From contig JASGMV010000022.1 of NCBI GenBank assembly GCA_030156255.1, positions 1 to 56,971 on the forward strand: a stretch of DNA of 56,971 bases. Reading direction: 5' to 3'. This DNA comes from Desulfovibrionales bacterium (GTDB lineage: Bacteria > Desulfobacterota > Desulfovibrionia > Desulfovibrionales > Desulfovibrionaceae). Position 1 is the stretch's first letter, and the number at the start of each line of letters is the position of its first letter. The translations under genes were made by a program, and so were the position numbers. Under the pieces are notes generated by a model, which did not search any database, was not told the DNA's origin, and saw only the letters and a list, made by a program, of their open reading frames with translations. This document shows positions 1 to 56,971 of the stretch, piece by piece.

Positions 1-251
1 GGTGGTCGCCGGCTTCCGATACGGCGCGGGGATAAGGAGTCGAATGCAGAAGAAAGACAGCAGGTTTAGCTTCCCTGAAAGGGCGGCGACGCCTGGGTGA
101 ACTGCTGACCCGCTTTCTGTCTACAACATCTCGGAGCGCCGGGCAAGGGGCGACAAGGCGGCCGGGGCCAGCGGTGTGCGGGCGTCGCCGCTTGACGCTG
201 CGCTCCCCAGCCTCTATGCAGAAAGCATCCATGAAGTGAATGGAGTTTCAC

Positions 252-902
252 ATGACAGCGCGTATGGAAACGGCGGTTCGCCAGGAGCAAATCATCCGGG
301 CCGCCTTGGAGATTGCGGCCGGGCAGGGCGTTTCCGCCATCACGGTGAAGGGGGTGGCCCGGAGTGTTGGCGTATCGCCGTCCGCCCTGTATCGCCATTT
401 CAAATCCAAGGAGGACATCCTGCTCGGCATGCAGGATTTTGTGGGCGAGGTCATTCGCAGCAGCTTGCAGCGGGCGCTGGCCGAGCCCCGGGCTCTGGAC
501 GGTGTGCGGAGTCTCCTCTTTTCCGTCATCAAGCATATGAACGACGATCGGCTCCAGCCGGCGTTTTTTCTCTCGGCGGAGAACTGGAGCCCGGATTGCG
601 AGAACGGCCAAAGGATGCGCATGAATCTCCACATGGTGAAGCGTGATCTGACGGCTTTGTTCCGCAAGGCGCAAGCCCAGGAAGACGTCCGGGCCGAGCT
701 GGACCCGGCCCAGTTGGCCATCGCCTTTACGGGGCTATACATTCCGGGAGCGCTTTTTTCGCAACGGGCGCCGGAGATCGTGGATTTCGAGGCGCAGGTG
801 CGGTTCAATTGGGAGCTGTTTTTGAGGGCCGTAAGCACGGAGCACCATGGGGGGACGGCGCCTCAGGAGCGAGGCGGCGCCGAGTTGCAGACTCCGGGAT
901 GA
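252..902 (+). CDS. TetR/AcrR family transcriptional regulator
   Basis: A 216-residue one-component repressor. The N-terminal helix-turn-helix reads 'GVARSVGVSPSALYRHFKSK' at about residues 36-55, the typical TetR recognition-helix pattern. The rest is a helical ligand-binding and dimerisation domain whose ligand cannot be read from sequence. I chose the ATG at 252 because GGAG at 242-245 sits six bases upstream. An in-frame ATG at 240 would add four residues but has no good ribosome site. The next gene (arfB) is convergent, so the target is not obvious; autoregulation or control of something left of the window is possible. Family membership is certain, function unknown. Confidence 0.88.
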   Translation: MTARMETAVRQEQIIRAALEIAAGQGVSAITVKGVARSVGVSPSALYRHFKSKEDILLGMQDFVGEVIRSSLQRALAEPRALDGVRSLLFSVIKHMNDDRLQPAFFLSAENWSPDCENGQRMRMNLHMVKRDLTALFRKAQAQEDVRAELDPAQLAIAFTGLYIPGALFSQRAPEIVDFEAQVRFNWELFLRAVSTEHHGGTAPQERGGAELQTPG

Positions 903-936
903 ACTGAAGCGGAGTTCCCGGTGGGAAGGGATGCGT

Positions 937-1359
937 TTATTCCCCTCCGTCGACCTTTCCTCTCAGCTGTTTGACTTGGCTTCGGCGGCGTTTGGTTTCC
1001 AGACGCCGTTTTTTTTGATTTGCCGAGACTCTTGTCTTGATGCGGGGACGCTCTTTGCGCAGCGCCCAACGCAGCAGGGCGGCCAGGCGCTCCACGGCGC
1101 GGCGGCGGTTTTCCGTTTGCGATCGCGTTTCGTCGCAGGCAACGGACAGCACGCCGTCTTCGGATATCCGGCGGCGCAGCCTGTCGTGAATTCGGGCTTG
1201 CTGGGCGGACGTCAAAAACGATGCGTCGGCCATGTCCAGGCTCACGCGGACTTTGGTGGCGCGGCGGTTGACGTTTTGTCCGCCGGGGCCGGAGGAGCGC
1301 GCAAAGTCTACGCGAAGCGCCTCTTCGGGCAGCTTCAGGTCGTCAAAGGCTCCGGCCAT
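937..1359 (-). CDS. arfB: ArfB/YaeJ-type peptidyl-tRNA hydrolase (ribosome rescue)
   Basis: 140 residues, the usual length of ArfB, a release-factor-like protein that frees peptidyl-tRNA on ribosomes stalled without a stop codon. The catalytic GGQ motif lies in 'SSGPGGQNVNRRATKV' near residue 27. The C-terminal tail is strongly basic ('NQKKRRLETKRRRSQVKQLR'), as expected for the segment that inserts into the empty mRNA channel. It lacks the codon-recognition domain of RF1/RF2. It is the last gene of the minus-strand group led by the HD-domain gene, 48 bases after the FTR-like gene. Identification is secure from the motif and tail. Confidence 0.92.
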   Translation of the reverse strand: MAGAFDDLKLPEEALRVDFARSSGPGGQNVNRRATKVRVSLDMADASFLTSAQQARIHDRLRRRISEDGVLSVACDETRSQTENRRRAVERLAALLRWALRKERPRIKTRVSANQKKRRLETKRRRSQVKQLRGKVDGGE

Positions 1360-1407
1360 GGCGGCGTCTCCGTGCGCTGGAGGTCGATGGGCGCCCGGCG
1401 TTCCGGA

Positions 1408-1740
1408 TCAGCCCAGGATTTTCTCCACGGGCCGGCGCTCGGGCACGCATTCGTGCTCTATTGCTTCATTGTTCCAGGCTTCGGAAACGTACAGCCCGCA
1501 GAAGCATGCGCCGTATTCCCGGACGTCCGGTTCGCGGTAGACGCAGGGGCAGATGATGTCCTTGTCCTTGGCCAGCTCGCCGTTGGCCAGTCGGCACGGA
1601 CAGGCCATGTATCCGTAGCGTGTTCTGTTTTTTAGAAGGCTCTCCAACAAGGATATGGTCATATCCATGTCCTTGTTGAAGTAGTAGCCTTTGGGCTCCT
1701 GCAGGGCGCGCAGTGTCTTGTACAGGCCCTGGGCGTCCAT
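1408..1740 (-). CDS. Ferredoxin:thioredoxin reductase-like catalytic subunit (4Fe-4S)
   Basis: 110 residues with the three paired-cysteine motifs of the ferredoxin:thioredoxin reductase (FTR) beta subunit: 'CPCR', 'CPCVYR' and 'CFCGLYV'. In the family these bind one 4Fe-4S cluster beside a redox-active disulfide and move ferredoxin electrons one at a time onto a partner disulfide. Two details differ from plant-type FTR: the third motif is CFC rather than CHC, and the gaps between motifs are 14 and 12 residues. No variable (alpha) subunit is encoded nearby. The start codon overlaps the stop of the glutaredoxin gene by one base (TAATG), so the two are probably translated together and that thioredoxin-fold protein is the likely partner. 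Confidence 0.88.
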   Translation of the reverse strand: MDAQGLYKTLRALQEPKGYYFNKDMDMTISLLESLLKNRTRYGYMACPCRLANGELAKDKDIICPCVYREPDVREYGACFCGLYVSEAWNNEAIEHECVPERRPVEKILG

Positions 1741-1994
1741 TACTCGATTCCAAGGGCCTGGTTGATTTCATCTTTTTTGAATCCAACGATGCACTTCTCG
1801 CCGATGACAAGGGTCGGGAAGGAGCACTTGGGGTTGTATTCCTTGACCTTCGCGATCAGTTCCTTCCGTTCGTCGCCGGCGAGCTGATCGACGTAGACGT
1901 AGTCGTAGTCCACGTTGTGCTCGTCCAGATACTTTTTCGTGTTTTTGCAGTGGATGCAGGTGGACAGCGCGTATAACATGACTTTGGGGGGCAT
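1740..1994 (-). CDS. Glutaredoxin-like thioredoxin-fold protein (CIHC)
   Basis: An 84-residue thioredoxin-fold protein with active site 'STCIHCKNTKKYL' near the N terminus and a cis-proline segment 'CSFPTLVIG' late in the chain, close in size to NrdH and small glutaredoxins. It lacks an obvious glutathione-binding signature. I chose the ATG at 1994 because GAGGAG lies nine bases upstream; the ATG three codons earlier (2003) directly abuts that site. A further cysteine just before the cis-proline ('NPKCSFP') and one near the C terminus ('GEKCIVGF') might take part in redox chemistry. Coupling to the FTR-like gene suggests it receives electrons from ferredoxin rather than from NADPH-thioredoxin reductase. 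Confidence 0.88.
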   Translation of the reverse strand: MPPKVMLYALSTCIHCKNTKKYLDEHNVDYDYVYVDQLAGDERKELIAKVKEYNPKCSFPTLVIGEKCIVGFKKDEINQALGIE

Positions 1995-2107
1995 TGTATT
2001 CATCTCCTCGTTCTTGCCGGCCGTAGGGACGGTGTGGTTGCTTTCTTTTGGTATGGCTCTGAGACGGGAAGTCAAGTGCGCAGCGTCGAAAAACGCTGCA
2101 GTCTTTT

Positions 2108-2743
2108 TTATTTGTCCATGCATTCGTCCACGACGGCCGCGATGGCGTTTGCGACTTCGTCGGGGCTCTGCGCGGCGTCCACAACCCGGATGCGCGAACG
2201 GTGGAGCATGGCCAGCGTGAGGTAGCCCTCCCGGACTTTCTTGTGAAAGGGCAGAGCCTCGGCCTCGAATCGGCCTTCCTCGCGGACTTTTTGCTCACGC
2301 ATGTTGCGCATCATGGCGCGCTTGAGCCCGATTTCCGGCTCGATGTCCAGCAGGATGGTCAGGTCCGGGCCGTATTCGCCGATGGCCGTCTGGTTGAAGC
2401 TGTGCAGCAGCTTGGGGTCGATCCCGCGTCCATAGCCCTGGTAGGCCACCGTGGAGTCGGCGAACCGGTCCGAAATGACCACTTTGTTCTGCTCGAGGGC
2501 CGGCCGTATGACTTCCCGTACGTGTTGCGCACGGTCGGCGAGATAGAGAAAAAGTTCGGTTTCGCCGGTCAAATCCGAGCTTTCCATCGTGAGCAGCAGC
2601 CGGCGAAGTTCTCTGCCGATGCGGCTGCCCCCGGGTTCCCGGGTAAGCAGCACCTGGCGGCCCATGTCCTCCATGTGCTGTTTGAGGCGGGTGATTTGCG
2701 TCGTCTTTCCGGTGCCTTCTATGCCTTCAAAGGTAATAAACAC
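2108..2743 (-). CDS. tmk: Thymidylate kinase
   Basis: 211 residues, the normal length for dTMP kinase, which makes dTDP from dTMP for DNA synthesis. The P-loop is '[12 protein letters not shown]' at residues 5-16. The '[18 protein letters not shown]' segment is the family's thymidylate-binding DR(Y/F)xxS region. The start is GTG, with AGGGG seven bases upstream. Its first 25 bases overlap the end of the HD-domain gene, so translation is probably coupled to it. A 113-base gap then separates it from the glutaredoxin gene. Confidence 0.96.
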
Positions 2744-3741
2744 TGGTCGTCCCCTTTCTCGTGCTTTTCGGCCTGAGAAGATGTCGGCGTCGGTTTCGGT
2801 TGGTACAGGTATCGGTCCAGGAAGCGTTGGTAGCCGGACCAGGCGGTTTCGTTTTCCGGCGCGTCCTGCAGCGCCGTTCGCACCGTGGCCAGCTTGGCGT
2901 CCAGGTTGTCCGCGTAGTGGAGCACGAAGGCTTCGCGGGTTTTGGGCCGCCGGGGGGAGCCGAACTCCAGCTCTCCGTGGTGGCTCAGGATGATGTGTTT
3001 GAGGTGAAGCAGCAGATCCGGCTCCAGGTTTTTCGCCTTGGAGAAGAACGGCGCCAGCACCTCCATGCCAATGGTGATGTGGCCGAGGAGCCGGCCTTCG
3101 TCGGTGTAGTCGGTGGCGACGACTCCGCCCAGCTCCCAGGCTTTGCCGAGGTCGTGGAGCGTCGCCGCGGCGAGTAATATCTGGCTGTCCACTTCGTCCT
3201 TGTAGTGGTCGGCCATGGCCATGCAGAGCCGGCAGACCGAGAGGGTGTGCTCCAGCAGGCCTCCCAGATAGGCGTGGTGCACGGTCTTGGCGCCCGGCGC
3301 CCGGAGCAGGCGCTCTCGGATTTCCGGGTCCCTGAGTACTCTCAGCACGAATTGGCGCAGGGGCTTGTGTTCGATGCGCTCTCTTATCAACTCCAAAAGG
3401 TCGGCCAGCATGTCCTCGGCCGGGCGGCTGCTGGCTGGAAGAAAGCTCGCCAAGTCCATCGCTTCGGGGGCGAGGAGGTCCAACCGCTGGATGTTGAGCT
3501 GCGGCTGGTCCCGGAAGCTTTCCACGGCTCCGAAGGCTTCGATGAATTGTCCGGAAGCCAGATCGCTGAACTGCTGGCTGGCCGGGGACCAGATTTTAGC
3601 CTCCACCCGGCCCGTGGCGTCCTGGAGCGTCAGGCTCCAGTAGGGGCCGTTGCGGGCGGTGAGCAGTTTGGCTTCGATGATGAGGAACCGGCCCGTTATT
3701 TGCGCTCCAGCCGCGAGGTCCTTGACAGACGTGTGATTCAT
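2719..3741 (-). CDS. HD-domain/OB-fold protein, YhaM-like 3'-5' exoribonuclease
   Basis: 340 residues. The N terminus is an OB-fold-like nucleic-acid-binding region (about 15-95, with '[19 protein letters not shown]'). The rest is an HD phosphohydrolase domain with '[16 protein letters not shown]' and '[12 protein letters not shown]', which supply the metal-binding histidines and the HD pair. This order matches the YhaM/CBF1 3'-5' exonuclease family known from Bacillus, which degrades RNA and single-stranded DNA ends. It leads the minus-strand group upstream of tmk and is divergent from surE. No strong ribosome site is visible before the ATG. The assignment rests on domain order; the substrate is unproven. 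Confidence 0.87.
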
Positions 3742-3836
3742 GGAAATCTGTTTGACGAAAGTCGGGGGTTTCGTAACAATTACGTCTCTTGCGCATCTGG
3801 TCAGAAGCGCAGCTTGTGTGCTAGCTCCGTAACTCC

Positions 3837-3865
3837 AGATGACTCGTTTTGCGCCGGAATGTCAA
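3837..3865 (-). promoter_or_regulatory. Candidate sigma70 promoter for the HD-tmk-grx-FTR-arfB group
   Basis: On the minus strand a perfect -35 TTGACA (3865-3860) is followed after 17 bases by TCATCT (3842-3837). The -10 match is poor, so only the -35 box and the spacing support it. It lies in the divergent gap between the HD-domain gene and surE and would give a leader of about 90 bases. Confidence 0.3.
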
Positions 3866-3914
3866 TCGGCCAAAGGCCGGGGCCGGGCGCAACACTTCAA
3901 CCCATGGAAAGGGT

Positions 3915-4676
3915 ATGAGAGTTCTTTTGACCAATGACGACGGTATTCAGGCCGTGGGCCTGCGCGCCATGTACGCTGCATTGCGCAAGGCCGGGCACGA
4001 GGTGGATTGCGTCGCCCCGCTGACCGAGATGTCCGCGGTGGGGCACGCCTTGACATTTACCTCTCCCTTGCGGATCAAGCGTTTCGCAGAAAACGGTTTT
4101 CGCGGCGTCGGCGTGAACGGAACGCCGGTGGACTGCGTGAAGCTCGCCCTGGGCTCCATTTTGGAGATTCCGCCGGACCTGGTGGTCTCCGGCATCAACA
4201 GCGGCGCCAACGTCGGCGTGGATATCTTGTATTCCGGCACGGTCTCCGCGGCCACGGAGGGGGCGCTCATGGATTTGCCTTCGCTGGCCGTGAGCCACGA
4301 CGACTTCAATCCCTTGGACCTGTCGGACCAGGCCGGCTATGCGGCCGGGTTCATCGACCGCATGGACTGGGCGGGCTTGCCCAAAGGCCTTGTGCTCAAT
4401 CTGAATTTTCCGAATCTCCCCCTGGGCGAGGCGAAGGAGCTGAAGGTTTGCCGCCATACCCGGGCTTCTTACTCCGACTGGTACGAAAAGCGGGTGGACC
4501 CGCGCGGCCGCGAGTACTACTGGCTGTGTGGAGAGCTGCCTCTGGAGAAGGTCTCGTCCGGAACGGACAAGGATCTGCTCAACAAAGGCCACATCACGCT
4601 GACCCCCTTGCGTTTCAATTTCAACGACGTCGAGGCCCTTGAGGGACTGGACAGGATTTTTCCCGATACGCATTGA
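3915..4676 (+). CDS. surE: 5'/3'-nucleotidase SurE
   Basis: 253 residues. SurE removes phosphate from nucleoside monophosphates using a divalent metal and is linked to stationary-phase survival. The metal-binding 'LLTNDDGIQAVG' is at residues 4-15 and the family motif 'VSGINSGANVG' lies near residue 92. The ATG at 3915 was chosen because GGAAAGGG is directly upstream and it places TNDDG at the usual position; an upstream in-frame ATG at 3849 would add 22 unrelated residues. Its stop codon lies inside a TTGACA hexamer that may drive the next gene. Confidence 0.96.
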   Translation: MRVLLTNDDGIQAVGLRAMYAALRKAGHEVDCVAPLTEMSAVGHALTFTSPLRIKRFAENGFRGVGVNGTPVDCVKLALGSILEIPPDLVVSGINSGANVGVDILYSGTVSAATEGALMDLPSLAVSHDDFNPLDLSDQAGYAAGFIDRMDWAGLPKGLVLNLNFPNLPLGEAKELKVCRHTRASYSDWYEKRVDPRGREYYWLCGELPLEKVSSGTDKDLLNKGHITLTPLRFNFNDVEALEGLDRIFPDTH

Positions 4677-4702
4677 CATAGTTTAAAAATCTTGCATACA
4701 GA
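4673..4702 (+). promoter_or_regulatory. Candidate promoter for the aldolase-like gene and gap
   Basis: A perfect TTGACA at 4673-4678 overlaps the surE stop codon. After 18 bases comes TACAGA, a weak -10. The AT-rich spacer and the position, about 90 bases before the aldolase-like start, favour a real promoter. The -10 is not convincing by itself. Confidence 0.4.
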
Positions 4703-4789
4703 AGCGATACTCCCGCCTTGCTTTTTCTGCTACGGCGTATGCCGGGACGGGGGCGGGAACCCGCTCGGATGGATGACTGTGGGGTAGAC

Positions 4790-5569
4790 ATGTCCTTTTT
4801 GCATCCTCAGGAATTGTTGACGAGAGCCTATGCGGCCGGCTACGCCCTGCCTTCCCGGTTGGTCCGGTCCATGGCCGACGCGGCGTCTTTTTTTGACGCT
4901 GCGGAGGCGAGCCGGTCTCCGGCCGTGGTGCGGCTGGACATGGCCGACGGCGGGGCCTCCCTGGCGCCCGAGGCGGCTCGCCGGGCTCTGGAGGGCTCCG
5001 TCCCCGTTATGCTTCAGGGCGACTGCGGGGATTCCCTGGAGCTTGTCCGCCTGGCCGCGCAGTCGGGGTGCGCGGCCGTCGGCCTGGACGGCTCCGGCTT
5101 TGCTTTGGAGAAAAATCTGGCTTTCACCCGGGAGGCTGTGCGCCTCGCCCGGTCGTTGGGGCTTTGGGCCCAGGGCGCTCTGGCCTTGGACGAGCAGGAA
5201 AATGGCGATGCTGCGCCTACGGAGGCGGCCGAGTTCGCAATTTCTTCGGGTTGCAACGGGCTCAAAATTTTGCAACAAGGCGCTGCGGAGCCGTCGTTTC
5301 AGGTTTTGGCGCGTCTTAGCAGCGCTTTGCAGGTCTATCCCCTGACCATCCGGCCGGCGTTGAAGTCGCTGGTCGAGGCGGGAGCGGAGCCCCTGGTCGA
5401 TTTCGGTCCACCCCTGGACTCCCGGTTGACCCAGATTTGCCGGCTCGGAGTTTGCGTGGTGGAGGCCGACGAACTGCCTCCCCAGGAAGAGGCTTACCGA
5501 TCGTTGCTCGCCGGGGTCATGGCCAGGGCGCTCAAAAGCGCAGGCCAGGCGGATCAACAGGTCTTCTAA
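4790..5569 (+). CDS. Degenerate class II fructose-bisphosphate aldolase homologue, probably non-catalytic
   Basis: 259 residues that follow the class II (FbaA/KbaY) aldolase TIM barrel from the N-terminal 'ELLTRAYAAGYALPSRLV' through 'SVPVMLQGDCGDSLELVR' and 'AAVGLDGSGFALEKNLAFTR'. In active enzymes these read HLDHG and DASHHP or DGSHHP. Here the zinc histidine is cysteine (GDCG), the HH pair is GF, and the two later zinc-binding histidines (around SVHG and LHGGTG) are absent. The catalytic aspartate of DHG is kept. It is also shorter than the usual 285-310 residues. The ATG at 4790 follows GGGG at five bases. It lies 49 bases upstream of gap, where related genomes carry fba. I infer a pseudoenzyme; a repurposed lyase is possible. 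Confidence 0.75.
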   Translation: MSFLHPQELLTRAYAAGYALPSRLVRSMADAASFFDAAEASRSPAVVRLDMADGGASLAPEAARRALEGSVPVMLQGDCGDSLELVRLAAQSGCAAVGLDGSGFALEKNLAFTREAVRLARSLGLWAQGALALDEQENGDAAPTEAAEFAISSGCNGLKILQQGAAEPSFQVLARLSSALQVYPLTIRPALKSLVEAGAEPLVDFGPPLDSRLTQICRLGVCVVEADELPPQEEAYRSLLAGVMARALKSAGQADQQVF

Positions 5570-5618
5570 ATTTTATCAGCGCGTGATCGCCTAACATTCA
5601 AGCATGGAGGCGCCAATC

Positions 5619-6605
5619 ATGGCAGTGAATCTCGGCATTAATGGTTTTGGCCGCATCGGCCGCTACCTTACCAGGCTTTTGTCTGAAGTGGACGATCTCA
5701 ATCTTGTCGCGGTCAACGCGCGGGCGAGCAACGAAGATTTGGCCCACCTCCTCAAATACGACTCCTGCCATGGGACGCTCAAGGCCAACGTACAGTCGAA
5801 CGAACAGGGGCTGGAGATCAACGGCCGTCAGGTGCTGGTGACGCGCGATCCCGCGGGCGAGTGGCGCTGGGGCGAGTTGGGGTGCGACATCGTGGTGGAG
5901 ACCACGGGGAAGTTCACGGATCGCGTCAACTGCGACATGCATTTGGCCTGCGGCGCCAAGAAGGTCGTGGTCAGCGCTCCAGCCAAAGACGAGGATATCA
6001 CCATCGTCATGAGCGTCAACGACCATGAACTCAAGCCGGAGCACAAGGTCATCTCCAACGCCTCCTGCACCACCAACTGCCTGGCGCCTCCGGCCAAAGT
6101 CATCAACGATTGTTTCGGCCTCAAACACGGCATTATGACCACCATCCACTCCTACACCATGAGCCAGCGCGTTCTGGACGGCTCCCACAAGGACATTCGC
6201 CGCGCCCGCGCCTGCGCCATGAGCATGATTCCCACCACCACGGGCGCGGCCAGGGCCGTGACCAAGGTCATTCCCGAACTGGAGGGCAAGCTGGACGGCA
6301 TGGCCGTACGGGTGCCCACGCCCAACGTCTCCCTGGTGGACCTGACCTGCGAATTGGAGAAGCCCGCGACCGCGGAGGAAGTGAACGCCGCGCTGAAGGC
6401 CGCGGCCAACGACTCCATGGGCTATACGGAAATACCGCTCGTCTCCGTGGACTACATGGGCTCCACCTACGGTGGCGTGGTGGACGGTCCGCTGACCCGC
6501 ATTATGGATGGAACCATGCTCAAACTCATCATCTGGTACGACAACGAAGCCGGGTTTTGCAATCAACTGCTACGTCTTATTAACAAGACCGCCACGATGC
6601 TTTAG
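5619..6605 (+). CDS. gap: Glyceraldehyde-3-phosphate dehydrogenase, phosphorylating
   Basis: 328 residues. The NAD-binding N terminus is 'LGINGFGRIGRYLTRLL'. The active site is 'SNASCTTNCLAP' with the catalytic cysteine at residue 150, and the catalytic histidine lies in 'IHSYT'. The C terminus 'WYDNEAGFCNQL' is typical. It catalyses the glycolytic and gluconeogenic oxidation of glyceraldehyde 3-phosphate to 1,3-bisphosphoglycerate. I chose the ATG at 5619 because GGAGG lies eight bases upstream; the ATG at 5604 would add MEAPI. It follows the aldolase-like gene by 49 bases and is closed by a strong hairpin terminator. Confidence 0.97.
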   Translation: MAVNLGINGFGRIGRYLTRLLSEVDDLNLVAVNARASNEDLAHLLKYDSCHGTLKANVQSNEQGLEINGRQVLVTRDPAGEWRWGELGCDIVVETTGKFTDRVNCDMHLACGAKKVVVSAPAKDEDITIVMSVNDHELKPEHKVISNASCTTNCLAPPAKVINDCFGLKHGIMTTIHSYTMSQRVLDGSHKDIRRARACAMSMIPTTTGAARAVTKVIPELEGKLDGMAVRVPTPNVSLVDLTCELEKPATAEEVNAALKAAANDSMGYTEIPLVSVDYMGSTYGGVVDGPLTRIMDGTMLKLIIWYDNEAGFCNQLLRLINKTATML

Positions 6606-6638
6606 GCGGAGCTGCGTATTCTCAAGGCGCAACATCAA

Positions 6639-6672
6639 ACGCCTCGCGGAGGAATCTGCGAGGCGTTTTTTT
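6639..6672 (+). terminator. Rho-independent terminator after gap
   Basis: A nine-base stem ACGCCTCGC / GCGAGGCGT (6639-6647 and 6658-6666) encloses a ten-base loop and runs straight into seven T residues. It lies between gap and the start of the GH57 gene, whose ribosome site (AGGAGGAGG) begins just after the T run. Confidence 0.88.
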
Positions 6673-6687
6673 CAGGAGGAGGTCGCT

Positions 6688-8934
6688 ATGTCTCGTTGCT
6701 TGTGCATCCATGGCCATTTCTACCAACCGCCCCGAGAAGATCCCTGGCTGGATGAAATATTGCCCGAGGGATCCGCCGCGCCTTTTTTGCACTGGAACGA
6801 ACGCATTGTTCGCGAGAGCTACAGCCCGCTGTCCTGCGCCAGAAGGATGGACGGGCAGGGGCGCATCACGGAGCTTGTCAATTGCTACGAATGGATGAGC
6901 TTCAATGTCGGCCCGACGCTGCTCGGCTGGCTCAAACGCAAGGTCCCCGAGACCTACGAGCGCATCCGGCAGGCCGACAAGGCCAGTGAAGAGCGCTTCG
7001 GGCGCGGCGGCGCCGTCGCCCAGATCATGCACCACGTGATCATGCCGCTGGCTTCCTTGCGGGACAAGCGCGCCGAAACGGCCTGGGCCGTGAGTGATTT
7101 TCAGGCGCATTTCGGTCGCGATCCCGAGGGGATGTGGCTCTCGGAGGCCGCCGTGGACACCGAAACCCTGGAGGTCCTGGCCGAGGCGAACATCCGCTTC
7201 ACCATCCTGGCTCCGCGGCAGGCCCGCGCCATTACCGATCCCGGCTCCGAGCAGTACAGGGACGTGGCCGAACACGAGGTGGACATCCGCGAGCCCTATC
7301 AGGTGGATTTGCCGTCCGGGCGCAGCATCGCCGTATTTTTCTACAACGGGCCCGTCTCCCAGGCCGTGGCCTTCGAGAATTTGCTGGCCGACGGGGGAAA
7401 TTTCTGGCGGCGCATTGTGGACAGCTCTTCCGAAGGGCTGCTGTCCCTGGCCACGGACGGCGAGACCTACGGACACCACTTCCATTTCGGCGACATGGCG
7501 TTGGCCTACGTTCTGGACCAGGCGAGCCGGGGCGCCGACGGGATCGAATTGACCAACTTTGCGGCCTATCTGGCCAAGAATCCTCCGCGCCGCAAGGCCC
7601 GGCTGTGGGAGCCGTCCTCCTGGAGCTGCGTGCACGGCGTGGAGCGCTGGCGGTCGGACTGCGGTTGCTCGACCGGCGGACATCCGGATTGGAATCAGCA
7701 GTGGCGGGCTCCTCTGCGCAAGTCCCTCGACATCCTCAAGGCGGCCGTCGACCGCCGTTTCGACGAGGCCGGCGCCGCCATCTTCAAGGACCCGGATCGG
7801 GCGTTCATTGACTTCGGCCAGGTGGTCAGCGGGCGGGTGGAGGAGAAGGCCTTCGCCACATCCCATTTTCGGCCCAAGCTTTCCGGCGAGTCCGTGGGGC
7901 TCGGCTTCACCTTGTTGTCCATGCAGAAATGGGCGTTGGCCATGTACGCCAGTTGCGCCTGGTTCTTCGACGATCTGGCGCGCATCGAGCCGGTAAACGG
8001 CCTGACCTACGCCCTGCGCGCCCTGGACCTGCTGCGCAAGAGCGGCGGGCAGGACGTGGAGGAGCAGATGCGGCGGGTCTTGTCCGAGGCCTGCTCCAAC
8101 GACCCGGCGTGGGGACGGGGCGATGAAATTTGGGACAAGGAGGTCGTTCCCCGGCGGGAGACCTCGGCAAGCCTGGTCGGCCAGGCGGTGATCCGGCTGC
8201 TGTTGCAGGATCGTTTGCCGGAGGACGGGCGCGAAGCCGAGGCGCGGTGGAGCGGCGTGTCCGTGCGCGTATCTCTCACTGAGGGAAGCCGTTCGGAGGG
8301 TCTTGCGGGCGACGCATCGATCCAATGGCGCCATGAAACCATGGTCGAATCCGTCCACTGGTCCTTGGAGGGGTTTGACCCCCGCAATCCTTTGGACTGC
8401 GTGGTCCGCGTGTCGCAGCCGGGCGCCGCGCCCGAGGAGTTTCGGCCGTCTTCCCTGCCTTGGAAAAAGCAGCAAGCCCTGGCCGTGGAGTTGGCCGAGT
8501 CCGTGGATGAAGACGCCTGGAGCTCCGGGGTGCGGCGAAACCTGGGCGCCAATGCCCTGTATTTGCCGTTCCAGGAAGCGCAGGTGGAGCAAACCCGGTC
8601 CGGAAGCTGGCGCGTGCTGGCGCCGTGGATGGTCTGGGAGTGGATTGAACGCGGAGACGCCGGAGCGCCCGCTGCGGAGGAGCTTCGGTCGTTTTTGCAG
8701 ACGTGGGTCAAGGAGCATGAGGCTTCGTCGCTGGGGCGCCGGCTGGGCGACCGGCTGGCTGGCATGTTGTCGGAGGCGTCGCCGGACTTCGGGCGGATCG
8801 AATCGATGGTTCGGCGGGCCGAGGAGCTTGGATTGCGCCTGGACATGTGGCCGGTGCAGAATGCGTGGGGGCCGTGGCGGAATTCGGGGGCTGAGGCGGT
8901 CCGTTTGGGACGGGCGTTGGGATTCGCCGTGTGA
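6688..8934 (+). CDS. Glycoside hydrolase family 57 / DUF3536 protein
   Basis: 748 residues. The N terminus 'LCIHGHFYQPPREDPWL' and the segment 'LATDGETYGHHFHFGDMAL' (near residue 258) are typical of GH57-type barrels fused to the C-terminal DUF3536 region. The family includes alpha-amylase-like and 4-alpha-glucanotransferase-like enzymes acting on alpha-glucans, but DUF3536 members are largely uncharacterised. No signal peptide is visible, so it is probably cytoplasmic. The ATG at 6688 follows AGGAGGAGG at five bases. It lies behind the gap terminator, so it likely has its own promoter or depends on read-through. A role in storage-glucan turnover beside glycolysis is inference. Confidence 0.85.
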   Translation: MSRCLCIHGHFYQPPREDPWLDEILPEGSAAPFLHWNERIVRESYSPLSCARRMDGQGRITELVNCYEWMSFNVGPTLLGWLKRKVPETYERIRQADKASEERFGRGGAVAQIMHHVIMPLASLRDKRAETAWAVSDFQAHFGRDPEGMWLSEAAVDTETLEVLAEANIRFTILAPRQARAITDPGSEQYRDVAEHEVDIREPYQVDLPSGRSIAVFFYNGPVSQAVAFENLLADGGNFWRRIVDSSSEGLLSLATDGETYGHHFHFGDMALAYVLDQASRGADGIELTNFAAYLAKNPPRRKARLWEPSSWSCVHGVERWRSDCGCSTGGHPDWNQQWRAPLRKSLDILKAAVDRRFDEAGAAIFKDPDRAFIDFGQVVSGRVEEKAFATSHFRPKLSGESVGLGFTLLSMQKWALAMYASCAWFFDDLARIEPVNGLTYALRALDLLRKSGGQDVEEQMRRVLSEACSNDPAWGRGDEIWDKEVVPRRETSASLVGQAVIRLLLQDRLPEDGREAEARWSGVSVRVSLTEGSRSEGLAGDASIQWRHETMVESVHWSLEGFDPRNPLDCVVRVSQPGAAPEEFRPSSLPWKKQQALAVELAESVDEDAWSSGVRRNLGANALYLPFQEAQVEQTRSGSWRVLAPWMVWEWIERGDAGAPAAEELRSFLQTWVKEHEASSLGRRLGDRLAGMLSEASPDFGRIESMVRRAEELGLRLDMWPVQNAWGPWRNSGAEAVRLGRALGFAV

Positions 8935-9168
8935 GCGGGGCCTGATAGCTATCTTTTATTGATGCAGTTTGCTTCATGATTTTTTCTTTCCAAGAAATCT
9001 AATCGGAGGTAATAAATCGTCGGCAAGCATGGTCGAGGGGATTTTCGGCGCGCATTGCGAGCGTTTCCCGGGATTCCCTTGGACGGGTTCGAGAACCCAT
9101 GTGACAACCGGAGCCGACGCCGGTTCGGCGTGATTTGCGTTGGGTCCTAAGCGGAAGCGGGGCGGCGG

Positions 9169-11241
9169 GTGCCGGGAAAAATACGCTCCTATCTCCTTAC
9201 AGGCTTTGTTGTCTTCGTCTTGTGTACGGCGTTTTTTATTTACATCGACGCCTTCGACAGATTTTACGCCTTGACCCGAGCCCATGAATCCTGGGAGCTG
9301 GACGAGCTTATCGTGGCGATTCCGGGATTTTTGGTTGGGCTCTTGATCTACTCCATCGCCATGAGCGCCCGGTTGTTTCGGGAACTGCAACAAAAGCGGA
9401 TTTCAGAAACCCATCTCAGGATGGTCACGGAGCGCCTCAAGGCCATCATGGCCGCCACTCCCGTGGTGGTCTACGCCTGCGAACCCGGAAAAGACTACAG
9501 GATTTCCTTTCTCAGTGAAAACGTGAAGGAGTTTTCCGGATTTTCCTCCCGGAAATTTTTGGGGCAGGGCATCAAAGCGCTGGACCGGTTCCACCCAGAC
9601 GACGCTGCATCCATCTTCAAGGAGATGGATGCGGTTCTCACGAGCGGCGAATGCTCCCACGAGTACCGCTTCCTGGGAGTGGACGGGGTCTATCGCTGGC
9701 GCCAAAACACCGCACGCCTGATTCGGAGCGAAAACGGCGATCCCTTGGAGATCGTCGGCTGCGTGGTGGACATTACCAAGGTCAAGCAGGCGGAACGGGA
9801 GATTCGCCTCGCCAACGAGCGGTTCATGGCCGTGCTCGACGGATTGGACGCATCCATCTATGTGGCGGATATGGAAACGTATGAGGTGCTGTACGTCAAT
9901 CGCGTCCTGAGGGATGCACTCAAGAGCAGCGCGCCCGGAAAACTTTGCTATGAAGCTTTTCAGGGGCGGTCGGAGCCCTGTCCCTTCTGCACCAACCACA
10001 AACTGGTCGGAGCTGACGGCGGTCCCGCCGGCGTGGTCGCTTGGGAATACAAAAATCCGGTGAACCAGCGCTGGTACGATATCCGCGACCGGGCCGTTCC
10101 TTGGGTGGACGGCCGTCTGGTGCGGCTTGAAATCGCCTACGACGTGACGGAGGCCAAAGACAGCTCCCGCAGGTTGAAGGAAGCGACTTTCGCTCTGGAG
10201 GCGGCCACAGTGGGCGTGGCCATGGCGCACTTGGACGGCGGCGTTTTTTATTGCAACGGCGCTTTGCTGCGCCTATGGGGCGTGGAGGATGAGGCCAGCC
10301 CCATCGGGGAGCCTTTCAGGGACTTGTGGGCGGACAGCGAGGCGATGCAGCGCATGTTGTTCTCGGAGGAGGCGCCGGAGAAATTCAAGACCGAGGCGGT
10401 CGCGTTGCGCTCGGACGGCGGCGTTTTCGACGCCTACCTGGAAGCCTATCTGGTCCGGGACGACCAGGGGGAGCCGCTCTGCGTGACGGCTTTCGTCATG
10501 GACGTCTCGGAGCGCAAGCGGCATGAGACGGAGCTTGCCTCGCTACTGGACGAGCTTCGCCGCTCCAACGAAGACCTGCAGCAGTTCGCTTACGCCGCCT
10601 CCCATGATTTGCAGGAGCCGTTGCGGATCATCGCCGGTTTCTCCCAACTCTTGTCCCGCCGCTACTCGGGCAAGATCGACAAGGACGCGGACGAATTCAT
10701 CCATTTCATCGTGGATGGAGCGGAGCGCATGCAGGCGCTTATCGAAGATTTGCTGGAGTACTCCCGCGTGCATACGCGCGCCGGCGCCATGGCGCCGGTC
10801 GATCTGCGCGAGGTTCTGAAGTACTCGATGGACAATTTGAAGATGTCCATCGAAGAAAGCGGGGCTGCGGTCCATGTCGGGGAACTGCCCATCGTTACGG
10901 CCGACAAGCGGCAGCTCGCGCAATTGTTCCAGAATTTGCTGCACAACGCCATCAAATTCAAAGCGCAAGAGCCTCCGGAAATCACCGTCTCCTCGCAACT
11001 GCGAGGCGGAGAATGGCTGGTGGTGGTCCGCGATAACGGTCTGGGCGTGGACGCCGAGTACGCCGAGAGGATTTTCGAGGTCTTCAAGCGGCTGCACTCC
11101 AGGGGGGAATATCCCGGAACAGGGGTGGGGTTGGCCATCTGCAAGCGGATCGTGGAGCGCCATAAAGGACGTATCTGGGTGGAGCCGGCGCCTGGCGGCG
11201 GTTCTTCTTTCTGTTTCACCTTGCCCGTGGCGGCGGGCTGA
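9169..11241 (+). CDS. Membrane-anchored multi-PAS sensor histidine kinase
   Basis: 690 residues from a GTG start preceded by a G-rich stretch. Two membrane helices (about 7-25 and 45-65) are followed by three PAS units (about 82-205, 215-325, 335-455), a dimerisation domain with phospho-acceptor His479 in '[13 protein letters not shown]', and an ATPase domain with 'NLLHNAIKF', 'DNGLGVD' and '[16 protein letters not shown]'. The kinase core resembles the bacteriophytochrome/Rcp1 type, but no bilin-binding GAF-PHY region is present. The second PAS carries a cysteine cluster ending 'EPCPFCTN', possibly a metal or redox centre. The next gene, 23 bases away, is an Rcp1-like receiver and probably its phosphoryl acceptor. 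Confidence 0.92.
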
Positions 11242-11264
11242 AAGGAGCGTATCGGAGCAGCATC

Positions 11265-11708
11265 ATGACCGTATTTGATCCGGAGCCCATCAATATCCTG
11301 CTGGCGGAGGACAACCCGGCCGACGTTCGGCTGACGCAGGAGGCCCTGCGGGAGGGGAAGGTGCGCAACGTCCTGCACGTGGTGTCCGACGGGGTGGAAA
11401 CCCTTGAATACTTGCGCCGGGAAGGAAAATTCACCGACGCGGAGCGTCCCGACCTTATTCTGCTCGACTTGAACATGCCGAAAAAAGACGGGCGCGAAGT
11501 TTTGGCCGAGGTCAAGGCGGACGAGGATCTGCGGCGCATTCCCGTGGTGGTGCTGACCACGTCCAAGTCCGAAGAAGATATTTTGAAAGCCTATGACAAT
11601 TATTGCAATTGCTATATTCAGAAGCCAGTGGATCTTGACAAGTTTTTGGACGTGGTTCGGGCGATCGAGGATTTCTGGCTGAGCATCGTCAAATTGCCCA
11701 GGGAATAG
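11265..11708 (+). CDS. Rcp1-type single-domain response regulator
   Basis: 147 residues made of one receiver domain with no output domain. The acidic pocket is '[17 protein letters not shown]', the phosphorylated aspartate is Asp68 in '[13 protein letters not shown]', and '[12 protein letters not shown]' and 'YIQKPVD' complete the fold. The '[10 protein letters not shown]' start and the long tail after the last helix are typical of Rcp1 partners of phytochrome-like kinases. It lies between two kinase genes, with one base before the next start, so it may shuttle phosphate between them. Confidence 0.94.
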
Positions 11709-11709
11709 C

Positions 11710-13803
11710 ATGGAGAAGAGTAGAATTTCGGCTTTGCTCGTGGAGGACAACCCGGCGGACGTACGGTTGATCCAGGAGTTGCTGCGCGAGATGGAGGCCG
11801 AGCCGATTTTGGAAATGGAGACGGCCTCCTCTCTGGCCGAGGCGGGCTGCAGCTTGGCGCGTCGCCGGGCGGACTTGATTTTTTTGGATTTGGGGTTGCC
11901 GGACGGTCTGGGATTGGACACGGTCCGCAGCATCACCGAGATGGCGCCTCAGGCCGCCTTGGTGGTGCTCACCGGGTTGGATGACGAAGCCTTGGCCATG
12001 GAGAGCCTGCGGGAAGGCGCCCAGGACTACATGGTCAAAGGACGCTTCACGTCGCAGGAGCTGATCCGGGCCAGCCGGTACGCCCTGGAGCGCAGGAAGG
12101 TGAAGAGGAAGCTGGAGTACGACGCCCTTTGGCTGGAGGCGCTGCTCAAGCTTTCCCGCATGAGTCGGCGGGATATCGGTGAGATTTTGCACTTCGTGCT
12201 GAAGACCGCCCGTCGACTGACCCGGAGCCAGACGAGTTTTTTGGGCTCTGTGGATTCGGAGCAGGGGCGCCTGGACATTCAACGCTGGTCGCGCTCCGAA
12301 TGGAGCGTCACGGGCGCCGGTCTTCCGGTCGATCTGAACGAGGAGGAACTGCGGCGCGCCGTTCTGGCTTCCAAGGAACAGGAACCCGTCATTGTCGGCG
12401 AAACCCGGGGCGGCGCGGCGTATGGCCCGGGTTCGGCGGAGGAGGGGGCGCCGATGCGCCAAATCCTCTTCGCCCCTTTGCAGGATGACGCCCCGTCCCG
12501 CGGCGTGTTGGGGGTGATGGGCGGCGAGGAGCCGTATTCCCTGACGGACAAGGCGCACATGGCCTTGCTCATGGAGGGGCTGCGCACGCTGCTTCGAGAG
12601 CGTAATCAGCGCCAGGAGCTGGTTGCGGCCAGAGATGCGGCCGAAGCCGCCAACAGGGCCAAGAGCGCTTTTCTGGCGAACATGAGCCACGAGTTCAGAA
12701 CGCCGCTCAACGCCATTCTGGGATTCACCAATCTGGCTCTCGACGGGGAACTCGACGCCAACCAGCGGCGGTATTTGAATCTGGTGCTCGAAGCCGGCGG
12801 CAATTTTTTGCGTCTTCAGGAGGACTTGCTGGACATTTCGCGCATCGAGGCCGGCAAGTTGACCCTGCGTTCCGAGTTGTTCGACGTTGGCAAGGTTGTC
12901 CAAAGCTGCATGGAGATGTTCCGGGCGGTGGTCAAGAACAACCAGGTGCGGCTCACGGCGAGCGTGCATCCGGAGGCGTCGAAGCGTTTGTTCGGGGACG
13001 AGGGCCGGTTGCGGCAGATATTGATCAATCTCGTGGGCAACGCGGTGAAGTTCACGGCGCACGGTGAAATCGAGTTGAGCGTGGAGCCTGCTCCGAACAA
13101 AAACGATCCTGGCCGTTGCAGATTGTTGTTCAAGGTTCGCGACACGGGATGCGGCGTTCCGGCCTCGGATTCGCGAAGAATCTTCGACAGCTTCACCCAA
13201 CTCGACGACGCCTGCAGCAGGGGCCATAGCGGGGCTGGGTTGGGGTTGGCCATTTCCAAGCGGTTGGTGGAGATGCTTGACGGCGAGATATGGGTGGAGA
13301 GCGAACCCGGCCGCGGTTCGACCTTTCAATTCACCGCGGCGTTCAAGCCCTGGACCGGACGGGAGCTTCAGGAGAGCGAAACGGCGGAGCCCCCGGAGAT
13401 CGAGCCTTTGCGCATCCTGCTGGTCGACGACGACCGGATCAATGAACAGGTGACCCGGCGCATTCTGGAGCGGCTGGGGCACGAGGTCGTGAGCGCCGGC
13501 AGCGGGAGCGACGCCTTGGATATTCTCCGGGGCGCCTCTTTCGATCTGGCTATCATGGACATCCGGATGCCGGGGCTCGACGGATTCGAGACGACTCGGC
13601 GCATTCGCTCCGGGCTGGAGCCGGGCGTGACCCCGTCGCTGCCGGTGGTGGCGCTGACCGCTTATCGCATGAGCGATGACGCGCCAAGCTACGAGGCTGC
13701 CGGAATGGACGGTTTTCTGTGCAAACCGCTTGATATCTCAAAGCTGAAGCAGGTCCTGGCCGGGATCGCCGACCGGGTCAGGGGCGAGGCTATCCAAAAC
13801 TGA
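11710..13803 (+). CDS. Hybrid histidine kinase with receivers at both ends
   Basis: 697 residues in the order REC-GAF-HisKA-HATPase-REC. REC1 (about 6-120, Asp60 in 'LIFLDLGLPDG') begins '[17 protein letters not shown]', almost the same words as the separate Rcp1-like protein next door. A GAF-like region (about 150-295) follows. The phospho-acceptor is His327 in 'FLANMSHEFRTPLNAILG'; the ATPase carries 'NLVGNAVKFT' and 'GAGLGLAISKRLVEML'. REC2 (about 557-690) has Asp617 in 'LAIMDIRMPGLDGFE'. There are no membrane segments, so it is cytoplasmic. The layout suggests a phosphorelay with no encoded DNA-binding output. The end overlaps the convergent MBL-fold gene by 14 bases. Confidence 0.92.
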   Translation: MEKSRISALLVEDNPADVRLIQELLREMEAEPILEMETASSLAEAGCSLARRRADLIFLDLGLPDGLGLDTVRSITEMAPQAALVVLTGLDDEALAMESLREGAQDYMVKGRFTSQELIRASRYALERRKVKRKLEYDALWLEALLKLSRMSRRDIGEILHFVLKTARRLTRSQTSFLGSVDSEQGRLDIQRWSRSEWSVTGAGLPVDLNEEELRRAVLASKEQEPVIVGETRGGAAYGPGSAEEGAPMRQILFAPLQDDAPSRGVLGVMGGEEPYSLTDKAHMALLMEGLRTLLRERNQRQELVAARDAAEAANRAKSAFLANMSHEFRTPLNAILGFTNLALDGELDANQRRYLNLVLEAGGNFLRLQEDLLDISRIEAGKLTLRSELFDVGKVVQSCMEMFRAVVKNNQVRLTASVHPEASKRLFGDEGRLRQILINLVGNAVKFTAHGEIELSVEPAPNKNDPGRCRLLFKVRDTGCGVPASDSRRIFDSFTQLDDACSRGHSGAGLGLAISKRLVEMLDGEIWVESEPGRGSTFQFTAAFKPWTGRELQESETAEPPEIEPLRILLVDDDRINEQVTRRILERLGHEVVSAGSGSDALDILRGASFDLAIMDIRMPGLDGFETTRRIRSGLEPGVTPSLPVVALTAYRMSDDAPSYEAAGMDGFLCKPLDISKLKQVLAGIADRVRGEAIQN

Positions 13804-14641
13804 TGGTTCGACCGGAGCCGAGTCCCTGGATGACGCCCGGTAAAGCCTGCGACAGGCGGGCCGCCGCTCTGTCCCCTGTACAGTGCCCCGCGTAAACGAC
13901 TTCCACGGAGAACTGGCGTAGGATGTCCGCGGTTTCGTCCAGAGCCGCCGGACTGGCGTAGCCCAGATGCAGCCCCCCCACCACGGCGTGCAGCTTGTCG
14001 ACGCCCGTCTGTTCGCGCAGATGCAGCAGGCTGTTGGCGAGGCCGCTGTGGCAGCAGCCCATGATCGCCACCGGCCCCTTCGGGGTCTCGGCCAGCAGGA
14101 AGGAGTCGTCCCGGATCGTGTCCGGCTGGGTTCCTTCTTCGTCGAAGTAGAATCCCTGCACGGGCTCGAAATTTCCGGGAATGCGGCCGATGTCGGTGAA
14201 AAACGTCAATCCGTCGTCGAGCTCCCTGCTCTTTTGGATTTCGACGAACGTACTCATCTGCGACAGCGCTTTGAACGGCATGCCGATGGAGCGGGCCGGG
14301 GAGCCTTTCTTGAGGCTGTAGCGGGCGCGGGTCGCGAAGGGATGTCCGTAGACGGGGCCTTTGTACTGAAGGCGCTCCAGCAGCGCCCACAAGCCGCCGG
14401 TGTGGTCGTAGTGGCCGTGGCTGAGGACCACCCCCTGGGCGGTGTCCAGAGCCAGGCCAAGCTTCTGGGCGTTGGTCAGGAACAGCGGGGTCTGGCCGGT
14501 GTCGAAAATCCATAACCGAGCCCCGGGAAGCGTTATGGCGAGAGAAAGTCCCCACTCCTTGCCCAATCCGGAGGACGAGGAGGTGTTGTCGCACAGAGCC
14601 AGCAACCGGACCGTCCCTCGCCGCGTTCGCTCTTTAGTCAT
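13790..14641 (-). CDS. MBL-fold metallo-hydrolase, pterin-phosphate-synthase-like
   Basis: 283 residues of metallo-beta-lactamase fold. The metal motif is 'LSHGHYDHTGGL' (about 73-84). Further metal-site segments are 'GCCHSGLANSLLHL', 'GGLHLGY' and a late 'AGHCTGD'. This pattern fits the subfamily annotated as 7,8-dihydropterin-6-methyl-aminobenzene-phosphate synthase-like, whose archaeal members act in methanopterin synthesis. Bacterial members are mostly uncharacterised, so I do not claim that reaction. The start overlaps the end of cimA by eight bases, making it the last gene of the pdxJ-lysC-cimA operon. Confidence 0.85.
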   Translation of the reverse strand: MTKERTRRGTVRLLALCDNTSSSSGLGKEWGLSLAITLPGARLWIFDTGQTPLFLTNAQKLGLALDTAQGVVLSHGHYDHTGGLWALLERLQYKGPVYGHPFATRARYSLKKGSPARSIGMPFKALSQMSTFVEIQKSRELDDGLTFFTDIGRIPGNFEPVQGFYFDEEGTQPDTIRDDSFLLAETPKGPVAIMGCCHSGLANSLLHLREQTGVDKLHAVVGGLHLGYASPAALDETADILRQFSVEVVYAGHCTGDRAAARLSQALPGVIQGLGSGRTISFG

Positions 14642-16268
14642 GTTCGTCCTCTTCGTCCCGCCGCTTTGAGGTGGGCCATTTTTGGGGATCGTCCTTGAAA
14701 AGCTTGTAGTTCATGGAGTCCACCAAAGCCTGCCAACTGGCCTCGATGATGTTGTGGGAGACGCCGACCGTGGTCCAGCGGTCTTTGCCGTCGCTGGATT
14801 CGATCAGCACCCGCACCACGGAGGAGGTGCCGCCGGTGTCGCGTTGCGCGCCGGACAAAACCCGGACCTTGAAGTCCTTCAGCCTGACGTTTTTGATGCA
14901 GGGATAGGCGCCTTCCAAAGCCTGGCGCAAGGCCCGGTCCAAAGCGTTCACCGGGCCGTTGCCCGTGGCGGCCGTGTGTTCCTCCTTGCCGTTGACCCGG
15001 ACCTGGACCGTGGCTTCGGAATGCGGCGATTCGTCTCCCAGGCGTTTGGAGTCCAGCACGAAGAAGTTCAGGAACGTAAAGTAGCGTTTGGACCAGCCCA
15101 TGACCTTGAAGAACAGAAGTTCGTAGGAGGCTTCGGCTACGGAATATTCGTAGCCCATTTTTTCCCGCTCTTTGATCAGCGCCAGCAGATCCTCGACGAC
15201 CGGGTTTTCCTTGTCCAGGTTTTCGTACCCGTATTGCTTGGCCTTGAACAAGATGTTGCTGCGGCCCGAGAGGTCGGAGAGCAGCACGCGCCGGACATTG
15301 CCCACGAGCGTAGGGTCGATGTGTTCGTAGGTGGCGGGGCGTCTCATGACCGCGGACACGTGGACGCCGCCCTTGTGGCTGAAGGCGGCCCGGCCGACAA
15401 AGGGTTGCCGCAAGAAAGGACGCAGGTTTGCAATCTCGGACACGTACTGGGCGGTCGGAGTGAGCAGGGCCAGTTGCTCGGCGCCGAGCACGGGTCTGCC
15501 CATCTTCAGTTCGAGCACGGGAATGATGGAGCAGAGATTGGCGTTGCCGGCGCGTTCGCCGTAACCGTTGATGGCGCCTTGGACCTGCTCGGCGCCGCAC
15601 TCCACGGCGCGGATGGAGTTGGCCACGGCCAGCTCGCAGTCGTTGTGGCAGTGGATGCCCAGCCGGGCTTTCGGCAATTTTTCCTTCACCGCATCCATTA
15701 TTTCGGCGAGTTCGCCGGGCAGGGAGCCTCCGTTGGTGTCGCAGAGCACCAGCGTATGGGCGCCTGCGTCGTGGGCTGCGGCCAGGCAGCTCAATGCGTA
15801 GTCCCGGTTGGCCTTGAATCCGTCGAAGAAGTGCTCGGCGTCGAAAAAAACCTCCTCGAACCCGCTCTTGAGCTTGTCGATGGAGCCCGCGATAAGCTCC
15901 AGATTGCGCCCCAGGCTGACCTTGAGGGCTTCCTTGACGTGGAAATCCCACGTCTTGCCGAAAATGGTCGCCGCCGGGGCCTTGGAGGCGAGCAGCGCGG
16001 CGAGGTTGCGGTCCGTATCCGGAGAGGCCGACGGCAGATGGGTGGACCCGAAGGCCGCCACCTTGGCCTGTTTCAGCTGGTAGTTGGCGATCTCCTTGAA
16101 GTAGAGCTGGTCGGTGGGATTGGACCCCGGCCAGCCGCCTTCAATGTAATGTACGCCGAGGTCGTCCAGCTTGCGGGTGATGCGGAGTTTGTCCTCGCAG
16201 GTGAGGTTCAGCTCTTCGGACTGGGTGCCGTCGCGCAGGGTGGTGTCATAAATGGTAACGCGGTTCAT
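14634..16268 (-). CDS. cimA: (R)-citramalate synthase
   Basis: 544 residues. The HMGL-like TIM barrel starts 'VTIYDTTLRDGTQSEELNL' and continues with 'YIEGGWPGSNPTDQLYF', wording typical of CimA rather than LeuA. The C terminus is a LeuA-type allosteric domain ('NGPVNALDRALRQALEG', 'GVSHNIIEASWQALVDS'). It condenses pyruvate with acetyl-CoA to citramalate, opening the threonine-independent route to isoleucine, as in Geobacter and other deltaproteobacteria. Its ATG overlaps the lysC stop (ATGA), which decides the start at 16268 over the ATG two codons upstream. Feedback by isoleucine is expected from the family but is not visible here. Confidence 0.95.
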   Translation of the reverse strand: MNRVTIYDTTLRDGTQSEELNLTCEDKLRITRKLDDLGVHYIEGGWPGSNPTDQLYFKEIANYQLKQAKVAAFGSTHLPSASPDTDRNLAALLASKAPAATIFGKTWDFHVKEALKVSLGRNLELIAGSIDKLKSGFEEVFFDAEHFFDGFKANRDYALSCLAAAHDAGAHTLVLCDTNGGSLPGELAEIMDAVKEKLPKARLGIHCHNDCELAVANSIRAVECGAEQVQGAINGYGERAGNANLCSIIPVLELKMGRPVLGAEQLALLTPTAQYVSEIANLRPFLRQPFVGRAAFSHKGGVHVSAVMRRPATYEHIDPTLVGNVRRVLLSDLSGRSNILFKAKQYGYENLDKENPVVEDLLALIKEREKMGYEYSVAEASYELLFFKVMGWSKRYFTFLNFFVLDSKRLGDESPHSEATVQVRVNGKEEHTAATGNGPVNALDRALRQALEGAYPCIKNVRLKDFKVRVLSGAQRDTGGTSSVVRVLIESSDGKDRWTTVGVSHNIIEASWQALVDSMNYKLFKDDPQKWPTSKRRDEEDEHD

Positions 16269-17500
16269 GTGCATGCAGGCTGGTTGTTTTTATCCAATTC
16301 AAAGGCGTCGTGCAGGGTGCGCACGGCGAGTTCGGTGTATTTCTCCTCGATGAGGCAGGTGATTTTGATCTCGGAAGTGGCGATCATGAGGATGTTGATG
16401 TTTTCCTCGCGCAGGGCCTGGAAGGCCTTGGCCGCCACGCCGGAGTGGTTTCGCATGCCGACGCCTATGACCGAAACCTTGCACACCTGGGTGTCGTGGT
16501 AGATTTCCTCGGCCCCGATCTCCTCGCGCACCTCCTCCATGATGTGCAGCGTCTTTTGAAGATCGCCGCGGGGCACGGTGAAGGTCATGTCCGTCTGCCC
16601 GTTCTTGCTGGGATTCTGGACGATCATGTCCACCAGGATGCCTTCCTCGGCGAGGGGGGAGAAAATGGCGGCCGAAACGCCGGGCTTGTCCGTCACGTGA
16701 GCCAGCGTTATCCGGGCCTGGTCCTTGTCGTAGGCGATCCCCGACACAAGAGCGTCTTCCATTTCGTTATCCTCCTGGGTGACGATGGTCCCTGGTTTGT
16801 CGCTGAACGTCGAGCGCACGTGGACTTTCACGTTGTACTTCTTGGCGAATTCCACGGAGCGGATTTGGAGCACCTTGGCGCCCATGCTGGCCATTTCCAG
16901 CATCTCGTCATAGGTGATGGTCTCGATTTTACGGGCCTTGGCGTAGACGTTGGGATCGGTGGTGTAAACGCCCTCGACGTCCGTATAGATTTCGCAGACG
17001 TCCGCGCCGATGGCCGCGGCCAGGGCCACGGCCGACGTGTCGGAGCCGCCCCTGCCCAGCGTGGTGATCCGTTCATCGGGGCTCAGGCCCTGAAATCCCG
17101 CGGCGACCAGCACGTCGTACTGCTCCAGCATGGTGCGAAGCGTCTGGCAGTCGATGGACTGGATGCGCGCCCGGCAATATTTGTCATTGGTGCGCATGGG
17201 CATCTGCCAGCCCAGCACGGAGCGGCTTGCGACCCCCTGGTCCTTGAGGATCATCGTGAACAGGGCCGTGGAAACCTGTTCGCCCGTGGACATCAGGGAG
17301 TCCATTTCGGCCGGGTCGGGGCAGTCCGACCACTGGTAGGCGAAACTTATGAGCTTGTTGGTTTCTCCGGCCATGGCCGAGAGCACCACGATCACTTTGC
17401 GGCCGAGGTTGCGGTGACGGATGACTTTTGCGAGCACTTGTTGCATGCAATCGTAGTCTGCTACCGACGTCCCGCCGAATTTCATAACGACAATGTTCAT
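16265..17500 (-). CDS. lysC: Aspartate kinase
   Basis: 411 residues. The kinase domain starts 'VVMKFGGTSVADYDCM' and includes 'TLGRGGSDTSAVALAAA', which contacts substrate. Two C-terminal ACT domains (about 265-410, including 'TLAHVTDKPGVSAAIFSPLA' and 'VIGVGMRNHSGVAAKAFQAL') give feedback control by lysine or threonine in this family. It makes aspartyl phosphate for lysine, methionine and threonine, and the Asp/diaminopimelate route also feeds the cell wall. GGGAG seven bases before the ATG at 17500 fixes the start; the upstream ATG would add MPASAGRRELS. It couples to cimA by an ATGA overlap. Confidence 0.96.
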   Translation of the reverse strand: MNIVVMKFGGTSVADYDCMQQVLAKVIRHRNLGRKVIVVLSAMAGETNKLISFAYQWSDCPDPAEMDSLMSTGEQVSTALFTMILKDQGVASRSVLGWQMPMRTNDKYCRARIQSIDCQTLRTMLEQYDVLVAAGFQGLSPDERITTLGRGGSDTSAVALAAAIGADVCEIYTDVEGVYTTDPNVYAKARKIETITYDEMLEMASMGAKVLQIRSVEFAKKYNVKVHVRSTFSDKPGTIVTQEDNEMEDALVSGIAYDKDQARITLAHVTDKPGVSAAIFSPLAEEGILVDMIVQNPSKNGQTDMTFTVPRGDLQKTLHIMEEVREEIGAEEIYHDTQVCKVSVIGVGMRNHSGVAAKAFQALREENINILMIATSEIKITCLIEEKYTELAVRTLHDAFELDKNNQPACT

Positions 17501-17533
17501 AGAGAGCTCCCGCCGGCCTGCGCTCGCCGGCAA

Positions 17534-18046
17534 TCAGAATCTTTTGAAGCAGCGGTCCAAGGCTTCGAGCAGTTTCCCGGCGAGTTCGGAGGGGCGGGAG
17601 AGTGTGACGGCCAGCGCGCGTCCTGAGCCGTTTCGCTTCAACTCGATCTCGACATGGTCCTCGGGCCAGTGCTGGGCATGGAGATACTGGACCCACTCCA
17701 CAACGGTCAACCGGTTTTCGCACTCCAGGGACTCCAAAAGTTCGTCCTCGGGCGCAGCGTGCTCCAATCGGTACAGATCGAAGTGGGCCATTTCCGGTTG
17801 AGTGGGGTAGTAGTTGACGATGTTGAAGGACGGCGAGCTGACCTCGGCCTCCGCTCCGCCGGGCAAGGCGCTGGCGAGTCCGCGGACGAACGTGGTTTTG
17901 CCCGCCCCCAGCTCGCCCCGCAGCATGATGGCGGGGTAGGGGCCGGTTTCTGGCAGGCGCTCCGCCAACAGGCGGCCGGCCAGCATGGTGGCCTCGCCGT
18001 CTGCAAGCCGGAATTCGCCCCGGATTTTTTGACGGTTGTTCTCCAT
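17534..18046 (-). CDS. tsaE: tRNA t6A biosynthesis ATPase TsaE
   Basis: 170 residues with Walker A 'LRGELGAGKTTFVRGLA' and the downstream family segment 'VSSPSFNIVNYY' followed by 'MAHFDLYRLEH'. TsaE works with TsaB and TsaD to place threonylcarbamoyl on A37 of ANN-decoding tRNAs; tsaB and tsaD are not in this window. The start codon overlaps the stop of the CBS gene (ATGA), which decides it; the open frame continues upstream only as a shadow of that gene. Confidence 0.94.
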   Translation of the reverse strand: MENNRQKIRGEFRLADGEATMLAGRLLAERLPETGPYPAIMLRGELGAGKTTFVRGLASALPGGAEAEVSSPSFNIVNYYPTQPEMAHFDLYRLEHAAPEDELLESLECENRLTVVEWVQYLHAQHWPEDHVEIELKRNGSGRALAVTLSRPSELAGKLLEALDRCFKRF

Positions 18047-18501
18047 CACTCCGGGATGAGGGTCCGCAGGAGGTCTTCCTTGCCCACGACGCCGACGAGT
18101 TCGCCGTTTTGCACCACGGGAAGGGTGTAAAGTTTTCTGTCCACCATGATGTTGGCGATCTCCTCGATCGGCGTCTCCGGCCCCACGGTCACGGCCGGCT
18201 GGCTCATGGCGTCCTCCACCGTGGTGGCGGCGATTTTTTTCATTTCCCGCTCCATTTCGTGCTCCGAACTCAGAGGGATCAGCCCGTCGAGCAGCGTGAA
18301 GAAGGACGGCAGCGCCAGGGTTTTTTGTTGGGCGATGAGATCGCTTTGGCACAGCACGCCCAGCACCTCGCCTTGCTTGTTCAGGACCGGCGCGCCGTTG
18401 ACGCCCCGTTCCAGCAGGATGCGAACGGCTGCGGAGATTTCCATGTCCGGGGCCAGGGTGATGGGGTCGGTGGTCATGATGTCTTTAGCTTTCGGAATCA
18501 T
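18046..18501 (-). CDS. Protein with two CBS domains
   Basis: 151 residues consisting of two CBS motifs ('AKDIMTTDPITLAPDMEIS' at the N terminus and 'VEDAMSQPAVTVGPETPIEE' in the second half). Stand-alone CBS pairs bind adenine nucleotides such as AMP, ATP or S-adenosylmethionine and act as energy sensors for partner proteins. No fused effector domain is present. AAGGAG lies before the ATG. The first 17 bases overlap the end of nnr, and its stop overlaps the start of tsaE. Its partner is unknown; operon mates such as lysC are candidates only by position. Confidence 0.9.
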   Translation of the reverse strand: MIPKAKDIMTTDPITLAPDMEISAAVRILLERGVNGAPVLNKQGEVLGVLCQSDLIAQQKTLALPSFFTLLDGLIPLSSEHEMEREMKKIAATTVEDAMSQPAVTVGPETPIEEIANIMVDRKLYTLPVVQNGELVGVVGKEDLLRTLIPE

Positions 18502-20062
18502 AGAAATTCTCCTTGAGCGCGAAAGGAAGTTGGGATGCGATTTCGCTGGCCAGGTTGCCTCGGCCCGGATAGTCGTCGGACAGCAGGCGCCCGGCCAGAC
18601 CGTGCCAGTACACGCCGGCCAGCGCCGCCGAAAGGGGCGTCAGGCCGCGGGCCATGAGGCTGGCGATCACTCCGGAGAGCACGTCGCCGGAGCCGCCTAC
18701 GGACAGGTTGGGTTCGCTGAAAGGCGAAATGAACAGCGCGCCGTCCGGAGCGGCCGTGACGGTTCCCGCGCCTTTGAGGACGATCACCAGCCCGTGTTTT
18801 TCGGCCATGGACTTCGCCGCCTCCAGGCGGCGCGAGCGGATGGTTTGCGTATCGACTCCCAGCAGCCGGGCCATCTCCCCGGGATGCGGCGTCAAAACGG
18901 TTTTGGGCGGAAGCTTGGCGAGCAACTCCGGACGCTCGGCGAGCCAGTAGAGGGCGTCGGCGTCCAGCAACAGATTTTTGAATAGCCCCTGGGACGCCAG
19001 GTCCGCCATGGCCGCCACGAAGTCGCCGCAGGATTTGTTCCGGCCCAGGCCGGGCCCTACGGCCACGGCGTCGAAACGTTCGGCCTGGGAGGCGATTTCC
19101 TGCGCGGCCTGGGCGGTCAGCCGCTCGCCCGAGCCCACGGGCAAGGTCATCAGGTCCGGCAATCCGGTTTTGACCAGAGGCTCCAAAGCCCGGGGGCAGG
19201 CCGCGGTGACCAGCCCCGCGCCGGCGCGCAGCGCGCCCAGGCCCGCCAACTGCACGGCGCCGGTCAGTCCGGTGGAGCCTCCCACAGCCAGAACCCGGCC
19301 GGCCGCGCCTTTGTGCATGTCCGGCGCCGGCTCGGGGATAAGCTGCAGGACGTCACGCGTCATGAGGGCGTGGGAGGCGGGATGGGCCTGCTTGACCTGG
19401 GTCGGTACACCGATGGGCGCCACGTGCAGCTTTCCGGTGTAGCGGCGGGCCGATGGCATGGCCAGCCCGAGCTTGACCGCCTCGAAGGTTACGGTGGCGT
19501 CGGCCTCCACCGCCTCGGGCCGCGGCTCTCCCGAGAGTCCGGACAACCCCGAGGGGATGTCCAAAGCCAAAACAAAGGCGTTTTTTCCCACCCGGTTGAC
19601 CAACTGGACCATTTCCAGGGCGTCCGGCCGCAAGGTCTTGCTGAAGCCCGTGCCGAGCAGGCCGTCCACGAGGATGTCGGGCGGCTCTTCCCGGGACATG
19701 CGCCGGCGCAGGGCCTCGGCGTTTGGGACCAGAAAAAACTGCACGCCGAGCTTGGCGGCCAGATTCAGGTGGTAGCCCGATTCGCGTTTATAGTGGCGGC
19801 GGGGTTTGGTGTGGAACACCAGAACCCGGCAGCCGGCGTCCAGGAGATGCCGGGAGAGGCAGAAGGCGTCGCCTCCGTTGTTGCCGCCTCCGGCCAATAG
19901 ATGGATCACGGCGCCGCGCAGCGGGCCGACGCTGTCGGACAGAACCTGAAAGGCGGCCCTGGAGGCGTTCTCCATGAGTATCTCGCCGCGGACGCCCACG
20001 CTGTTGATGCTGGCTGCGTCCCAGGCCGACATTTCCTGGGGAGTTGGCAAGGGCTCGAACAT
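18485..20062 (-). CDS. nnr: Bifunctional NAD(P)H-hydrate epimerase/dehydratase
   Basis: 525 residues, a fusion of the YjeF-N epimerase (about 1-215, with 'HLLAGGGNNGGDAFCLSRHL' and 'DGLLGTGFSKTL') and the NnrD dehydratase (about 230-525, with 'VLTPHPGEMARLLG' and 'SVGGSGDVLSGVIASLMARG'). Together they repair the damaged cofactors NADHX and NADPHX by epimerisation and ADP- or ATP-dependent dehydration. The ATG at 20062 is preceded by GAGGAGG at six bases, which rejects the longer reading from an upstream TTG. It sits 66 bases after acpS in the pdxJ operon. Confidence 0.95.
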   Translation of the reverse strand: MFEPLPTPQEMSAWDAASINSVGVRGEILMENASRAAFQVLSDSVGPLRGAVIHLLAGGGNNGGDAFCLSRHLLDAGCRVLVFHTKPRRHYKRESGYHLNLAAKLGVQFFLVPNAEALRRRMSREEPPDILVDGLLGTGFSKTLRPDALEMVQLVNRVGKNAFVLALDIPSGLSGLSGEPRPEAVEADATVTFEAVKLGLAMPSARRYTGKLHVAPIGVPTQVKQAHPASHALMTRDVLQLIPEPAPDMHKGAAGRVLAVGGSTGLTGAVQLAGLGALRAGAGLVTAACPRALEPLVKTGLPDLMTLPVGSGERLTAQAAQEIASQAERFDAVAVGPGLGRNKSCGDFVAAMADLASQGLFKNLLLDADALYWLAERPELLAKLPPKTVLTPHPGEMARLLGVDTQTIRSRRLEAAKSMAEKHGLVIVLKGAGTVTAAPDGALFISPFSEPNLSVGGSGDVLSGVIASLMARGLTPLSAALAGVYWHGLAGRLLSDDYPGRGNLASEIASQLPFALKENFYDSES

Positions 20063-20128
20063 GCATAGCCTCCTCAAGGGTTACTCCGTCAAATAAGCCT
20101 GCATCGCCGGGCCGTCCAGCTTCTTGAC

Positions 20129-20503
20129 TTAGCCTTCAAGGACCACGACGGCCTGGGCGACGTCGCGGCCGTGCGTCAGGCTGATGTGCGCGGCGCGGAC
20201 CTTGAGGGCCTTGGCGCGCTCAAGGGCCGGTCCCAGAAATTCGAGGCAGGGTTGGCCCGACTCCATCCGGTCGATCTCCAGCGTCAACAGCGTCACTCCG
20301 TTGCTGAATCCGACGCCCAGGGCCTTGGAGGCGGCCTCCTTTCCGGCGAACCTGGCGGCGAGAAACGGGACCGGATTGCGGGACGGCATGATCTCCATTT
20401 CCCGCGGCGTGAGGATCTTGCGCACGAAGCGGTCCCCGTAGCGGCGCAAGAGCGCCTCGATGCGGTCCAGTTCGGTGACGTCCGAGCCAAGCCCCACGAT
20501 CAA
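20129..20503 (-). CDS. acpS: Holo-[acyl-carrier-protein] synthase
   Basis: 124 residues, the standard AcpS size. It moves 4'-phosphopantetheine from CoA to apo-acyl carrier protein, switching on fatty acid synthesis. Visible signatures are the N-terminal 'MIVGLGSDVTELDRIEALL', whose aspartate binds magnesium, 'FAGKEAASKALGVG' with the catalytic glutamate, and 'HISLTHGRDVAQAVVVLE' at the end. The start is TTG at 20503, which gives the classic MIVGLG opening; a GTG two codons later is the alternative. It begins nine bases after pdxJ, the usual pdxJ-acpS pair of proteobacteria. Confidence 0.95.
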   Translation of the reverse strand: MIVGLGSDVTELDRIEALLRRYGDRFVRKILTPREMEIMPSRNPVPFLAARFAGKEAASKALGVGFSNGVTLLTLEIDRMESGQPCLEFLGPALERAKALKVRAAHISLTHGRDVAQAVVVLEG

Positions 20504-20512
20504 CGCCGCCCC

Positions 20513-21238
20513 CTATTCGGCGAAACGCCGGATGGTTTCGACCATGTCGCGCACGGCGCGCTCCAGCCCCACCATGACCGCCCGGCTGATGATGCTGTGT
20601 CCGATGGAGTACTGGGATACGCCCGGAACCTTGGCGAAGGCCAGAATGTTGGTGTAGTTGAGGCCGTGGCCCAGATTGACCTTGAGCCCGTTTTCCCGGG
20701 CGAAGAGGAGGGCGTCCAGGAGCCGGGCCAGCTCGGTCTGCCGCTCCACGACGTGCTTGGCGTTGGCGTAGGCGCCGGTGTGCAGCTCCACGTAGTCGGC
20801 GCCCGTGGCCCGGGCCGCCTCCACCTGGGCGCGGTCGGGGTCGATGAACAGGCTGGAGAGAATCCCCGCTTCGGCGAAGGGATGGAGGAAGTCGGCCAGC
20901 TCTTTTTCCCTGCCGGCGACTTTGAGCCCCCCCTCCGTGGTCAGTTCCTGGCGCTTTTCGGGCACCAGGCAAATGGTTCCGGGGTTGTTTTTGAGGGCGA
21001 TGGCCTGCATCTCCTTGGTGGCGGCCATTTCCAGATGCACCTCCGTCTTGGCGCACTCGGCCAGCAACTCCACGTCCCGGTCTTGGATGTGGCGCCGGTC
21101 TTCGCGTAAATGTACAATGATGGCGGAGGCCCCGGACATTTCGCAAAGGGCCGCAGCGGCCAGAGGGCACGGCTCGACGCCGAGGCGCGCCTGGCGCAGT
21201 GTGGCGACGTGATCGATATTGACGGCTAAAGTGGGCAT
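20513..21238 (-). CDS. pdxJ: Pyridoxine 5'-phosphate synthase
   Basis: 241 residues. PdxJ closes the pyridine ring from 1-deoxyxylulose 5-phosphate and 3-amino-2-oxopropyl phosphate in the DXP-dependent vitamin B6 pathway. The TIM-barrel protein starts '[17 protein letters not shown]' and carries '[16 protein letters not shown]', '[14 protein letters not shown]' and '[11 protein letters not shown]', all family hallmarks. GAGGGG precedes the ATG. It is the first gene of the minus-strand operon running to the MBL-fold gene at 13790 and is divergent from ugd. Confidence 0.97.
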
Positions 21239-21430
21239 GATGTCTTCCCCTCGTGATTGTCGTATCTGTCATGCATGCAGCATATTCCAAAACTATCTAT
21301 GTAAGGTTTCTCGCCTGTGAAATCAAGCCGGGCTCAGGCCTTCCGAGCCGGTTGACACCGCCGCGAAGCTGTGTCTACCCATGCCTACCTGGGCCATTGC
21401 CCGCCAACTCAGATTATACGGACGGAACAT

Positions 21431-22777
21431 ATGAATATTTGTATTGTTGGAACGGGATATGTCGGACTCGTCACCGCCGCCTGCTTCGCCGAAATGGGCA
21501 ACGATGTCTGCTGCGTGGATGTGAACGAGCGCGTGGTGGAAACGCTGCGGCGCGGAGCAATCCATATTTATGAGCCGGGACTCAAGGAGTTGGTGGAGGA
21601 AAACACCAGTCAGGGCAGATTGACCTTCACCACGGATTTGAAAGAGGGGCTCGCCGGCGCGCTGTTTGTCTTTATCACCGTGGGCACGCCGTGCGACGAT
21701 AAGGGTGGCTGCGATTTGAGCTACGTGGAGCAGGTTGCGTCGGAAATCGGTCGGACCATGGAGGACTATAAGATCGTGGTCGACAAATCCACGGTTCCCG
21801 TTGGCACGGCCGACCGCGTGAAGGAGATCATTCTTCGGGAGCTTCAGGCTCGCAGCCGCTCCATCGAATTCGACGTGGTCTCCAATCCCGAATTTCTCAA
21901 GGAGGGCGATGCGGTCAACGACTTCATGAAGCCGGATCGTGTCATCGTGGGCGCGGACAACGTGCGCGTGGCCGAGTTGTTCAAGGTGCTGTACGCTCCC
22001 TTCGCCCGTTCCCGCGAGAAGATGATGATCATGGGCGTGAAGAGCGCGGAGATGACCAAATACGCGGCCAACTGCATGTTGGCGACCAAGATTTCCTTCA
22101 TCAACGAAGTGGCCAACATCTGTGAACGGGTGGGCGCGGACGTGCGCGAGGTGCGCCTTGGCATCGGCTCGGACCATCGCATCGGCTACAATTTCATCTA
22201 TCCGGGCATGGGCTACGGCGGATCGTGTTTCCCCAAGGACGTCAAGGCGCTGATCGCCACGTCGCGTCAGCACGGCTACGAGCCGCAGCTCGTCTCGGCC
22301 GTGGATATGGTGAACACCGACCAAAAGCAGGTCCTGCCGGGCAAGATCGTCTCGTATTTCGAGTCCCGAGGCGGAATCGAAGGCCGAACGCTCGCCTTGT
22401 GGGGGTTGTCCTTTAAATCGAACACCGACGACATGCGCGAGGCGCCGTCAGTGGCCATCATTCGGGCTTTGACCGCCGCGGGAGCGCGCGTGCAGGCTTA
22501 CGATCCTGTGGCCATGGACCGCGCGCGGGAGTTGTTCAAAGAGGAAGCGTTGTTCTCGCTGGCCGAAAGCCAATACGCCGCCCTGGAGGGCGCCGACGCT
22601 TTGGCCGTGGGCACGGAATGGAACCAGTTCCGCAACCCGGATTTCAACAAGATCAAGGAAACGCTATCCGAGCCCGTGATCTTCGACGGCCGCAATTTGT
22701 ACGCCCCGTCGCTGATGGAAAGCCTGGGTTTCCGCTACTTCTGCATCGGCAGCGCCGCCGTGGGCGGAGCGCAGTAG
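21431..22777 (+). CDS. ugd: UDP-glucose 6-dehydrogenase
   Basis: 448 residues. It oxidises UDP-glucose twice with NAD+ to UDP-glucuronate, a precursor of envelope polysaccharides and aminoarabinose. The dinucleotide site is '[20 protein letters not shown]' at the N terminus; '[14 protein letters not shown]' and the catalytic cysteine in '[16 protein letters not shown]' follow. The C-terminal UDP-binding domain includes '[20 protein letters not shown]'. I chose the ATG at 21431 because it opens directly on the Rossmann strand; the upstream ATG would add 20 residues unlike the family. No sugar operon surrounds it. UDP-GalA or pentose pathways elsewhere would use its product. Confidence 0.95.
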
Positions 22778-22797
22778 CCTGTCATTCTAATTGCAAC

Positions 22798-22838
22798 GCA
22801 GCCGGCGAAGGCCAAAAGTTCCGGCTTTCGCCGGCTGC
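22798..22838 (+). terminator. Hairpin after ugd, probable terminator
   Basis: A perfect 12-base inverted repeat GCAGCCGGCGAA / TTCGCCGGCTGC with a 17-base loop starts 20 bases after the ugd stop. It lacks a strong T tract ('GGTCGTGTCTC' follows), so termination may be weak or Rho-assisted. Confidence 0.55.
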
Positions 22839-23281
22839 GGTCGTGTCTCTCCGCAGAACGGTCCTTCCTTTTCTCCGTTGGCCGGAGGAGAATTCTGTAC
22901 TTCAGCCTGAATCCTGCGTTTTTCAAGGCGACTTTTGGCCCCAGCGCCTCTTGAACAGGAGGAGCGCGCTGTGCGCTTGCGTTTTCTCCGCATTGGTCCC
23001 TCCGAGTCGTTTAATTTCCAACGTTCAAGCGCCCTGTAAGGATTTGCTCGCAACTCCTTGCGCCAATGCTTGCAGACGGGCTGCACCGCCGTCAGGCAAG
23101 CATTCCAAGCGGAATTCGCTCTAGGAACCGTTCCTTTTTGGAATGGATTCCATGGGCTCTCCTTTCCGCCTCCTCGGCCTACGCCATCCGATTTTTTTAA
23201 ATTATTAAACATGATACTATGTTATTTGAAATATTCAAGCAAGCGCTTGACAGAATTTTTGGGATGTGTGAAATCAGTTGC
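22839..23281 (+). other. Intergenic stretch with repeat copy, no gene seen
   Basis: A 443-base gap between the ugd hairpin and the TetR gene. Its left half is GC-rich; from about 23190 it turns AT-rich with T and A runs that suit a promoter region. It contains one copy of the repeat described at 23029-23060. Open frames on either strand (for example minus 22787-23212) lack ribosome sites and read as arginine/proline-rich shadow protein, so I call none. Confidence 0.6.
23029..23060. repeat. Dispersed repeat, copy A
   Basis: The segment 'CTGTAAGGATTTGCTCGCAA' and its flanks can fold as AAGGA...TCCTT around an inner TTGC/GCAA hairpin. Related copies lie at 28614-28647 and 45051-45086. Copies A and B share an exact CTGTAAGGATTTGC and bracket the TetR-RND region. 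Confidence 0.5.
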
Positions 23282-23947
23282 ATGAAAGAAAAGACCCGTC
23301 CCCAGACGAGAAGCAACACCCGCCTCGCCCTGATTCGGGTTGCGACGAAGCTTTTCGCTCAAAGTGGATTCAAGAGCACGAGCATCCGCGAAATATGCGC
23401 CGCGGCGAAGGTCAACAACGCCGCCATCAGTTATCATTTTGGGAGCAAGATGGGCTTGTATAAAGCCGTTGTCGCCGTTGGAATCGATAGGGCGAAGGAG
23501 CTTTACCCCGATCCGGTCCGAGAAGAAGGCGAGTCGCCTGAGGATCTTCTGCGCCGCCAGGTTGAGACGCTCCTGCTGCGCATGAAAGTATCGGCAAGCC
23601 ATAAATGGTACTTGGAGCTACTGCAGCACGAGATATTAGTGCCTGCAACGGAACTCAAACGAATGGTCGATGAACACTACATTTCACCGATCATCAGCAT
23701 GTTGACGGAGACATTTCGCCTGATCAAGGAAGACGCCGACGACGCGTTGATAATTTTATGTATTACATATCTTTTTGATATTATGTTTTTCCATGGATTG
23801 TCCATGGCAAGGTGGTGTGGAGCTGATTCTTTCTTGCTGAACAAATTTTCAAAGATTGGAATTGAGGAAAGTGCAAGGCAAATAGTTGCATTCGTGATTG
23901 CAGGATTCAAAAATAGCGCTATTGATCAGCTTATGATTTCAAAATAA
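23282..23947 (+). CDS. TetR family regulator, probable repressor of the adjacent RND pump
   Basis: 221 residues. The helix-turn-helix is 'SIREICAAAKVNNAAISYHF' (about 36-55) followed by 'GSKMGLYKAVV', as in CecR/YbiH-type TetR proteins. The C-terminal helical domain should bind an inducing compound. The start is uncertain: ATGs at 23219, 23264 and 23282 are in frame and none has a clear ribosome site. I use 23282 because the conserved part begins there. It lies 229 bases upstream of acrA-like and acrB-like genes on the same strand, the classic pump-repressor arrangement. Codon use is less GC-rich than in the neighbours, a possible sign of transfer. Confidence 0.88.
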   Translation: MKEKTRPQTRSNTRLALIRVATKLFAQSGFKSTSIREICAAAKVNNAAISYHFGSKMGLYKAVVAVGIDRAKELYPDPVREEGESPEDLLRRQVETLLLRMKVSASHKWYLELLQHEILVPATELKRMVDEHYISPIISMLTETFRLIKEDADDALIILCITYLFDIMFFHGLSMARWCGADSFLLNKFSKIGIEESARQIVAFVIAGFKNSAIDQLMISK

Positions 23948-24041
23948 ATGCATTAATTATGCGTTAAATTTTGTACACATCGTATTTTACGTAGAAATAT
24001 GTTTTGTTTGAGTGAAAAATGAGAAATTTTCAAATGTTTTT

Positions 24042-24055
24042 TTCTTGCAAGAAAG
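24042..24055. promoter_or_regulatory. Candidate TetR operator, 14-base perfect palindrome
   Basis: TTTCTTGCAAGAAA is a perfect dyad in the AT-rich 229-base gap between the regulator and the pump genes, about 120 bases before the acrA-like start. Size and position fit a TetR operator. No clear -10/-35 pair overlaps it. Confidence 0.45.
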
Positions 24056-24176
24056 TGTTCACGGGTAGGAACCTCAGGCTCTTCCTTGCGTGTATTCAGA
24101 CTTACGACGCCATATCTCCCGACCATACTTTTTTTCGTTCTTGAAATAAGTCCAATGATCATCTGAAGGTCTACCT

Positions 24177-25406
24177 ATGCAAGTAACTTTTCATTTAAAT
24201 TGTGCGATGGGGCGAGGCGTGATTTTGACGCTTCTTTTGGTTATGGCTGGAGGCGCCGGCTGTAACAATAATAAAGCGCAACAGGCGGCGCCCTCTGCTC
24301 ACGAAGTATCCTTTGTGACGATGGCGCCCCGGAGCGTTGAGCTGACTACGAAGTTGTCGGGGCGGACTTCGGCGTTTCGAGTCGCTGAAATTCGACCTCG
24401 TGTGAGCGGTTTGATCCTGAGGCGCGTTTTCATCGAAGGCTCCGACGTTCAGGCTGAACAGGTTTTGTATCAGATCGACCCCGCGCCTTTTCAGGCGGAG
24501 CTTGAGAACGCAATGGCAGCGTTGGCCCGAACAGAGGCCCAACTTCCGGCGATCCGCGCAAGAGCCGAACGCTATCAGAAGTTGTTGAAAGTCGGCGCCT
24601 TGAGCCAGCAGGATTTTGACGACGCGGACTCCGAGTCGAAGCGACTCCAGTCCGAGATCACGGCGTTGCGGGCGGAGGTGAAATTGGCCCGCATCAATCT
24701 GGGGTACACCAAGGTCACCGCGCCCATCTCCGGGCGCATCGGCAGATCCGCCGTGACGGACGGCGCCATTGTCACTGCCTACCAAGCGACCCCCCTCGCC
24801 ACCATCCAGCAATTGGACCCCATTTATGTGGATGTGCCCCGATCCACCGTGGAGTTGCTGGACTTGAAGCGCCGTTGGAAGGAAGGGTTCCTCAATCCAC
24901 AGGAAAAAGACAGGGATAAGGTCGACCTCATCCAGGAGGACGGCTCTCCGTATCCTTTGGCCGGCAAGCTGCAATTCCGGGATGTTACGGTGGATCCCAC
25001 GACGGGCTCGGTTCTTCTGCGCTTGATATTCCCCAATCCGGAGGGAGAGTTGCTTCCTGGGATGTTCGTCACTGCGGTGATCAAGGAAGGCGTCAACGAG
25101 CAGGCTCTGTTACTTCCGCAGCAAGGGGTTTCCCGCGACACCAAGGGCAATCCCTACGCCCTGATCGTCGACAAGGAGAACAAGGTCGGCTATCGCCCGC
25201 TCACTCTGGACAGAGCCGTCGGCGATCAGTGGCTCGTCTCGTCTGGACTGAAATCGGGAGATCGCGTGATCGTCGAAGGGTTGCAGATGCTGCGGCCGGG
25301 CATGGAAGTAAAGGCGACGCCTTATAGGCCGACGGACGGCGCCGCCAAGCAAACAACCGGTAACAGCAGCGGACAGTCTTCCGAGGGTCCTGCGGGAGGA
25401 CGGTAA
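24177..25406 (+). CDS. RND efflux periplasmic adaptor lipoprotein (AcrA-like)
   Basis: 409 residues. A signal peptide ends in lipobox 'MAGGAGC' with Cys29 as the lipidated residue, so the protein is anchored in the membrane facing the periplasm. The order is beta-barrel and lipoyl halves ('EIRPRVSGLILRRVFIEGSD' near 65 and 'YTKVTAPISGRIGRSAVTDG' near 185) around a coiled-coil hairpin (about 105-175), then the membrane-proximal domain ('NPEGELLPGMFVTAVI'). These are the MexA/AcrA hallmarks. It links the inner-membrane pump to an outer-membrane channel. GAAGG lies before the ATG; an internal ATG at codon 11 could also serve. Its stop overlaps the pump start (TAATG). Confidence 0.94.
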   Translation: MQVTFHLNCAMGRGVILTLLLVMAGGAGCNNNKAQQAAPSAHEVSFVTMAPRSVELTTKLSGRTSAFRVAEIRPRVSGLILRRVFIEGSDVQAEQVLYQIDPAPFQAELENAMAALARTEAQLPAIRARAERYQKLLKVGALSQQDFDDADSESKRLQSEITALRAEVKLARINLGYTKVTAPISGRIGRSAVTDGAIVTAYQATPLATIQQLDPIYVDVPRSTVELLDLKRRWKEGFLNPQEKDRDKVDLIQEDGSPYPLAGKLQFRDVTVDPTTGSVLLRLIFPNPEGELLPGMFVTAVIKEGVNEQALLLPQQGVSRDTKGNPYALIVDKENKVGYRPLTLDRAVGDQWLVSSGLKSGDRVIVEGLQMLRPGMEVKATPYRPTDGAAKQTTGNSSGQSSEGPAGGR

Positions 25407-28400
25407 TGCTGTCGAAATTTTTCCTGGACCGGCCGGTTTTCGCATGGGTCGTCGCCATTGTTCTGATGACAACCGGCGCGCTGGCCATCTACCAGATGCC
25501 CATCGCCCAGTATCCGCCCATCGCGCCGCCGTCCATCGCCGTCACCGCCTTTTACCCCGGCGCTTCGGCCGAAACCGTGGAGAACACCGTGACCCAGGTC
25601 ATCGAGCAAAAGATGACCGGTCTGGACGGCATGCTCTACCTTTCCGGAACGAGCTCCTCTTCCGGCCAGTCGAGGCTTGAGCTGACCTTTGAAGCGGGAA
25701 CCGATCCGGATCTGGCTTGGTCCAAGGTCCAGAACAAACTGCAACTGGCCATGGCCAGTCTGCCCGATGTGGTGCAACGCTCCGGCGTCGAGGTCAGCAA
25801 GTCCACCCGAAATTATCTCATCGTCGTGGGGTTGGTTTCGGAAGACGGCTCCATGAGCGGCGAGGACCTGCGCGACTACGCCCAGTCCACGCTGGAGAAG
25901 GTCTTGTCCAGAGTGCCCGGGGTGGGCGAGGTGGAAAATTTCGGTACGCAGTACGCCATGCGCGTGTGGGTCGATCCTGATAAGTTGAACAGCTATAAGC
26001 TGACCATGGAGGATGTCATCTCGGCGCTCAGTGCGTACAACGTCGAGGTTTCCGCCGGTCAGTTTGGCGGCGCGCCGTCCGTCGAGGGCCAACGCCTGAA
26101 CTCCGCCATTATTGTGCAGCATCTTCTGCAGACGCCGGAGGAATTCTCCTCCATCCCCCTGCGCATCAATCAAGACGGTTCTACGATCAGAATCAAAGAT
26201 ATAGGCCGGACGGAGCTGGGATCTGAGCGTTACGACATAGTGGGGCACTTCAATGGTAAACCTTCCGCCGGTATGGCCATCCGACAGGCCGCCGGCGCCA
26301 ACGCCCTGGACACCGTCGACGCCATCAAGGCGACGATGGAGGAAATGAGCCGCTATTTTCCCCCCGGCGTGAAGGTTGTCTATCCCTATGACACGACGCC
26401 CTTCACTCGGGTGGCCATCAATGAGGTGGTCAAGACCCTGCTTGAGGCGGTGGGGCTGGTCTTTTTGATCATGTTCGTGTTCATGGGCACGTTTCGGGCG
26501 ACCCTGATTCCGACCATCGCTGTGCCGGTAGTCCTGCTGGGGACCTTCGCGGTCCTGGGTTTTTTCGGTTTTTCCATCAACATGTTGACCATGTTCGCCA
26601 TGGTGTTGGCCATCGGCCTTCTGGTGGACGACGCTATTGTGGTGGTGGAGAACGTGGAGCGGATCATGGCCGAGGAAGGGCTTTCGCCCAGAGAGGCCAC
26701 AGCGAAGTCGATGGAGGAAATCACCAGCGCGTTGGTCGGCATCGGCCTGGTGCTCTCGGCGGTTTTTGGCCCCATGGCCTTTTTCGGAGGGTCCACCGGG
26801 GTTCTCTACCGGCAATTTTCCGTCACGATTATCGCATCCATGCTTCTGTCGGTGCTCGTGGCCCTCATTCTGACCCCGGTCCTCTGCGCGTCGTTCCTGA
26901 AACCGGTTCCCAAGGGACATGGGGCGGGGGACACCGCAATCCGCTGCCTGCGTCCCTTCTTCAGGTTGTTTGACCGGATATTCGGTCGAATCAGAACCTT
27001 GTACGTGGGGTTGGTCGGCCATTCCTTCGCCAAAAGCACGCGCTACGTGATCATCTACCTCCTGCTCGTGGCGACGGTCGGTTTTTTATTCCATCGGATG
27101 ACCTCCTCCTACATTCCGGACGAGGACCAAGGCATCCTGATGGTCCAGGCCACGCTGCCCGCAGGCTCCACGACCCTGGAGCAGACGCAGGCGACCATGG
27201 GCGAGGTGAAAAAATATTTCATGGAGCATGAGCAGGATGCAATAGAAGCTTTTATGGATGTCTCCGGCGTGAGTTTCGCCGGGCAGGGGCAAAATCTCGC
27301 GATGGGTTTCGTCAAGCTCAAAGACTGGGACCTACGCGACAGACCGGACTTGCGGGTCAACGCCATCGCCGCCAGGGCCATGAAGGAGTTTTCGAAGATC
27401 AAGGGCGCTCTGGTCTATGCCTTTCCGCCTCCGCCGGTCGTCGAATTGGGGATGGCCTCCGGTTTCGATTTTCAGTTGCAGGACCGCGGCGGCCTGGGCC
27501 ACGCCCAGCTGATGGCGGCGCGTAACCAGCTTCTCGGCATGGCGTGGCGGGATTCGCGACTGACCAAGGTTCGTCCCAAAGGCATGGAGGATGTGCCGGA
27601 ATACCGCATCGACGTGGATTGGGACAAAGCAGGCGCATTGGGAGTTCCCATTTCGTCCATCCACACCACCATCTCCTCGGCCTTCGGCAGCAGCTACGTC
27701 AACGACTTCATCCAAGGCGGCCGGGTCAAGCAGGTTTATGTTCAGGCGGACGCCCCCTATCGCATGCAGCCGCAGGATTTGAATAAACTCTATGTCCGGA
27801 ATGACGCGGGCAAAATGGTTCCGTACGCGTCCTTCGCCACTGGGCGCTGGACCACGGGCTCCCCCTTGCTGGAGCGTTACAACGCCTTTCCATCCGTCAA
27901 TATTTGGGGAGAGCCGGCGCCCGGCCATAGTTCCGGCCAGGCCATGGACATCATGGAAGCGTTCGCTCGCAAACTGCCTCGGGGGATCGCCTACGACTGG
28001 ACCGGGTTGTCGTATCAGGAGCGTATGGCGACCTCGCAAGGTCCCATACTTTACGCCTTTTCTATTTTCGTGATTTTTCTTTGCGTGGCGGCCTTGTATG
28101 AAAGCTGGGCCATTCCTATCGTCAACCTGTTGATGCTGCCGCTCGGCGTATTGGGCGCCATCGTCGCGACCTCGCTGCGGGGATTGCCGAACGATGTGTA
28201 TTTTCAGATTGGTTTCCTGACGACCCTTGGGCTCTCGACCAAAAACGCCATTTTGATCATTCAGTTTATCAAGGAGCGGATGGGGCATGGTGAAAAACTC
28301 ATCGAGGCGACGCTTGGAGCCGTCAGAGTCCGATTTCGCCCCGTGCTGATGACCTCGCTGGCCTTTTTCTTCGGGGTGTTGCCGCTAGCCGTCGCCACCG

Positions 28401-28534
28401 GCGCTGGCGCCGGCGCGATGAACGCCATCGGCACGGCCGTTTGCGGCGGCATGCTTTCCGCGACGTTCATCGACCTTATTTTTATTCCATTGTTTTTTGT
28501 TCTCATTTTTCGAATCTTTCACGGAAAAGCATAA
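25406..28534 (+). CDS. RND multidrug efflux permease (AcrB/MexB-like)
   Basis: 1042 residues, full length for a hydrophobe/amphiphile (HAE-1) pump. It begins 'MLSKFFLDRPVFAWVVAIVL' and has the expected 12 membrane helices and two large periplasmic loops. The proton-relay residues are present: Asp408 and Asp409 in 'AIGLLVDDAIVVVENVER' and Lys946 in 'LGLSTKNAILIIQFIKE'. It exports drugs, dyes and detergents in exchange for protons. No outer-membrane factor gene (TolC/OprM) follows, so it must borrow a channel encoded elsewhere. It is coupled to the adaptor gene by a one-base overlap, and both are probably controlled by the TetR protein upstream. Confidence 0.96.
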   Translation: MLSKFFLDRPVFAWVVAIVLMTTGALAIYQMPIAQYPPIAPPSIAVTAFYPGASAETVENTVTQVIEQKMTGLDGMLYLSGTSSSSGQSRLELTFEAGTDPDLAWSKVQNKLQLAMASLPDVVQRSGVEVSKSTRNYLIVVGLVSEDGSMSGEDLRDYAQSTLEKVLSRVPGVGEVENFGTQYAMRVWVDPDKLNSYKLTMEDVISALSAYNVEVSAGQFGGAPSVEGQRLNSAIIVQHLLQTPEEFSSIPLRINQDGSTIRIKDIGRTELGSERYDIVGHFNGKPSAGMAIRQAAGANALDTVDAIKATMEEMSRYFPPGVKVVYPYDTTPFTRVAINEVVKTLLEAVGLVFLIMFVFMGTFRATLIPTIAVPVVLLGTFAVLGFFGFSINMLTMFAMVLAIGLLVDDAIVVVENVERIMAEEGLSPREATAKSMEEITSALVGIGLVLSAVFGPMAFFGGSTGVLYRQFSVTIIASMLLSVLVALILTPVLCASFLKPVPKGHGAGDTAIRCLRPFFRLFDRIFGRIRTLYVGLVGHSFAKSTRYVIIYLLLVATVGFLFHRMTSSYIPDEDQGILMVQATLPAGSTTLEQTQATMGEVKKYFMEHEQDAIEAFMDVSGVSFAGQGQNLAMGFVKLKDWDLRDRPDLRVNAIAARAMKEFSKIKGALVYAFPPPPVVELGMASGFDFQLQDRGGLGHAQLMAARNQLLGMAWRDSRLTKVRPKGMEDVPEYRIDVDWDKAGALGVPISSIHTTISSAFGSSYVNDFIQGGRVKQVYVQADAPYRMQPQDLNKLYVRNDAGKMVPYASFATGRWTTGSPLLERYNAFPSVNIWGEPAPGHSSGQAMDIMEAFARKLPRGIAYDWTGLSYQERMATSQGPILYAFSIFVIFLCVAALYESWAIPIVNLLMLPLGVLGAIVATSLRGLPNDVYFQIGFLTTLGLSTKNAILIIQFIKERMGHGEKLIEATLGAVRVRFRPVLMTSLAFFFGVLPLAVATGAGAGAMNAIGTAVCGGMLSATFIDLIFIPLFFVLIFRIFHGKA

Positions 28535-28613
28535 CGGTGTCGTTCGTTGTGATCGTTGAGCGCTGTTTGGGGCGTTAGCGACTCCGCTCCACGGGTGTTT
28601 TGGAGACCCGTTC

Positions 28614-28647
28614 CAGGGCTCTGTAAGGATTTGCGAGCAAATTTTTG
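28614..28647. repeat. Dispersed repeat, copy B
   Basis: 'CTGTAAGGATTTGCGAGCAA' with flanks, sharing its first 14 bases exactly with copy A at 23029-23060 and folding as TTTGC/GCAAA. It lies about 80 bases after the pump gene, on the opposite side of the TetR-RND region from copy A. Confidence 0.5.
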
Positions 28648-28748
28648 CAGTGAAGTGTTTTGAAGGAAGAGCGTGGAATGCTCTGAAATTGAAGCGACGC
28701 TGCAAAAAGCCATGGTTGGAGAATCTTCCGCGTCGGACAACGACGCTT

Positions 28749-28771
28749 CGGACTTCGAAAAGCGAAGTCCG
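28749..28771. repeat. Perfect nine-base hairpin
   Basis: CGGACTTCG / CGAAGTCCG with a five-base loop AAAAG. No T run follows on either strand, so it is not a standard terminator. It could be a transcript-stabilising hairpin or part of a repeat element. Confidence 0.5.
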
Positions 28772-28953
28772 TCGCTGAGGCTTCCCCTTTCGACGGGCGC
28801 CAAACAAGACGAGGCCTCTTCTGGCGAGAAGGAGGGAACGGTCCGAGCGGGCGCCGCGTCTTCCGGCGGCGTCGCCGCGTTACATAAACGCAGAGCCCGC
28901 CTGCGCGCCGGGCTACAGAGAGAGACCTTCAGCGGTCGATGGTGGGAATGGGA

Positions 28954-29169
28954 TTATTCAAGCGTTCTGCGGCAGGAGCGAATTTGCAACTCTTGGAGGA
29001 TCAACTGTTCGTACTCGGGACCGGGCAGGGCCTCGCGAATGTCTTCGTCGTCGCTCAACCGCAGAAGGAACTGGGTCTCTTCCCAGAAGTCCAGGAGTTC
29101 TTCGTAGCCAAGAGCCTTCAGTTGATCTTCAAATGAAAAATCTTGGGAATCGTCCGTAAAGCGGGCCAT
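28954..29169 (-). CDS. Small acidic protein of unknown function
   Basis: 71 residues, acidic and predicted helical ('LKALGYEELLDFWEETQFLL', 'LSDDEDIREALPGPEYEQL'). The amino-acid pattern is clearly protein-like (regular hydrophobic spacing, acidic clusters). An AGGAGG lies 12 bases before the ATG, a longer gap than usual. No signal peptide, cysteine pair or enzymatic motif is visible. It is divergent from the cheW gene and convergent with the RND operon. I do not recognise the family; a small adaptor or regulator is one possibility. Confidence 0.65.
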   Translation of the reverse strand: MARFTDDSQDFSFEDQLKALGYEELLDFWEETQFLLRLSDDEDIREALPGPEYEQLILQELQIRSCRRTLE

Positions 29170-29296
29170 GATAGAAGGCGTCCTCCTAGCTAGAGGGGGT
29201 ATCGTCGTTTGGGACGGCTGGCGGTCCGGCGGCGACGAACGGCCGAAGTGCGGCGGCCGTCGGTATCAGGCATAAAGCTTTTAGAGGAGGCCGTCA

Positions 29297-29371
29297 ATGC
29301 CGGAGCAGCCGCTTCCTTCTGCGGCGGGCGCCGGAAAAGCTGCACTGCTTCTTGACATCGCAGCAGGATAA
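29297..29371 (+). CDS. Candidate 24-residue small ORF or leader peptide before cheW
   Basis: An ATG at 29297 follows GAGGAGG at six bases, the best ribosome site in the neighbourhood. It opens a frame of 24 codons (begins MPEQPLPSAAGAGK, ends LLLDIAAG) that stops 85 bases before cheW. A GCCGC/GCGGC hairpin lies inside it. It may be a translated leader or a small protein; chance cannot be excluded at this length. Confidence 0.3.
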   Translation: MPEQPLPSAAGAGKAALLLDIAAG

Positions 29372-29456
29372 GGCATTCTGTATGCGACGCGCGTTGAGCG
29401 GCCCTGGCCGCTGTTGTTCATTCGACTACGGCTTTGATCAAAGCGAGGACCAGCAT

Positions 29457-29933
29457 ATGGAAGAAGCTCAGAAACGCCAAGATTCCGACTTGATTCAGTT
29501 GGTGACCTTCAGCATCGGTGACGAAAAATTCGGAGTGGACATTCTTCGGGTTCAAGAGATCATTCGTATGATGGAGATCACCAAAGTGCCCCGCGCTCCG
29601 GAGTTTGTCGAGGGCGTCATCAACCTGCGCGGCAAGGTGATTCCCATTGTCGATCTGCGCAAACGTTTTGGCCTGGAGCCTCATGAGCACGACAAGCATA
29701 CGCGGATTATCGTCATCGAGATCATCAATATGATTGTCGGGTTCGTGGTGGACGCGGTCTCCGAGGTGTTGCGCATTCCGGCCAATACGGTGGAGCCGCC
29801 GCCGGCCGTGGTGTCCGGGCTCGAATCCGAATACATTAGCGGGGTGGGCAAGTTGGCGGACAGGTTGCTTATTTTGTTGGACCTCAACAGGTTGTTGTCC
29901 GGCGAAGAAAGAAATATGCTTGCCCAGGTCTGA
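29457..29933 (+). CDS. cheW: Chemotaxis coupling protein CheW
   Basis: 158 residues of one CheW domain, which bridges chemoreceptors and the kinase CheA. Typical segments are 'LVTFSIGDEKFGVDILRVQE', 'RAPEFVEGVINLRGKVIPIV', 'DLRKRFGL' and 'FVVDAVSEVLRI'. The ATG at 29457 has GAGGA eight bases upstream; the longer frame from a TTG at 29352 adds unrelated residues. No cheA or other che gene adjoins it, so it stands alone. A chemoreceptor gene 15 kb to the right may share the pathway. Confidence 0.95.
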   Translation: MEEAQKRQDSDLIQLVTFSIGDEKFGVDILRVQEIIRMMEITKVPRAPEFVEGVINLRGKVIPIVDLRKRFGLEPHEHDKHTRIIVIEIINMIVGFVVDAVSEVLRIPANTVEPPPAVVSGLESEYISGVGKLADRLLILLDLNRLLSGEERNMLAQV

Positions 29934-30197
29934 GGTCCGGGCGGCATCGGATTTCAGTTGGCGTCGTCCGCTCTTGCCAGGATTTCGCGCGACGTGTTAT
30001 TGGAAAAGAAGAAAGGCCTCTTGCGCCTTACGGCTGCGGGGGGCGTTTCTTTTTAGATTTTTTGCATTGGGCTGGCGCAACACGGCTCTCAGCCGATGGC
30101 CCCGCCAGCTGGCGCATCCGACTTCCTGTACAGGGACGACCGTCGGTATTTTCAACCTCCTCGCAGGCGTCCACAGCCCACATCTTGCGGCGATCTC

Positions 30198-33100
30198 GTG
30201 ACCGATACAACGAAATTAAAAGAATTTTTGGAAGGCGGCTCCCCAAGTCTCCGGGTCGCCAAGAGCGGCCCGGCGACGTTGGCCTATCTGTTCAGCTCGC
30301 TGCTCGCCAGGTTCAAACCGGCGCTGGTCTTGGCCGCGGGCCGCGACTACGCCCAGCTTGCGGCCTTGTTGCAGCTCTTCTGTCCCGTAACGTCCGATCC
30401 TCTGGCGCCGGTCTGGGAGCGCGGCTGGGCCGCGTTGCCCGCCTTCACGCCGGCCGACAACACCGCCGCCGCCTGGGGCGAACGGTTCGCGGCGTTGTAC
30501 GCCTTGGGCCGAGCCCATGGGGCGCGGGGTGCTTTGGTCCATGCGGACAATCTGCTGCTCAAATGGCCGCCGTCCCGAATCGTGGCCGAGGCCAGCCTGG
30601 AGTTGCAATGCGGGGAGGAGATGTCCCCGGAGCTATTGCTGGAGCAGGCCGTGGAGTGGGGGTACGCGCGCCAGGCCATGGTGACGTCGGTGGGAGAAAT
30701 CGCCCGGCGCGGCGACATCCTGGATATTTTCGCACCGGGATATTCGCTGCCCCTGCGCATGGAGTTCTTCGGCGAGACCCTGGAGGGCGTTCGCCTGTTC
30801 GACCCGTCCACCCAGCGGTCGCGGCAGGACCTGGAGTCCGCGGTGGTGCTGCCGTGCGGCCCCGCCCTGCTCGGAGGAGAACATTTGGCCCGCGCCCGGC
30901 GGTTGTGGGGCCAGCTGGGCAAAACCGGGGAACTGAGCCAAAACGCAGCCGTCCATCTGGAGGAGCAGGCGGGACAGTTCGCCGACAACCGCATTTTGCC
31001 CGGACTCTATTACGACGACGCCTGCGATCTGCTGTCGCACTTGCCTTCTCAGGCGGCGGTGCTGCAGTCCTCCGGAGAGGGCGTGCGCAGCCGGCTGGAG
31101 GAGTGCTCCTGGCAATGGCGGGAGTACTTTGAAGGCGAACAGCGCGAACACGGCCGGCGCTGGCCCCGGCATCTGGTCCTGCGCACCGATTCCGCGGCCC
31201 TGGAGTCCTTGAGACCGCTCAGGTCCCTGGTCCAGGAAGATTTGGTCATCGGCCGGGAGCGGCGCGGGATCGAGCTGCCGGAATCCGAAATCAACGATTT
31301 TTCCGACGTATTCTGGAAACCGGAGCAGCGGCGCCGGCCCTTCTCCGCGCTCATTCAGGCTTTGGAGGATTGGAGCTCCAGCAAAAGCCAGGTGGTGTTG
31401 AGTTTTCGCAGCGTGCGTTCGCGTTCGAAGTTTCTCTCCCTCGCCGAAGGGCGCGGGCTGCGGTTCGAGACGGGCTACAGTCCGACCTCCAAAGGGCTCT
31501 TCGCTCGGGTATCCCCCTTGCGGAAGGGGTTTGAACTGGCTTGGCGGGACATGGTGGTCCTGTCCGAAAACGTGCTCCAACCGGAGCAGGCGGACAAGCC
31601 GGATCGCCGACGGGAGGCTTTTCAGGGCCTGGCCCGTTTGGACGAGATAGCTCAGGGCGATTTGGTCGTGCATCGCGATTACGGACTCGGCCGCTACAAC
31701 GGCCTGCACCATCTGCGCATCGGCGCGGCCAAAGGCGATTACCTGCTGCTTCTCTTCGACGGGGACGACAAGCTTTACCTGCCCGTTGACCGGTTGAACC
31801 TGGTTCAGCGCTACAAAGGGCCCGAAGGCGTTCTCCCCTCCCTGGACAGCTTGCGCGGCGTGCGCTGGAAAAACGCCCGGGAGCGGGCGCGCAAGGCCGT
31901 GGAGAAGATCGCCAAAGAATTGGTGGACATGTACGCCTACCGTAAGGTGGTCAAAGGACAGCGGTACGGGCCGCTGGACAAGCTGTATCAGGAGTTCGAG
32001 GCGACCTTCGGCTTCGAGGAGACGCCGGACCAGGCCCAGGCAATCGAGGATGTGTTTCGGGACATGGAGGCTGCGGCCCCCATGGACCGTCTGGTGTGCG
32101 GGGACGTCGGCTTCGGCAAGACCGAGGTGGCCCTGCGCGCCGCTTTCCGGGCGGTGACGGACGGTCGGCAGGCGGCGCTGTTGTGCCCCACCACCGTGCT
32201 GGCCGAGCAGCATTACCAGACCTTCACCCAACGCATGGAGGATTTTCCCGTCAGGGTGGGGATGCTCAGCCGCTTCGTGCCGGCCAAGCGGCAGAAGCAG
32301 ATTCTGGCCGCCGCGGCGCGGGGAGAGGTGGACGTGCTCATCGGCACGCACCGCCTGCTGTCCAAGGACGTCGTTTTGCCCAACCTCGGCCTGTTGATTC
32401 TGGACGAGGAACAGCGCTTCGGGGTCAAGCACAAGGAGCGCCTCAAGGAGCTCAAAAAGAGCGTGGACGCTTTGACCTTGACCGCCACCCCCATTCCCCG
32501 GACGCTCCAGCTGTCCTTGTCCGGGGTGCGGTCCCTGTCGGTCATCGAGACGCCTCCCGTGGACCGTAAACCCGTGATCACGGCGCTCATGGAGCAGAGC
32601 GATCCGGAGTTGCCGTTGATCCTGCAGCGGGAGCTGGACCGCGGCGGGCAGGTTTTTTGGGTGCACAACCGGGTGGAGAATCTGGACCGGGTGGCCGAGC
32701 GGGTGCGTTCTCTTGCGCCCCAGGCTCGCGTTGGCATGGCCCACGGCCAGATGCGGGAAAAAGAGCTGGAGGAGGCCATGCACCGCTTCTGGCACAAGGA
32801 GATGGACATTCTGGTCTGCACGGCGATCGTGGAGTCTGGATTGGATTTCCCCAACGCCAACACCCTTGTAGTGGACCGGGCCGACATTTTCGGGTTAGGG
32901 CAGCTGTATCAGCTTCGAGGCCGGGTGGGCCGCAGCGAACGGCAGGCCTACGCTTATTTTTTGGTGAACGACGCCGAGCGGATCGGAGAGAAGGCCCGCA
33001 AACGTCTCAAGGTCATTTTGGAGATGGATTACCTTGGCGCAGGCTTCAAGGTGGCCATGGAGGACCTCCGGCTCCGAGGCGCGGGGAATATCCTGGGCGA

Positions 33101-33653
33101 GGCCCAATCCGGCCACATCGCCAAAGTCGGGCTGGACCTCTTTCTGGAAATGTTGGAGGAGGAAGTCCGAAGGCAAAAAGGCGAGGGGCCGGCGCGCTCC
33201 GTGGAGCCCGAACTTTCGTTTTCCTTCGAGGCGCACATTCCGGAGTCTTATTTGCCGGACGCCTCGGAGCGTTTGGCGTACTACCGTCGGCTCTCGTCCG
33301 CGGACGAACGGCGGCAGGAGGAGGCGGCCCAGGAGATGCGGGACCGCTTCGGGCCCCATCCGGAGCCGTTGCGGCGTTTTTTGGCCGTACTCGGGCTCAA
33401 ACGCGATCTGAGTTCGCTGCAGGCTGTGCGGGCCGACATCCATCCCAGCAGGATGGTTATGGACTTTGGCGAGCGCAACGAGGCGATTCGGCCGGAGGAT
33501 CTGTTGGCCTGGATGGAAGGCCGCAACGGCCGCGTCCGGCTCATCCCTCCGGGCAAGGTCGAGATTCGCGTGGAGACCGGGGCCGATCCTTTGGACGGCC
33601 TCAAGGCTTTGGCCGAGGAATTGTCCTCCTTGCGGAGTCTGGCGGTTCAATGA
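30198..33653 (+). CDS. mfd: Transcription-repair coupling factor Mfd
   Basis: About 1151 residues. Mfd pushes stalled RNA polymerase off DNA damage and recruits UvrA. Domain order: UvrB-like N-terminal region, RNA-polymerase-interacting domain ('DLVVHRDYGLGRYNGLHHL', about 510-600), superfamily 2 helicase core with Walker A 'VCGDVGFGKTEVALRAAF', 'LLILDEEQRFGVKHKERL' and 'TATPIPRTLQLSLSG', then 'QLYQLRGRVGRSERQAYAYF' and the C-terminal TRCF domain. The start is uncertain: GTG at 30198 gives MTDTTKLKEFL and a normal length; ATG at 30096 would add 34 proline/arginine-rich residues. It heads a run of plus-strand genes down to rpsT. Confidence 0.94.
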   Translation: MTDTTKLKEFLEGGSPSLRVAKSGPATLAYLFSSLLARFKPALVLAAGRDYAQLAALLQLFCPVTSDPLAPVWERGWAALPAFTPADNTAAAWGERFAALYALGRAHGARGALVHADNLLLKWPPSRIVAEASLELQCGEEMSPELLLEQAVEWGYARQAMVTSVGEIARRGDILDIFAPGYSLPLRMEFFGETLEGVRLFDPSTQRSRQDLESAVVLPCGPALLGGEHLARARRLWGQLGKTGELSQNAAVHLEEQAGQFADNRILPGLYYDDACDLLSHLPSQAAVLQSSGEGVRSRLEECSWQWREYFEGEQREHGRRWPRHLVLRTDSAALESLRPLRSLVQEDLVIGRERRGIELPESEINDFSDVFWKPEQRRRPFSALIQALEDWSSSKSQVVLSFRSVRSRSKFLSLAEGRGLRFETGYSPTSKGLFARVSPLRKGFELAWRDMVVLSENVLQPEQADKPDRRREAFQGLARLDEIAQGDLVVHRDYGLGRYNGLHHLRIGAAKGDYLLLLFDGDDKLYLPVDRLNLVQRYKGPEGVLPSLDSLRGVRWKNARERARKAVEKIAKELVDMYAYRKVVKGQRYGPLDKLYQEFEATFGFEETPDQAQAIEDVFRDMEAAAPMDRLVCGDVGFGKTEVALRAAFRAVTDGRQAALLCPTTVLAEQHYQTFTQRMEDFPVRVGMLSRFVPAKRQKQILAAAARGEVDVLIGTHRLLSKDVVLPNLGLLILDEEQRFGVKHKERLKELKKSVDALTLTATPIPRTLQLSLSGVRSLSVIETPPVDRKPVITALMEQSDPELPLILQRELDRGGQVFWVHNRVENLDRVAERVRSLAPQARVGMAHGQMREKELEEAMHRFWHKEMDILVCTAIVESGLDFPNANTLVVDRADIFGLGQLYQLRGRVGRSERQAYAYFLVNDAERIGEKARKRLKVILEMDYLGAGFKVAMEDLRLRGAGNILGEAQSGHIAKVGLDLFLEMLEEEVRRQKGEGPARSVEPELSFSFEAHIPESYLPDASERLAYYRRLSSADERRQEEAAQEMRDRFGPHPEPLRRFLAVLGLKRDLSSLQAVRADIHPSRMVMDFGERNEAIRPEDLLAWMEGRNGRVRLIPPGKVEIRVETGADPLDGLKALAEELSSLRSLAVQ

Positions 33654-33686
33654 GACGGAGCAAGCTTTTGACGCAAGGAGTCCTCC

Positions 33687-34661
33687 ATGGGCGCTAGTCG
33701 GTTTTGTTTCGCGGCCTGTTTCGCCGCATTGGCCCTGGCCGTCGTGTTGGCCGGCTGCGAAGCCGCGCCTCAGGAGCCGGGCGTGGTGGCCCGTGTGAAC
33801 GGGCGACCGATCAAGTTGCGGCAACTGGAGTTCAAGTACGACTTGAACCATATGGACGCCCTGAGCGGGCCGGTTCCTACGGTGGAGGATCTGCGCTCCG
33901 AGTACGGAGAGATTCTGGGCGGGCTTATCGTTCAGGAACTGGTGGTCCAAGCTTTGGAGAAACGGGCCATGAGCGTCACGAGCGAGGAGGCGGCGCAGGC
34001 GGAACAGGAAATTCGGGCCGACTATCCGAACGGCGCGTTCGAGCAGGTGCTGATCGAGGAATACATCGATCTGGACGCCTGGCGGAAGCAGCTGCGTTAT
34101 CGGTTGGCGCTGAAGAAGTTGTTTCGACAGGTTCTGAGGCCTCGCATCAAATTGGATTACAAGGAAGCGGAGCAATATTACCAGGACCACTTGTCCGAGT
34201 TCCAGGTCCCCGAACGTTGGGAGTTGTTCGTGCTCACCGGGCCCGATCCCCAGGAGGTGGAGGCCGCGTGCGGCATGGACGATCCTGCGGACAACCGGGG
34301 TTCGCTCGCGGAAAAATATCCCGGCGCGACGCCGCGCTCCATCACCATTCAAAAGGACAAACTTCCCGACGCGTGGAGAACGGCCTTGAAGGACGCCAAA
34401 ATCGGGCGGCCCAGTAAAATCATTTCCGGCAACGGCGGCTTTGAATGCCTGATGCTGCAACACGTCTTTCCTGCAAGGACGCTGGACGCCATGGAGGCCT
34501 ACCCGCAGGTGGAGAGCATTTTGATCGACAACAAACTTCAGGCCGCCTTTGACCAATGGCTGGGGGAAGCCTTGTCCACAGCGCATATCGAGGTGTCGGA
34601 CCAACTTCTTGAGCGGGAACCCGCCGAACATTCGAAAGGTTCCGACCGGAGCGGTGAATAA
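33687..34661 (+). CDS. SurA/PpiC-family chaperone-like lipoprotein
   Basis: 324 residues. The N-terminal signal ends in lipobox 'VVLAGC' with Cys24. A SurA-N-like helical region follows ('VVARVNGRPIKLRQLEFKYD', 'LGGLIVQELVVQALEKRAM'), then a divergent PpiC-like region that keeps 'YYQDHLSEFQVPERWELFVL' but not a convincing prolyl-isomerase core. It probably acts as a periplasmic chaperone for outer-membrane or secreted proteins. AAGGAG precedes the ATG, 33 bases after mfd. It is followed by surA, so two related chaperones are made together. Prolyl isomerase activity is doubtful. Confidence 0.85.
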   Translation: MGASRFCFAACFAALALAVVLAGCEAAPQEPGVVARVNGRPIKLRQLEFKYDLNHMDALSGPVPTVEDLRSEYGEILGGLIVQELVVQALEKRAMSVTSEEAAQAEQEIRADYPNGAFEQVLIEEYIDLDAWRKQLRYRLALKKLFRQVLRPRIKLDYKEAEQYYQDHLSEFQVPERWELFVLTGPDPQEVEAACGMDDPADNRGSLAEKYPGATPRSITIQKDKLPDAWRTALKDAKIGRPSKIISGNGGFECLMLQHVFPARTLDAMEAYPQVESILIDNKLQAAFDQWLGEALSTAHIEVSDQLLEREPAEHSKGSDRSGE

Positions 34662-34777
34662 CCTTTGAATCTTGGTTGGTTGCGTTCGTTGCAAGGTTTG
34701 GCGAAAGAGATTACAAGTTTTTTCGTAACGGATGCGGATTTGTTGCGATTCTCGCTGAGTTGGAAGGAGAGAGGACG

Positions 34778-35773
34778 ATGGCCCCTGGACGCACGATAGA
34801 CCATTTTTGTTTGCTCGCCACATCATTTTTGACTTTTCTGTTATTCTTTGCGTCTCCGTGTTGTGCGACGGCCCAGGAAAACGGAGCATCGCCGGCGAGC
34901 GGCGAAGAATTCGTGGATCGGATCGTGGCGGTGGTGAACGGCCAGGTCATCACGCTTTATGATTTGAATCTGCGATTGAAACCCGTGCTGGACCAGTATC
35001 AGGGCAAAGAGATGGGCCCTGAGGAGAAACAACGCCTGCAGGCCATGCGCAGGCAGGTGATGGAGCAGATGATCGCGGACAAGCTCATCACGGAAGAGGC
35101 GGAGCGCATGGGCATACAGGTGAGTGACGCCGAACTCGACGAAGAAGTCGCCAAGTACAAACAAAACAACGGCCTGACGGACGAACAGTTCGAGCAGCAG
35201 TTGACCATTCAAGGTCTTACGCTTCAGGAGTTTAAGGAAAAGATAGGCAAGGACATCGTCAAGCACCGGCTTTTGTCCTACATGGTGCGCAACAAGGTGC
35301 TGGTTTCCGATGAGGAAATCGAAAAAGTCTACGAGTCCGAAAACACCGGCGCCGACAAAGGGCGCACCGTCCATTTGGCGCTGATCTTGTTTCCTCCCTC
35401 CATGTCTGGAGTGGATGTGCGCAACCGCATTGAATCCGGGGAAATGACGTTTGCCGAAGCCGCCAAGCGCTACACCCAGGGGCCTGGCGCCGACAGCGGC
35501 GGGGACCTGGGCGACCTGACGTGGAGCGATTTGGCCCAGACTTGGCGCGATGAGCTCGAAAATATCAAGCCGGGGGGGATGAGCCAACTTTTTGATGTGA
35601 ACGGCCAGGAGGCCCTGTTGCTTTTGGTCGGCGTAAAAGAGGGCGACAAAGCGTCGCTGGCCGAAGTCCGGGACAGGATTTATGAGAAATTGTACAATGA
35701 AAAACTGGATGTTGTTTTCCGGGACTATCTTGAAAAGCTGCGTGAGAAAGCTATCATCGAGATAAAAAGCTGA
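34778..35773 (+). CDS. surA: SurA-like periplasmic peptidyl-prolyl isomerase
   Basis: 331 residues with a signal peptide (about 1-32, hydrophobic core 'FCLLATSFLTFLLFFASPCC'). The SurA-N chaperone domain opens 'VDRIVAVVNGQVITLYDLNL'. One parvulin/PpiC domain follows ('HLALILFPPSMSGVDVRNRI', 'AAKRYTQGPGADSGGDLGDL') and a C-terminal helix returns to the chaperone module. E. coli SurA has two parvulin domains; single-domain forms are common in other phyla. It helps fold outer-membrane proteins. GGAGAGAGGA precedes the ATG at 34778, which rejects the in-frame ATG 34 codons upstream. Confidence 0.92.
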   Translation: MAPGRTIDHFCLLATSFLTFLLFFASPCCATAQENGASPASGEEFVDRIVAVVNGQVITLYDLNLRLKPVLDQYQGKEMGPEEKQRLQAMRRQVMEQMIADKLITEEAERMGIQVSDAELDEEVAKYKQNNGLTDEQFEQQLTIQGLTLQEFKEKIGKDIVKHRLLSYMVRNKVLVSDEEIEKVYESENTGADKGRTVHLALILFPPSMSGVDVRNRIESGEMTFAEAAKRYTQGPGADSGGDLGDLTWSDLAQTWRDELENIKPGGMSQLFDVNGQEALLLLVGVKEGDKASLAEVRDRIYEKLYNEKLDVVFRDYLEKLREKAIIEIKS

Positions 35774-35826
35774 CCCGGGCGAGGGGCCTTCCGGGCGCGA
35801 CAACCGGTTTTGGCGCGGAGAAGCCT

Positions 35827-36714
35827 ATGACGTTGCAAGAGATTGGCTGCCTGCTACGAGAGGAAAGGGAGCGGCAGGGCAAATCCATTGAGGAAATCAT
35901 GGACGCCACCTGCATTAGCCGTAGAAACATCGCGGCCATTGAGGCGGGCGACGAGAAAGACTTGCCGCATCCGGTGTACGCCAAAGGCTTTGTGCGGAGT
36001 TACTCCCGGGTGCTTGGACTGGACGCCGATGAACTGGCGAACCGGCTGGCCGCCACCTACACGTCGGAGGAGGATGAGGACGATGACTCCTTCGCTTGCC
36101 GCCAGGCCAAACCGTTGTCCCCCGTTTCGTCGGGCGCTCGGAAATCTTCGTGGCTGGTGATCGCGGCGATCATTGTCTTGCTGGTTTTGTTGGGCTGGTT
36201 GGTTTGGTCCATGGGGCTGGGGACCAAAACGGAAACCGGCCAGGCCGTCGAGCCGGTCCCGGCCGAGGCGCAGGCGGTTTCGACGCCGTCCGCCGTCCCC
36301 GCCCCGGAGCCCGCTTCTCCCGCGGAGGAGGCGCTCGCCGTCGAGCCGGAGTTCTCCGTTCCGGCTGCTAACGCGACGCAGGAGCCGTTGGCTTTTCCTG
36401 AGGAGCAAGGCGAAGAAGCCGTTCCTTCGGAGGCTCAGAACCCGGCGGCCGAGGCTCCGGTTGAACCCGCTACGGAGCCCGGCAGGGTCCGCGTTGTCGC
36501 CAAAGCCGGCGAGCAGTGCTGGATGCAGGCGCAGTTGGACGACGGACAGATCCGCGAGGCCTTCATCCGCGACGGGCAGTCCGTGACCTTCTCCTTCGAG
36601 GAGCACGGTTGGGTTCGCCTGGGCAACGCCGGCGGCGTCCATGTGACGTTCAACGGCGCTCCCGTGCCGATCGACGCCGGCGAGGGACAGGTCAAGACGC
36701 TGCATTTCCCCTGA
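35827..36714 (+). CDS. RodZ-like helix-turn-helix membrane protein (DUF4115)
   Basis: 295 residues. The cytoplasmic N terminus is a helix-turn-helix of the HTH_25 type ('LREERERQGKSIEEIMDATC', 'GDEKDLPHPVYAKGFVRSYS'). One membrane helix (about 106-128, 'WLVIAAIIVLLVLLGWLVW') follows. A proline/alanine/glutamate-rich linker leads to a C-terminal DUF4115 beta domain ('VVAKAGEQCWMQAQLDDGQI'). This is the RodZ plan: RodZ ties MreB to the wall machinery and sets rod shape. MreB is not nearby. GGAG precedes the ATG; recO begins ten bases after its stop. Confidence 0.9.
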   Translation: MTLQEIGCLLREERERQGKSIEEIMDATCISRRNIAAIEAGDEKDLPHPVYAKGFVRSYSRVLGLDADELANRLAATYTSEEDEDDDSFACRQAKPLSPVSSGARKSSWLVIAAIIVLLVLLGWLVWSMGLGTKTETGQAVEPVPAEAQAVSTPSAVPAPEPASPAEEALAVEPEFSVPAANATQEPLAFPEEQGEEAVPSEAQNPAAEAPVEPATEPGRVRVVAKAGEQCWMQAQLDDGQIREAFIRDGQSVTFSFEEHGWVRLGNAGGVHVTFNGAPVPIDAGEGQVKTLHFP

Positions 36715-36723
36715 GGTTGACGC

Positions 36724-37470
36724 ATGGAGGCCGCCGAACGAGCGTTGGTGCTCAAGGTGGGGCGCTTCAAGGAGCACGACGCCTGGGTGCGCCTGCTTCA
36801 CCCTGGTCTGGGCGTGCAGAACGCTTTCGCCTTTGGGGGGTTGCGCAGCCGCAGGCGGTTTGTCGGTTGCCTCGATCCGTTGAAGCTTGTCCTGTTCACT
36901 TTGCGTGAGGCTCGCGGCGGCCGGTATCACACCCTGGAGGAAGGAACCGTACTCAACGCCTTTGAGGCGATCCGGGGGGATGCGCGGCGTTTGGGCGCGG
37001 CCCGACACTGCCTCAAGCTTGTGGAGGCGGTGCAAATAGGCGCCGAAGGCGCTCGTGAGATTTTCGAGTTTACCGTGGCGAGCCTGGACGCGCTGGAGCG
37101 CGATTCCGGGCCGCCGGAGTTTGCGCCCACGGCGTTCAAGGCCCGGCTGCTGCACTTGCAAGGCCTTCTGCCCGACCTGAGCGTTTGCAACGCTTGCGGC
37201 CGTCCGGTGCAGGCCTTGTCGGAGTTGGTTTTGGAGGTGGACAGCGGCCGCCTCTTGTGCCAGGACTGCCGAACGCAGTCCCAGGCCGGGCTCGCCCTTT
37301 GTCCCGGCAGTGCGCGGACCCTCGACTGGATGGCCAAGGCGAGCCCCCAGGAGTGGGGCGGGCTGCGCGTGTCCCAGGGCATCGGACGCGAATGCCGGAG
37401 GGTGTTGGAGTTGATGCTCGGCTGGCGCCTGGGATTGGCCTGGAATGGCGCGCGCTATGAAAAAACGTGA
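36724..37470 (+). CDS. recO: DNA repair protein RecO
   Basis: 248 residues, usual length. RecO loads RecA onto SSB-coated single strands with RecR. The N-terminal OB fold ('AERALVLKVGRFKEHDAWVR') is followed by a helical domain with a four-cysteine zinc site: 'SVCNACGRP' and 'LLCQDC'. The order and spacing fit the family. It lies between the RodZ-like gene and glyQ in the mfd-rpsT run. Confidence 0.92.
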   Translation: MEAAERALVLKVGRFKEHDAWVRLLHPGLGVQNAFAFGGLRSRRRFVGCLDPLKLVLFTLREARGGRYHTLEEGTVLNAFEAIRGDARRLGAARHCLKLVEAVQIGAEGAREIFEFTVASLDALERDSGPPEFAPTAFKARLLHLQGLLPDLSVCNACGRPVQALSELVLEVDSGRLLCQDCRTQSQAGLALCPGSARTLDWMAKASPQEWGGLRVSQGIGRECRRVLELMLGWRLGLAWNGARYEKT

Positions 37471-37548
37471 AGTGATTCTGTATGCGAGCGGGTCGCCGGG
37501 CGTTGGCCGTCGCCGCATTTCGCTCGTCGGCGTAGCAAGGAGTGACGC

Positions 37549-38427
37549 ATGAATTTTCAGGATGTCATCATCAATCTGCAACGCTTCTGGACCGGGAAGG
37601 GGTGTTTGCTGGCCCAGCCTTTCGACGTGGAGGTCGGGGCCGGGACGTTCAATCCCTCCACCTTTTTCCGGGTCATCGGTCCGGAGCCGTGGAGTACGGC
37701 CTATGTGGAGCCCTCCCGCCGGCCCACGGACGGGCGTTACGGGGAGAATCCCAACCGGCTCCAGCACTATTACCAGTTCCAGGTGGTCCTCAAGCCTTCT
37801 CCGCCGGACGTGCAGGACCTGTACCTGGACAGCCTGCGCGTGCTCGGCGTGGACGCGGCCGAGCACGACATCCGTTTCGTGGAGGACGACTGGGAGTCTC
37901 CCACGCTGGGGGCTTGGGGACTGGGCTGGGAGGTTTGGCTGGACGGCATGGAGGTCACGCAGTTCACCTATTTCCAGCAGGTGGGCGGCATCGACTTGTC
38001 GCCGATCAGCGTGGAGCTGACCTACGGGTTGGAGCGCATTTCCATGTACCTGCAGCAGAAGGAATCGGTCTACGATTTGGCCTGGAACGACGCGCTGACG
38101 TACGGGGACGTGCACCACCAAAACGAAGTGGAGATGTCCACCTATGATTTCGAGGCCAGCGATGCGGCCATGCTGGCGCGGCTTTTCGACGACTACGAAC
38201 GCGAATGCCGGGCGCTCTGCGAACGAGGTCTTCCTTGGCCGGCCTACGACTACTGTCTGAAGTGCTCCCACGCTTTCAACCTGCTCGACGCCCGGGGCGC
38301 CATTTCCATCACCGAGCGTACGGGCTACATCGCCCGGGTTCGGAATTTGGCCTCATGGACCGCCCGGCTGTATCGGGACCAACGCGAAGCCTTCGGCCAT
38401 CCCCTGCTCCAGAAAACCGCGAGGTAG
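37549..38427 (+). CDS. glyQ: Glycine-tRNA ligase alpha subunit
   Basis: 292 residues. This is the catalytic subunit of the bacterial alpha2beta2 glycyl-tRNA synthetase, which binds glycine and ATP. Hallmarks: '[20 protein letters not shown]', '[20 protein letters not shown]', '[13 protein letters not shown]' and '[14 protein letters not shown]'. AAGGAGTG precedes the ATG. glyS starts three bases after its stop, so the two subunits are co-translated. Confidence 0.98.
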
Positions 38428-38430
38428 ACC

Positions 38431-40521
38431 ATGCCTGAGTTCGTGCTAGAGATCGGAATCGAGGAGATGCCGGCGCGGTTCGCGCCTCAGCTTCGCAAGG
38501 AGGCTGTGGAGATATTGTCCCGTCTGTTGAACGAGGCCCGCCTCGCGGCCGATGCGCCCATGGCGGGAGCCACGCCCCGCCGGTTGGCGGTGCGCGTGGA
38601 CAACGTCCCCGAGACGCAACCGTTGGAGGAGGAGGTCGTCACCGGCCCGCCGGCGCGCATCGCCTTTGACGACGCGGGGAAGCCCACCAAGGCCGCTTTG
38701 GGGTTTTGCCGCTCCCAAGGGGTGGAGGCGGCCGATCTGTACACCCTGGAGACCGACAAGGGCGAGTATCTGGCCGTGCGTCGCCAGGTGGGCGGCAAAC
38801 CCGCCCTGGAGATTTTGCCGGAGGTTTGCGTCAAGCTCATCTCCTCTTTGAGCTTTCCCAAGCGCATGCGCTGGGGCGCCACGGAGTTCGCCTTCGGCCG
38901 GCCCATCCGCTGGCTGCTGGCTCTGCTCGACGAAAAAGTGGTGGAGTTCGAGCTGGCCGGTCTGCATTCCGGACGTCTGTGCTACGGCCACCGGGTCATG
39001 GGGCGGGGGCCGTGGGAGGTTGCGTCCGCGGCGCAATATTACCACGTTCTGCGCGACCAGGGCGCCGTGGTTCTGGACGAGTCCGAGCGCCGGGACGCGG
39101 TGAGGATCCGCGGCGACGAACTGGCCGAGGAGAAGGGCGGCCGCGTGGTGTGGAAGGACGCGCTGCTGCAGGAGGTCGTCGGGCTTGTGGAGTACCCCAA
39201 GCCGGTGTTGGGCCGCTTTGACCGGGATTTCCTGGAGCTGCCCCGCGAGGTGTTGCTCACCAGCATGGAGAGCCACCAGAAGTGTTTCGGCGTCCAGGAC
39301 GAAAAAGGAGATTTGCTGCCCTATTTCCTGTGCACCCTGAACCTGAACCCCCGTAGCGAGGATCTGGTCACCAAAGGCTGGGAGCGGGTGTTGAAGGCTC
39401 GGCTGGAGGACGCGCGATTCTTTTGGAAGGCCGACCTCAAGGCCGGTTTCGACGTCTGGCTGGAGAAGCTGGAGAGCGTGACCTTCATCGGCCCCATCGG
39501 AACCATGGCCGACAAGTCCCGCCGCATGGAGCGGCTGGCCGGGCTGCTGGCCGACAGGATCGATCCCGCGCTGAAGGACACGGCGACCCGCGCCGGGCTG
39601 CTGGCCAAGGCCGACCTGGTCACCGAGATGGTCGGGGAGTTCGATACGCTGCAAGGGATCATGGGCGGCATCTACGCCGGCCGCATGGGCGAGTCGCCGG
39701 CCGCGGCCCAGGCCGTGGCCGAGCATTACCTTCCCGCCGGTCCGGAGTCCTCGGTCCCCTCCAGCTTGGCCGGCGCCGTCACGGCCCTGGCCGACAAGGC
39801 CGACACCCTGGCCGGTTGTTTCGGGCTGGACATGATTCCCACCGGGGCGCAGGACCCCTACGCCCTGCGCCGCCAGGCCCTTGGCGTGAGCCGCATTCTG
39901 ATGGAGCACGGCCTGCGCGTGGGGCTGGATACGATCGTGTCCCTGGCCCAGGAAGGCTACGAGGGCGTGGAGTGGAAGATTCCTCAGGAGCGCGTTTTCG
40001 AGCTGTTGATGGACTTTTTCGGCCAGCGGCTCAAGGCTCTGTTTACCGGCCAGGGGTTCGAGACGCGCATCGTGGAGGCTGCCCTGGGCGCTGGATTTTC
40101 CGACGTCTGGGCGCTTCGTCGGCGCATCGAGGCGCTGGACGAGTTCCGTCGCCGGGACGGCTTCGAGCAGGCCGTGCTGACCTTCAAGCGCGCGGCGAAC
40201 ATCATTCGCAAGCAGGGCGCCGAGGCCGGAGTGGAGTTGGGCGAGGACGTGGACCCAGCTCTGTTGGCCGAGCCGCAGGAAAAGGCCTTGGCCGAAAAGA
40301 TCGCGGAGATCGCTCCCCGATTCGAACAGATGTGGTCGGCCGACGATTTCGAGGGACTGTTGAACGTGTTGGGCGAATTGCGGCCGTCCGTGGACGATTT
40401 CTTCGACAACGTCATGGTCATGGCCGAAGACGAATCGCTGCGCCGCAACAGGCTGCACCTGCTGCAATCCCTGGTGTCCAAACTGGCGCGGTTGGCCGAT
40501 TTCAACGCCCTGCAGGTTTAA
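38431..40521 (+). CDS. glyS: Glycine-tRNA ligase beta subunit
   Basis: 696 residues, full length. The beta subunit provides tRNA recognition. It opens 'FVLEIGIEEMPARFAPQLRK' and carries 'KRMRWGATEFAFGRPIRWLL', 'MESHQKCFGVQDEKGDLLPY' and an HD-like and anticodon-binding C terminus ('AVTALADKADTLAGCFGLDM', 'DDFFDNVMVMAEDESLRRNR'). GAGGT precedes the ATG. It ends just before a separate promoter for rpsT. Confidence 0.98.
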   Translation: MPEFVLEIGIEEMPARFAPQLRKEAVEILSRLLNEARLAADAPMAGATPRRLAVRVDNVPETQPLEEEVVTGPPARIAFDDAGKPTKAALGFCRSQGVEAADLYTLETDKGEYLAVRRQVGGKPALEILPEVCVKLISSLSFPKRMRWGATEFAFGRPIRWLLALLDEKVVEFELAGLHSGRLCYGHRVMGRGPWEVASAAQYYHVLRDQGAVVLDESERRDAVRIRGDELAEEKGGRVVWKDALLQEVVGLVEYPKPVLGRFDRDFLELPREVLLTSMESHQKCFGVQDEKGDLLPYFLCTLNLNPRSEDLVTKGWERVLKARLEDARFFWKADLKAGFDVWLEKLESVTFIGPIGTMADKSRRMERLAGLLADRIDPALKDTATRAGLLAKADLVTEMVGEFDTLQGIMGGIYAGRMGESPAAAQAVAEHYLPAGPESSVPSSLAGAVTALADKADTLAGCFGLDMIPTGAQDPYALRRQALGVSRILMEHGLRVGLDTIVSLAQEGYEGVEWKIPQERVFELLMDFFGQRLKALFTGQGFETRIVEAALGAGFSDVWALRRRIEALDEFRRRDGFEQAVLTFKRAANIIRKQGAEAGVELGEDVDPALLAEPQEKALAEKIAEIAPRFEQMWSADDFEGLLNVLGELRPSVDDFFDNVMVMAEDESLRRNRLHLLQSLVSKLARLADFNALQV

Positions 40522-40523
40522 TC

Positions 40524-40552
40524 TTGACAATTCGGAAATGGATCAGTATTTA
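40524..40552 (+). promoter_or_regulatory. Promoter for rpsT
   Basis: A perfect TTGACA at 40524-40529, a 17-base spacer and TATTTA at 40547-40552 lie right after the glyS stop. This would give rpsT its own transcript with a leader of about 40 bases. Confidence 0.55.
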
Positions 40553-40598
40553 ACACCGTTTCTTTTCATCGAGCCAGTTATGGAACAGGAGGACTGAA

Positions 40599-40868
40599 TT
40601 GGCCAATCATCGTTCCGCCATTAAGCGGCATCGTCAGAGCTTGGTTCGCCGTGAGCGCAACCGGGCCATCAAGACCCGTGTGAAGAATGCAGTCAAGCAA
40701 CTGCGGATCGCCATTGACGGCAATGACATGGAGCAGGCCGACGTGCTGCTCAAAGACGCTGCGTCCGTGCTGGACAAGGCCGCCACCAAAAACGTGATCC
40801 ACTGGCGCGCAGCCGCCCGCAGGATCTCCCGTCTGAACCAGGCGGTCAATAAGCTCCGCCAGGCCTAA
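40599..40868 (+). CDS. rpsT: 30S ribosomal protein S20
   Basis: 89 residues, basic and helical, beginning 'ANHRSAIKRHRQSLVRRER' after the initiator. S20 binds 16S rRNA early in 30S assembly. The start codon is TTG, placed behind AGGAGG at seven bases. In E. coli rpsT also starts with UUG, and the weak start takes part in autoregulation by S20. The same choice here suggests similar control. A hairpin terminator follows 15 bases after the stop. Confidence 0.97.
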   Translation: MANHRSAIKRHRQSLVRRERNRAIKTRVKNAVKQLRIAIDGNDMEQADVLLKDAASVLDKAATKNVIHWRAAARRISRLNQAVNKLRQA

Positions 40869-40882
40869 GGCCGAGCGGCAGG

Positions 40883-40918
40883 CTGCTGAACAAGCCGTCT
40901 CTGCGGCTTTTTTGAGCA
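40883..40918 (+). terminator. Rho-independent terminator after rpsT
   Basis: Inner stem AAGCCG / CGGCTT with loop TCTCTG (40892-40909) runs into a T tract at 40908-40913. Outer arms CTGCT / AGCAG can extend the structure. Confidence 0.82.
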
Positions 40919-41016
40919 GTCCGCCACATCAAAGACCTTGCGGCGTTTTCCTTATACGGAAGCCGCGTTGGAAGCGTTCGCAAGGCTGGCCGTCTGAAAA
41001 TCGGGAGTCGGCATTC

Positions 41017-42396
41017 ATGCAGGACGACCGTTTGCGCATTCTCATCGTCGGCGCCGGGGAGGTGGGATTCCACATCGCCCGGCGTTTGGCTGTGGAGAAC
41101 AAGGATGTCGTCGTCATCGACCGTTCGGAGGCCGCCCTGCGCAGGGTGCTGGACCATATCGACGTGCAGACCGTCGAAGGCTCCGGCGCCAGCCCCCGTA
41201 TTCTGATCGACGCCGGCATCAAGAAAGCCGATATTTTTCTCGCGGTTACGGACAGCGACGAGGTCAACCTCATCGCCTGCTTTCTGGCGTCGAGCCTCGC
41301 CCCGGACATCCTGAAACTCGCCCGCATCCGTAACGAAGAATACCACGATTTTCAGGACACGCTGAGCCAGTCCATTCACCGGCTCGGCGCCGTAATCAAT
41401 CCGGACGCCGAGGTGGTGAACTCCATCCTGCGGCTCATGTCCGCGCCTGGGGCGATAGAGATCAACGAGTTCGCGGAAGGCAAGGTCCAGCTCATCGGCG
41501 TGCGCCCCCCCGACGACAACCCGGCGGCCGGGCGTCGGCTGATGGACATCCGCGGCATGGCGCCGGATTTGCCGTTCATCGTGGGTGCATTGGTTCGCCA
41601 GGACCGGCTCATCATTCCCGGCGGCGAGGACACCGTGGAGCCCGGCGACGCGGTTTATTTCGCCTGCGGGTGCGAAGACCGGAAAGCCGTGCTGGAGCTT
41701 TTCGGCATCAAACCCGAGCCGTTGCGAGAAATTCTTATCATCGGCGGCGGCAACATCGGCCAGCGTTTGGCGCGCCAGCTCGAAGAAGGGCCGTACCACG
41801 TCCGGCTCATCGACAAGTCCGAAGAACGCTGTAACCGCCTCTCCGAGTCCCTGAACAAGACCATCGTACTGCATGGAGATGGCGCGGACCAGCAGCTGCT
41901 CCAAGAGGAAAACGTTCACGGTATGGACCTCGTGGCGGCCGTGACCGGGAACGAAGAGTCCAACATCCTGAGCTGCCTTTTGGCGAAACGGCTGGGCGCC
42001 AAAAGGGCTGTCACCCGCATCAACAAGTTCGAATACATGCCCTTGGTCCAGGCCATCGGCATCGACAACTTGGTCTGTCCCCGGCTGTCGGCCATCAACT
42101 CGATTCTGCGCTACATCCGGCGGGGCAACGTGGTGTCCGCCCAGTCCATCAAGGGCGAGGACGCCGAGGCCATCGAAGCCATCGTGGATTCGTCCTCCGA
42201 GTTGGCCGGCCAGCGCATCATGGACGTCAAGCTGCCCCGCGGCATTCTCATCCTGTCCATCATTCGCAACGGGTCCGTCGTGCTGCCTACTGGCGACACC
42301 GTCATCGATGCGCAAGACCGCTTGCTATTTCTCTCCACCCGGGGCAACATTTCTAAAGTCGAGAAAAAACTTTCCGTTAATCTGGACTTCTTTTAA
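41017..42396 (+). CDS. trkA: Trk potassium transport regulatory protein TrkA
   Basis: 459 residues in two copies of Rossmann (RCK-N) plus TrkA-C. The first copy starts 'RILIVGAGEVGFHIARRLAV' and the second 'ILIIGGGNIGQRLARQL' (near residue 240). TrkA binds NAD(H) and ATP on the cytoplasmic side and gates the TrkH potassium channel. The ATG at 41017 follows GGGAG at nine bases; the upstream ATG at 40912 lies inside the rpsT terminator region. The stop overlaps the trkH start (TAATG). Confidence 0.96.
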   Translation: MQDDRLRILIVGAGEVGFHIARRLAVENKDVVVIDRSEAALRRVLDHIDVQTVEGSGASPRILIDAGIKKADIFLAVTDSDEVNLIACFLASSLAPDILKLARIRNEEYHDFQDTLSQSIHRLGAVINPDAEVVNSILRLMSAPGAIEINEFAEGKVQLIGVRPPDDNPAAGRRLMDIRGMAPDLPFIVGALVRQDRLIIPGGEDTVEPGDAVYFACGCEDRKAVLELFGIKPEPLREILIIGGGNIGQRLARQLEEGPYHVRLIDKSEERCNRLSESLNKTIVLHGDGADQQLLQEENVHGMDLVAAVTGNEESNILSCLLAKRLGAKRAVTRINKFEYMPLVQAIGIDNLVCPRLSAINSILRYIRRGNVVSAQSIKGEDAEAIEAIVDSSSELAGQRIMDVKLPRGILILSIIRNGSVVLPTGDTVIDAQDRLLFLSTRGNISKVEKKLSVNLDFF

Positions 42397-43847
42397 TGCG
42401 TTGGAGATACACGCTCCACGTCATTGGAGCCCTCATCTTCTGCATCGGCCTGACCATGGTCGCGCCGCTCGGCTTTTCCCTCTACTACGGGGACGCCTCC
42501 CGTATGGCCTTGGCCCAGTCCATGCTGCTGACCATGGCCGCGGGCGCTTTTTTGTACGCCGTCTTCTACAAGTCGAAAAACGGAAGGGCTCTCAACCATC
42601 GCGAGGGTATGGCCATCGTGGCCCTGGGCTGGGCCGCGGCCGGGCTCTTCGGCGGGTTGCCGTTCTTGCTGGGCGGAACGTTCGAGACGCCGACGGATTG
42701 CTTTTTCGAATCGTTCTCCGGGTTCACCACCACCGGAGCTTCGATCCTGGCCGACATCGAAGGCCAGCCCAAAGGCCTGCTGTTCTGGCGCAGCCTCACC
42801 CATTGGCTGGGGGGCATGGGCATCATCGTTTTGTCCATCGCCATTCTGCCGTTCCTCGGCGTCGGCGGCATGCAGCTCTACAGGGCCGAAGCGCCGGGGC
42901 CCGCGCCCGACAAGCTCAAACCCCGCATCCAGGACACCGCCGCCGTGCTCTGGAAGGTCTATCTGTTGTTCACCGCCCTGGAGACCGTGCTGCTCATGTT
43001 CGGAGGCATGGACCTGTTCGACGCCCTCTGCCACACCTTCGGCACCATGGCGACGGGCGGGTTCTCCACCAGAAACACTTCCGTCGCAGCCTACCACAGC
43101 GCCTACATCGATTGGGTCATCACCGCCTTCATGCTCATCGCGGGGATCAATTTTTCACTGCATTACCTGATTCTCAAGGGGCAGCCTCTGAAGGCGTTCA
43201 AGAATCCCGAGATGCGCTTTTTTCTCGGATTGTTCGCCGTCTTCACCCTGGTCCTCACTATCAGCCTGTACCGGGAAAATTACGAAACCGTGGGCGAGAC
43301 AGTGCGCTATACGGCCTTCCAGGTTGCCTCCATCCTGACCACTACGGGCTACGCCACGGCCGACTATGAGTTGTGGACACCTTTGGCCGTCAGCATACTG
43401 CTGGTGTGCATGTTCATCGGCGGCTGCGCCGGGTCCACGGGCGGCGGAATGAAATGCATGCGCATTCAATTGTTGCTCAAGCACGCCCACCAGGAGCTGT
43501 TTCGGATCATCCACCCGCGTTCCGTGAGCCGGACCAAGTTCGGCGGCGCCAACGTGGCTCCGGACATCCTGTCCTCCATCCAGGCCTTTTTCATGCTTTG
43601 GCTGGGGTTGTTGGTGGTTTGCGCCTTCGTGGTGGCGGCCTCGGGCGTGGACGTGGTCTCGGCCTTCGCCGCAAGCTTGGCGTGCATCGGCAATATCGGT
43701 CCGGGCATCGGTTCGGTGGGGCCGGCGGACAACTACGCGCACATCCCGCATTTGGGCAAAATCGCCCTCATGTTTTGCATGGTTTTGGGACGGCTGGAAA
43801 TCTATACGGTGGTCATCCTGTTCGTGCCCGAGTTCTGGCGGAACTAG
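42396..43847 (+). CDS. trkH: Trk potassium uptake channel TrkH
   Basis: 483 residues, polytopic. TrkH forms the potassium-conducting pore with four repeated pore loops. Selectivity-filter-like segments include 'FSGFTTTGASILADIE', 'FGTMATGGFSTRNTS', 'ILTTTGYATADYELW' and 'IGNIGPGIGSVGPADNYA'. 'LTHWLGGMGIIVLSIAILP' is also a family mark. It is coupled to trkA by a one-base overlap, so channel and gate are made together for osmotic and potassium homeostasis. Confidence 0.96.
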   Translation: MRWRYTLHVIGALIFCIGLTMVAPLGFSLYYGDASRMALAQSMLLTMAAGAFLYAVFYKSKNGRALNHREGMAIVALGWAAAGLFGGLPFLLGGTFETPTDCFFESFSGFTTTGASILADIEGQPKGLLFWRSLTHWLGGMGIIVLSIAILPFLGVGGMQLYRAEAPGPAPDKLKPRIQDTAAVLWKVYLLFTALETVLLMFGGMDLFDALCHTFGTMATGGFSTRNTSVAAYHSAYIDWVITAFMLIAGINFSLHYLILKGQPLKAFKNPEMRFFLGLFAVFTLVLTISLYRENYETVGETVRYTAFQVASILTTTGYATADYELWTPLAVSILLVCMFIGGCAGSTGGGMKCMRIQLLLKHAHQELFRIIHPRSVSRTKFGGANVAPDILSSIQAFFMLWLGLLVVCAFVVAASGVDVVSAFAASLACIGNIGPGIGSVGPADNYAHIPHLGKIALMFCMVLGRLEIYTVVILFVPEFWRN

Positions 43848-44213
43848 AGTCTTTAACTCTTGAAATAGTTTATATCCAGAGCTTCTGAACGGATACTTGC
43901 AACATCTTATGAGATGCAGGCGTTTCGCTTCACGGTTGGAAAAGTCCGGCTACACGTGATGTCGAAAATGTTCGCCGATGAAATTCAAAAGGTCAGGATA
44001 AAGGCAAGCACCGCCTGTCATGACGCGGCGTTGCTTGCGGCGATGTTGGATGAATTCGATTGAGTGCTGGATAGGCGGTGTGTGGATATTGCGGGGATGC
44101 CCCTGATATTTTCAAATCCCTCCCCCGCGGCGTAGGCGGGGAAGGTGCTGGGGGCGCATAGCAAAGAGGACGGGCAGGAGTGGATGCCGGAGGCGACGCC
44201 GGCGCGTAGGCTG
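43848..44213. other. Intergenic stretch between convergent trkH and a membrane protein gene
   Basis: 366 bases. The first part is less GC-rich, the second GC-rich with a short inverted repeat (GCCGG...CCGGC near 44189-44205). One 34-codon frame is listed separately. No clear terminator was found on either strand. Confidence 0.55.
43959..44063 (+). CDS. Possible 34-residue small ORF downstream of trkH
   Basis: The frame begins MSKMFADEIQKV and ends LLAAMLDEFD. Its residue pattern is amphipathic and protein-like, but there is no convincing ribosome site before the ATG. It could be a small protein, the remnant of a decayed gene, or chance. Confidence 0.2.
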   Translation: MSKMFADEIQKVRIKASTACHDAALLAAMLDEFD

Positions 44214-44699
44214 CTACTCTTCGGACTCTTGCAAACGCCGGGCTTTTTTTCTGCGGGAGAAAATCACCATGGCGACCAGGACGATCGCCGCCGCCGCTGC
44301 TGCGGCGATCCCGGCGGATATGTGGTCCTCTCGCCATGTGAACACGCTCGCGAAGGCGAGAGAGCCAGCCAAGACCATTGCTACAATCGGAAGGACGTAG
44401 CGCCGAAAAAGCCGCAAATGCTCCTTGACGATGGACTCCTGCTGCGGAGAGGCTTTCACGGCCTCGGCGTCTCCAACTCGCTCAGGTTTGCGTTGGCCGA
44501 TCTTGGTTTCAACCCAGTCAGCGAGGAACAAAAAAACGGTCAGCCCGATGGCGAAGCTGCCGCCAAGTATCAGGTCGTTCACGACCCCGTACGCCTCAAG
44601 CGAAAAAATCGACTTGCAAAGAGTGTCTGCAATTCTTGCTGCTCCGGCGCCGAACAAAAAGAAAACGATCATTCCTCCGACATAGTAGAGAATTTCCAT
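44214..44699 (-). CDS. Uncharacterised four-helix inner-membrane protein
   Basis: 161 residues with four predicted membrane helices (about 3-24, 38-60, 102-122, 129-149; for example 'YYVGGMIVFFLFGAGAARIA' and 'GIAAAAAAAIVLVAMVIF'). A basic tail 'SRRKKARRLQESEE' follows. A charged loop (about 62-100) lies between helices two and three. GGAGGCGGAG precedes the ATG at 44699, which rejects the longer frame to 44936. No enzymatic motif or known family is recognised. It is convergent with trkH and downstream of no obvious partner. Confidence 0.7.
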   Translation of the reverse strand: MEILYYVGGMIVFFLFGAGAARIADTLCKSIFSLEAYGVVNDLILGGSFAIGLTVFLFLADWVETKIGQRKPERVGDAEAVKASPQQESIVKEHLRLFRRYVLPIVAMVLAGSLAFASVFTWREDHISAGIAAAAAAAIVLVAMVIFSRRKKARRLQESEE

Positions 44700-45093
44700 C
44701 TCCGCCTCCGCTCCCTTGGTTTCAAGTTGGCAACTGTGCATTTCCAACACCCGGGAGCGGATGTCAAGGGCGCGTCGTTGAAAAACACGCGATCCGGATA
44801 CGCGGACCGTGGGAATGCGGCGAGATGGCGGAGCAGACGCTGTCCGCCCAAGCTTTCTTGGACTGGGGGGGAGCTTGGCTGACCGGGGCTCTTGTCCGGG
44901 CGAGGCGGAGGCCGGTTCGGCATGGCTGGAAGCCATCTCTTATTTTCTTATGCGGACGCATAAACTCAGGCCCCTCCTTGCCGTAAGCTTTTTCCGTAAC
45001 AAGTTTACCTCGCAGGCCAACGAATCATGATCGCCGGGTAGCCGCCGAGCGCCGGCTCTGCAAGGATGCGGGCAAAGCCTTGCGTGAAATGTT
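44700..45093. other. Intergenic stretch between the membrane protein and chemoreceptor genes
   Basis: 394 bases. It should contain the promoter of the membrane protein gene and the 3' end signals of the chemoreceptor gene, both on the minus strand. Repeat copy C (45051-45086) lies beside the chemoreceptor stop. Open frames here look like composition shadows. Confidence 0.5.
45051..45086. repeat. Dispersed repeat, copy C
   Basis: 'CTGCAAGGATGCGGGCAAAG' and flanks form CAAGG...CCTTG. It resembles copies A and B (CTGYAAGGAT, then GCNNGCAA) but is more diverged. Eight bases from the chemoreceptor stop, it may also serve as a transcript-end hairpin. Confidence 0.4.
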
Positions 45094-47235
45094 CTAGGCC
45101 GCCTCCTCCGTCGTAAAATTCTGCGACAATTGAAGCAACTCGCGCGAGAGTTTCGCCAGATTTCTGGTGGCGCTTGCGGCCAGTGAGGCGCCTTCATCCG
45201 CCTTCACGATGAGCGAGGCGATCTCCTCCGTACTGATGTTGATTTCTTCGGCCGAGGCCGATTGTTCTTCCGCCGCGGTCGCTATTTGAGCGACTCTCCC
45301 GCTGATGTCCTCGATGCTGGTCATGATTTCTCTCAGGGAGACCACGGCCTCGGCGGAGGACTGATTGCTTTTCTCCACCTGCTCCGTTGTCTTGCCCATG
45401 GAGTCCACGCAGTTTTTTGCGCCGGCTTGGATTTGAACCACCGCGGACTCCACCTCCTTTGTGGCGGTCATCGTCTTCTCTGCGAGTTTGCGGACTTCGT
45501 CCGCCACGACGGCGAATCCCCGCCCGGCGTCGCCCGCTCGTGCGGCTTCGATGGCGGCGTTCAGGGCCAGCAGATTGGTTTGGTCGGCGATGTCGTTGAT
45601 CACGCCGATGATTCGGCCGATTTCCGCCGCCTGACTGTTCAGCTCAGTGAGCACGCCTTCCAACTGGGCGGTGGAGCGGGAAACTTCTTCTATGGACTCC
45701 ATGGCTTGGCGAACCAGCTCCACGCCGCCCCGGGAGGACTCCGTGGCGCTGCGGGCCGCCTCCGAAGTGGAGGAGGCATTGGAGGCCACGTCGAGGACCG
45801 TCTGCGTCATTTGCTCCATGGCGGTGGCGACCTGGTCGGCCCGAACCCTTTGCTGGGCCGCGCCGTCGGCCTGCTCCTCCGTCGTGGTGGACAATTGTTG
45901 CGTTGCAGTGGCGAGGTTTTCCGCCATGGCGTTGATCTGAGCCCCCAGCTTGGACAGCCTGCCTGCCTGTTTTTCCGCCAGGGCCTTTTGCTTGTCGGCT
46001 TCCACAAGCGCCGACTCGGCTTCGGTTTTCGAAGTGAGGGCCTCCTGGTTGGATTCCTTCGCCGCGCCCATCTGGGTCTTGAGGCTTTCGACCATTGATT
46101 GAACGGAATGTTTGAGCCGATTCAAGGAGACGGAGTACGTTCCTTCCGGAAGGGCCGACAGATCGCCTTTCGCGACTTTCTCGGCGTACAGCACCAAATG
46201 GTTGAGGGAGGACAGGATAGACCTGGCGCTCATGAAGATGACGAACAGTGCGAAAAGGGCGACAAGAATTGTTGAGATCAAAATGTGCAGCCGGTCGCCT
46301 CGATATGAATCCATGCGGATTTCCAGCAGCGCGTCGAGTTCGCCTGCACAGACGTCCCAGAGTTTTAAGATCGCTTGCGAGGACTGGATTAAATGCTCCG
46401 GAAAGGTCGTGTCGCCGGCGCCGGCGCTCAGCTTGCCCACGGAGTCGATCAGCGCCTTGGACGCGCTTTGGAGCCCCGCCAAGGCCCGTGGAATCGTTTG
46501 ATGCATTTTTTCATAGCGGCCGTAGAAGTTGTCGTCTTCGTTCAACGCGGTGCTTATTGAAGCGGCGATCCGGGAGACATCGTCTTCAATCAGGCGCGCC
46601 AGCACGGCCAGCTGCAGGCTTTTGCTGTCATTCTCTTCTTGGGACTGGAGGCCGGTTATCGCCAATTCATTCAAATGTTGAATGAATTGTGGGATTCCCA
46701 GAAGCGTCACGTCCATGAGGTAATAGCTGTCGAGATCGGGATCCAAAATAAGGTTCGAGGTGTCGCCTGCGTGCGCAATGACCCCGGAGAGCAAGTCCAG
46801 AAAGTTTTGGGCGGCCTCTTCCCGGCCTTGGCCCGTTGCGCCCGATTTCACGCTTTGCCAAACACGCAGGACATTCCCGTAGGCGAGATTCGTCCTCCCG
46901 CGTTGCTCCAGTCCTTGGGCGGTGAACTGGAGCTCCGGGCCGTACTTGGAATCTATCGGTTTCAGGTTGGCGAGACCGTTGTCGATGTCGTCCGCTTCCG
47001 TCGCCGCGGCCTCCTGGTCGCCTTGCATAAGAGCGAGGGTGTAGGGCGGCAGGGCGGCGAAAGCTCGCATCAGGGGACGCTGGTAGGCGTTTCCGTAGGC
47101 CTCGAGCTGGGCGAAGCGGATATCGTAGTTGATACCGCTCACCGCGTAATACAACAGCATCCCGATCGGAAGAATAAAAATCAAGCTGGACAGGATCAGT
47201 TTGTTCCTGATGCTTACTTTATCGAATGCTTTCAT
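45094..47235 (-). CDS. Methyl-accepting chemotaxis protein
   Basis: 713 residues. Membrane helices lie at about 13-33 ('[20 protein letters not shown]') and 315-338 ('[20 protein letters not shown]'), enclosing a long, mostly helical periplasmic sensor of about 280 residues. HAMP follows, then the coiled-coil signalling domain with the conserved tip '[20 protein letters not shown]' (near 570). It binds an unknown ligand and signals through CheW/CheA. No CheR-docking pentapeptide closes the C terminus (it ends TTEEAA). It stands alone between the membrane protein gene and the gad operon. Confidence 0.96.
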
Positions 47236-47756
47236 TTTTTCCCCCCGAGGCTGAGTTCCAGTACGATAGCGCCTGCATCCTGATCACCTGCATTTTATTT
47301 GTAACATCGGAGTTGGGTATTATAATTTTACAAGAATTATTGCATAAGAGTAAAAAATTTTAAATCTTGAGTTGTTGCAATACAAAATTCTGCTTTTTTT
47401 GTTTGAACTGCCCGGCATGGACCTGTGAAATGTATACGATATTTACACGAACGTAGCAATACGCGCCTGGTATACAAATTCGTAGGGCTTATGATTAATG
47501 TGTGCGACGACAGCGAGATGCGTTGGCGTGGCGCGCTGCATGTTCAGGCGGAAGCCGTCGCCGGCGCATCTCGGCCGTCAGTTTGGAGCGTGTGGTAGGC
47601 GGATCGAAGTCCGAGGGAATAGAGCGAGCCTTCGCGCGCCTTTTTCGTTTTTTTCTTGTTCTTTCAAATGATTGCGCTACGACCCAAAACGCAATATCGG
47701 CAAGGATCACGAGGAGAAGCGGACATCCGGAATTCAGCGTTCGCCTTTTCCCATTC
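47236..47756. other. AT-rich promoter region of the chemoreceptor gene and gad 3' flank
   Basis: 521 bases. 47283-47420 is strikingly AT-rich for this genome. A perfect minus-strand -10 TATAAT (47324-47319) lies about 85 bases before the chemoreceptor start, though no good -35 pairs with it; the plus strand also reads TATAAT at 47321-47326. A plus frame at 47502-47774 lacks a ribosome site and is not called. Confidence 0.4.
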
Positions 47757-47788
47757 AAAAAGCCCGGTTTGTAAAAACAAACCGGGCT
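47757..47788 (-). terminator. Rho-independent terminator after gadB
   Basis: A 12-base stem AGCCCGGTTTGT / ACAAACCGGGCT (47761-47772 and 47777-47788) with a four-base loop. On the minus strand it is followed by a T run (47760-47757). It lies 29 bases after the gadB stop. Confidence 0.88.
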
Positions 47789-47816
47789 CTTGTGAGGTCG
47801 GATCGGATTCGGGAGC

Positions 47817-49220
47817 TTACTTGTGGCTGCCTCCGCCGTGGGAATATCCACCGTACTCAGGTCCCAGAGGCGTTGTTACCGGATTCTTCTTAAAATAATC
47901 GATGCATCTTTTCATGTCCGTGATGAGCAGTTGGCCAAGATCCCGGCTGACGCCGTGCCGGACGAGAATGCGCATGATGACGAGGTCTTCCCGATGGGCG
48001 GGCATGGAGTATGCGGGGACCTGCCATCCCCTGGAACGCAGCCTGTCCGAGAAATCGTAGCAGCTGAAGCCGGGGTCCGCGTCTTCTTTCAAAGACCAGG
48101 AGACAGCCGGAATGCCGCCCCTGCCGTTGTAGATGATGTCGAACATGCCGAGTTTTTCGATCTCATCGGCGATGTACGCAGCCGTGTCGTAGCAGGCCAG
48201 TTGTATTTTGCGGTATCCTTCGCGGCCGAGACGCAGGAAGTTGTAGTACTGGGCGACGATCTGTCCGCCGGGCCTTGAAAAGTTCAAGGCGAACGTGGGC
48301 ATGTTTCCGCCAAGGTAGTTGACCCAGAAGATCAGATCGTCCGGCAGGTCCTCGCGGTCGCGCCAGACGACCCAGCCCACGCCGAGAGGCGAGAGGCCGA
48401 ATTTGTGGCCGGAGGCATTGATGGACTTTACTCTCTTGAGCCTGAAATCCCATTCCAGGTCCGGGTCGCAGAAAGGCGCCAGAAAACCGCCGCTGGCGCC
48501 GTCGACATGGATGGGGATGTCCCATCCCTTGTCGGCCTGGAGTTTGTCCAGGGCCTCGCTGACTTCTTTGACCGGTTCATAATCGCACGTGTAGGTCACG
48601 CCGAGGGTCGGGACGACGCCGATGGTGTTCTCATCGCAACGTTTGACCACCTCTTCCGGACTCATGATCAGGCGGTCTTTTTCCATAGGGATTTCACGGA
48701 GCTCGACATCCCAATATTTGGCGAACTTGTGCCAGCAAATTTGAACGGGGCCGCAAATCATGTTGGGTTTGTCCGTGGACTTGCCCATGGCCTTCATTTT
48801 TTCGCGCCAGCGCCATTTCATGGCCATTCCGCCGAGCATGGCTGCTTCGGAGGAACCCGTTGTGGAGCACCCCAAAGTGTTTGCGGCGTCGGGAGAATTC
48901 CACAAGTCTGCAAGCATGTGGACGCAGCGACCCTCAAGCTCCGCAGTTTGGGGATATTCATCCTTGTCGATCATGTTTTTGTCCACGCATTCGTCCATGA
49001 GTTTGTGGATTTCGGGATCGACCCAGGTCGAGCAAAAAGTGGCGAGGTTTTGACGGGAGTTGCCGTCCAGCATCAACTCGTCATGCACCAATTGATACAC
49101 ATCCCTGGCCCTTTGTTCCTGCTCCGGAAATTTATATTTGGGGAGAACGACGGAGAGGTCTGGCGTAGCGTAAACATCATCGAAGAGTTCTTCTCTGATC
49201 CTGTCTCTTTCATGCAGCAT
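47817..49220 (-). CDS. gadB: Glutamate decarboxylase
   Basis: 467 residues, PLP-dependent group II decarboxylase. It turns glutamate into GABA and CO2, using up a cytoplasmic proton. The PLP lysine is Lys273 in '[20 protein letters not shown]'; '[20 protein letters not shown]' and '[15 protein letters not shown]' bind cofactor and substrate. The C terminus ends in a glycine/histidine-rich tail (SHGGGSHK), similar to the E. coli enzyme's tail that plugs the active site at neutral pH. AGGAGA precedes the ATG. It follows gadC by 51 bases in one transcript closed by a strong terminator. Confidence 0.96.
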
Positions 49221-49271
49221 GGATAAATCTCCTGTCTGAGGTTGATGGAGCGTTGCCTCGCCGGCGCCATG

Positions 49272-50720
49272 CTAGTGGGTTTGCTTCCATCCGGGTTTTT
49301 TTATGGCGTTGATGAGCAGGGGCAGACCGACGAAAACGACCAGCCCCACGGCGACCAGGGTTACGTACAAGGCCGGGTTTCCGACTTGAAGGTTCGTCGG
49401 AGGAAAGAAACCCACGATAAGGGCGAAACAAACGCCCAACAGGCCTACTCCGGCCACGGCGCAAAGACCGTAAAATCCGCCGGGGACCTTATACGTTCTT
49501 GGCAGATCCGGTTGCGTGTAGCGTAATTTGATGGCTGCGGCGTACATCAAGATGTACATGACCAGATACAACGTTATGGTCATTGCCGAAATCATGAAAA
49601 AGGCGACGCTGACGTTGTCCATGATGAAATAGAGACTGGCCAGGATGCTGACAATGACGGCCTGGATGAAAAGGATGTTGATCGGCATGCCTTTTTTGTT
49701 CGTTTTCGCCAGAAAAGGAGGCAGCTCTCCCTGGTCCGCCGTGTGCAAAAGACCTCGGCTGGGGCCGCTGATCCAGGACATGACTCCGCCGATGGCGCCG
49801 AAGGCCGCCAACAGACCGATGATGGGAGTGAGAAAGTCCAGGTGGAATTTGCCCAGCAGCATTTTGAAGGCCTGCATGAGCCCTGCGGTGAGGCTGATTT
49901 CCTCGGCCGGCAACACGGCGGCTACGGACAGCGAGCCGAGCGTGAAGAGCAGGAAGATGACGCCCGCCGCCAGAAACATGGATTCCGGAAATTGCTTGCC
50001 GGGGTTTTCAAGCTCGTTGGCGTGCACGGCGTGGACCTCCACCCCGGCGAAAAGCAAGATGATTCCGGCAAGAAAAGCCACGCTGCCCAACCCTGTTATA
50101 TGGGGGAAAAGCCTTGCGTGCGGAAGTTGTCCCATCGTCTTTTCGGCGGCGGCGAGTTGCGGTGAAACCTGGAGGAATTCGAGCGGGTTGCCCATGTTGA
50201 TCCATAGAAGGCCAAGCACGATAACCAGAACCCCGGGAAGAACGGTTCCCAGAAGAACTCCGTATTTGGTGACCTTGCTGACCACATCCGTTCCAGCGAG
50301 TGTGATGAAAGTTGCGCACCAATAGGCGATGAGAATGACTGAGCCTGTATAAGCGCCGCTATTGGCCAGATTGGGGTCCATGAATAAATAGGCAAGGGCG
50401 CCGGCTGCAAATCCAAGCACCGTGGGGTACCATACCACATTCTGAATCCATTGCAGCCAAATGGCCGTAAATCCCCAGCGGGATCCGAAAGCGGCTTTTA
50501 CCCAGGTATAGACGCCGCCGGATTCTTTGGAAAAGGCGCCGCCGAGTTCCGCGGCCACCAAAGAAGCGGGAAGCAGAAAAATGATTGTTGAGAACAGGAT
50601 GTAAAAGATCATGGAAAGGCCTTCTTTCGCCATCATAGGCAAACCACGCAGGCTGCAGACCGCCGCTACAGTCATCATGGAGAGAGTGAAAACGGACATT
50701 CGCTTTTTCGGACTGGACAT
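49272..50720 (-). CDS. gadC: Glutamate:GABA antiporter (APC family)
   Basis: 482 residues, about 12 membrane helices, amino acid-polyamine-organocation fold. Signature parts: 'AAVCSLRGLPMMAKEGLSMI' with the unwound first helix, 'LVAAELGGAFSKESGGVYTW' and 'FGSRWGFTAIWLQWIQNVVW'. It exchanges external glutamate for GABA made by GadB, which completes the proton-consuming cycle. GGGAGAG precedes the ATG at 50720, rejecting the longer frame to 50795. The C-terminal plug of E. coli GadC is not obvious in the short tail 'INAIKKPGWKQTH'. Pairing with gadB makes the specificity likely. Confidence 0.93.
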   Translation of the reverse strand: MSSPKKRMSVFTLSMMTVAAVCSLRGLPMMAKEGLSMIFYILFSTIIFLLPASLVAAELGGAFSKESGGVYTWVKAAFGSRWGFTAIWLQWIQNVVWYPTVLGFAAGALAYLFMDPNLANSGAYTGSVILIAYWCATFITLAGTDVVSKVTKYGVLLGTVLPGVLVIVLGLLWINMGNPLEFLQVSPQLAAAEKTMGQLPHARLFPHITGLGSVAFLAGIILLFAGVEVHAVHANELENPGKQFPESMFLAAGVIFLLFTLGSLSVAAVLPAEEISLTAGLMQAFKMLLGKFHLDFLTPIIGLLAAFGAIGGVMSWISGPSRGLLHTADQGELPPFLAKTNKKGMPINILFIQAVIVSILASLYFIMDNVSVAFFMISAMTITLYLVMYILMYAAAIKLRYTQPDLPRTYKVPGGFYGLCAVAGVGLLGVCFALIVGFFPPTNLQVGNPALYVTLVAVGLVVFVGLPLLINAIKKPGWKQTH

Positions 50721-51052
50721 GGATTCTCTCCCATTTTGGTATCGATGCAATTGAGTGAGTGAATGTACACAACGCAACTTTTCAAGCCGCTCCAAGCAGA
50801 CGCATCAAGTTGGAGCAGAAAAACGCTATGCAGCATTGTCGCTATAATAAGCGCGGATGTGCGTCAAGGAGGCTGCTCTCATTTGAAGGGCAACCACAGA
50901 ATATTTGGAATAACTACGACGAAATAATTTGCTTTTTATATCTTGAAACGAAGCAGTTATCCGCAAAAAGTCGTGGAAAGAGAATGCAGCAGTCGCGTCG
51001 TGAAAAAATTGTATTGATTTTTATAACGCCCGGCGTTCTAAAAAAACGCATC
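50721..51052. other. Leader and promoter region upstream of gadC
   Basis: 332 bases, AT-richer than the genes. A dyad lies at 50789-50816. Further up, a minus-strand TTGACG (near 50865) and TATAGC with a 15-base spacer are possible promoter elements of poor quality. No gene is seen. Confidence 0.4.
50789..50816. promoter_or_regulatory. Dyad in the gadC leader, possible operator or hairpin
   Basis: Perfect seven-base arms GCTCCAA / TTGGAGC are separated by 14 bases (21-base centre spacing), about 70 bases before gadC. The spacing puts both halves on one face of the helix, as for a dimeric regulator. A leader RNA hairpin is the alternative. Confidence 0.4.
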
Positions 51053-51085
51053 CGGTTTTTCCCAAAAGAGTTTCGGGAAAAGCCG
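51053..51085 (-). terminator. Hairpin terminator after the nitroreductase gene
   Basis: Eleven-base arms CGGTTTTTCCC / GGGAAAAGCCG (one G-T wobble) at 51053-51063 and 51075-51085. On the minus strand a run of seven T follows about six bases after the stem. It lies about 110 bases past the stop codon. Confidence 0.5.
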
Positions 51086-51192
51086 AGAGTCGCCGCACCG
51101 GCGCCGATCGCGTCCGTCCGTCGAGCGCCGGGCTGGCTGGCTCGCGTTGTTGTTGATCTGCGACGGCTTCTTTTGCGCCGCCGCAGACAAGG

Positions 51193-51810
51193 TCAATACG
51201 TTTTGATTACCATATCGTCATAGGACTGGCGCCAGGCTTTAGGGAGGATCTCCAGCCCCGGCTTGGCGTAGCCCACAGCGATGAGCATGGGAATCCAGTA
51301 ATTGTCCGGGATGTTGAATTCCTTGCGGACGCCCTCGTGGTCGAAGCCGTCCATGGGGTGCGTCTGCAGGCCGAGGTCGCTGGCGGCGTACATGAACGAC
51401 ATGGCGAAAAGCCCGGCGTTTTTCGTCGCAAAGGCCTGACTGGCTTCCGGGCTCCCGCCGTATAAGGTCTTGGTGGTGGCGGCGAACCATTCGCGCTGGT
51501 CCGGTTTGAAGCCGGTTTCAAAACGTTTTTTCCAAGTTTCATTGCCTTCTTTCCAGCCGTCGCGGTCGGCCAGAATCATGAGGACGACCGGCGCCTCCGT
51601 GACCTTGGGTTGGTTGGAGGCCAGCTTGCGCAACGCCGCCTTCCGAACCGGGTCGCGGAGCACGATCACTTTCCACGGCTGCAAATTGAAGCTTGAGGGC
51701 GCGTTGGCTCCCTCTTCGAACGCCTTGCGCAACGTTGCTTCATCAACGTCCCTGTTCGGGTCGAAAAAGTTGATGGCCCGACGTTTTCCCAACATTTCCT
51801 GAAATTCCAT
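51193..51810 (-). CDS. Nitroreductase-family FMN oxidoreductase
   Basis: 205 residues of the nitroreductase fold, which uses FMN and NAD(P)H to reduce quinones, nitro groups or related compounds. The start 'MEFQEMLGKRRAINFFDPN' and 'APSSFNLQPWKVIVLRD' are the FMN-binding signatures. 'FMYAASDLGLQTHPMDGFDH' and 'LIAVGYAKPG' follow. AGGAGG six bases before the ATG at 51810 fixes the start; the frame stays open upstream only by composition. The physiological substrate is unknown. It stands alone, behind gadC on the same strand. Confidence 0.93.
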   Translation of the reverse strand: MEFQEMLGKRRAINFFDPNRDVDEATLRKAFEEGANAPSSFNLQPWKVIVLRDPVRKAALRKLASNQPKVTEAPVVLMILADRDGWKEGNETWKKRFETGFKPDQREWFAATTKTLYGGSPEASQAFATKNAGLFAMSFMYAASDLGLQTHPMDGFDHEGVRKEFNIPDNYWIPMLIAVGYAKPGLEILPKAWRQSYDDMVIKTY

Positions 51811-52116
51811 GTCGACCTCCTGCGGTGGACGTTCTCGTACGGCAGTAAATGGAGCGGTCGAGCGTCGTTGCGGTTTACCGGCGTGGTCGAGATACGTCGT
51901 TTCGCCTTTTACGTCAGCGGGCGCCCGCCGTGTCAGAAAATCGGACTCCGCTTCACGTTTGTCAATTGCGGCGCGAAGAATTCTTACGAGCGGGAAAGAT
52001 GCGTTTCGAGTCGCTTGGGCGGCTAAATTCCGGCTTGGGCGAATCATGCAAAAGAACGTGTCGAAGGCGGTGCGTCGACTTTTTATTGGGTTCGGCGCAG
52101 CATGCAACCGCGGTCG
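51811..52116. other. Intergenic stretch upstream of the nitroreductase gene
   Basis: 306 bases that must hold the nitroreductase promoter unless it is read from the RuvC-like gene upstream. I see no clear promoter pair, hairpin or gene here. Confidence 0.45.
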
Positions 52117-52608
52117 TCACGGCTGTCGATCGCGCCACCCCAGCCGTTTGACGGCGTAGAGCCCGATGAGCACGGCCTCCGCAGCGTCGGTGCTCAGGCT
52201 GACGGGCTTGGCCGCATCCATGGCCGCCACGGCCTCGCGGGCTTTTCTTCTCGCAGCCTGCTTGGCCTTGGCCGCGCCGCCGCGCTCCCTGGGAAGCAGC
52301 GCTTCGGCGCGCCATTCCTCCGCCGAGACGATCCAGGCTTCGATCCCCCGGCGGACCGCTTCCTTTTCCCATACCTCGGCCAAATCTCCGCCGCCCTCCA
52401 ACACCACGAGGCGCAGTCCTCCGAGATCGCGCAGCATACCGACGGCCAGCCGTTTGAGGCTGGATCGTCTTCCGAGATGCCGGGATCGCGCCCAAAGCAG
52501 GCGGCCGGAAAGGGAAAAGAGCGCGAACCCGGTGACCAGGCCGACGTCCACGGCGAGCAGGCCGGGCGCGTCGTCGGCGTTGTGGGACGAAGTATTGTTG
52601 GACGTCAT
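52117..52608 (-). CDS. RNase H-fold protein, RuvC-like
   Basis: 163 residues. The first strand 'GLLAVDVGLVTGFALFSLSG' carries an aspartate in the RuvC/RNase H position. 'LRLVVLEGGGDLAEVW' supplies a glutamate and 'STDAAEAVLIGLYAVKRLGW' an aspartate near the C-terminal helix, the acidic triad of the fold. A lysine/arginine/alanine-rich segment lies between. It is not RuvC itself in its wording, and no ruvA or ruvB adjoins it. The start is uncertain (ATG at 52608 or TTG at 52629, neither with a clear ribosome site). A junction resolvase or other nuclease is possible; activity is unproven. Confidence 0.68.
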   Translation of the reverse strand: MTSNNTSSHNADDAPGLLAVDVGLVTGFALFSLSGRLLWARSRHLGRRSSLKRLAVGMLRDLGGLRLVVLEGGGDLAEVWEKEAVRRGIEAWIVSAEEWRAEALLPRERGGAAKAKQAARRKAREAVAAMDAAKPVSLSTDAAEAVLIGLYAVKRLGWRDRQP

Positions 52609-52897
52609 GCAACGAACTCGATCATTCAATCATATTGGAGCGTAATCCCGAAGAGATGTCAAAAGGCGCTCGCACCCGCCGCCGGCCGCGGCTTTACTTC
52701 AAACTGCGCGCAGCATACACTTCCCGCGCCGACGGTTCGGTTTCCGGCCGTCGCCGCGCTTGCTTCCGTTCGTTGGCCAATAAACGATGCGGCGCTGCAA
52801 AACGCTGCGCAAATCCTGTTGAAGGCAGCCTTGTTCGGAAAAGCGATCTTGAACGAAATGCCTGAATGCGCATTTTGCGGACCTTACACTTGAGAGA

Positions 52898-53764
52898 ATG
52901 CGCGTGATGTTCGTAGTCATCAACGCCGACGACCTCGGATTGCATCCCGCGGTGACTCGGGCGGTGGAGGAGTTGGCCGGGCGGGGCCGATTGACTTCCG
53001 CCTCATTGCTGGTCAACGGCCCGTGCGCCGGCGACGCGGGGCGCCTGGCCGGACTCGGGATCGGCCTGCATCTGAATCTGCTGCGGGGAGTTCCTTTGGG
53101 GCCGCCGTCCGAAACGTCCACGTTCACCGGGGCGGATGGCGTGATGCTCGGCCGCTACGCGGCGCTGTTTTCCCGTTATCTGCGCGGCGCCCTGGACCTC
53201 GGCCAGGTCCGTCTGGAGTGGGCCCGGCAGATCGAGCGCGCCTTGGAGATGGGGATCGCCTTGACGCACCTGGACAGCGAAAAGCATATCCACGCCTGGC
53301 CGGGACTGTGGGATGCGGCCGTGGACCTTGCGAGGCAATACAGGATTTCATGGGTTCGGCGGCCTATGGACCGCATCCGTCCGTTGCGTGCGGACAAGGG
53401 CGCTTGGCGGGCCCGGATTCTGAACGTTTTTTGCCGGGCGTCCCGCCGCGTTGCGGCGCCGCCGGCTTCGGCCGACGCGGTGTGCGGGCTGGCGGATCAA
53501 GGCGCGAAGCTGAGGCCTGAATGCCTGATCCACGCCGCGGATTCCGGCGATTCGGTTTTGGAGGTCGCCTGCCATCCCGGCCTGCCGGCGTCCGGCGATC
53601 CCGCCTTGGATCCGTCCTACGGCAAAACTCGGGTGGCCTCGCTGTGGCGGGAGGACTTCGATGCCTTGTCCCTGCCGGATTGGTCCGCCGCGTTGCAAAA
53701 GATTTCCGCGGAGTTGACGCATTTCGGGCGCATCGACCCCGTAACGCGAAGGAGGATCGAATGA
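52898..53764 (+). CDS. ChbG/YdjC-family carbohydrate deacetylase, NaxD/HpnK-like
   Basis: 288 residues. The N-terminal metal motif is 'VINADDLGLHPAVTRAVEEL', with the DD pair of YdjC deacetylases. 'LTHLDSEKHIHAWPGLWD' gives the histidine ligands and 'VACHPGLPASGDP' the C-terminal part of the site. The family removes N-acetyl groups from sugars; NaxD in Francisella acts on undecaprenyl-phosphate-GalNAc for lipid A, and HpnK acts in hopanoid synthesis. Start choice is between ATGs at 52898 and 52907. The stop overlaps the glycosyltransferase start (ATGATGA), which supports the NaxD-type role over chitobiose use. Confidence 0.88.
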   Translation: MRVMFVVINADDLGLHPAVTRAVEELAGRGRLTSASLLVNGPCAGDAGRLAGLGIGLHLNLLRGVPLGPPSETSTFTGADGVMLGRYAALFSRYLRGALDLGQVRLEWARQIERALEMGIALTHLDSEKHIHAWPGLWDAAVDLARQYRISWVRRPMDRIRPLRADKGAWRARILNVFCRASRRVAAPPASADAVCGLADQGAKLRPECLIHAADSGDSVLEVACHPGLPASGDPALDPSYGKTRVASLWREDFDALSLPDWSAALQKISAELTHFGRIDPVTRRRIE

Positions 53765-54771
53765 TGTCGGGCCATCCTGAAGGATCGGCGGCCGTCGCGC
53801 CGGACGTTTCCATCGTGGTTCCCATGCACAACGAGGAGGCTTGCGTGCATGAACTCCATCGACGGATCGGCGCGGTCATGAACGGCTGCGGCCGGACCTG
53901 GGAGCTGTTGCTGGTGGACGACGGGTCCACGGACGCCACCCGGGACCGTGTCCGGGAAATTTGCAGCCGCGACGCCCACATCAAGGGCGTTTTTCTGGCC
54001 CGCAATCGTGGACAATGCACAGCCATCTACGCCGGCGTCCAGCACAGCGAGGGCGACCGTGTGGTCATCATGGACGCGGACCTGCAGCACCGCCCCGAGG
54101 ATATCCCTCGTCTGCTGGGCGAGCTGGATCGCGGGTACGATCTGGTTTCCGGACGCCGGCTCAATCGCAACGACTCGTTGCTGTCGCGCCGCCTCCCCAG
54201 CCTTGCGGCCAACTGGCTGTTGCGGCGGTTCAGCGGTTGCCCGGTGCGCGACATGGGAGGATTTTCCTGCATCAAAGGCGACATGGCCCGGCGGATTCCT
54301 TTGCGTCCCGGGCAACATCGCCTGTTGCCGGCCCTGGTGTACCTGCGGGGAGGCAGCGTTTCGGAGATCGGATTCACCGCCCAACCGCGGTTTGCGGGCG
54401 AGAGCCATTACGGCTTTTCGCGATCCCTGGACGTCCTTTTCGACATCCTCATGCTGTTGTTCCAGGCGTCCTTCAAGGAACGGCCCGTGTACCTGTTCGG
54501 CCGCATCAGCCTGGCGCTGTTTTTCATCGCCAGCCTGATCATGGCGTGGCTGCTGGGGGATAAGTTCTTTTTCGGAACGGACATGGGAACACGGCCGCCG
54601 TTTCTGGGAGCGGTCATGCTCTATCTGTTCTCTCTGGCCTTTTTTTCCACCGGATTCGTTTTGGAGATCATGGCCGCCAACCAGGACGCCACGGGCGCTC
54701 GCCCCTACGTGGTCCGGGAGGTTTGCAGTCAGACCGGGCGAAATTCCTCCTCATGGACGGGCCAGGCATGA
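53761..54771 (+). CDS. Polyprenyl-phosphate glycosyltransferase, GT2 (ArnC/FlmF2-like)
   Basis: 336 residues. The GT-A domain starts 'VSIVVPMHNEEACVHELHRR' and has 'ELLLVDDGSTDATRDRV' and the metal motif in 'VVIMDADLQHRPEDIPRLLG'. Two C-terminal membrane helices (about 243-265 and 279-300) mark the DPMS/ArnC/GtrB group, which load a sugar from a nucleotide donor onto undecaprenyl phosphate at the inner face of the membrane. AAGGAGG precedes the ATG at 53761, overlapping the deacetylase stop. Its own stop overlaps the GT39 start (ATGA). The sugar cannot be read from sequence. Confidence 0.93.
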   Translation: MMSGHPEGSAAVAPDVSIVVPMHNEEACVHELHRRIGAVMNGCGRTWELLLVDDGSTDATRDRVREICSRDAHIKGVFLARNRGQCTAIYAGVQHSEGDRVVIMDADLQHRPEDIPRLLGELDRGYDLVSGRRLNRNDSLLSRRLPSLAANWLLRRFSGCPVRDMGGFSCIKGDMARRIPLRPGQHRLLPALVYLRGGSVSEIGFTAQPRFAGESHYGFSRSLDVLFDILMLLFQASFKERPVYLFGRISLALFFIASLIMAWLLGDKFFFGTDMGTRPPFLGAVMLYLFSLAFFSTGFVLEIMAANQDATGARPYVVREVCSQTGRNSSSWTGQA

Positions 54772-56681
54772 CCGAACCGCAAGACCGCCTGGATGCGGCG
54801 GCCCGGGCGCATTTCTCCATCCTTTACGCTGCGGTGTTGCTGATCTCCCTCATCTTTTGCGGCTATGGAAGCTGGGCCGGATATTTCTACGACGTGGACA
54901 CCCCGCGCTACGCGTCGGCTTCGCTGGAGATGGCCCAGACCGGCGACTACCTGCGGCCCATGGACAACGGCGTGCCCCGTTTGGCCAAGCCGCCGTTGCC
55001 GTATTGGGTGACGGCCCCGCTGATGCAAGCGGTGCTGGCCGTGGGCGGCCCCTTGTCCGTCACGCCGTTTGTCGCGCGCATCCCGGCCGTGCTGGCCGCT
55101 GTGGCCGCCATCGCCGCGGTCGTGCTCATCGGCCGCCGAATCTTTGGCGACTTGGCCGGATTGCTGTCCGGACTGGCCCTGGGCGCCTCCATCGTATTCC
55201 ATCTGGAAGGCTATCTTCCGCGGGTGGACATCTATTTCGCCGCCTCCCTGGCGTGGGCCAGCTATTTTTTTCTGCTGCGGCTACAGGGCGACCGACGCCG
55301 GCGCGTTGTCGTCGGCGCGGCTTTGTTCACCATGCTCGGCGTGTTGAGCCGCGGACCTTTCGCCTTTTACGCTTTTGGGGGCTACCTGATGGCCGTGGCC
55401 GCGGACGGCTACCTGCTTCGGGCGTGCGGCGCCCCGGACGGACAATCTCGATGGAAGGCCTTGTTGAGCATCCGCCCGTTGCTCGACACGCTTCGGGACG
55501 AATGGAAAATGATCGCGGTCTGCTCCGTCGTGGGCTGCGGCCCCTTTCTTTTGTGGATGTATCTGTGCCAGGCGGTGGGCGGCGTGAACTTCTGGGCCGG
55601 TTTCGAGGATCAGGTGGCGATCAACACCACGGCCGAGACCACGACCTTCTGGCGAAAATTTTGGGAAACCGGCTTTTACGCGGACACTATTATCTTCGTG
55701 TTTTTCCCGTGGGGAAGCTTCCTGCTGGGAGCGGTGTGGGACCTGGGGCGGGATTTCAACCGCCGGCGCAGGGAGATTTTGTTTTTCGTGATGTACGTTG
55801 CGGTGGTGGTGCTGTCCGCGACCTTGATCCACAAGCTCAAGAGCCATCGTTACGTGATCGCCGCCTTGCCCTGGCTTGCGGTCTGGGTCGCGGGCTGGCT
55901 TACGGCGGCGCCGGAGATCCGGCGCAAGCGGCAGTTGCTGGAGGTCTGCACCTGGTGGGCTTTGGCGGTTATCGCCTTTTTCCTTTACCATTGGATTAAA
56001 AAGGATGTCGTTCCCATCGCCATTTATTTTTCCGTCCCGGCGCCGGACGGTCTGTTGCGGTGGGCGTTGATCGGCGCCGTGGCCGTGTTCGCAGGATTGT
56101 GCGCCTGGACCGGGTTTCGTCGGATGCGGTCTCCAGGCGTGCGCGTGCTGCTTTTGGTGTTGGGCTTCGCCCTGGCGCTGCCGTTGTATCATGCGGCCCT
56201 GCCGTCAGGCGACCCGCCGCGCGCTTACGACGAACCGCTGCTCGGGCCAGCCGTGGCCGGGGAGCTGCTGTCGTCTTTCGACAACCGCACGCTGATCGTC
56301 AACTCGTATAAATTTGTGGACCTGTATCCGGACGTGCAGTTCTACCAGAAGCATCTGTCGCCGGACGGCGTGTATTATTCATTGAACGTGCACCGCAATA
56401 CCGCGGTCATGGTCCGTCTGCTGGCCGCCCCCAATTTGGCCGCGAACGCCATGGCTTCGGAGCGCTACAACTATGCAGTGCTGCCTGCCTATCACTTTTT
56501 CAAGAGCCGTACGTTCGAGCGGACCGTTTTGCTGTTGTGCGCGGACGAAGTGCCTGGGGTCCAGGACGCCGCTCGGCGTCTGGGCGTTGTTGATCTTGAG
56601 ATCAAGAAGATCGAAGGACGCAAGCTGACCTTCCGCAAGGACGCCGTATACATGGCCGCCCTCAGACAGGCCTGGCGTTGA
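54768..56681 (+). CDS. GT39/ArnT-like lipid-linked sugar transferase
   Basis: 637 residues, polytopic GT-C enzyme. The first periplasmic loop 'YFYDVDTPRYASASLEMAQT' and then 'NGVPRLAKPPLPYWVTAPLM' match ArnT and protein O-mannosyltransferases, although the usual DE(P)RY reads DTPRY. About 11-12 membrane helices precede a soluble C-terminal domain (from about 475). In ArnT-type enzymes a sugar is moved from undecaprenyl phosphate onto lipid A phosphate in the periplasm. The ATG at 54768 overlaps the GT2 stop; upstream in-frame TTG and ATG codons lie inside that gene. It is the last gene of the three-gene unit. Confidence 0.9.
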   Translation: MTEPQDRLDAAARAHFSILYAAVLLISLIFCGYGSWAGYFYDVDTPRYASASLEMAQTGDYLRPMDNGVPRLAKPPLPYWVTAPLMQAVLAVGGPLSVTPFVARIPAVLAAVAAIAAVVLIGRRIFGDLAGLLSGLALGASIVFHLEGYLPRVDIYFAASLAWASYFFLLRLQGDRRRRVVVGAALFTMLGVLSRGPFAFYAFGGYLMAVAADGYLLRACGAPDGQSRWKALLSIRPLLDTLRDEWKMIAVCSVVGCGPFLLWMYLCQAVGGVNFWAGFEDQVAINTTAETTTFWRKFWETGFYADTIIFVFFPWGSFLLGAVWDLGRDFNRRRREILFFVMYVAVVVLSATLIHKLKSHRYVIAALPWLAVWVAGWLTAAPEIRRKRQLLEVCTWWALAVIAFFLYHWIKKDVVPIAIYFSVPAPDGLLRWALIGAVAVFAGLCAWTGFRRMRSPGVRVLLLVLGFALALPLYHAALPSGDPPRAYDEPLLGPAVAGELLSSFDNRTLIVNSYKFVDLYPDVQFYQKHLSPDGVYYSLNVHRNTAVMVRLLAAPNLAANAMASERYNYAVLPAYHFFKSRTFERTVLLLCADEVPGVQDAARRLGVVDLEIKKIEGRKLTFRKDAVYMAALRQAWR

Positions 56682-56703
56682 GGTAGGAAAACGCCTCCGG
56701 CGG

Positions 56704-56733
56704 CTTAAGAACCTTTTGAAAAAGGTTCTTAAG
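56704..56733. terminator. Bidirectional terminator-like palindrome
   Basis: Fourteen-base perfect arms CTTAAGAACCTTTT / AAAAGGTTCTTAAG with a two-base loop, 22 bases after the GT39 stop. A second arm pair, CAAAACTTTT (56740-56749) and AAAAGTTTTG (56827-56836), flanks the next 80 bases. Similar AT-rich palindromes are common after genes in Desulfovibrio (recall, not searched). Confidence 0.65.
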
Positions 56734-56842
56734 AATCTCCAAAACTTTTGTCAGGGCGATGTGAGTTTGGGCGAGTCCGGGACGGTGAAAGTGCGTGTTT
56801 TGACTTTTACGAAGGCATCCCAATAAAAAAGTTTTGTGGAAA

Positions 56843-56870
56843 GGGGATGGGGGGTCTGGGGGGAAGGGGG
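56843..56870 (+). other. G-quadruplex motif
   Basis: Four G tracts of 4, 6, 6 and 5 bases, separated by AT, TCT and AA, occupy 28 bases of the plus strand. This is a textbook intramolecular quadruplex sequence. It lies between the palindrome region and the IS481-type end. Confidence 0.6.
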
Positions 56871-56876
56871 AAGGTA

Positions 56877-56971
56877 CGAACCGGGGACATAGGTAACACA
56901 AGAAACCGGGAACATGGGTAACACTCTGGGTCACCGAGGAGGTGACCGATGCCTTGGGAAGAGGTGAAACC
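56877..56971 (+). mobile_element. Left end of an IS481-family insertion sequence, cut by the window
   Basis: Two tandem 19-base units with 17 matches (56881-56899 and 56906-56924, each CCGGGRACATRGGTAACAC) precede a ribosome site and the start of a transposase frame. GGACATAGGTAACAC-type ends with a transposase starting MPW are typical of IS481-like elements. The exact outer border and the right half lie outside what can be seen. Confidence 0.72.
56949..56971 (+). CDS. IS481-family transposase, first codons only
   Basis: An ATG preceded by GAGGAGG at six bases opens MPWEEVK before the window ends. IS481 transposases (DDE integrase core, N-terminal helix-turn-helix) often begin with MPW followed by charged residues. 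Seven codons cannot prove it; the upstream tandem repeats carry most of the weight. Confidence 0.6.

Follow-up and report, generated by a model that had tools for sequence, protein, structure and literature searches.

A pseudoenzyme candidate of the class II aldolase family in the place of fba before gap in a Desulfovibrionales bacterium

In the 56,971-nucleotide stretch of a Desulfovibrionales genome analysed here (the window), the open reading frame P0001 lies before gap, where many relatives carry fba, the gene of a class II fructose-bisphosphate aldolase (FBA). Judged from its sequence, the active site of P0001 is dead, and we hold with high confidence that the gene is a dead descendant of fba in its original place in the surE-fba-gap cluster. 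P0001 is a well-defined candidate for a pseudoenzyme. The explanation that we favour as a whole, with moderate confidence, is that this descendant of fba lost aldolase catalysis in place and was kept as a binding protein. The features are collected in Table 1.

Table 1. Features of the surE-P0001-gap region (positions in the window) and the P0001 segments that stand in place of the aldolase motifs
Feature	Position	Strand	Basis and remarks
P0001, homologue of class II aldolases, catalytically dead by sequence, 259 aa	4790..5569	+	open frame; PF01116; gene-type codon use; modelled aldolase barrel
surE, upstream neighbour of P0001	3915..4676	+	PF01975 194.9 bits; same neighbour as intact fba in many relatives
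gap, type I glyceraldehyde-3-phosphate dehydrogenase	5604..6605	+	TIGR01534 397.5 bits, cut-off 367.2
QGDCG, residues 76-80, replaces HLDHG	5015..5029	+	D78 kept, zinc histidine changed to C79; alignment
DGSG, residues 100-103, replaces DGSH	5087..5098	+	D100 kept; H in 29 of 42 relatives
QGALA, residues 128-132, replaces EAELG	5171..5185	+	both glutamates lost; alignment
TIRPA, residues 186-190; R188, P189 and A190 replace HGA	5345..5359	+	third zinc histidine lost
VVEADE, residues 223-228, replaces the KINIDT stretch	5456..5473	+	first D is D227, N lost

The active site was read from an alignment of P0001 with 42 intact relatives drawn from 80 loci of named genomes, among which Mailhella and Desulfovibrio gave the best matches. 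The zinc ligands, which we take from FBA structures to be the second histidine of HLDHG and the histidines of GTSHG and HGASS, are all gone in P0001. Each letter of HLDHG is present in 42/42 relatives, and only D78, the catalytic aspartate of DHG, and the last glycine are left of it (Q76-G77-D78-C79-G80). The GTSHG histidine (42/42) has no aligned counterpart and the HGASS histidine (42/42) is R188. The earlier note on this DNA had described the QGDCG reading with its retained proton-relay aspartate as well as the loss of the later metal histidines, and the alignment bears out both. The same note had listed the change of SHHP to SGFA among the lost metal ligands. The change itself is real and corresponds to the DGSG segment, but we do not count its histidine, found in only 29 of the 42 relatives, as a zinc ligand.

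The losses extend beyond the metal site. The two base glutamates of EAELG, each present in 42/42 relatives, are Q128 and A130. In the phosphate-binding motif of the INIDTD type, the asparagine is replaced by E225, the first aspartate is D227 and the second is missing, as is the segment that follows the KINIDT stretch in intact FBAs. P0001 contains a single histidine, H5, so a histidine zinc site cannot be rebuilt from other residues, and this possibility was ruled out. The cysteines that are left stand at positions 79, 94, 155, 217 and 222. Together, these losses take away the zinc ligands, both base glutamates, the GTSHG loop and the greater part of the phosphate-binding motif, and the active site of P0001 is dead by sequence.

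The frame of P0001 runs from ATG to TAA over 259 codons with no internal stop. The class II FBA profile PF01116 matched it with 61.5 bits (cut-off 25.5), the best stretch covering residues 7-129 only, and the scores of TIGR01859 (41.8 bits, cut-off 343.05) and TIGR00167 (38.7 bits, cut-off 215.6) stayed below their cut-offs. Since P0001 passes the PF01116 cut-off and falls far under that of TIGR01859, it is a superfamily member by descent that belongs to none of the functional groups of NCBIfam. Apart from PF01116 and PF07345, the latter below its cut-off, no Pfam family was found for P0001 at E <= 1.

Several results show that the frame was maintained, as had been claimed before. The codon log-odds per codon were 0.202 for P0001 and 0.25 for surE, and did not exceed 0.033 in any of the five remaining frames of P0001. 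When the neutral decay of the gene was simulated with substitutions only and carried to about 31% identity, 0 of 400 outcomes were free of stops. The divergence of P0001 is about that from 600 random changes, yet it has no stop, which argues for long-lasting selection on the reading frame. A frame-broken pseudogene or a chance ORF was rejected by the codon use and by these simulations. An artefact in a wider sense, be it misassembly, frameshift or chance ORF, might be suspected in a draft genome of 106 contigs, but the full-length frame, the gene-type codon use, the length of the contig (57 kb), the expected neighbours and the similar ORFs in three other assemblies make it extremely improbable.

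An RNA element under the ORF was likewise rejected, as no Rfam match at the gathering threshold was obtained between 3800 and 6800. No promoter of the sigma-70 type was found on the + strand between 4550 and 6750, and P0001 may still have a promoter of its own. The ribosome site (gtggggtagacATG) had been called good, a view that we do not share: by eye it is only moderate, and that of gap, with ggagg before the ATG at 5619, is better.

The fold of P0001 was predicted with AlphaFold2. Without an alignment the model had a pLDDT of 42.4, and with a 43-row alignment the pLDDT was 88.0 and the pTM 0.87; this alignment, of intact enzymes, may bias the model in favour of their fold. Eight strands alternate with helices in this model, as in a (beta/alpha)8 barrel. 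The best 50 rows of Foldseek and of VIA-align were all class II aldolases, a result that is driven by the alignment, and the best matches among solved structures were YdjI (6ofu, Z 28.1) and the Thermus FBA (1rv8, Z 27.9). A different TIM-barrel family was thus rejected by the Pfam profile, Foldseek and VIA-align, and the identification as a class II aldolase homologue is confirmed by the PF01116 score and the modelled barrel. Compared with the class II FBA of the surE-fba-gap cluster (PF01116; TIGR01859/TIGR00167 type), P0001 shares the gene position, the N-terminal half by profile, the predicted barrel and D78, whereas the zinc ligands, the base glutamates, GTSHG and a C-terminal segment are absent.

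The gene order in the window is surE-P0001-gap, and in many relatives it is surE-fba-gap. We surveyed 78 intact-type fba loci with flanks of about 1.5 kb (66 distinct sequences; some flanks end early), which included other families of the order. The LDHG motif was present in 78/78; gap was downstream in 54, surE was upstream in 43, and both were found in 34 of the 78 loci. The earlier observation that P0001 sits where relatives carry fba before gap holds in this survey, and the shared gene order makes P0001 a positional orthologue of fba. The likelier start of gap is the ATG at 5619 rather than position 5604, and counted to it the spacer behind P0001 is 49 bases long. Spacers of 52 bases or less separate fba and gap in 46 of the 63 intact-fba loci measured with a motif script. 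Directly after gap, the window encodes a glycoside hydrolase family 57 protein with DUF3536 (6688-8934). By eye, a hairpin with a T run was seen between the two genes at about 6637-6672, which is absent from the list of the terminator scan.

Similar dead ORFs were found directly before gap in three further genomes (G010, G233 and G014; two genera) among the 348 of the order. When P0001 and these three ORFs were combined into a profile, the four source genomes scored more than 330 bits and the next best of the 348 reached 118.6 bits. The three ORFs encode 242-245 amino acids and are 25-30% identical to P0001. The ATG of gap follows their stop codon after 1 base in G010 (L124), 18 bases in G233 (L125) and 24 bases in G014 (L112). 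They resemble P0001 in their place before gap and in the loss of the catalytic motifs, and differ from it in sequence and in their lineage on the gap tree. In place of HLDHG they read HCLGNNGG (G014), LQGLDD (G010) and LEGLAD (G233), so that neither D78 nor C79 is kept.

Other searches returned no further case. All 80 named loci, which had been picked by conserved aldolase patterns, contained DHG, and a scan of the genome contigs with P0001 as query found no relative. A phylum-wide profile search of 345 drawn genomes recovered only the window's own genome at E <= 1e-33; G010, G014 and G233 score far better than this and hence were not among the genomes drawn. In literature searches on class II FBA, pseudoenzymes and the surE/gap operons of Desulfovibrio that covered few subscription journals, no paper on the P0001 gene was among those listed.

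These ORFs also bear on the earlier proposal of a metal-free lyase with new chemistry. An enzyme of this or another new activity in the old barrel would have to work via D78 and perhaps C79. In favour of it, P0001 retains the predicted barrel together with D78 and D100, and C79 stands at the place of the zinc histidine. Against it, the protein lacks the base glutamates, GTSHG and the HGASS histidine as well as most phosphate-binding segments, and the failure of the other dead ORFs to keep D78 and C79 means that no new conserved site is visible. We found no positive evidence for such an activity and consider it highly unlikely.

In 40 different genomes surE is the immediate upstream neighbour of gap and an aldolase-like gene between the two is lacking, so the gene is dispensable there. 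This count comes from 69 gap loci (the 70 loci L063-L132 less L130, which has no gap), which include the window's own locus and some second gap copies. A second gap homologue also occurs in the window's genome (G000:C58:13309-14304); it is 49% identical to the gap of the window and contains one in-frame TAG.

The enzymatic role of fba can be covered elsewhere in the genome of the window. A search for a second, intact fba had been recommended in the earlier note, and it was positive for two aldolases that exceed curated cut-offs, a class IIB FBA on contig C69 (TIGR01521, 577.6 bits, cut-off 496.35) and a class I FbaB on contig C62 (NF006707, 657.7 bits, cut-off 327). By eye, the class IIB frame lies together with transketolase-like and phosphoglycerate-kinase-like frames, with an integrase-like frame near (G000:C69:19000-26000, L130). 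Among the matches listed, the same class IIB type, 73-77% identical, was present in 11 other genomes of the 288 of the family, which together with the integrase-like frame suggests a mobile carbon-metabolism cluster.

Another aldolase type is present in G010, G233 and G014 and absent from the window's genome, where the class IIB FBA and FbaB are found instead. This PF01116 protein of about 430 amino acids occurs in 63 of the 288 genomes of the family. Its copy in G233 (L178:1363-2655) scored 84 bits with PF01116, over the cut-off, and no NCBIfam model was over its own cut-off. The copies that were read keep HADH, the paired glutamates, TTHG and QHGTSG, and since the catalytic motifs are kept, the protein appears to be a functional class II aldolase.

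The 430-residue type and an intact short fba were found together in 0 of 205 genomes scored as carrying the intact type; the scoring used the match to P0001 alone, and the motif was read in a subset of the loci. The 205 genomes remained from 217 of the 288 that match P0001 at E <= 1e-3 after 12 had been removed: G000, G014 and G233 as dead ORFs; G022, G236, G249, G258 and G259, taken as matches to the class IIB paralogue; G189 and G201 as incomplete genomes, with an intact-type fba lying at the end of a contig in G189; and G285 and G293 as weaker matches. If either or both of the last two are kept, the overlap is 1 or 2 instead of 0. Twenty genomes of the family belong to neither group. The two types are nearly or fully exclusive, and in these genera the 430-residue protein is a strong FBA candidate that appears to have displaced the old fba.

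On the gap tree, a single-gene tree, the window stands apart from the group of G014, G010 and G233, so the dead state needs at least two origins. The tree of the aldolase-like proteins, from which the intact rows L007, L023, L044, L101 and L232 were left out, unites the four dead ORFs (87/83) and places P0001 with G010/G233 (97/93). Its branch lengths reach 10, which makes long-branch attraction likely and the union of the four dead ORFs unreliable. We trust the gap tree over the protein tree, and two or more independent decays of fba have probably taken place.

The dead genes of G010 and G233 are the only pair that allows a test for selection. Their dN was 0.31 and their dS 0.75, giving a dN/dS of 0.41, and the gap genes of the same pair had 0.22. 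None of 600 neutral simulations (300 for each of two transition ratios) reached a pN/pS as low as this pair. The mean pS in the simulations was 0.41-0.43, the observed value being 0.474, and 3/300 in each set were free of stops. In five blocks of 40 codons, the constraint was strongest in codons 1-40 and weakest, close to neutral, in codons 121-160. The simulations and the dN/dS argue that the dead protein is under protein-level purifying selection in the genus of G010/G233. P0001 itself has no near relative, the other dead ORFs being 25-30% identical to it, and the constraint in G010/G233, which are of another genus and another lineage on the gap tree, need not apply to it.

The results can also be read as a vanishing remnant, a displaced gene on its way out whose frame stays open under weak residual selection or as a translated spacer aiding the expression of gap. 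This agrees with the stages seen in the relatives, which range from intact fba through dead ORFs to surE directly before gap, with the short distances to gap in the three other dead ORFs, and with a constraint in G010/G233 (g11) that is moderate and almost absent in codons 121-160. Against it, the stop-free frame of P0001 at its high divergence speaks for long selection on the reading frame, tight spacing is not special given the short spacers behind intact fba, and the 49 bases in the window are not a tight coupling. We therefore grant this reading a limited probability. If P0001 is taken as a dead descendant of fba, a binding or regulatory role at the protein level appears the more plausible fate; a remnant or operon spacer is possible at a lower probability, and anything else would be quite surprising.

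In the favoured explanation, the enzymatic role of fba would have been displaced by other aldolases. The old gene would then have lost its catalytic residues, with its frame, its gene-type codon use and the predicted barrel persisting, and P0001 would be maintained as a protein that is still translated and folded but has no catalysis, its role being binding rather than chemistry. It may bind a sugar phosphate, an active aldolase or the glyceraldehyde-3-phosphate dehydrogenase (GAPDH) encoded by the next gene. The gene position makes GAPDH a possible partner, which P0001 might regulate or scaffold. Rather doubtful is the extended form of this idea, in which a pseudo-aldolase was recruited in parallel at least twice to regulate or scaffold the GAPDH of the next gene, the operon position having chosen the partner and the barrel serving as the binding module. 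Non-catalytic partners of aldolases are known from GatZ and KbaZ, subunits of tagatose-bisphosphate aldolase that belong to another Pfam family, presumably PF08013. The Pfam scan of P0001 listed no match to this family at E <= 1, and the likeness is confined to the idea of such a partner.

Taken alone, P0001 is of moderate interest, which is raised somewhat by the parallel cases and the pattern of the displaced enzyme. The replacement of central glycolytic enzymes rarely leaves a legible record, and here working, dead-but-open and absent fba are found side by side. Should the dead forms be functional, they would add new pseudoenzymes to a core pathway and offer a natural case in which to test whether a dead enzyme is recruited as a partner through its place in an operon. 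Without a function, they would give a measure of how long the frame of a central gene stays open after its displacement.
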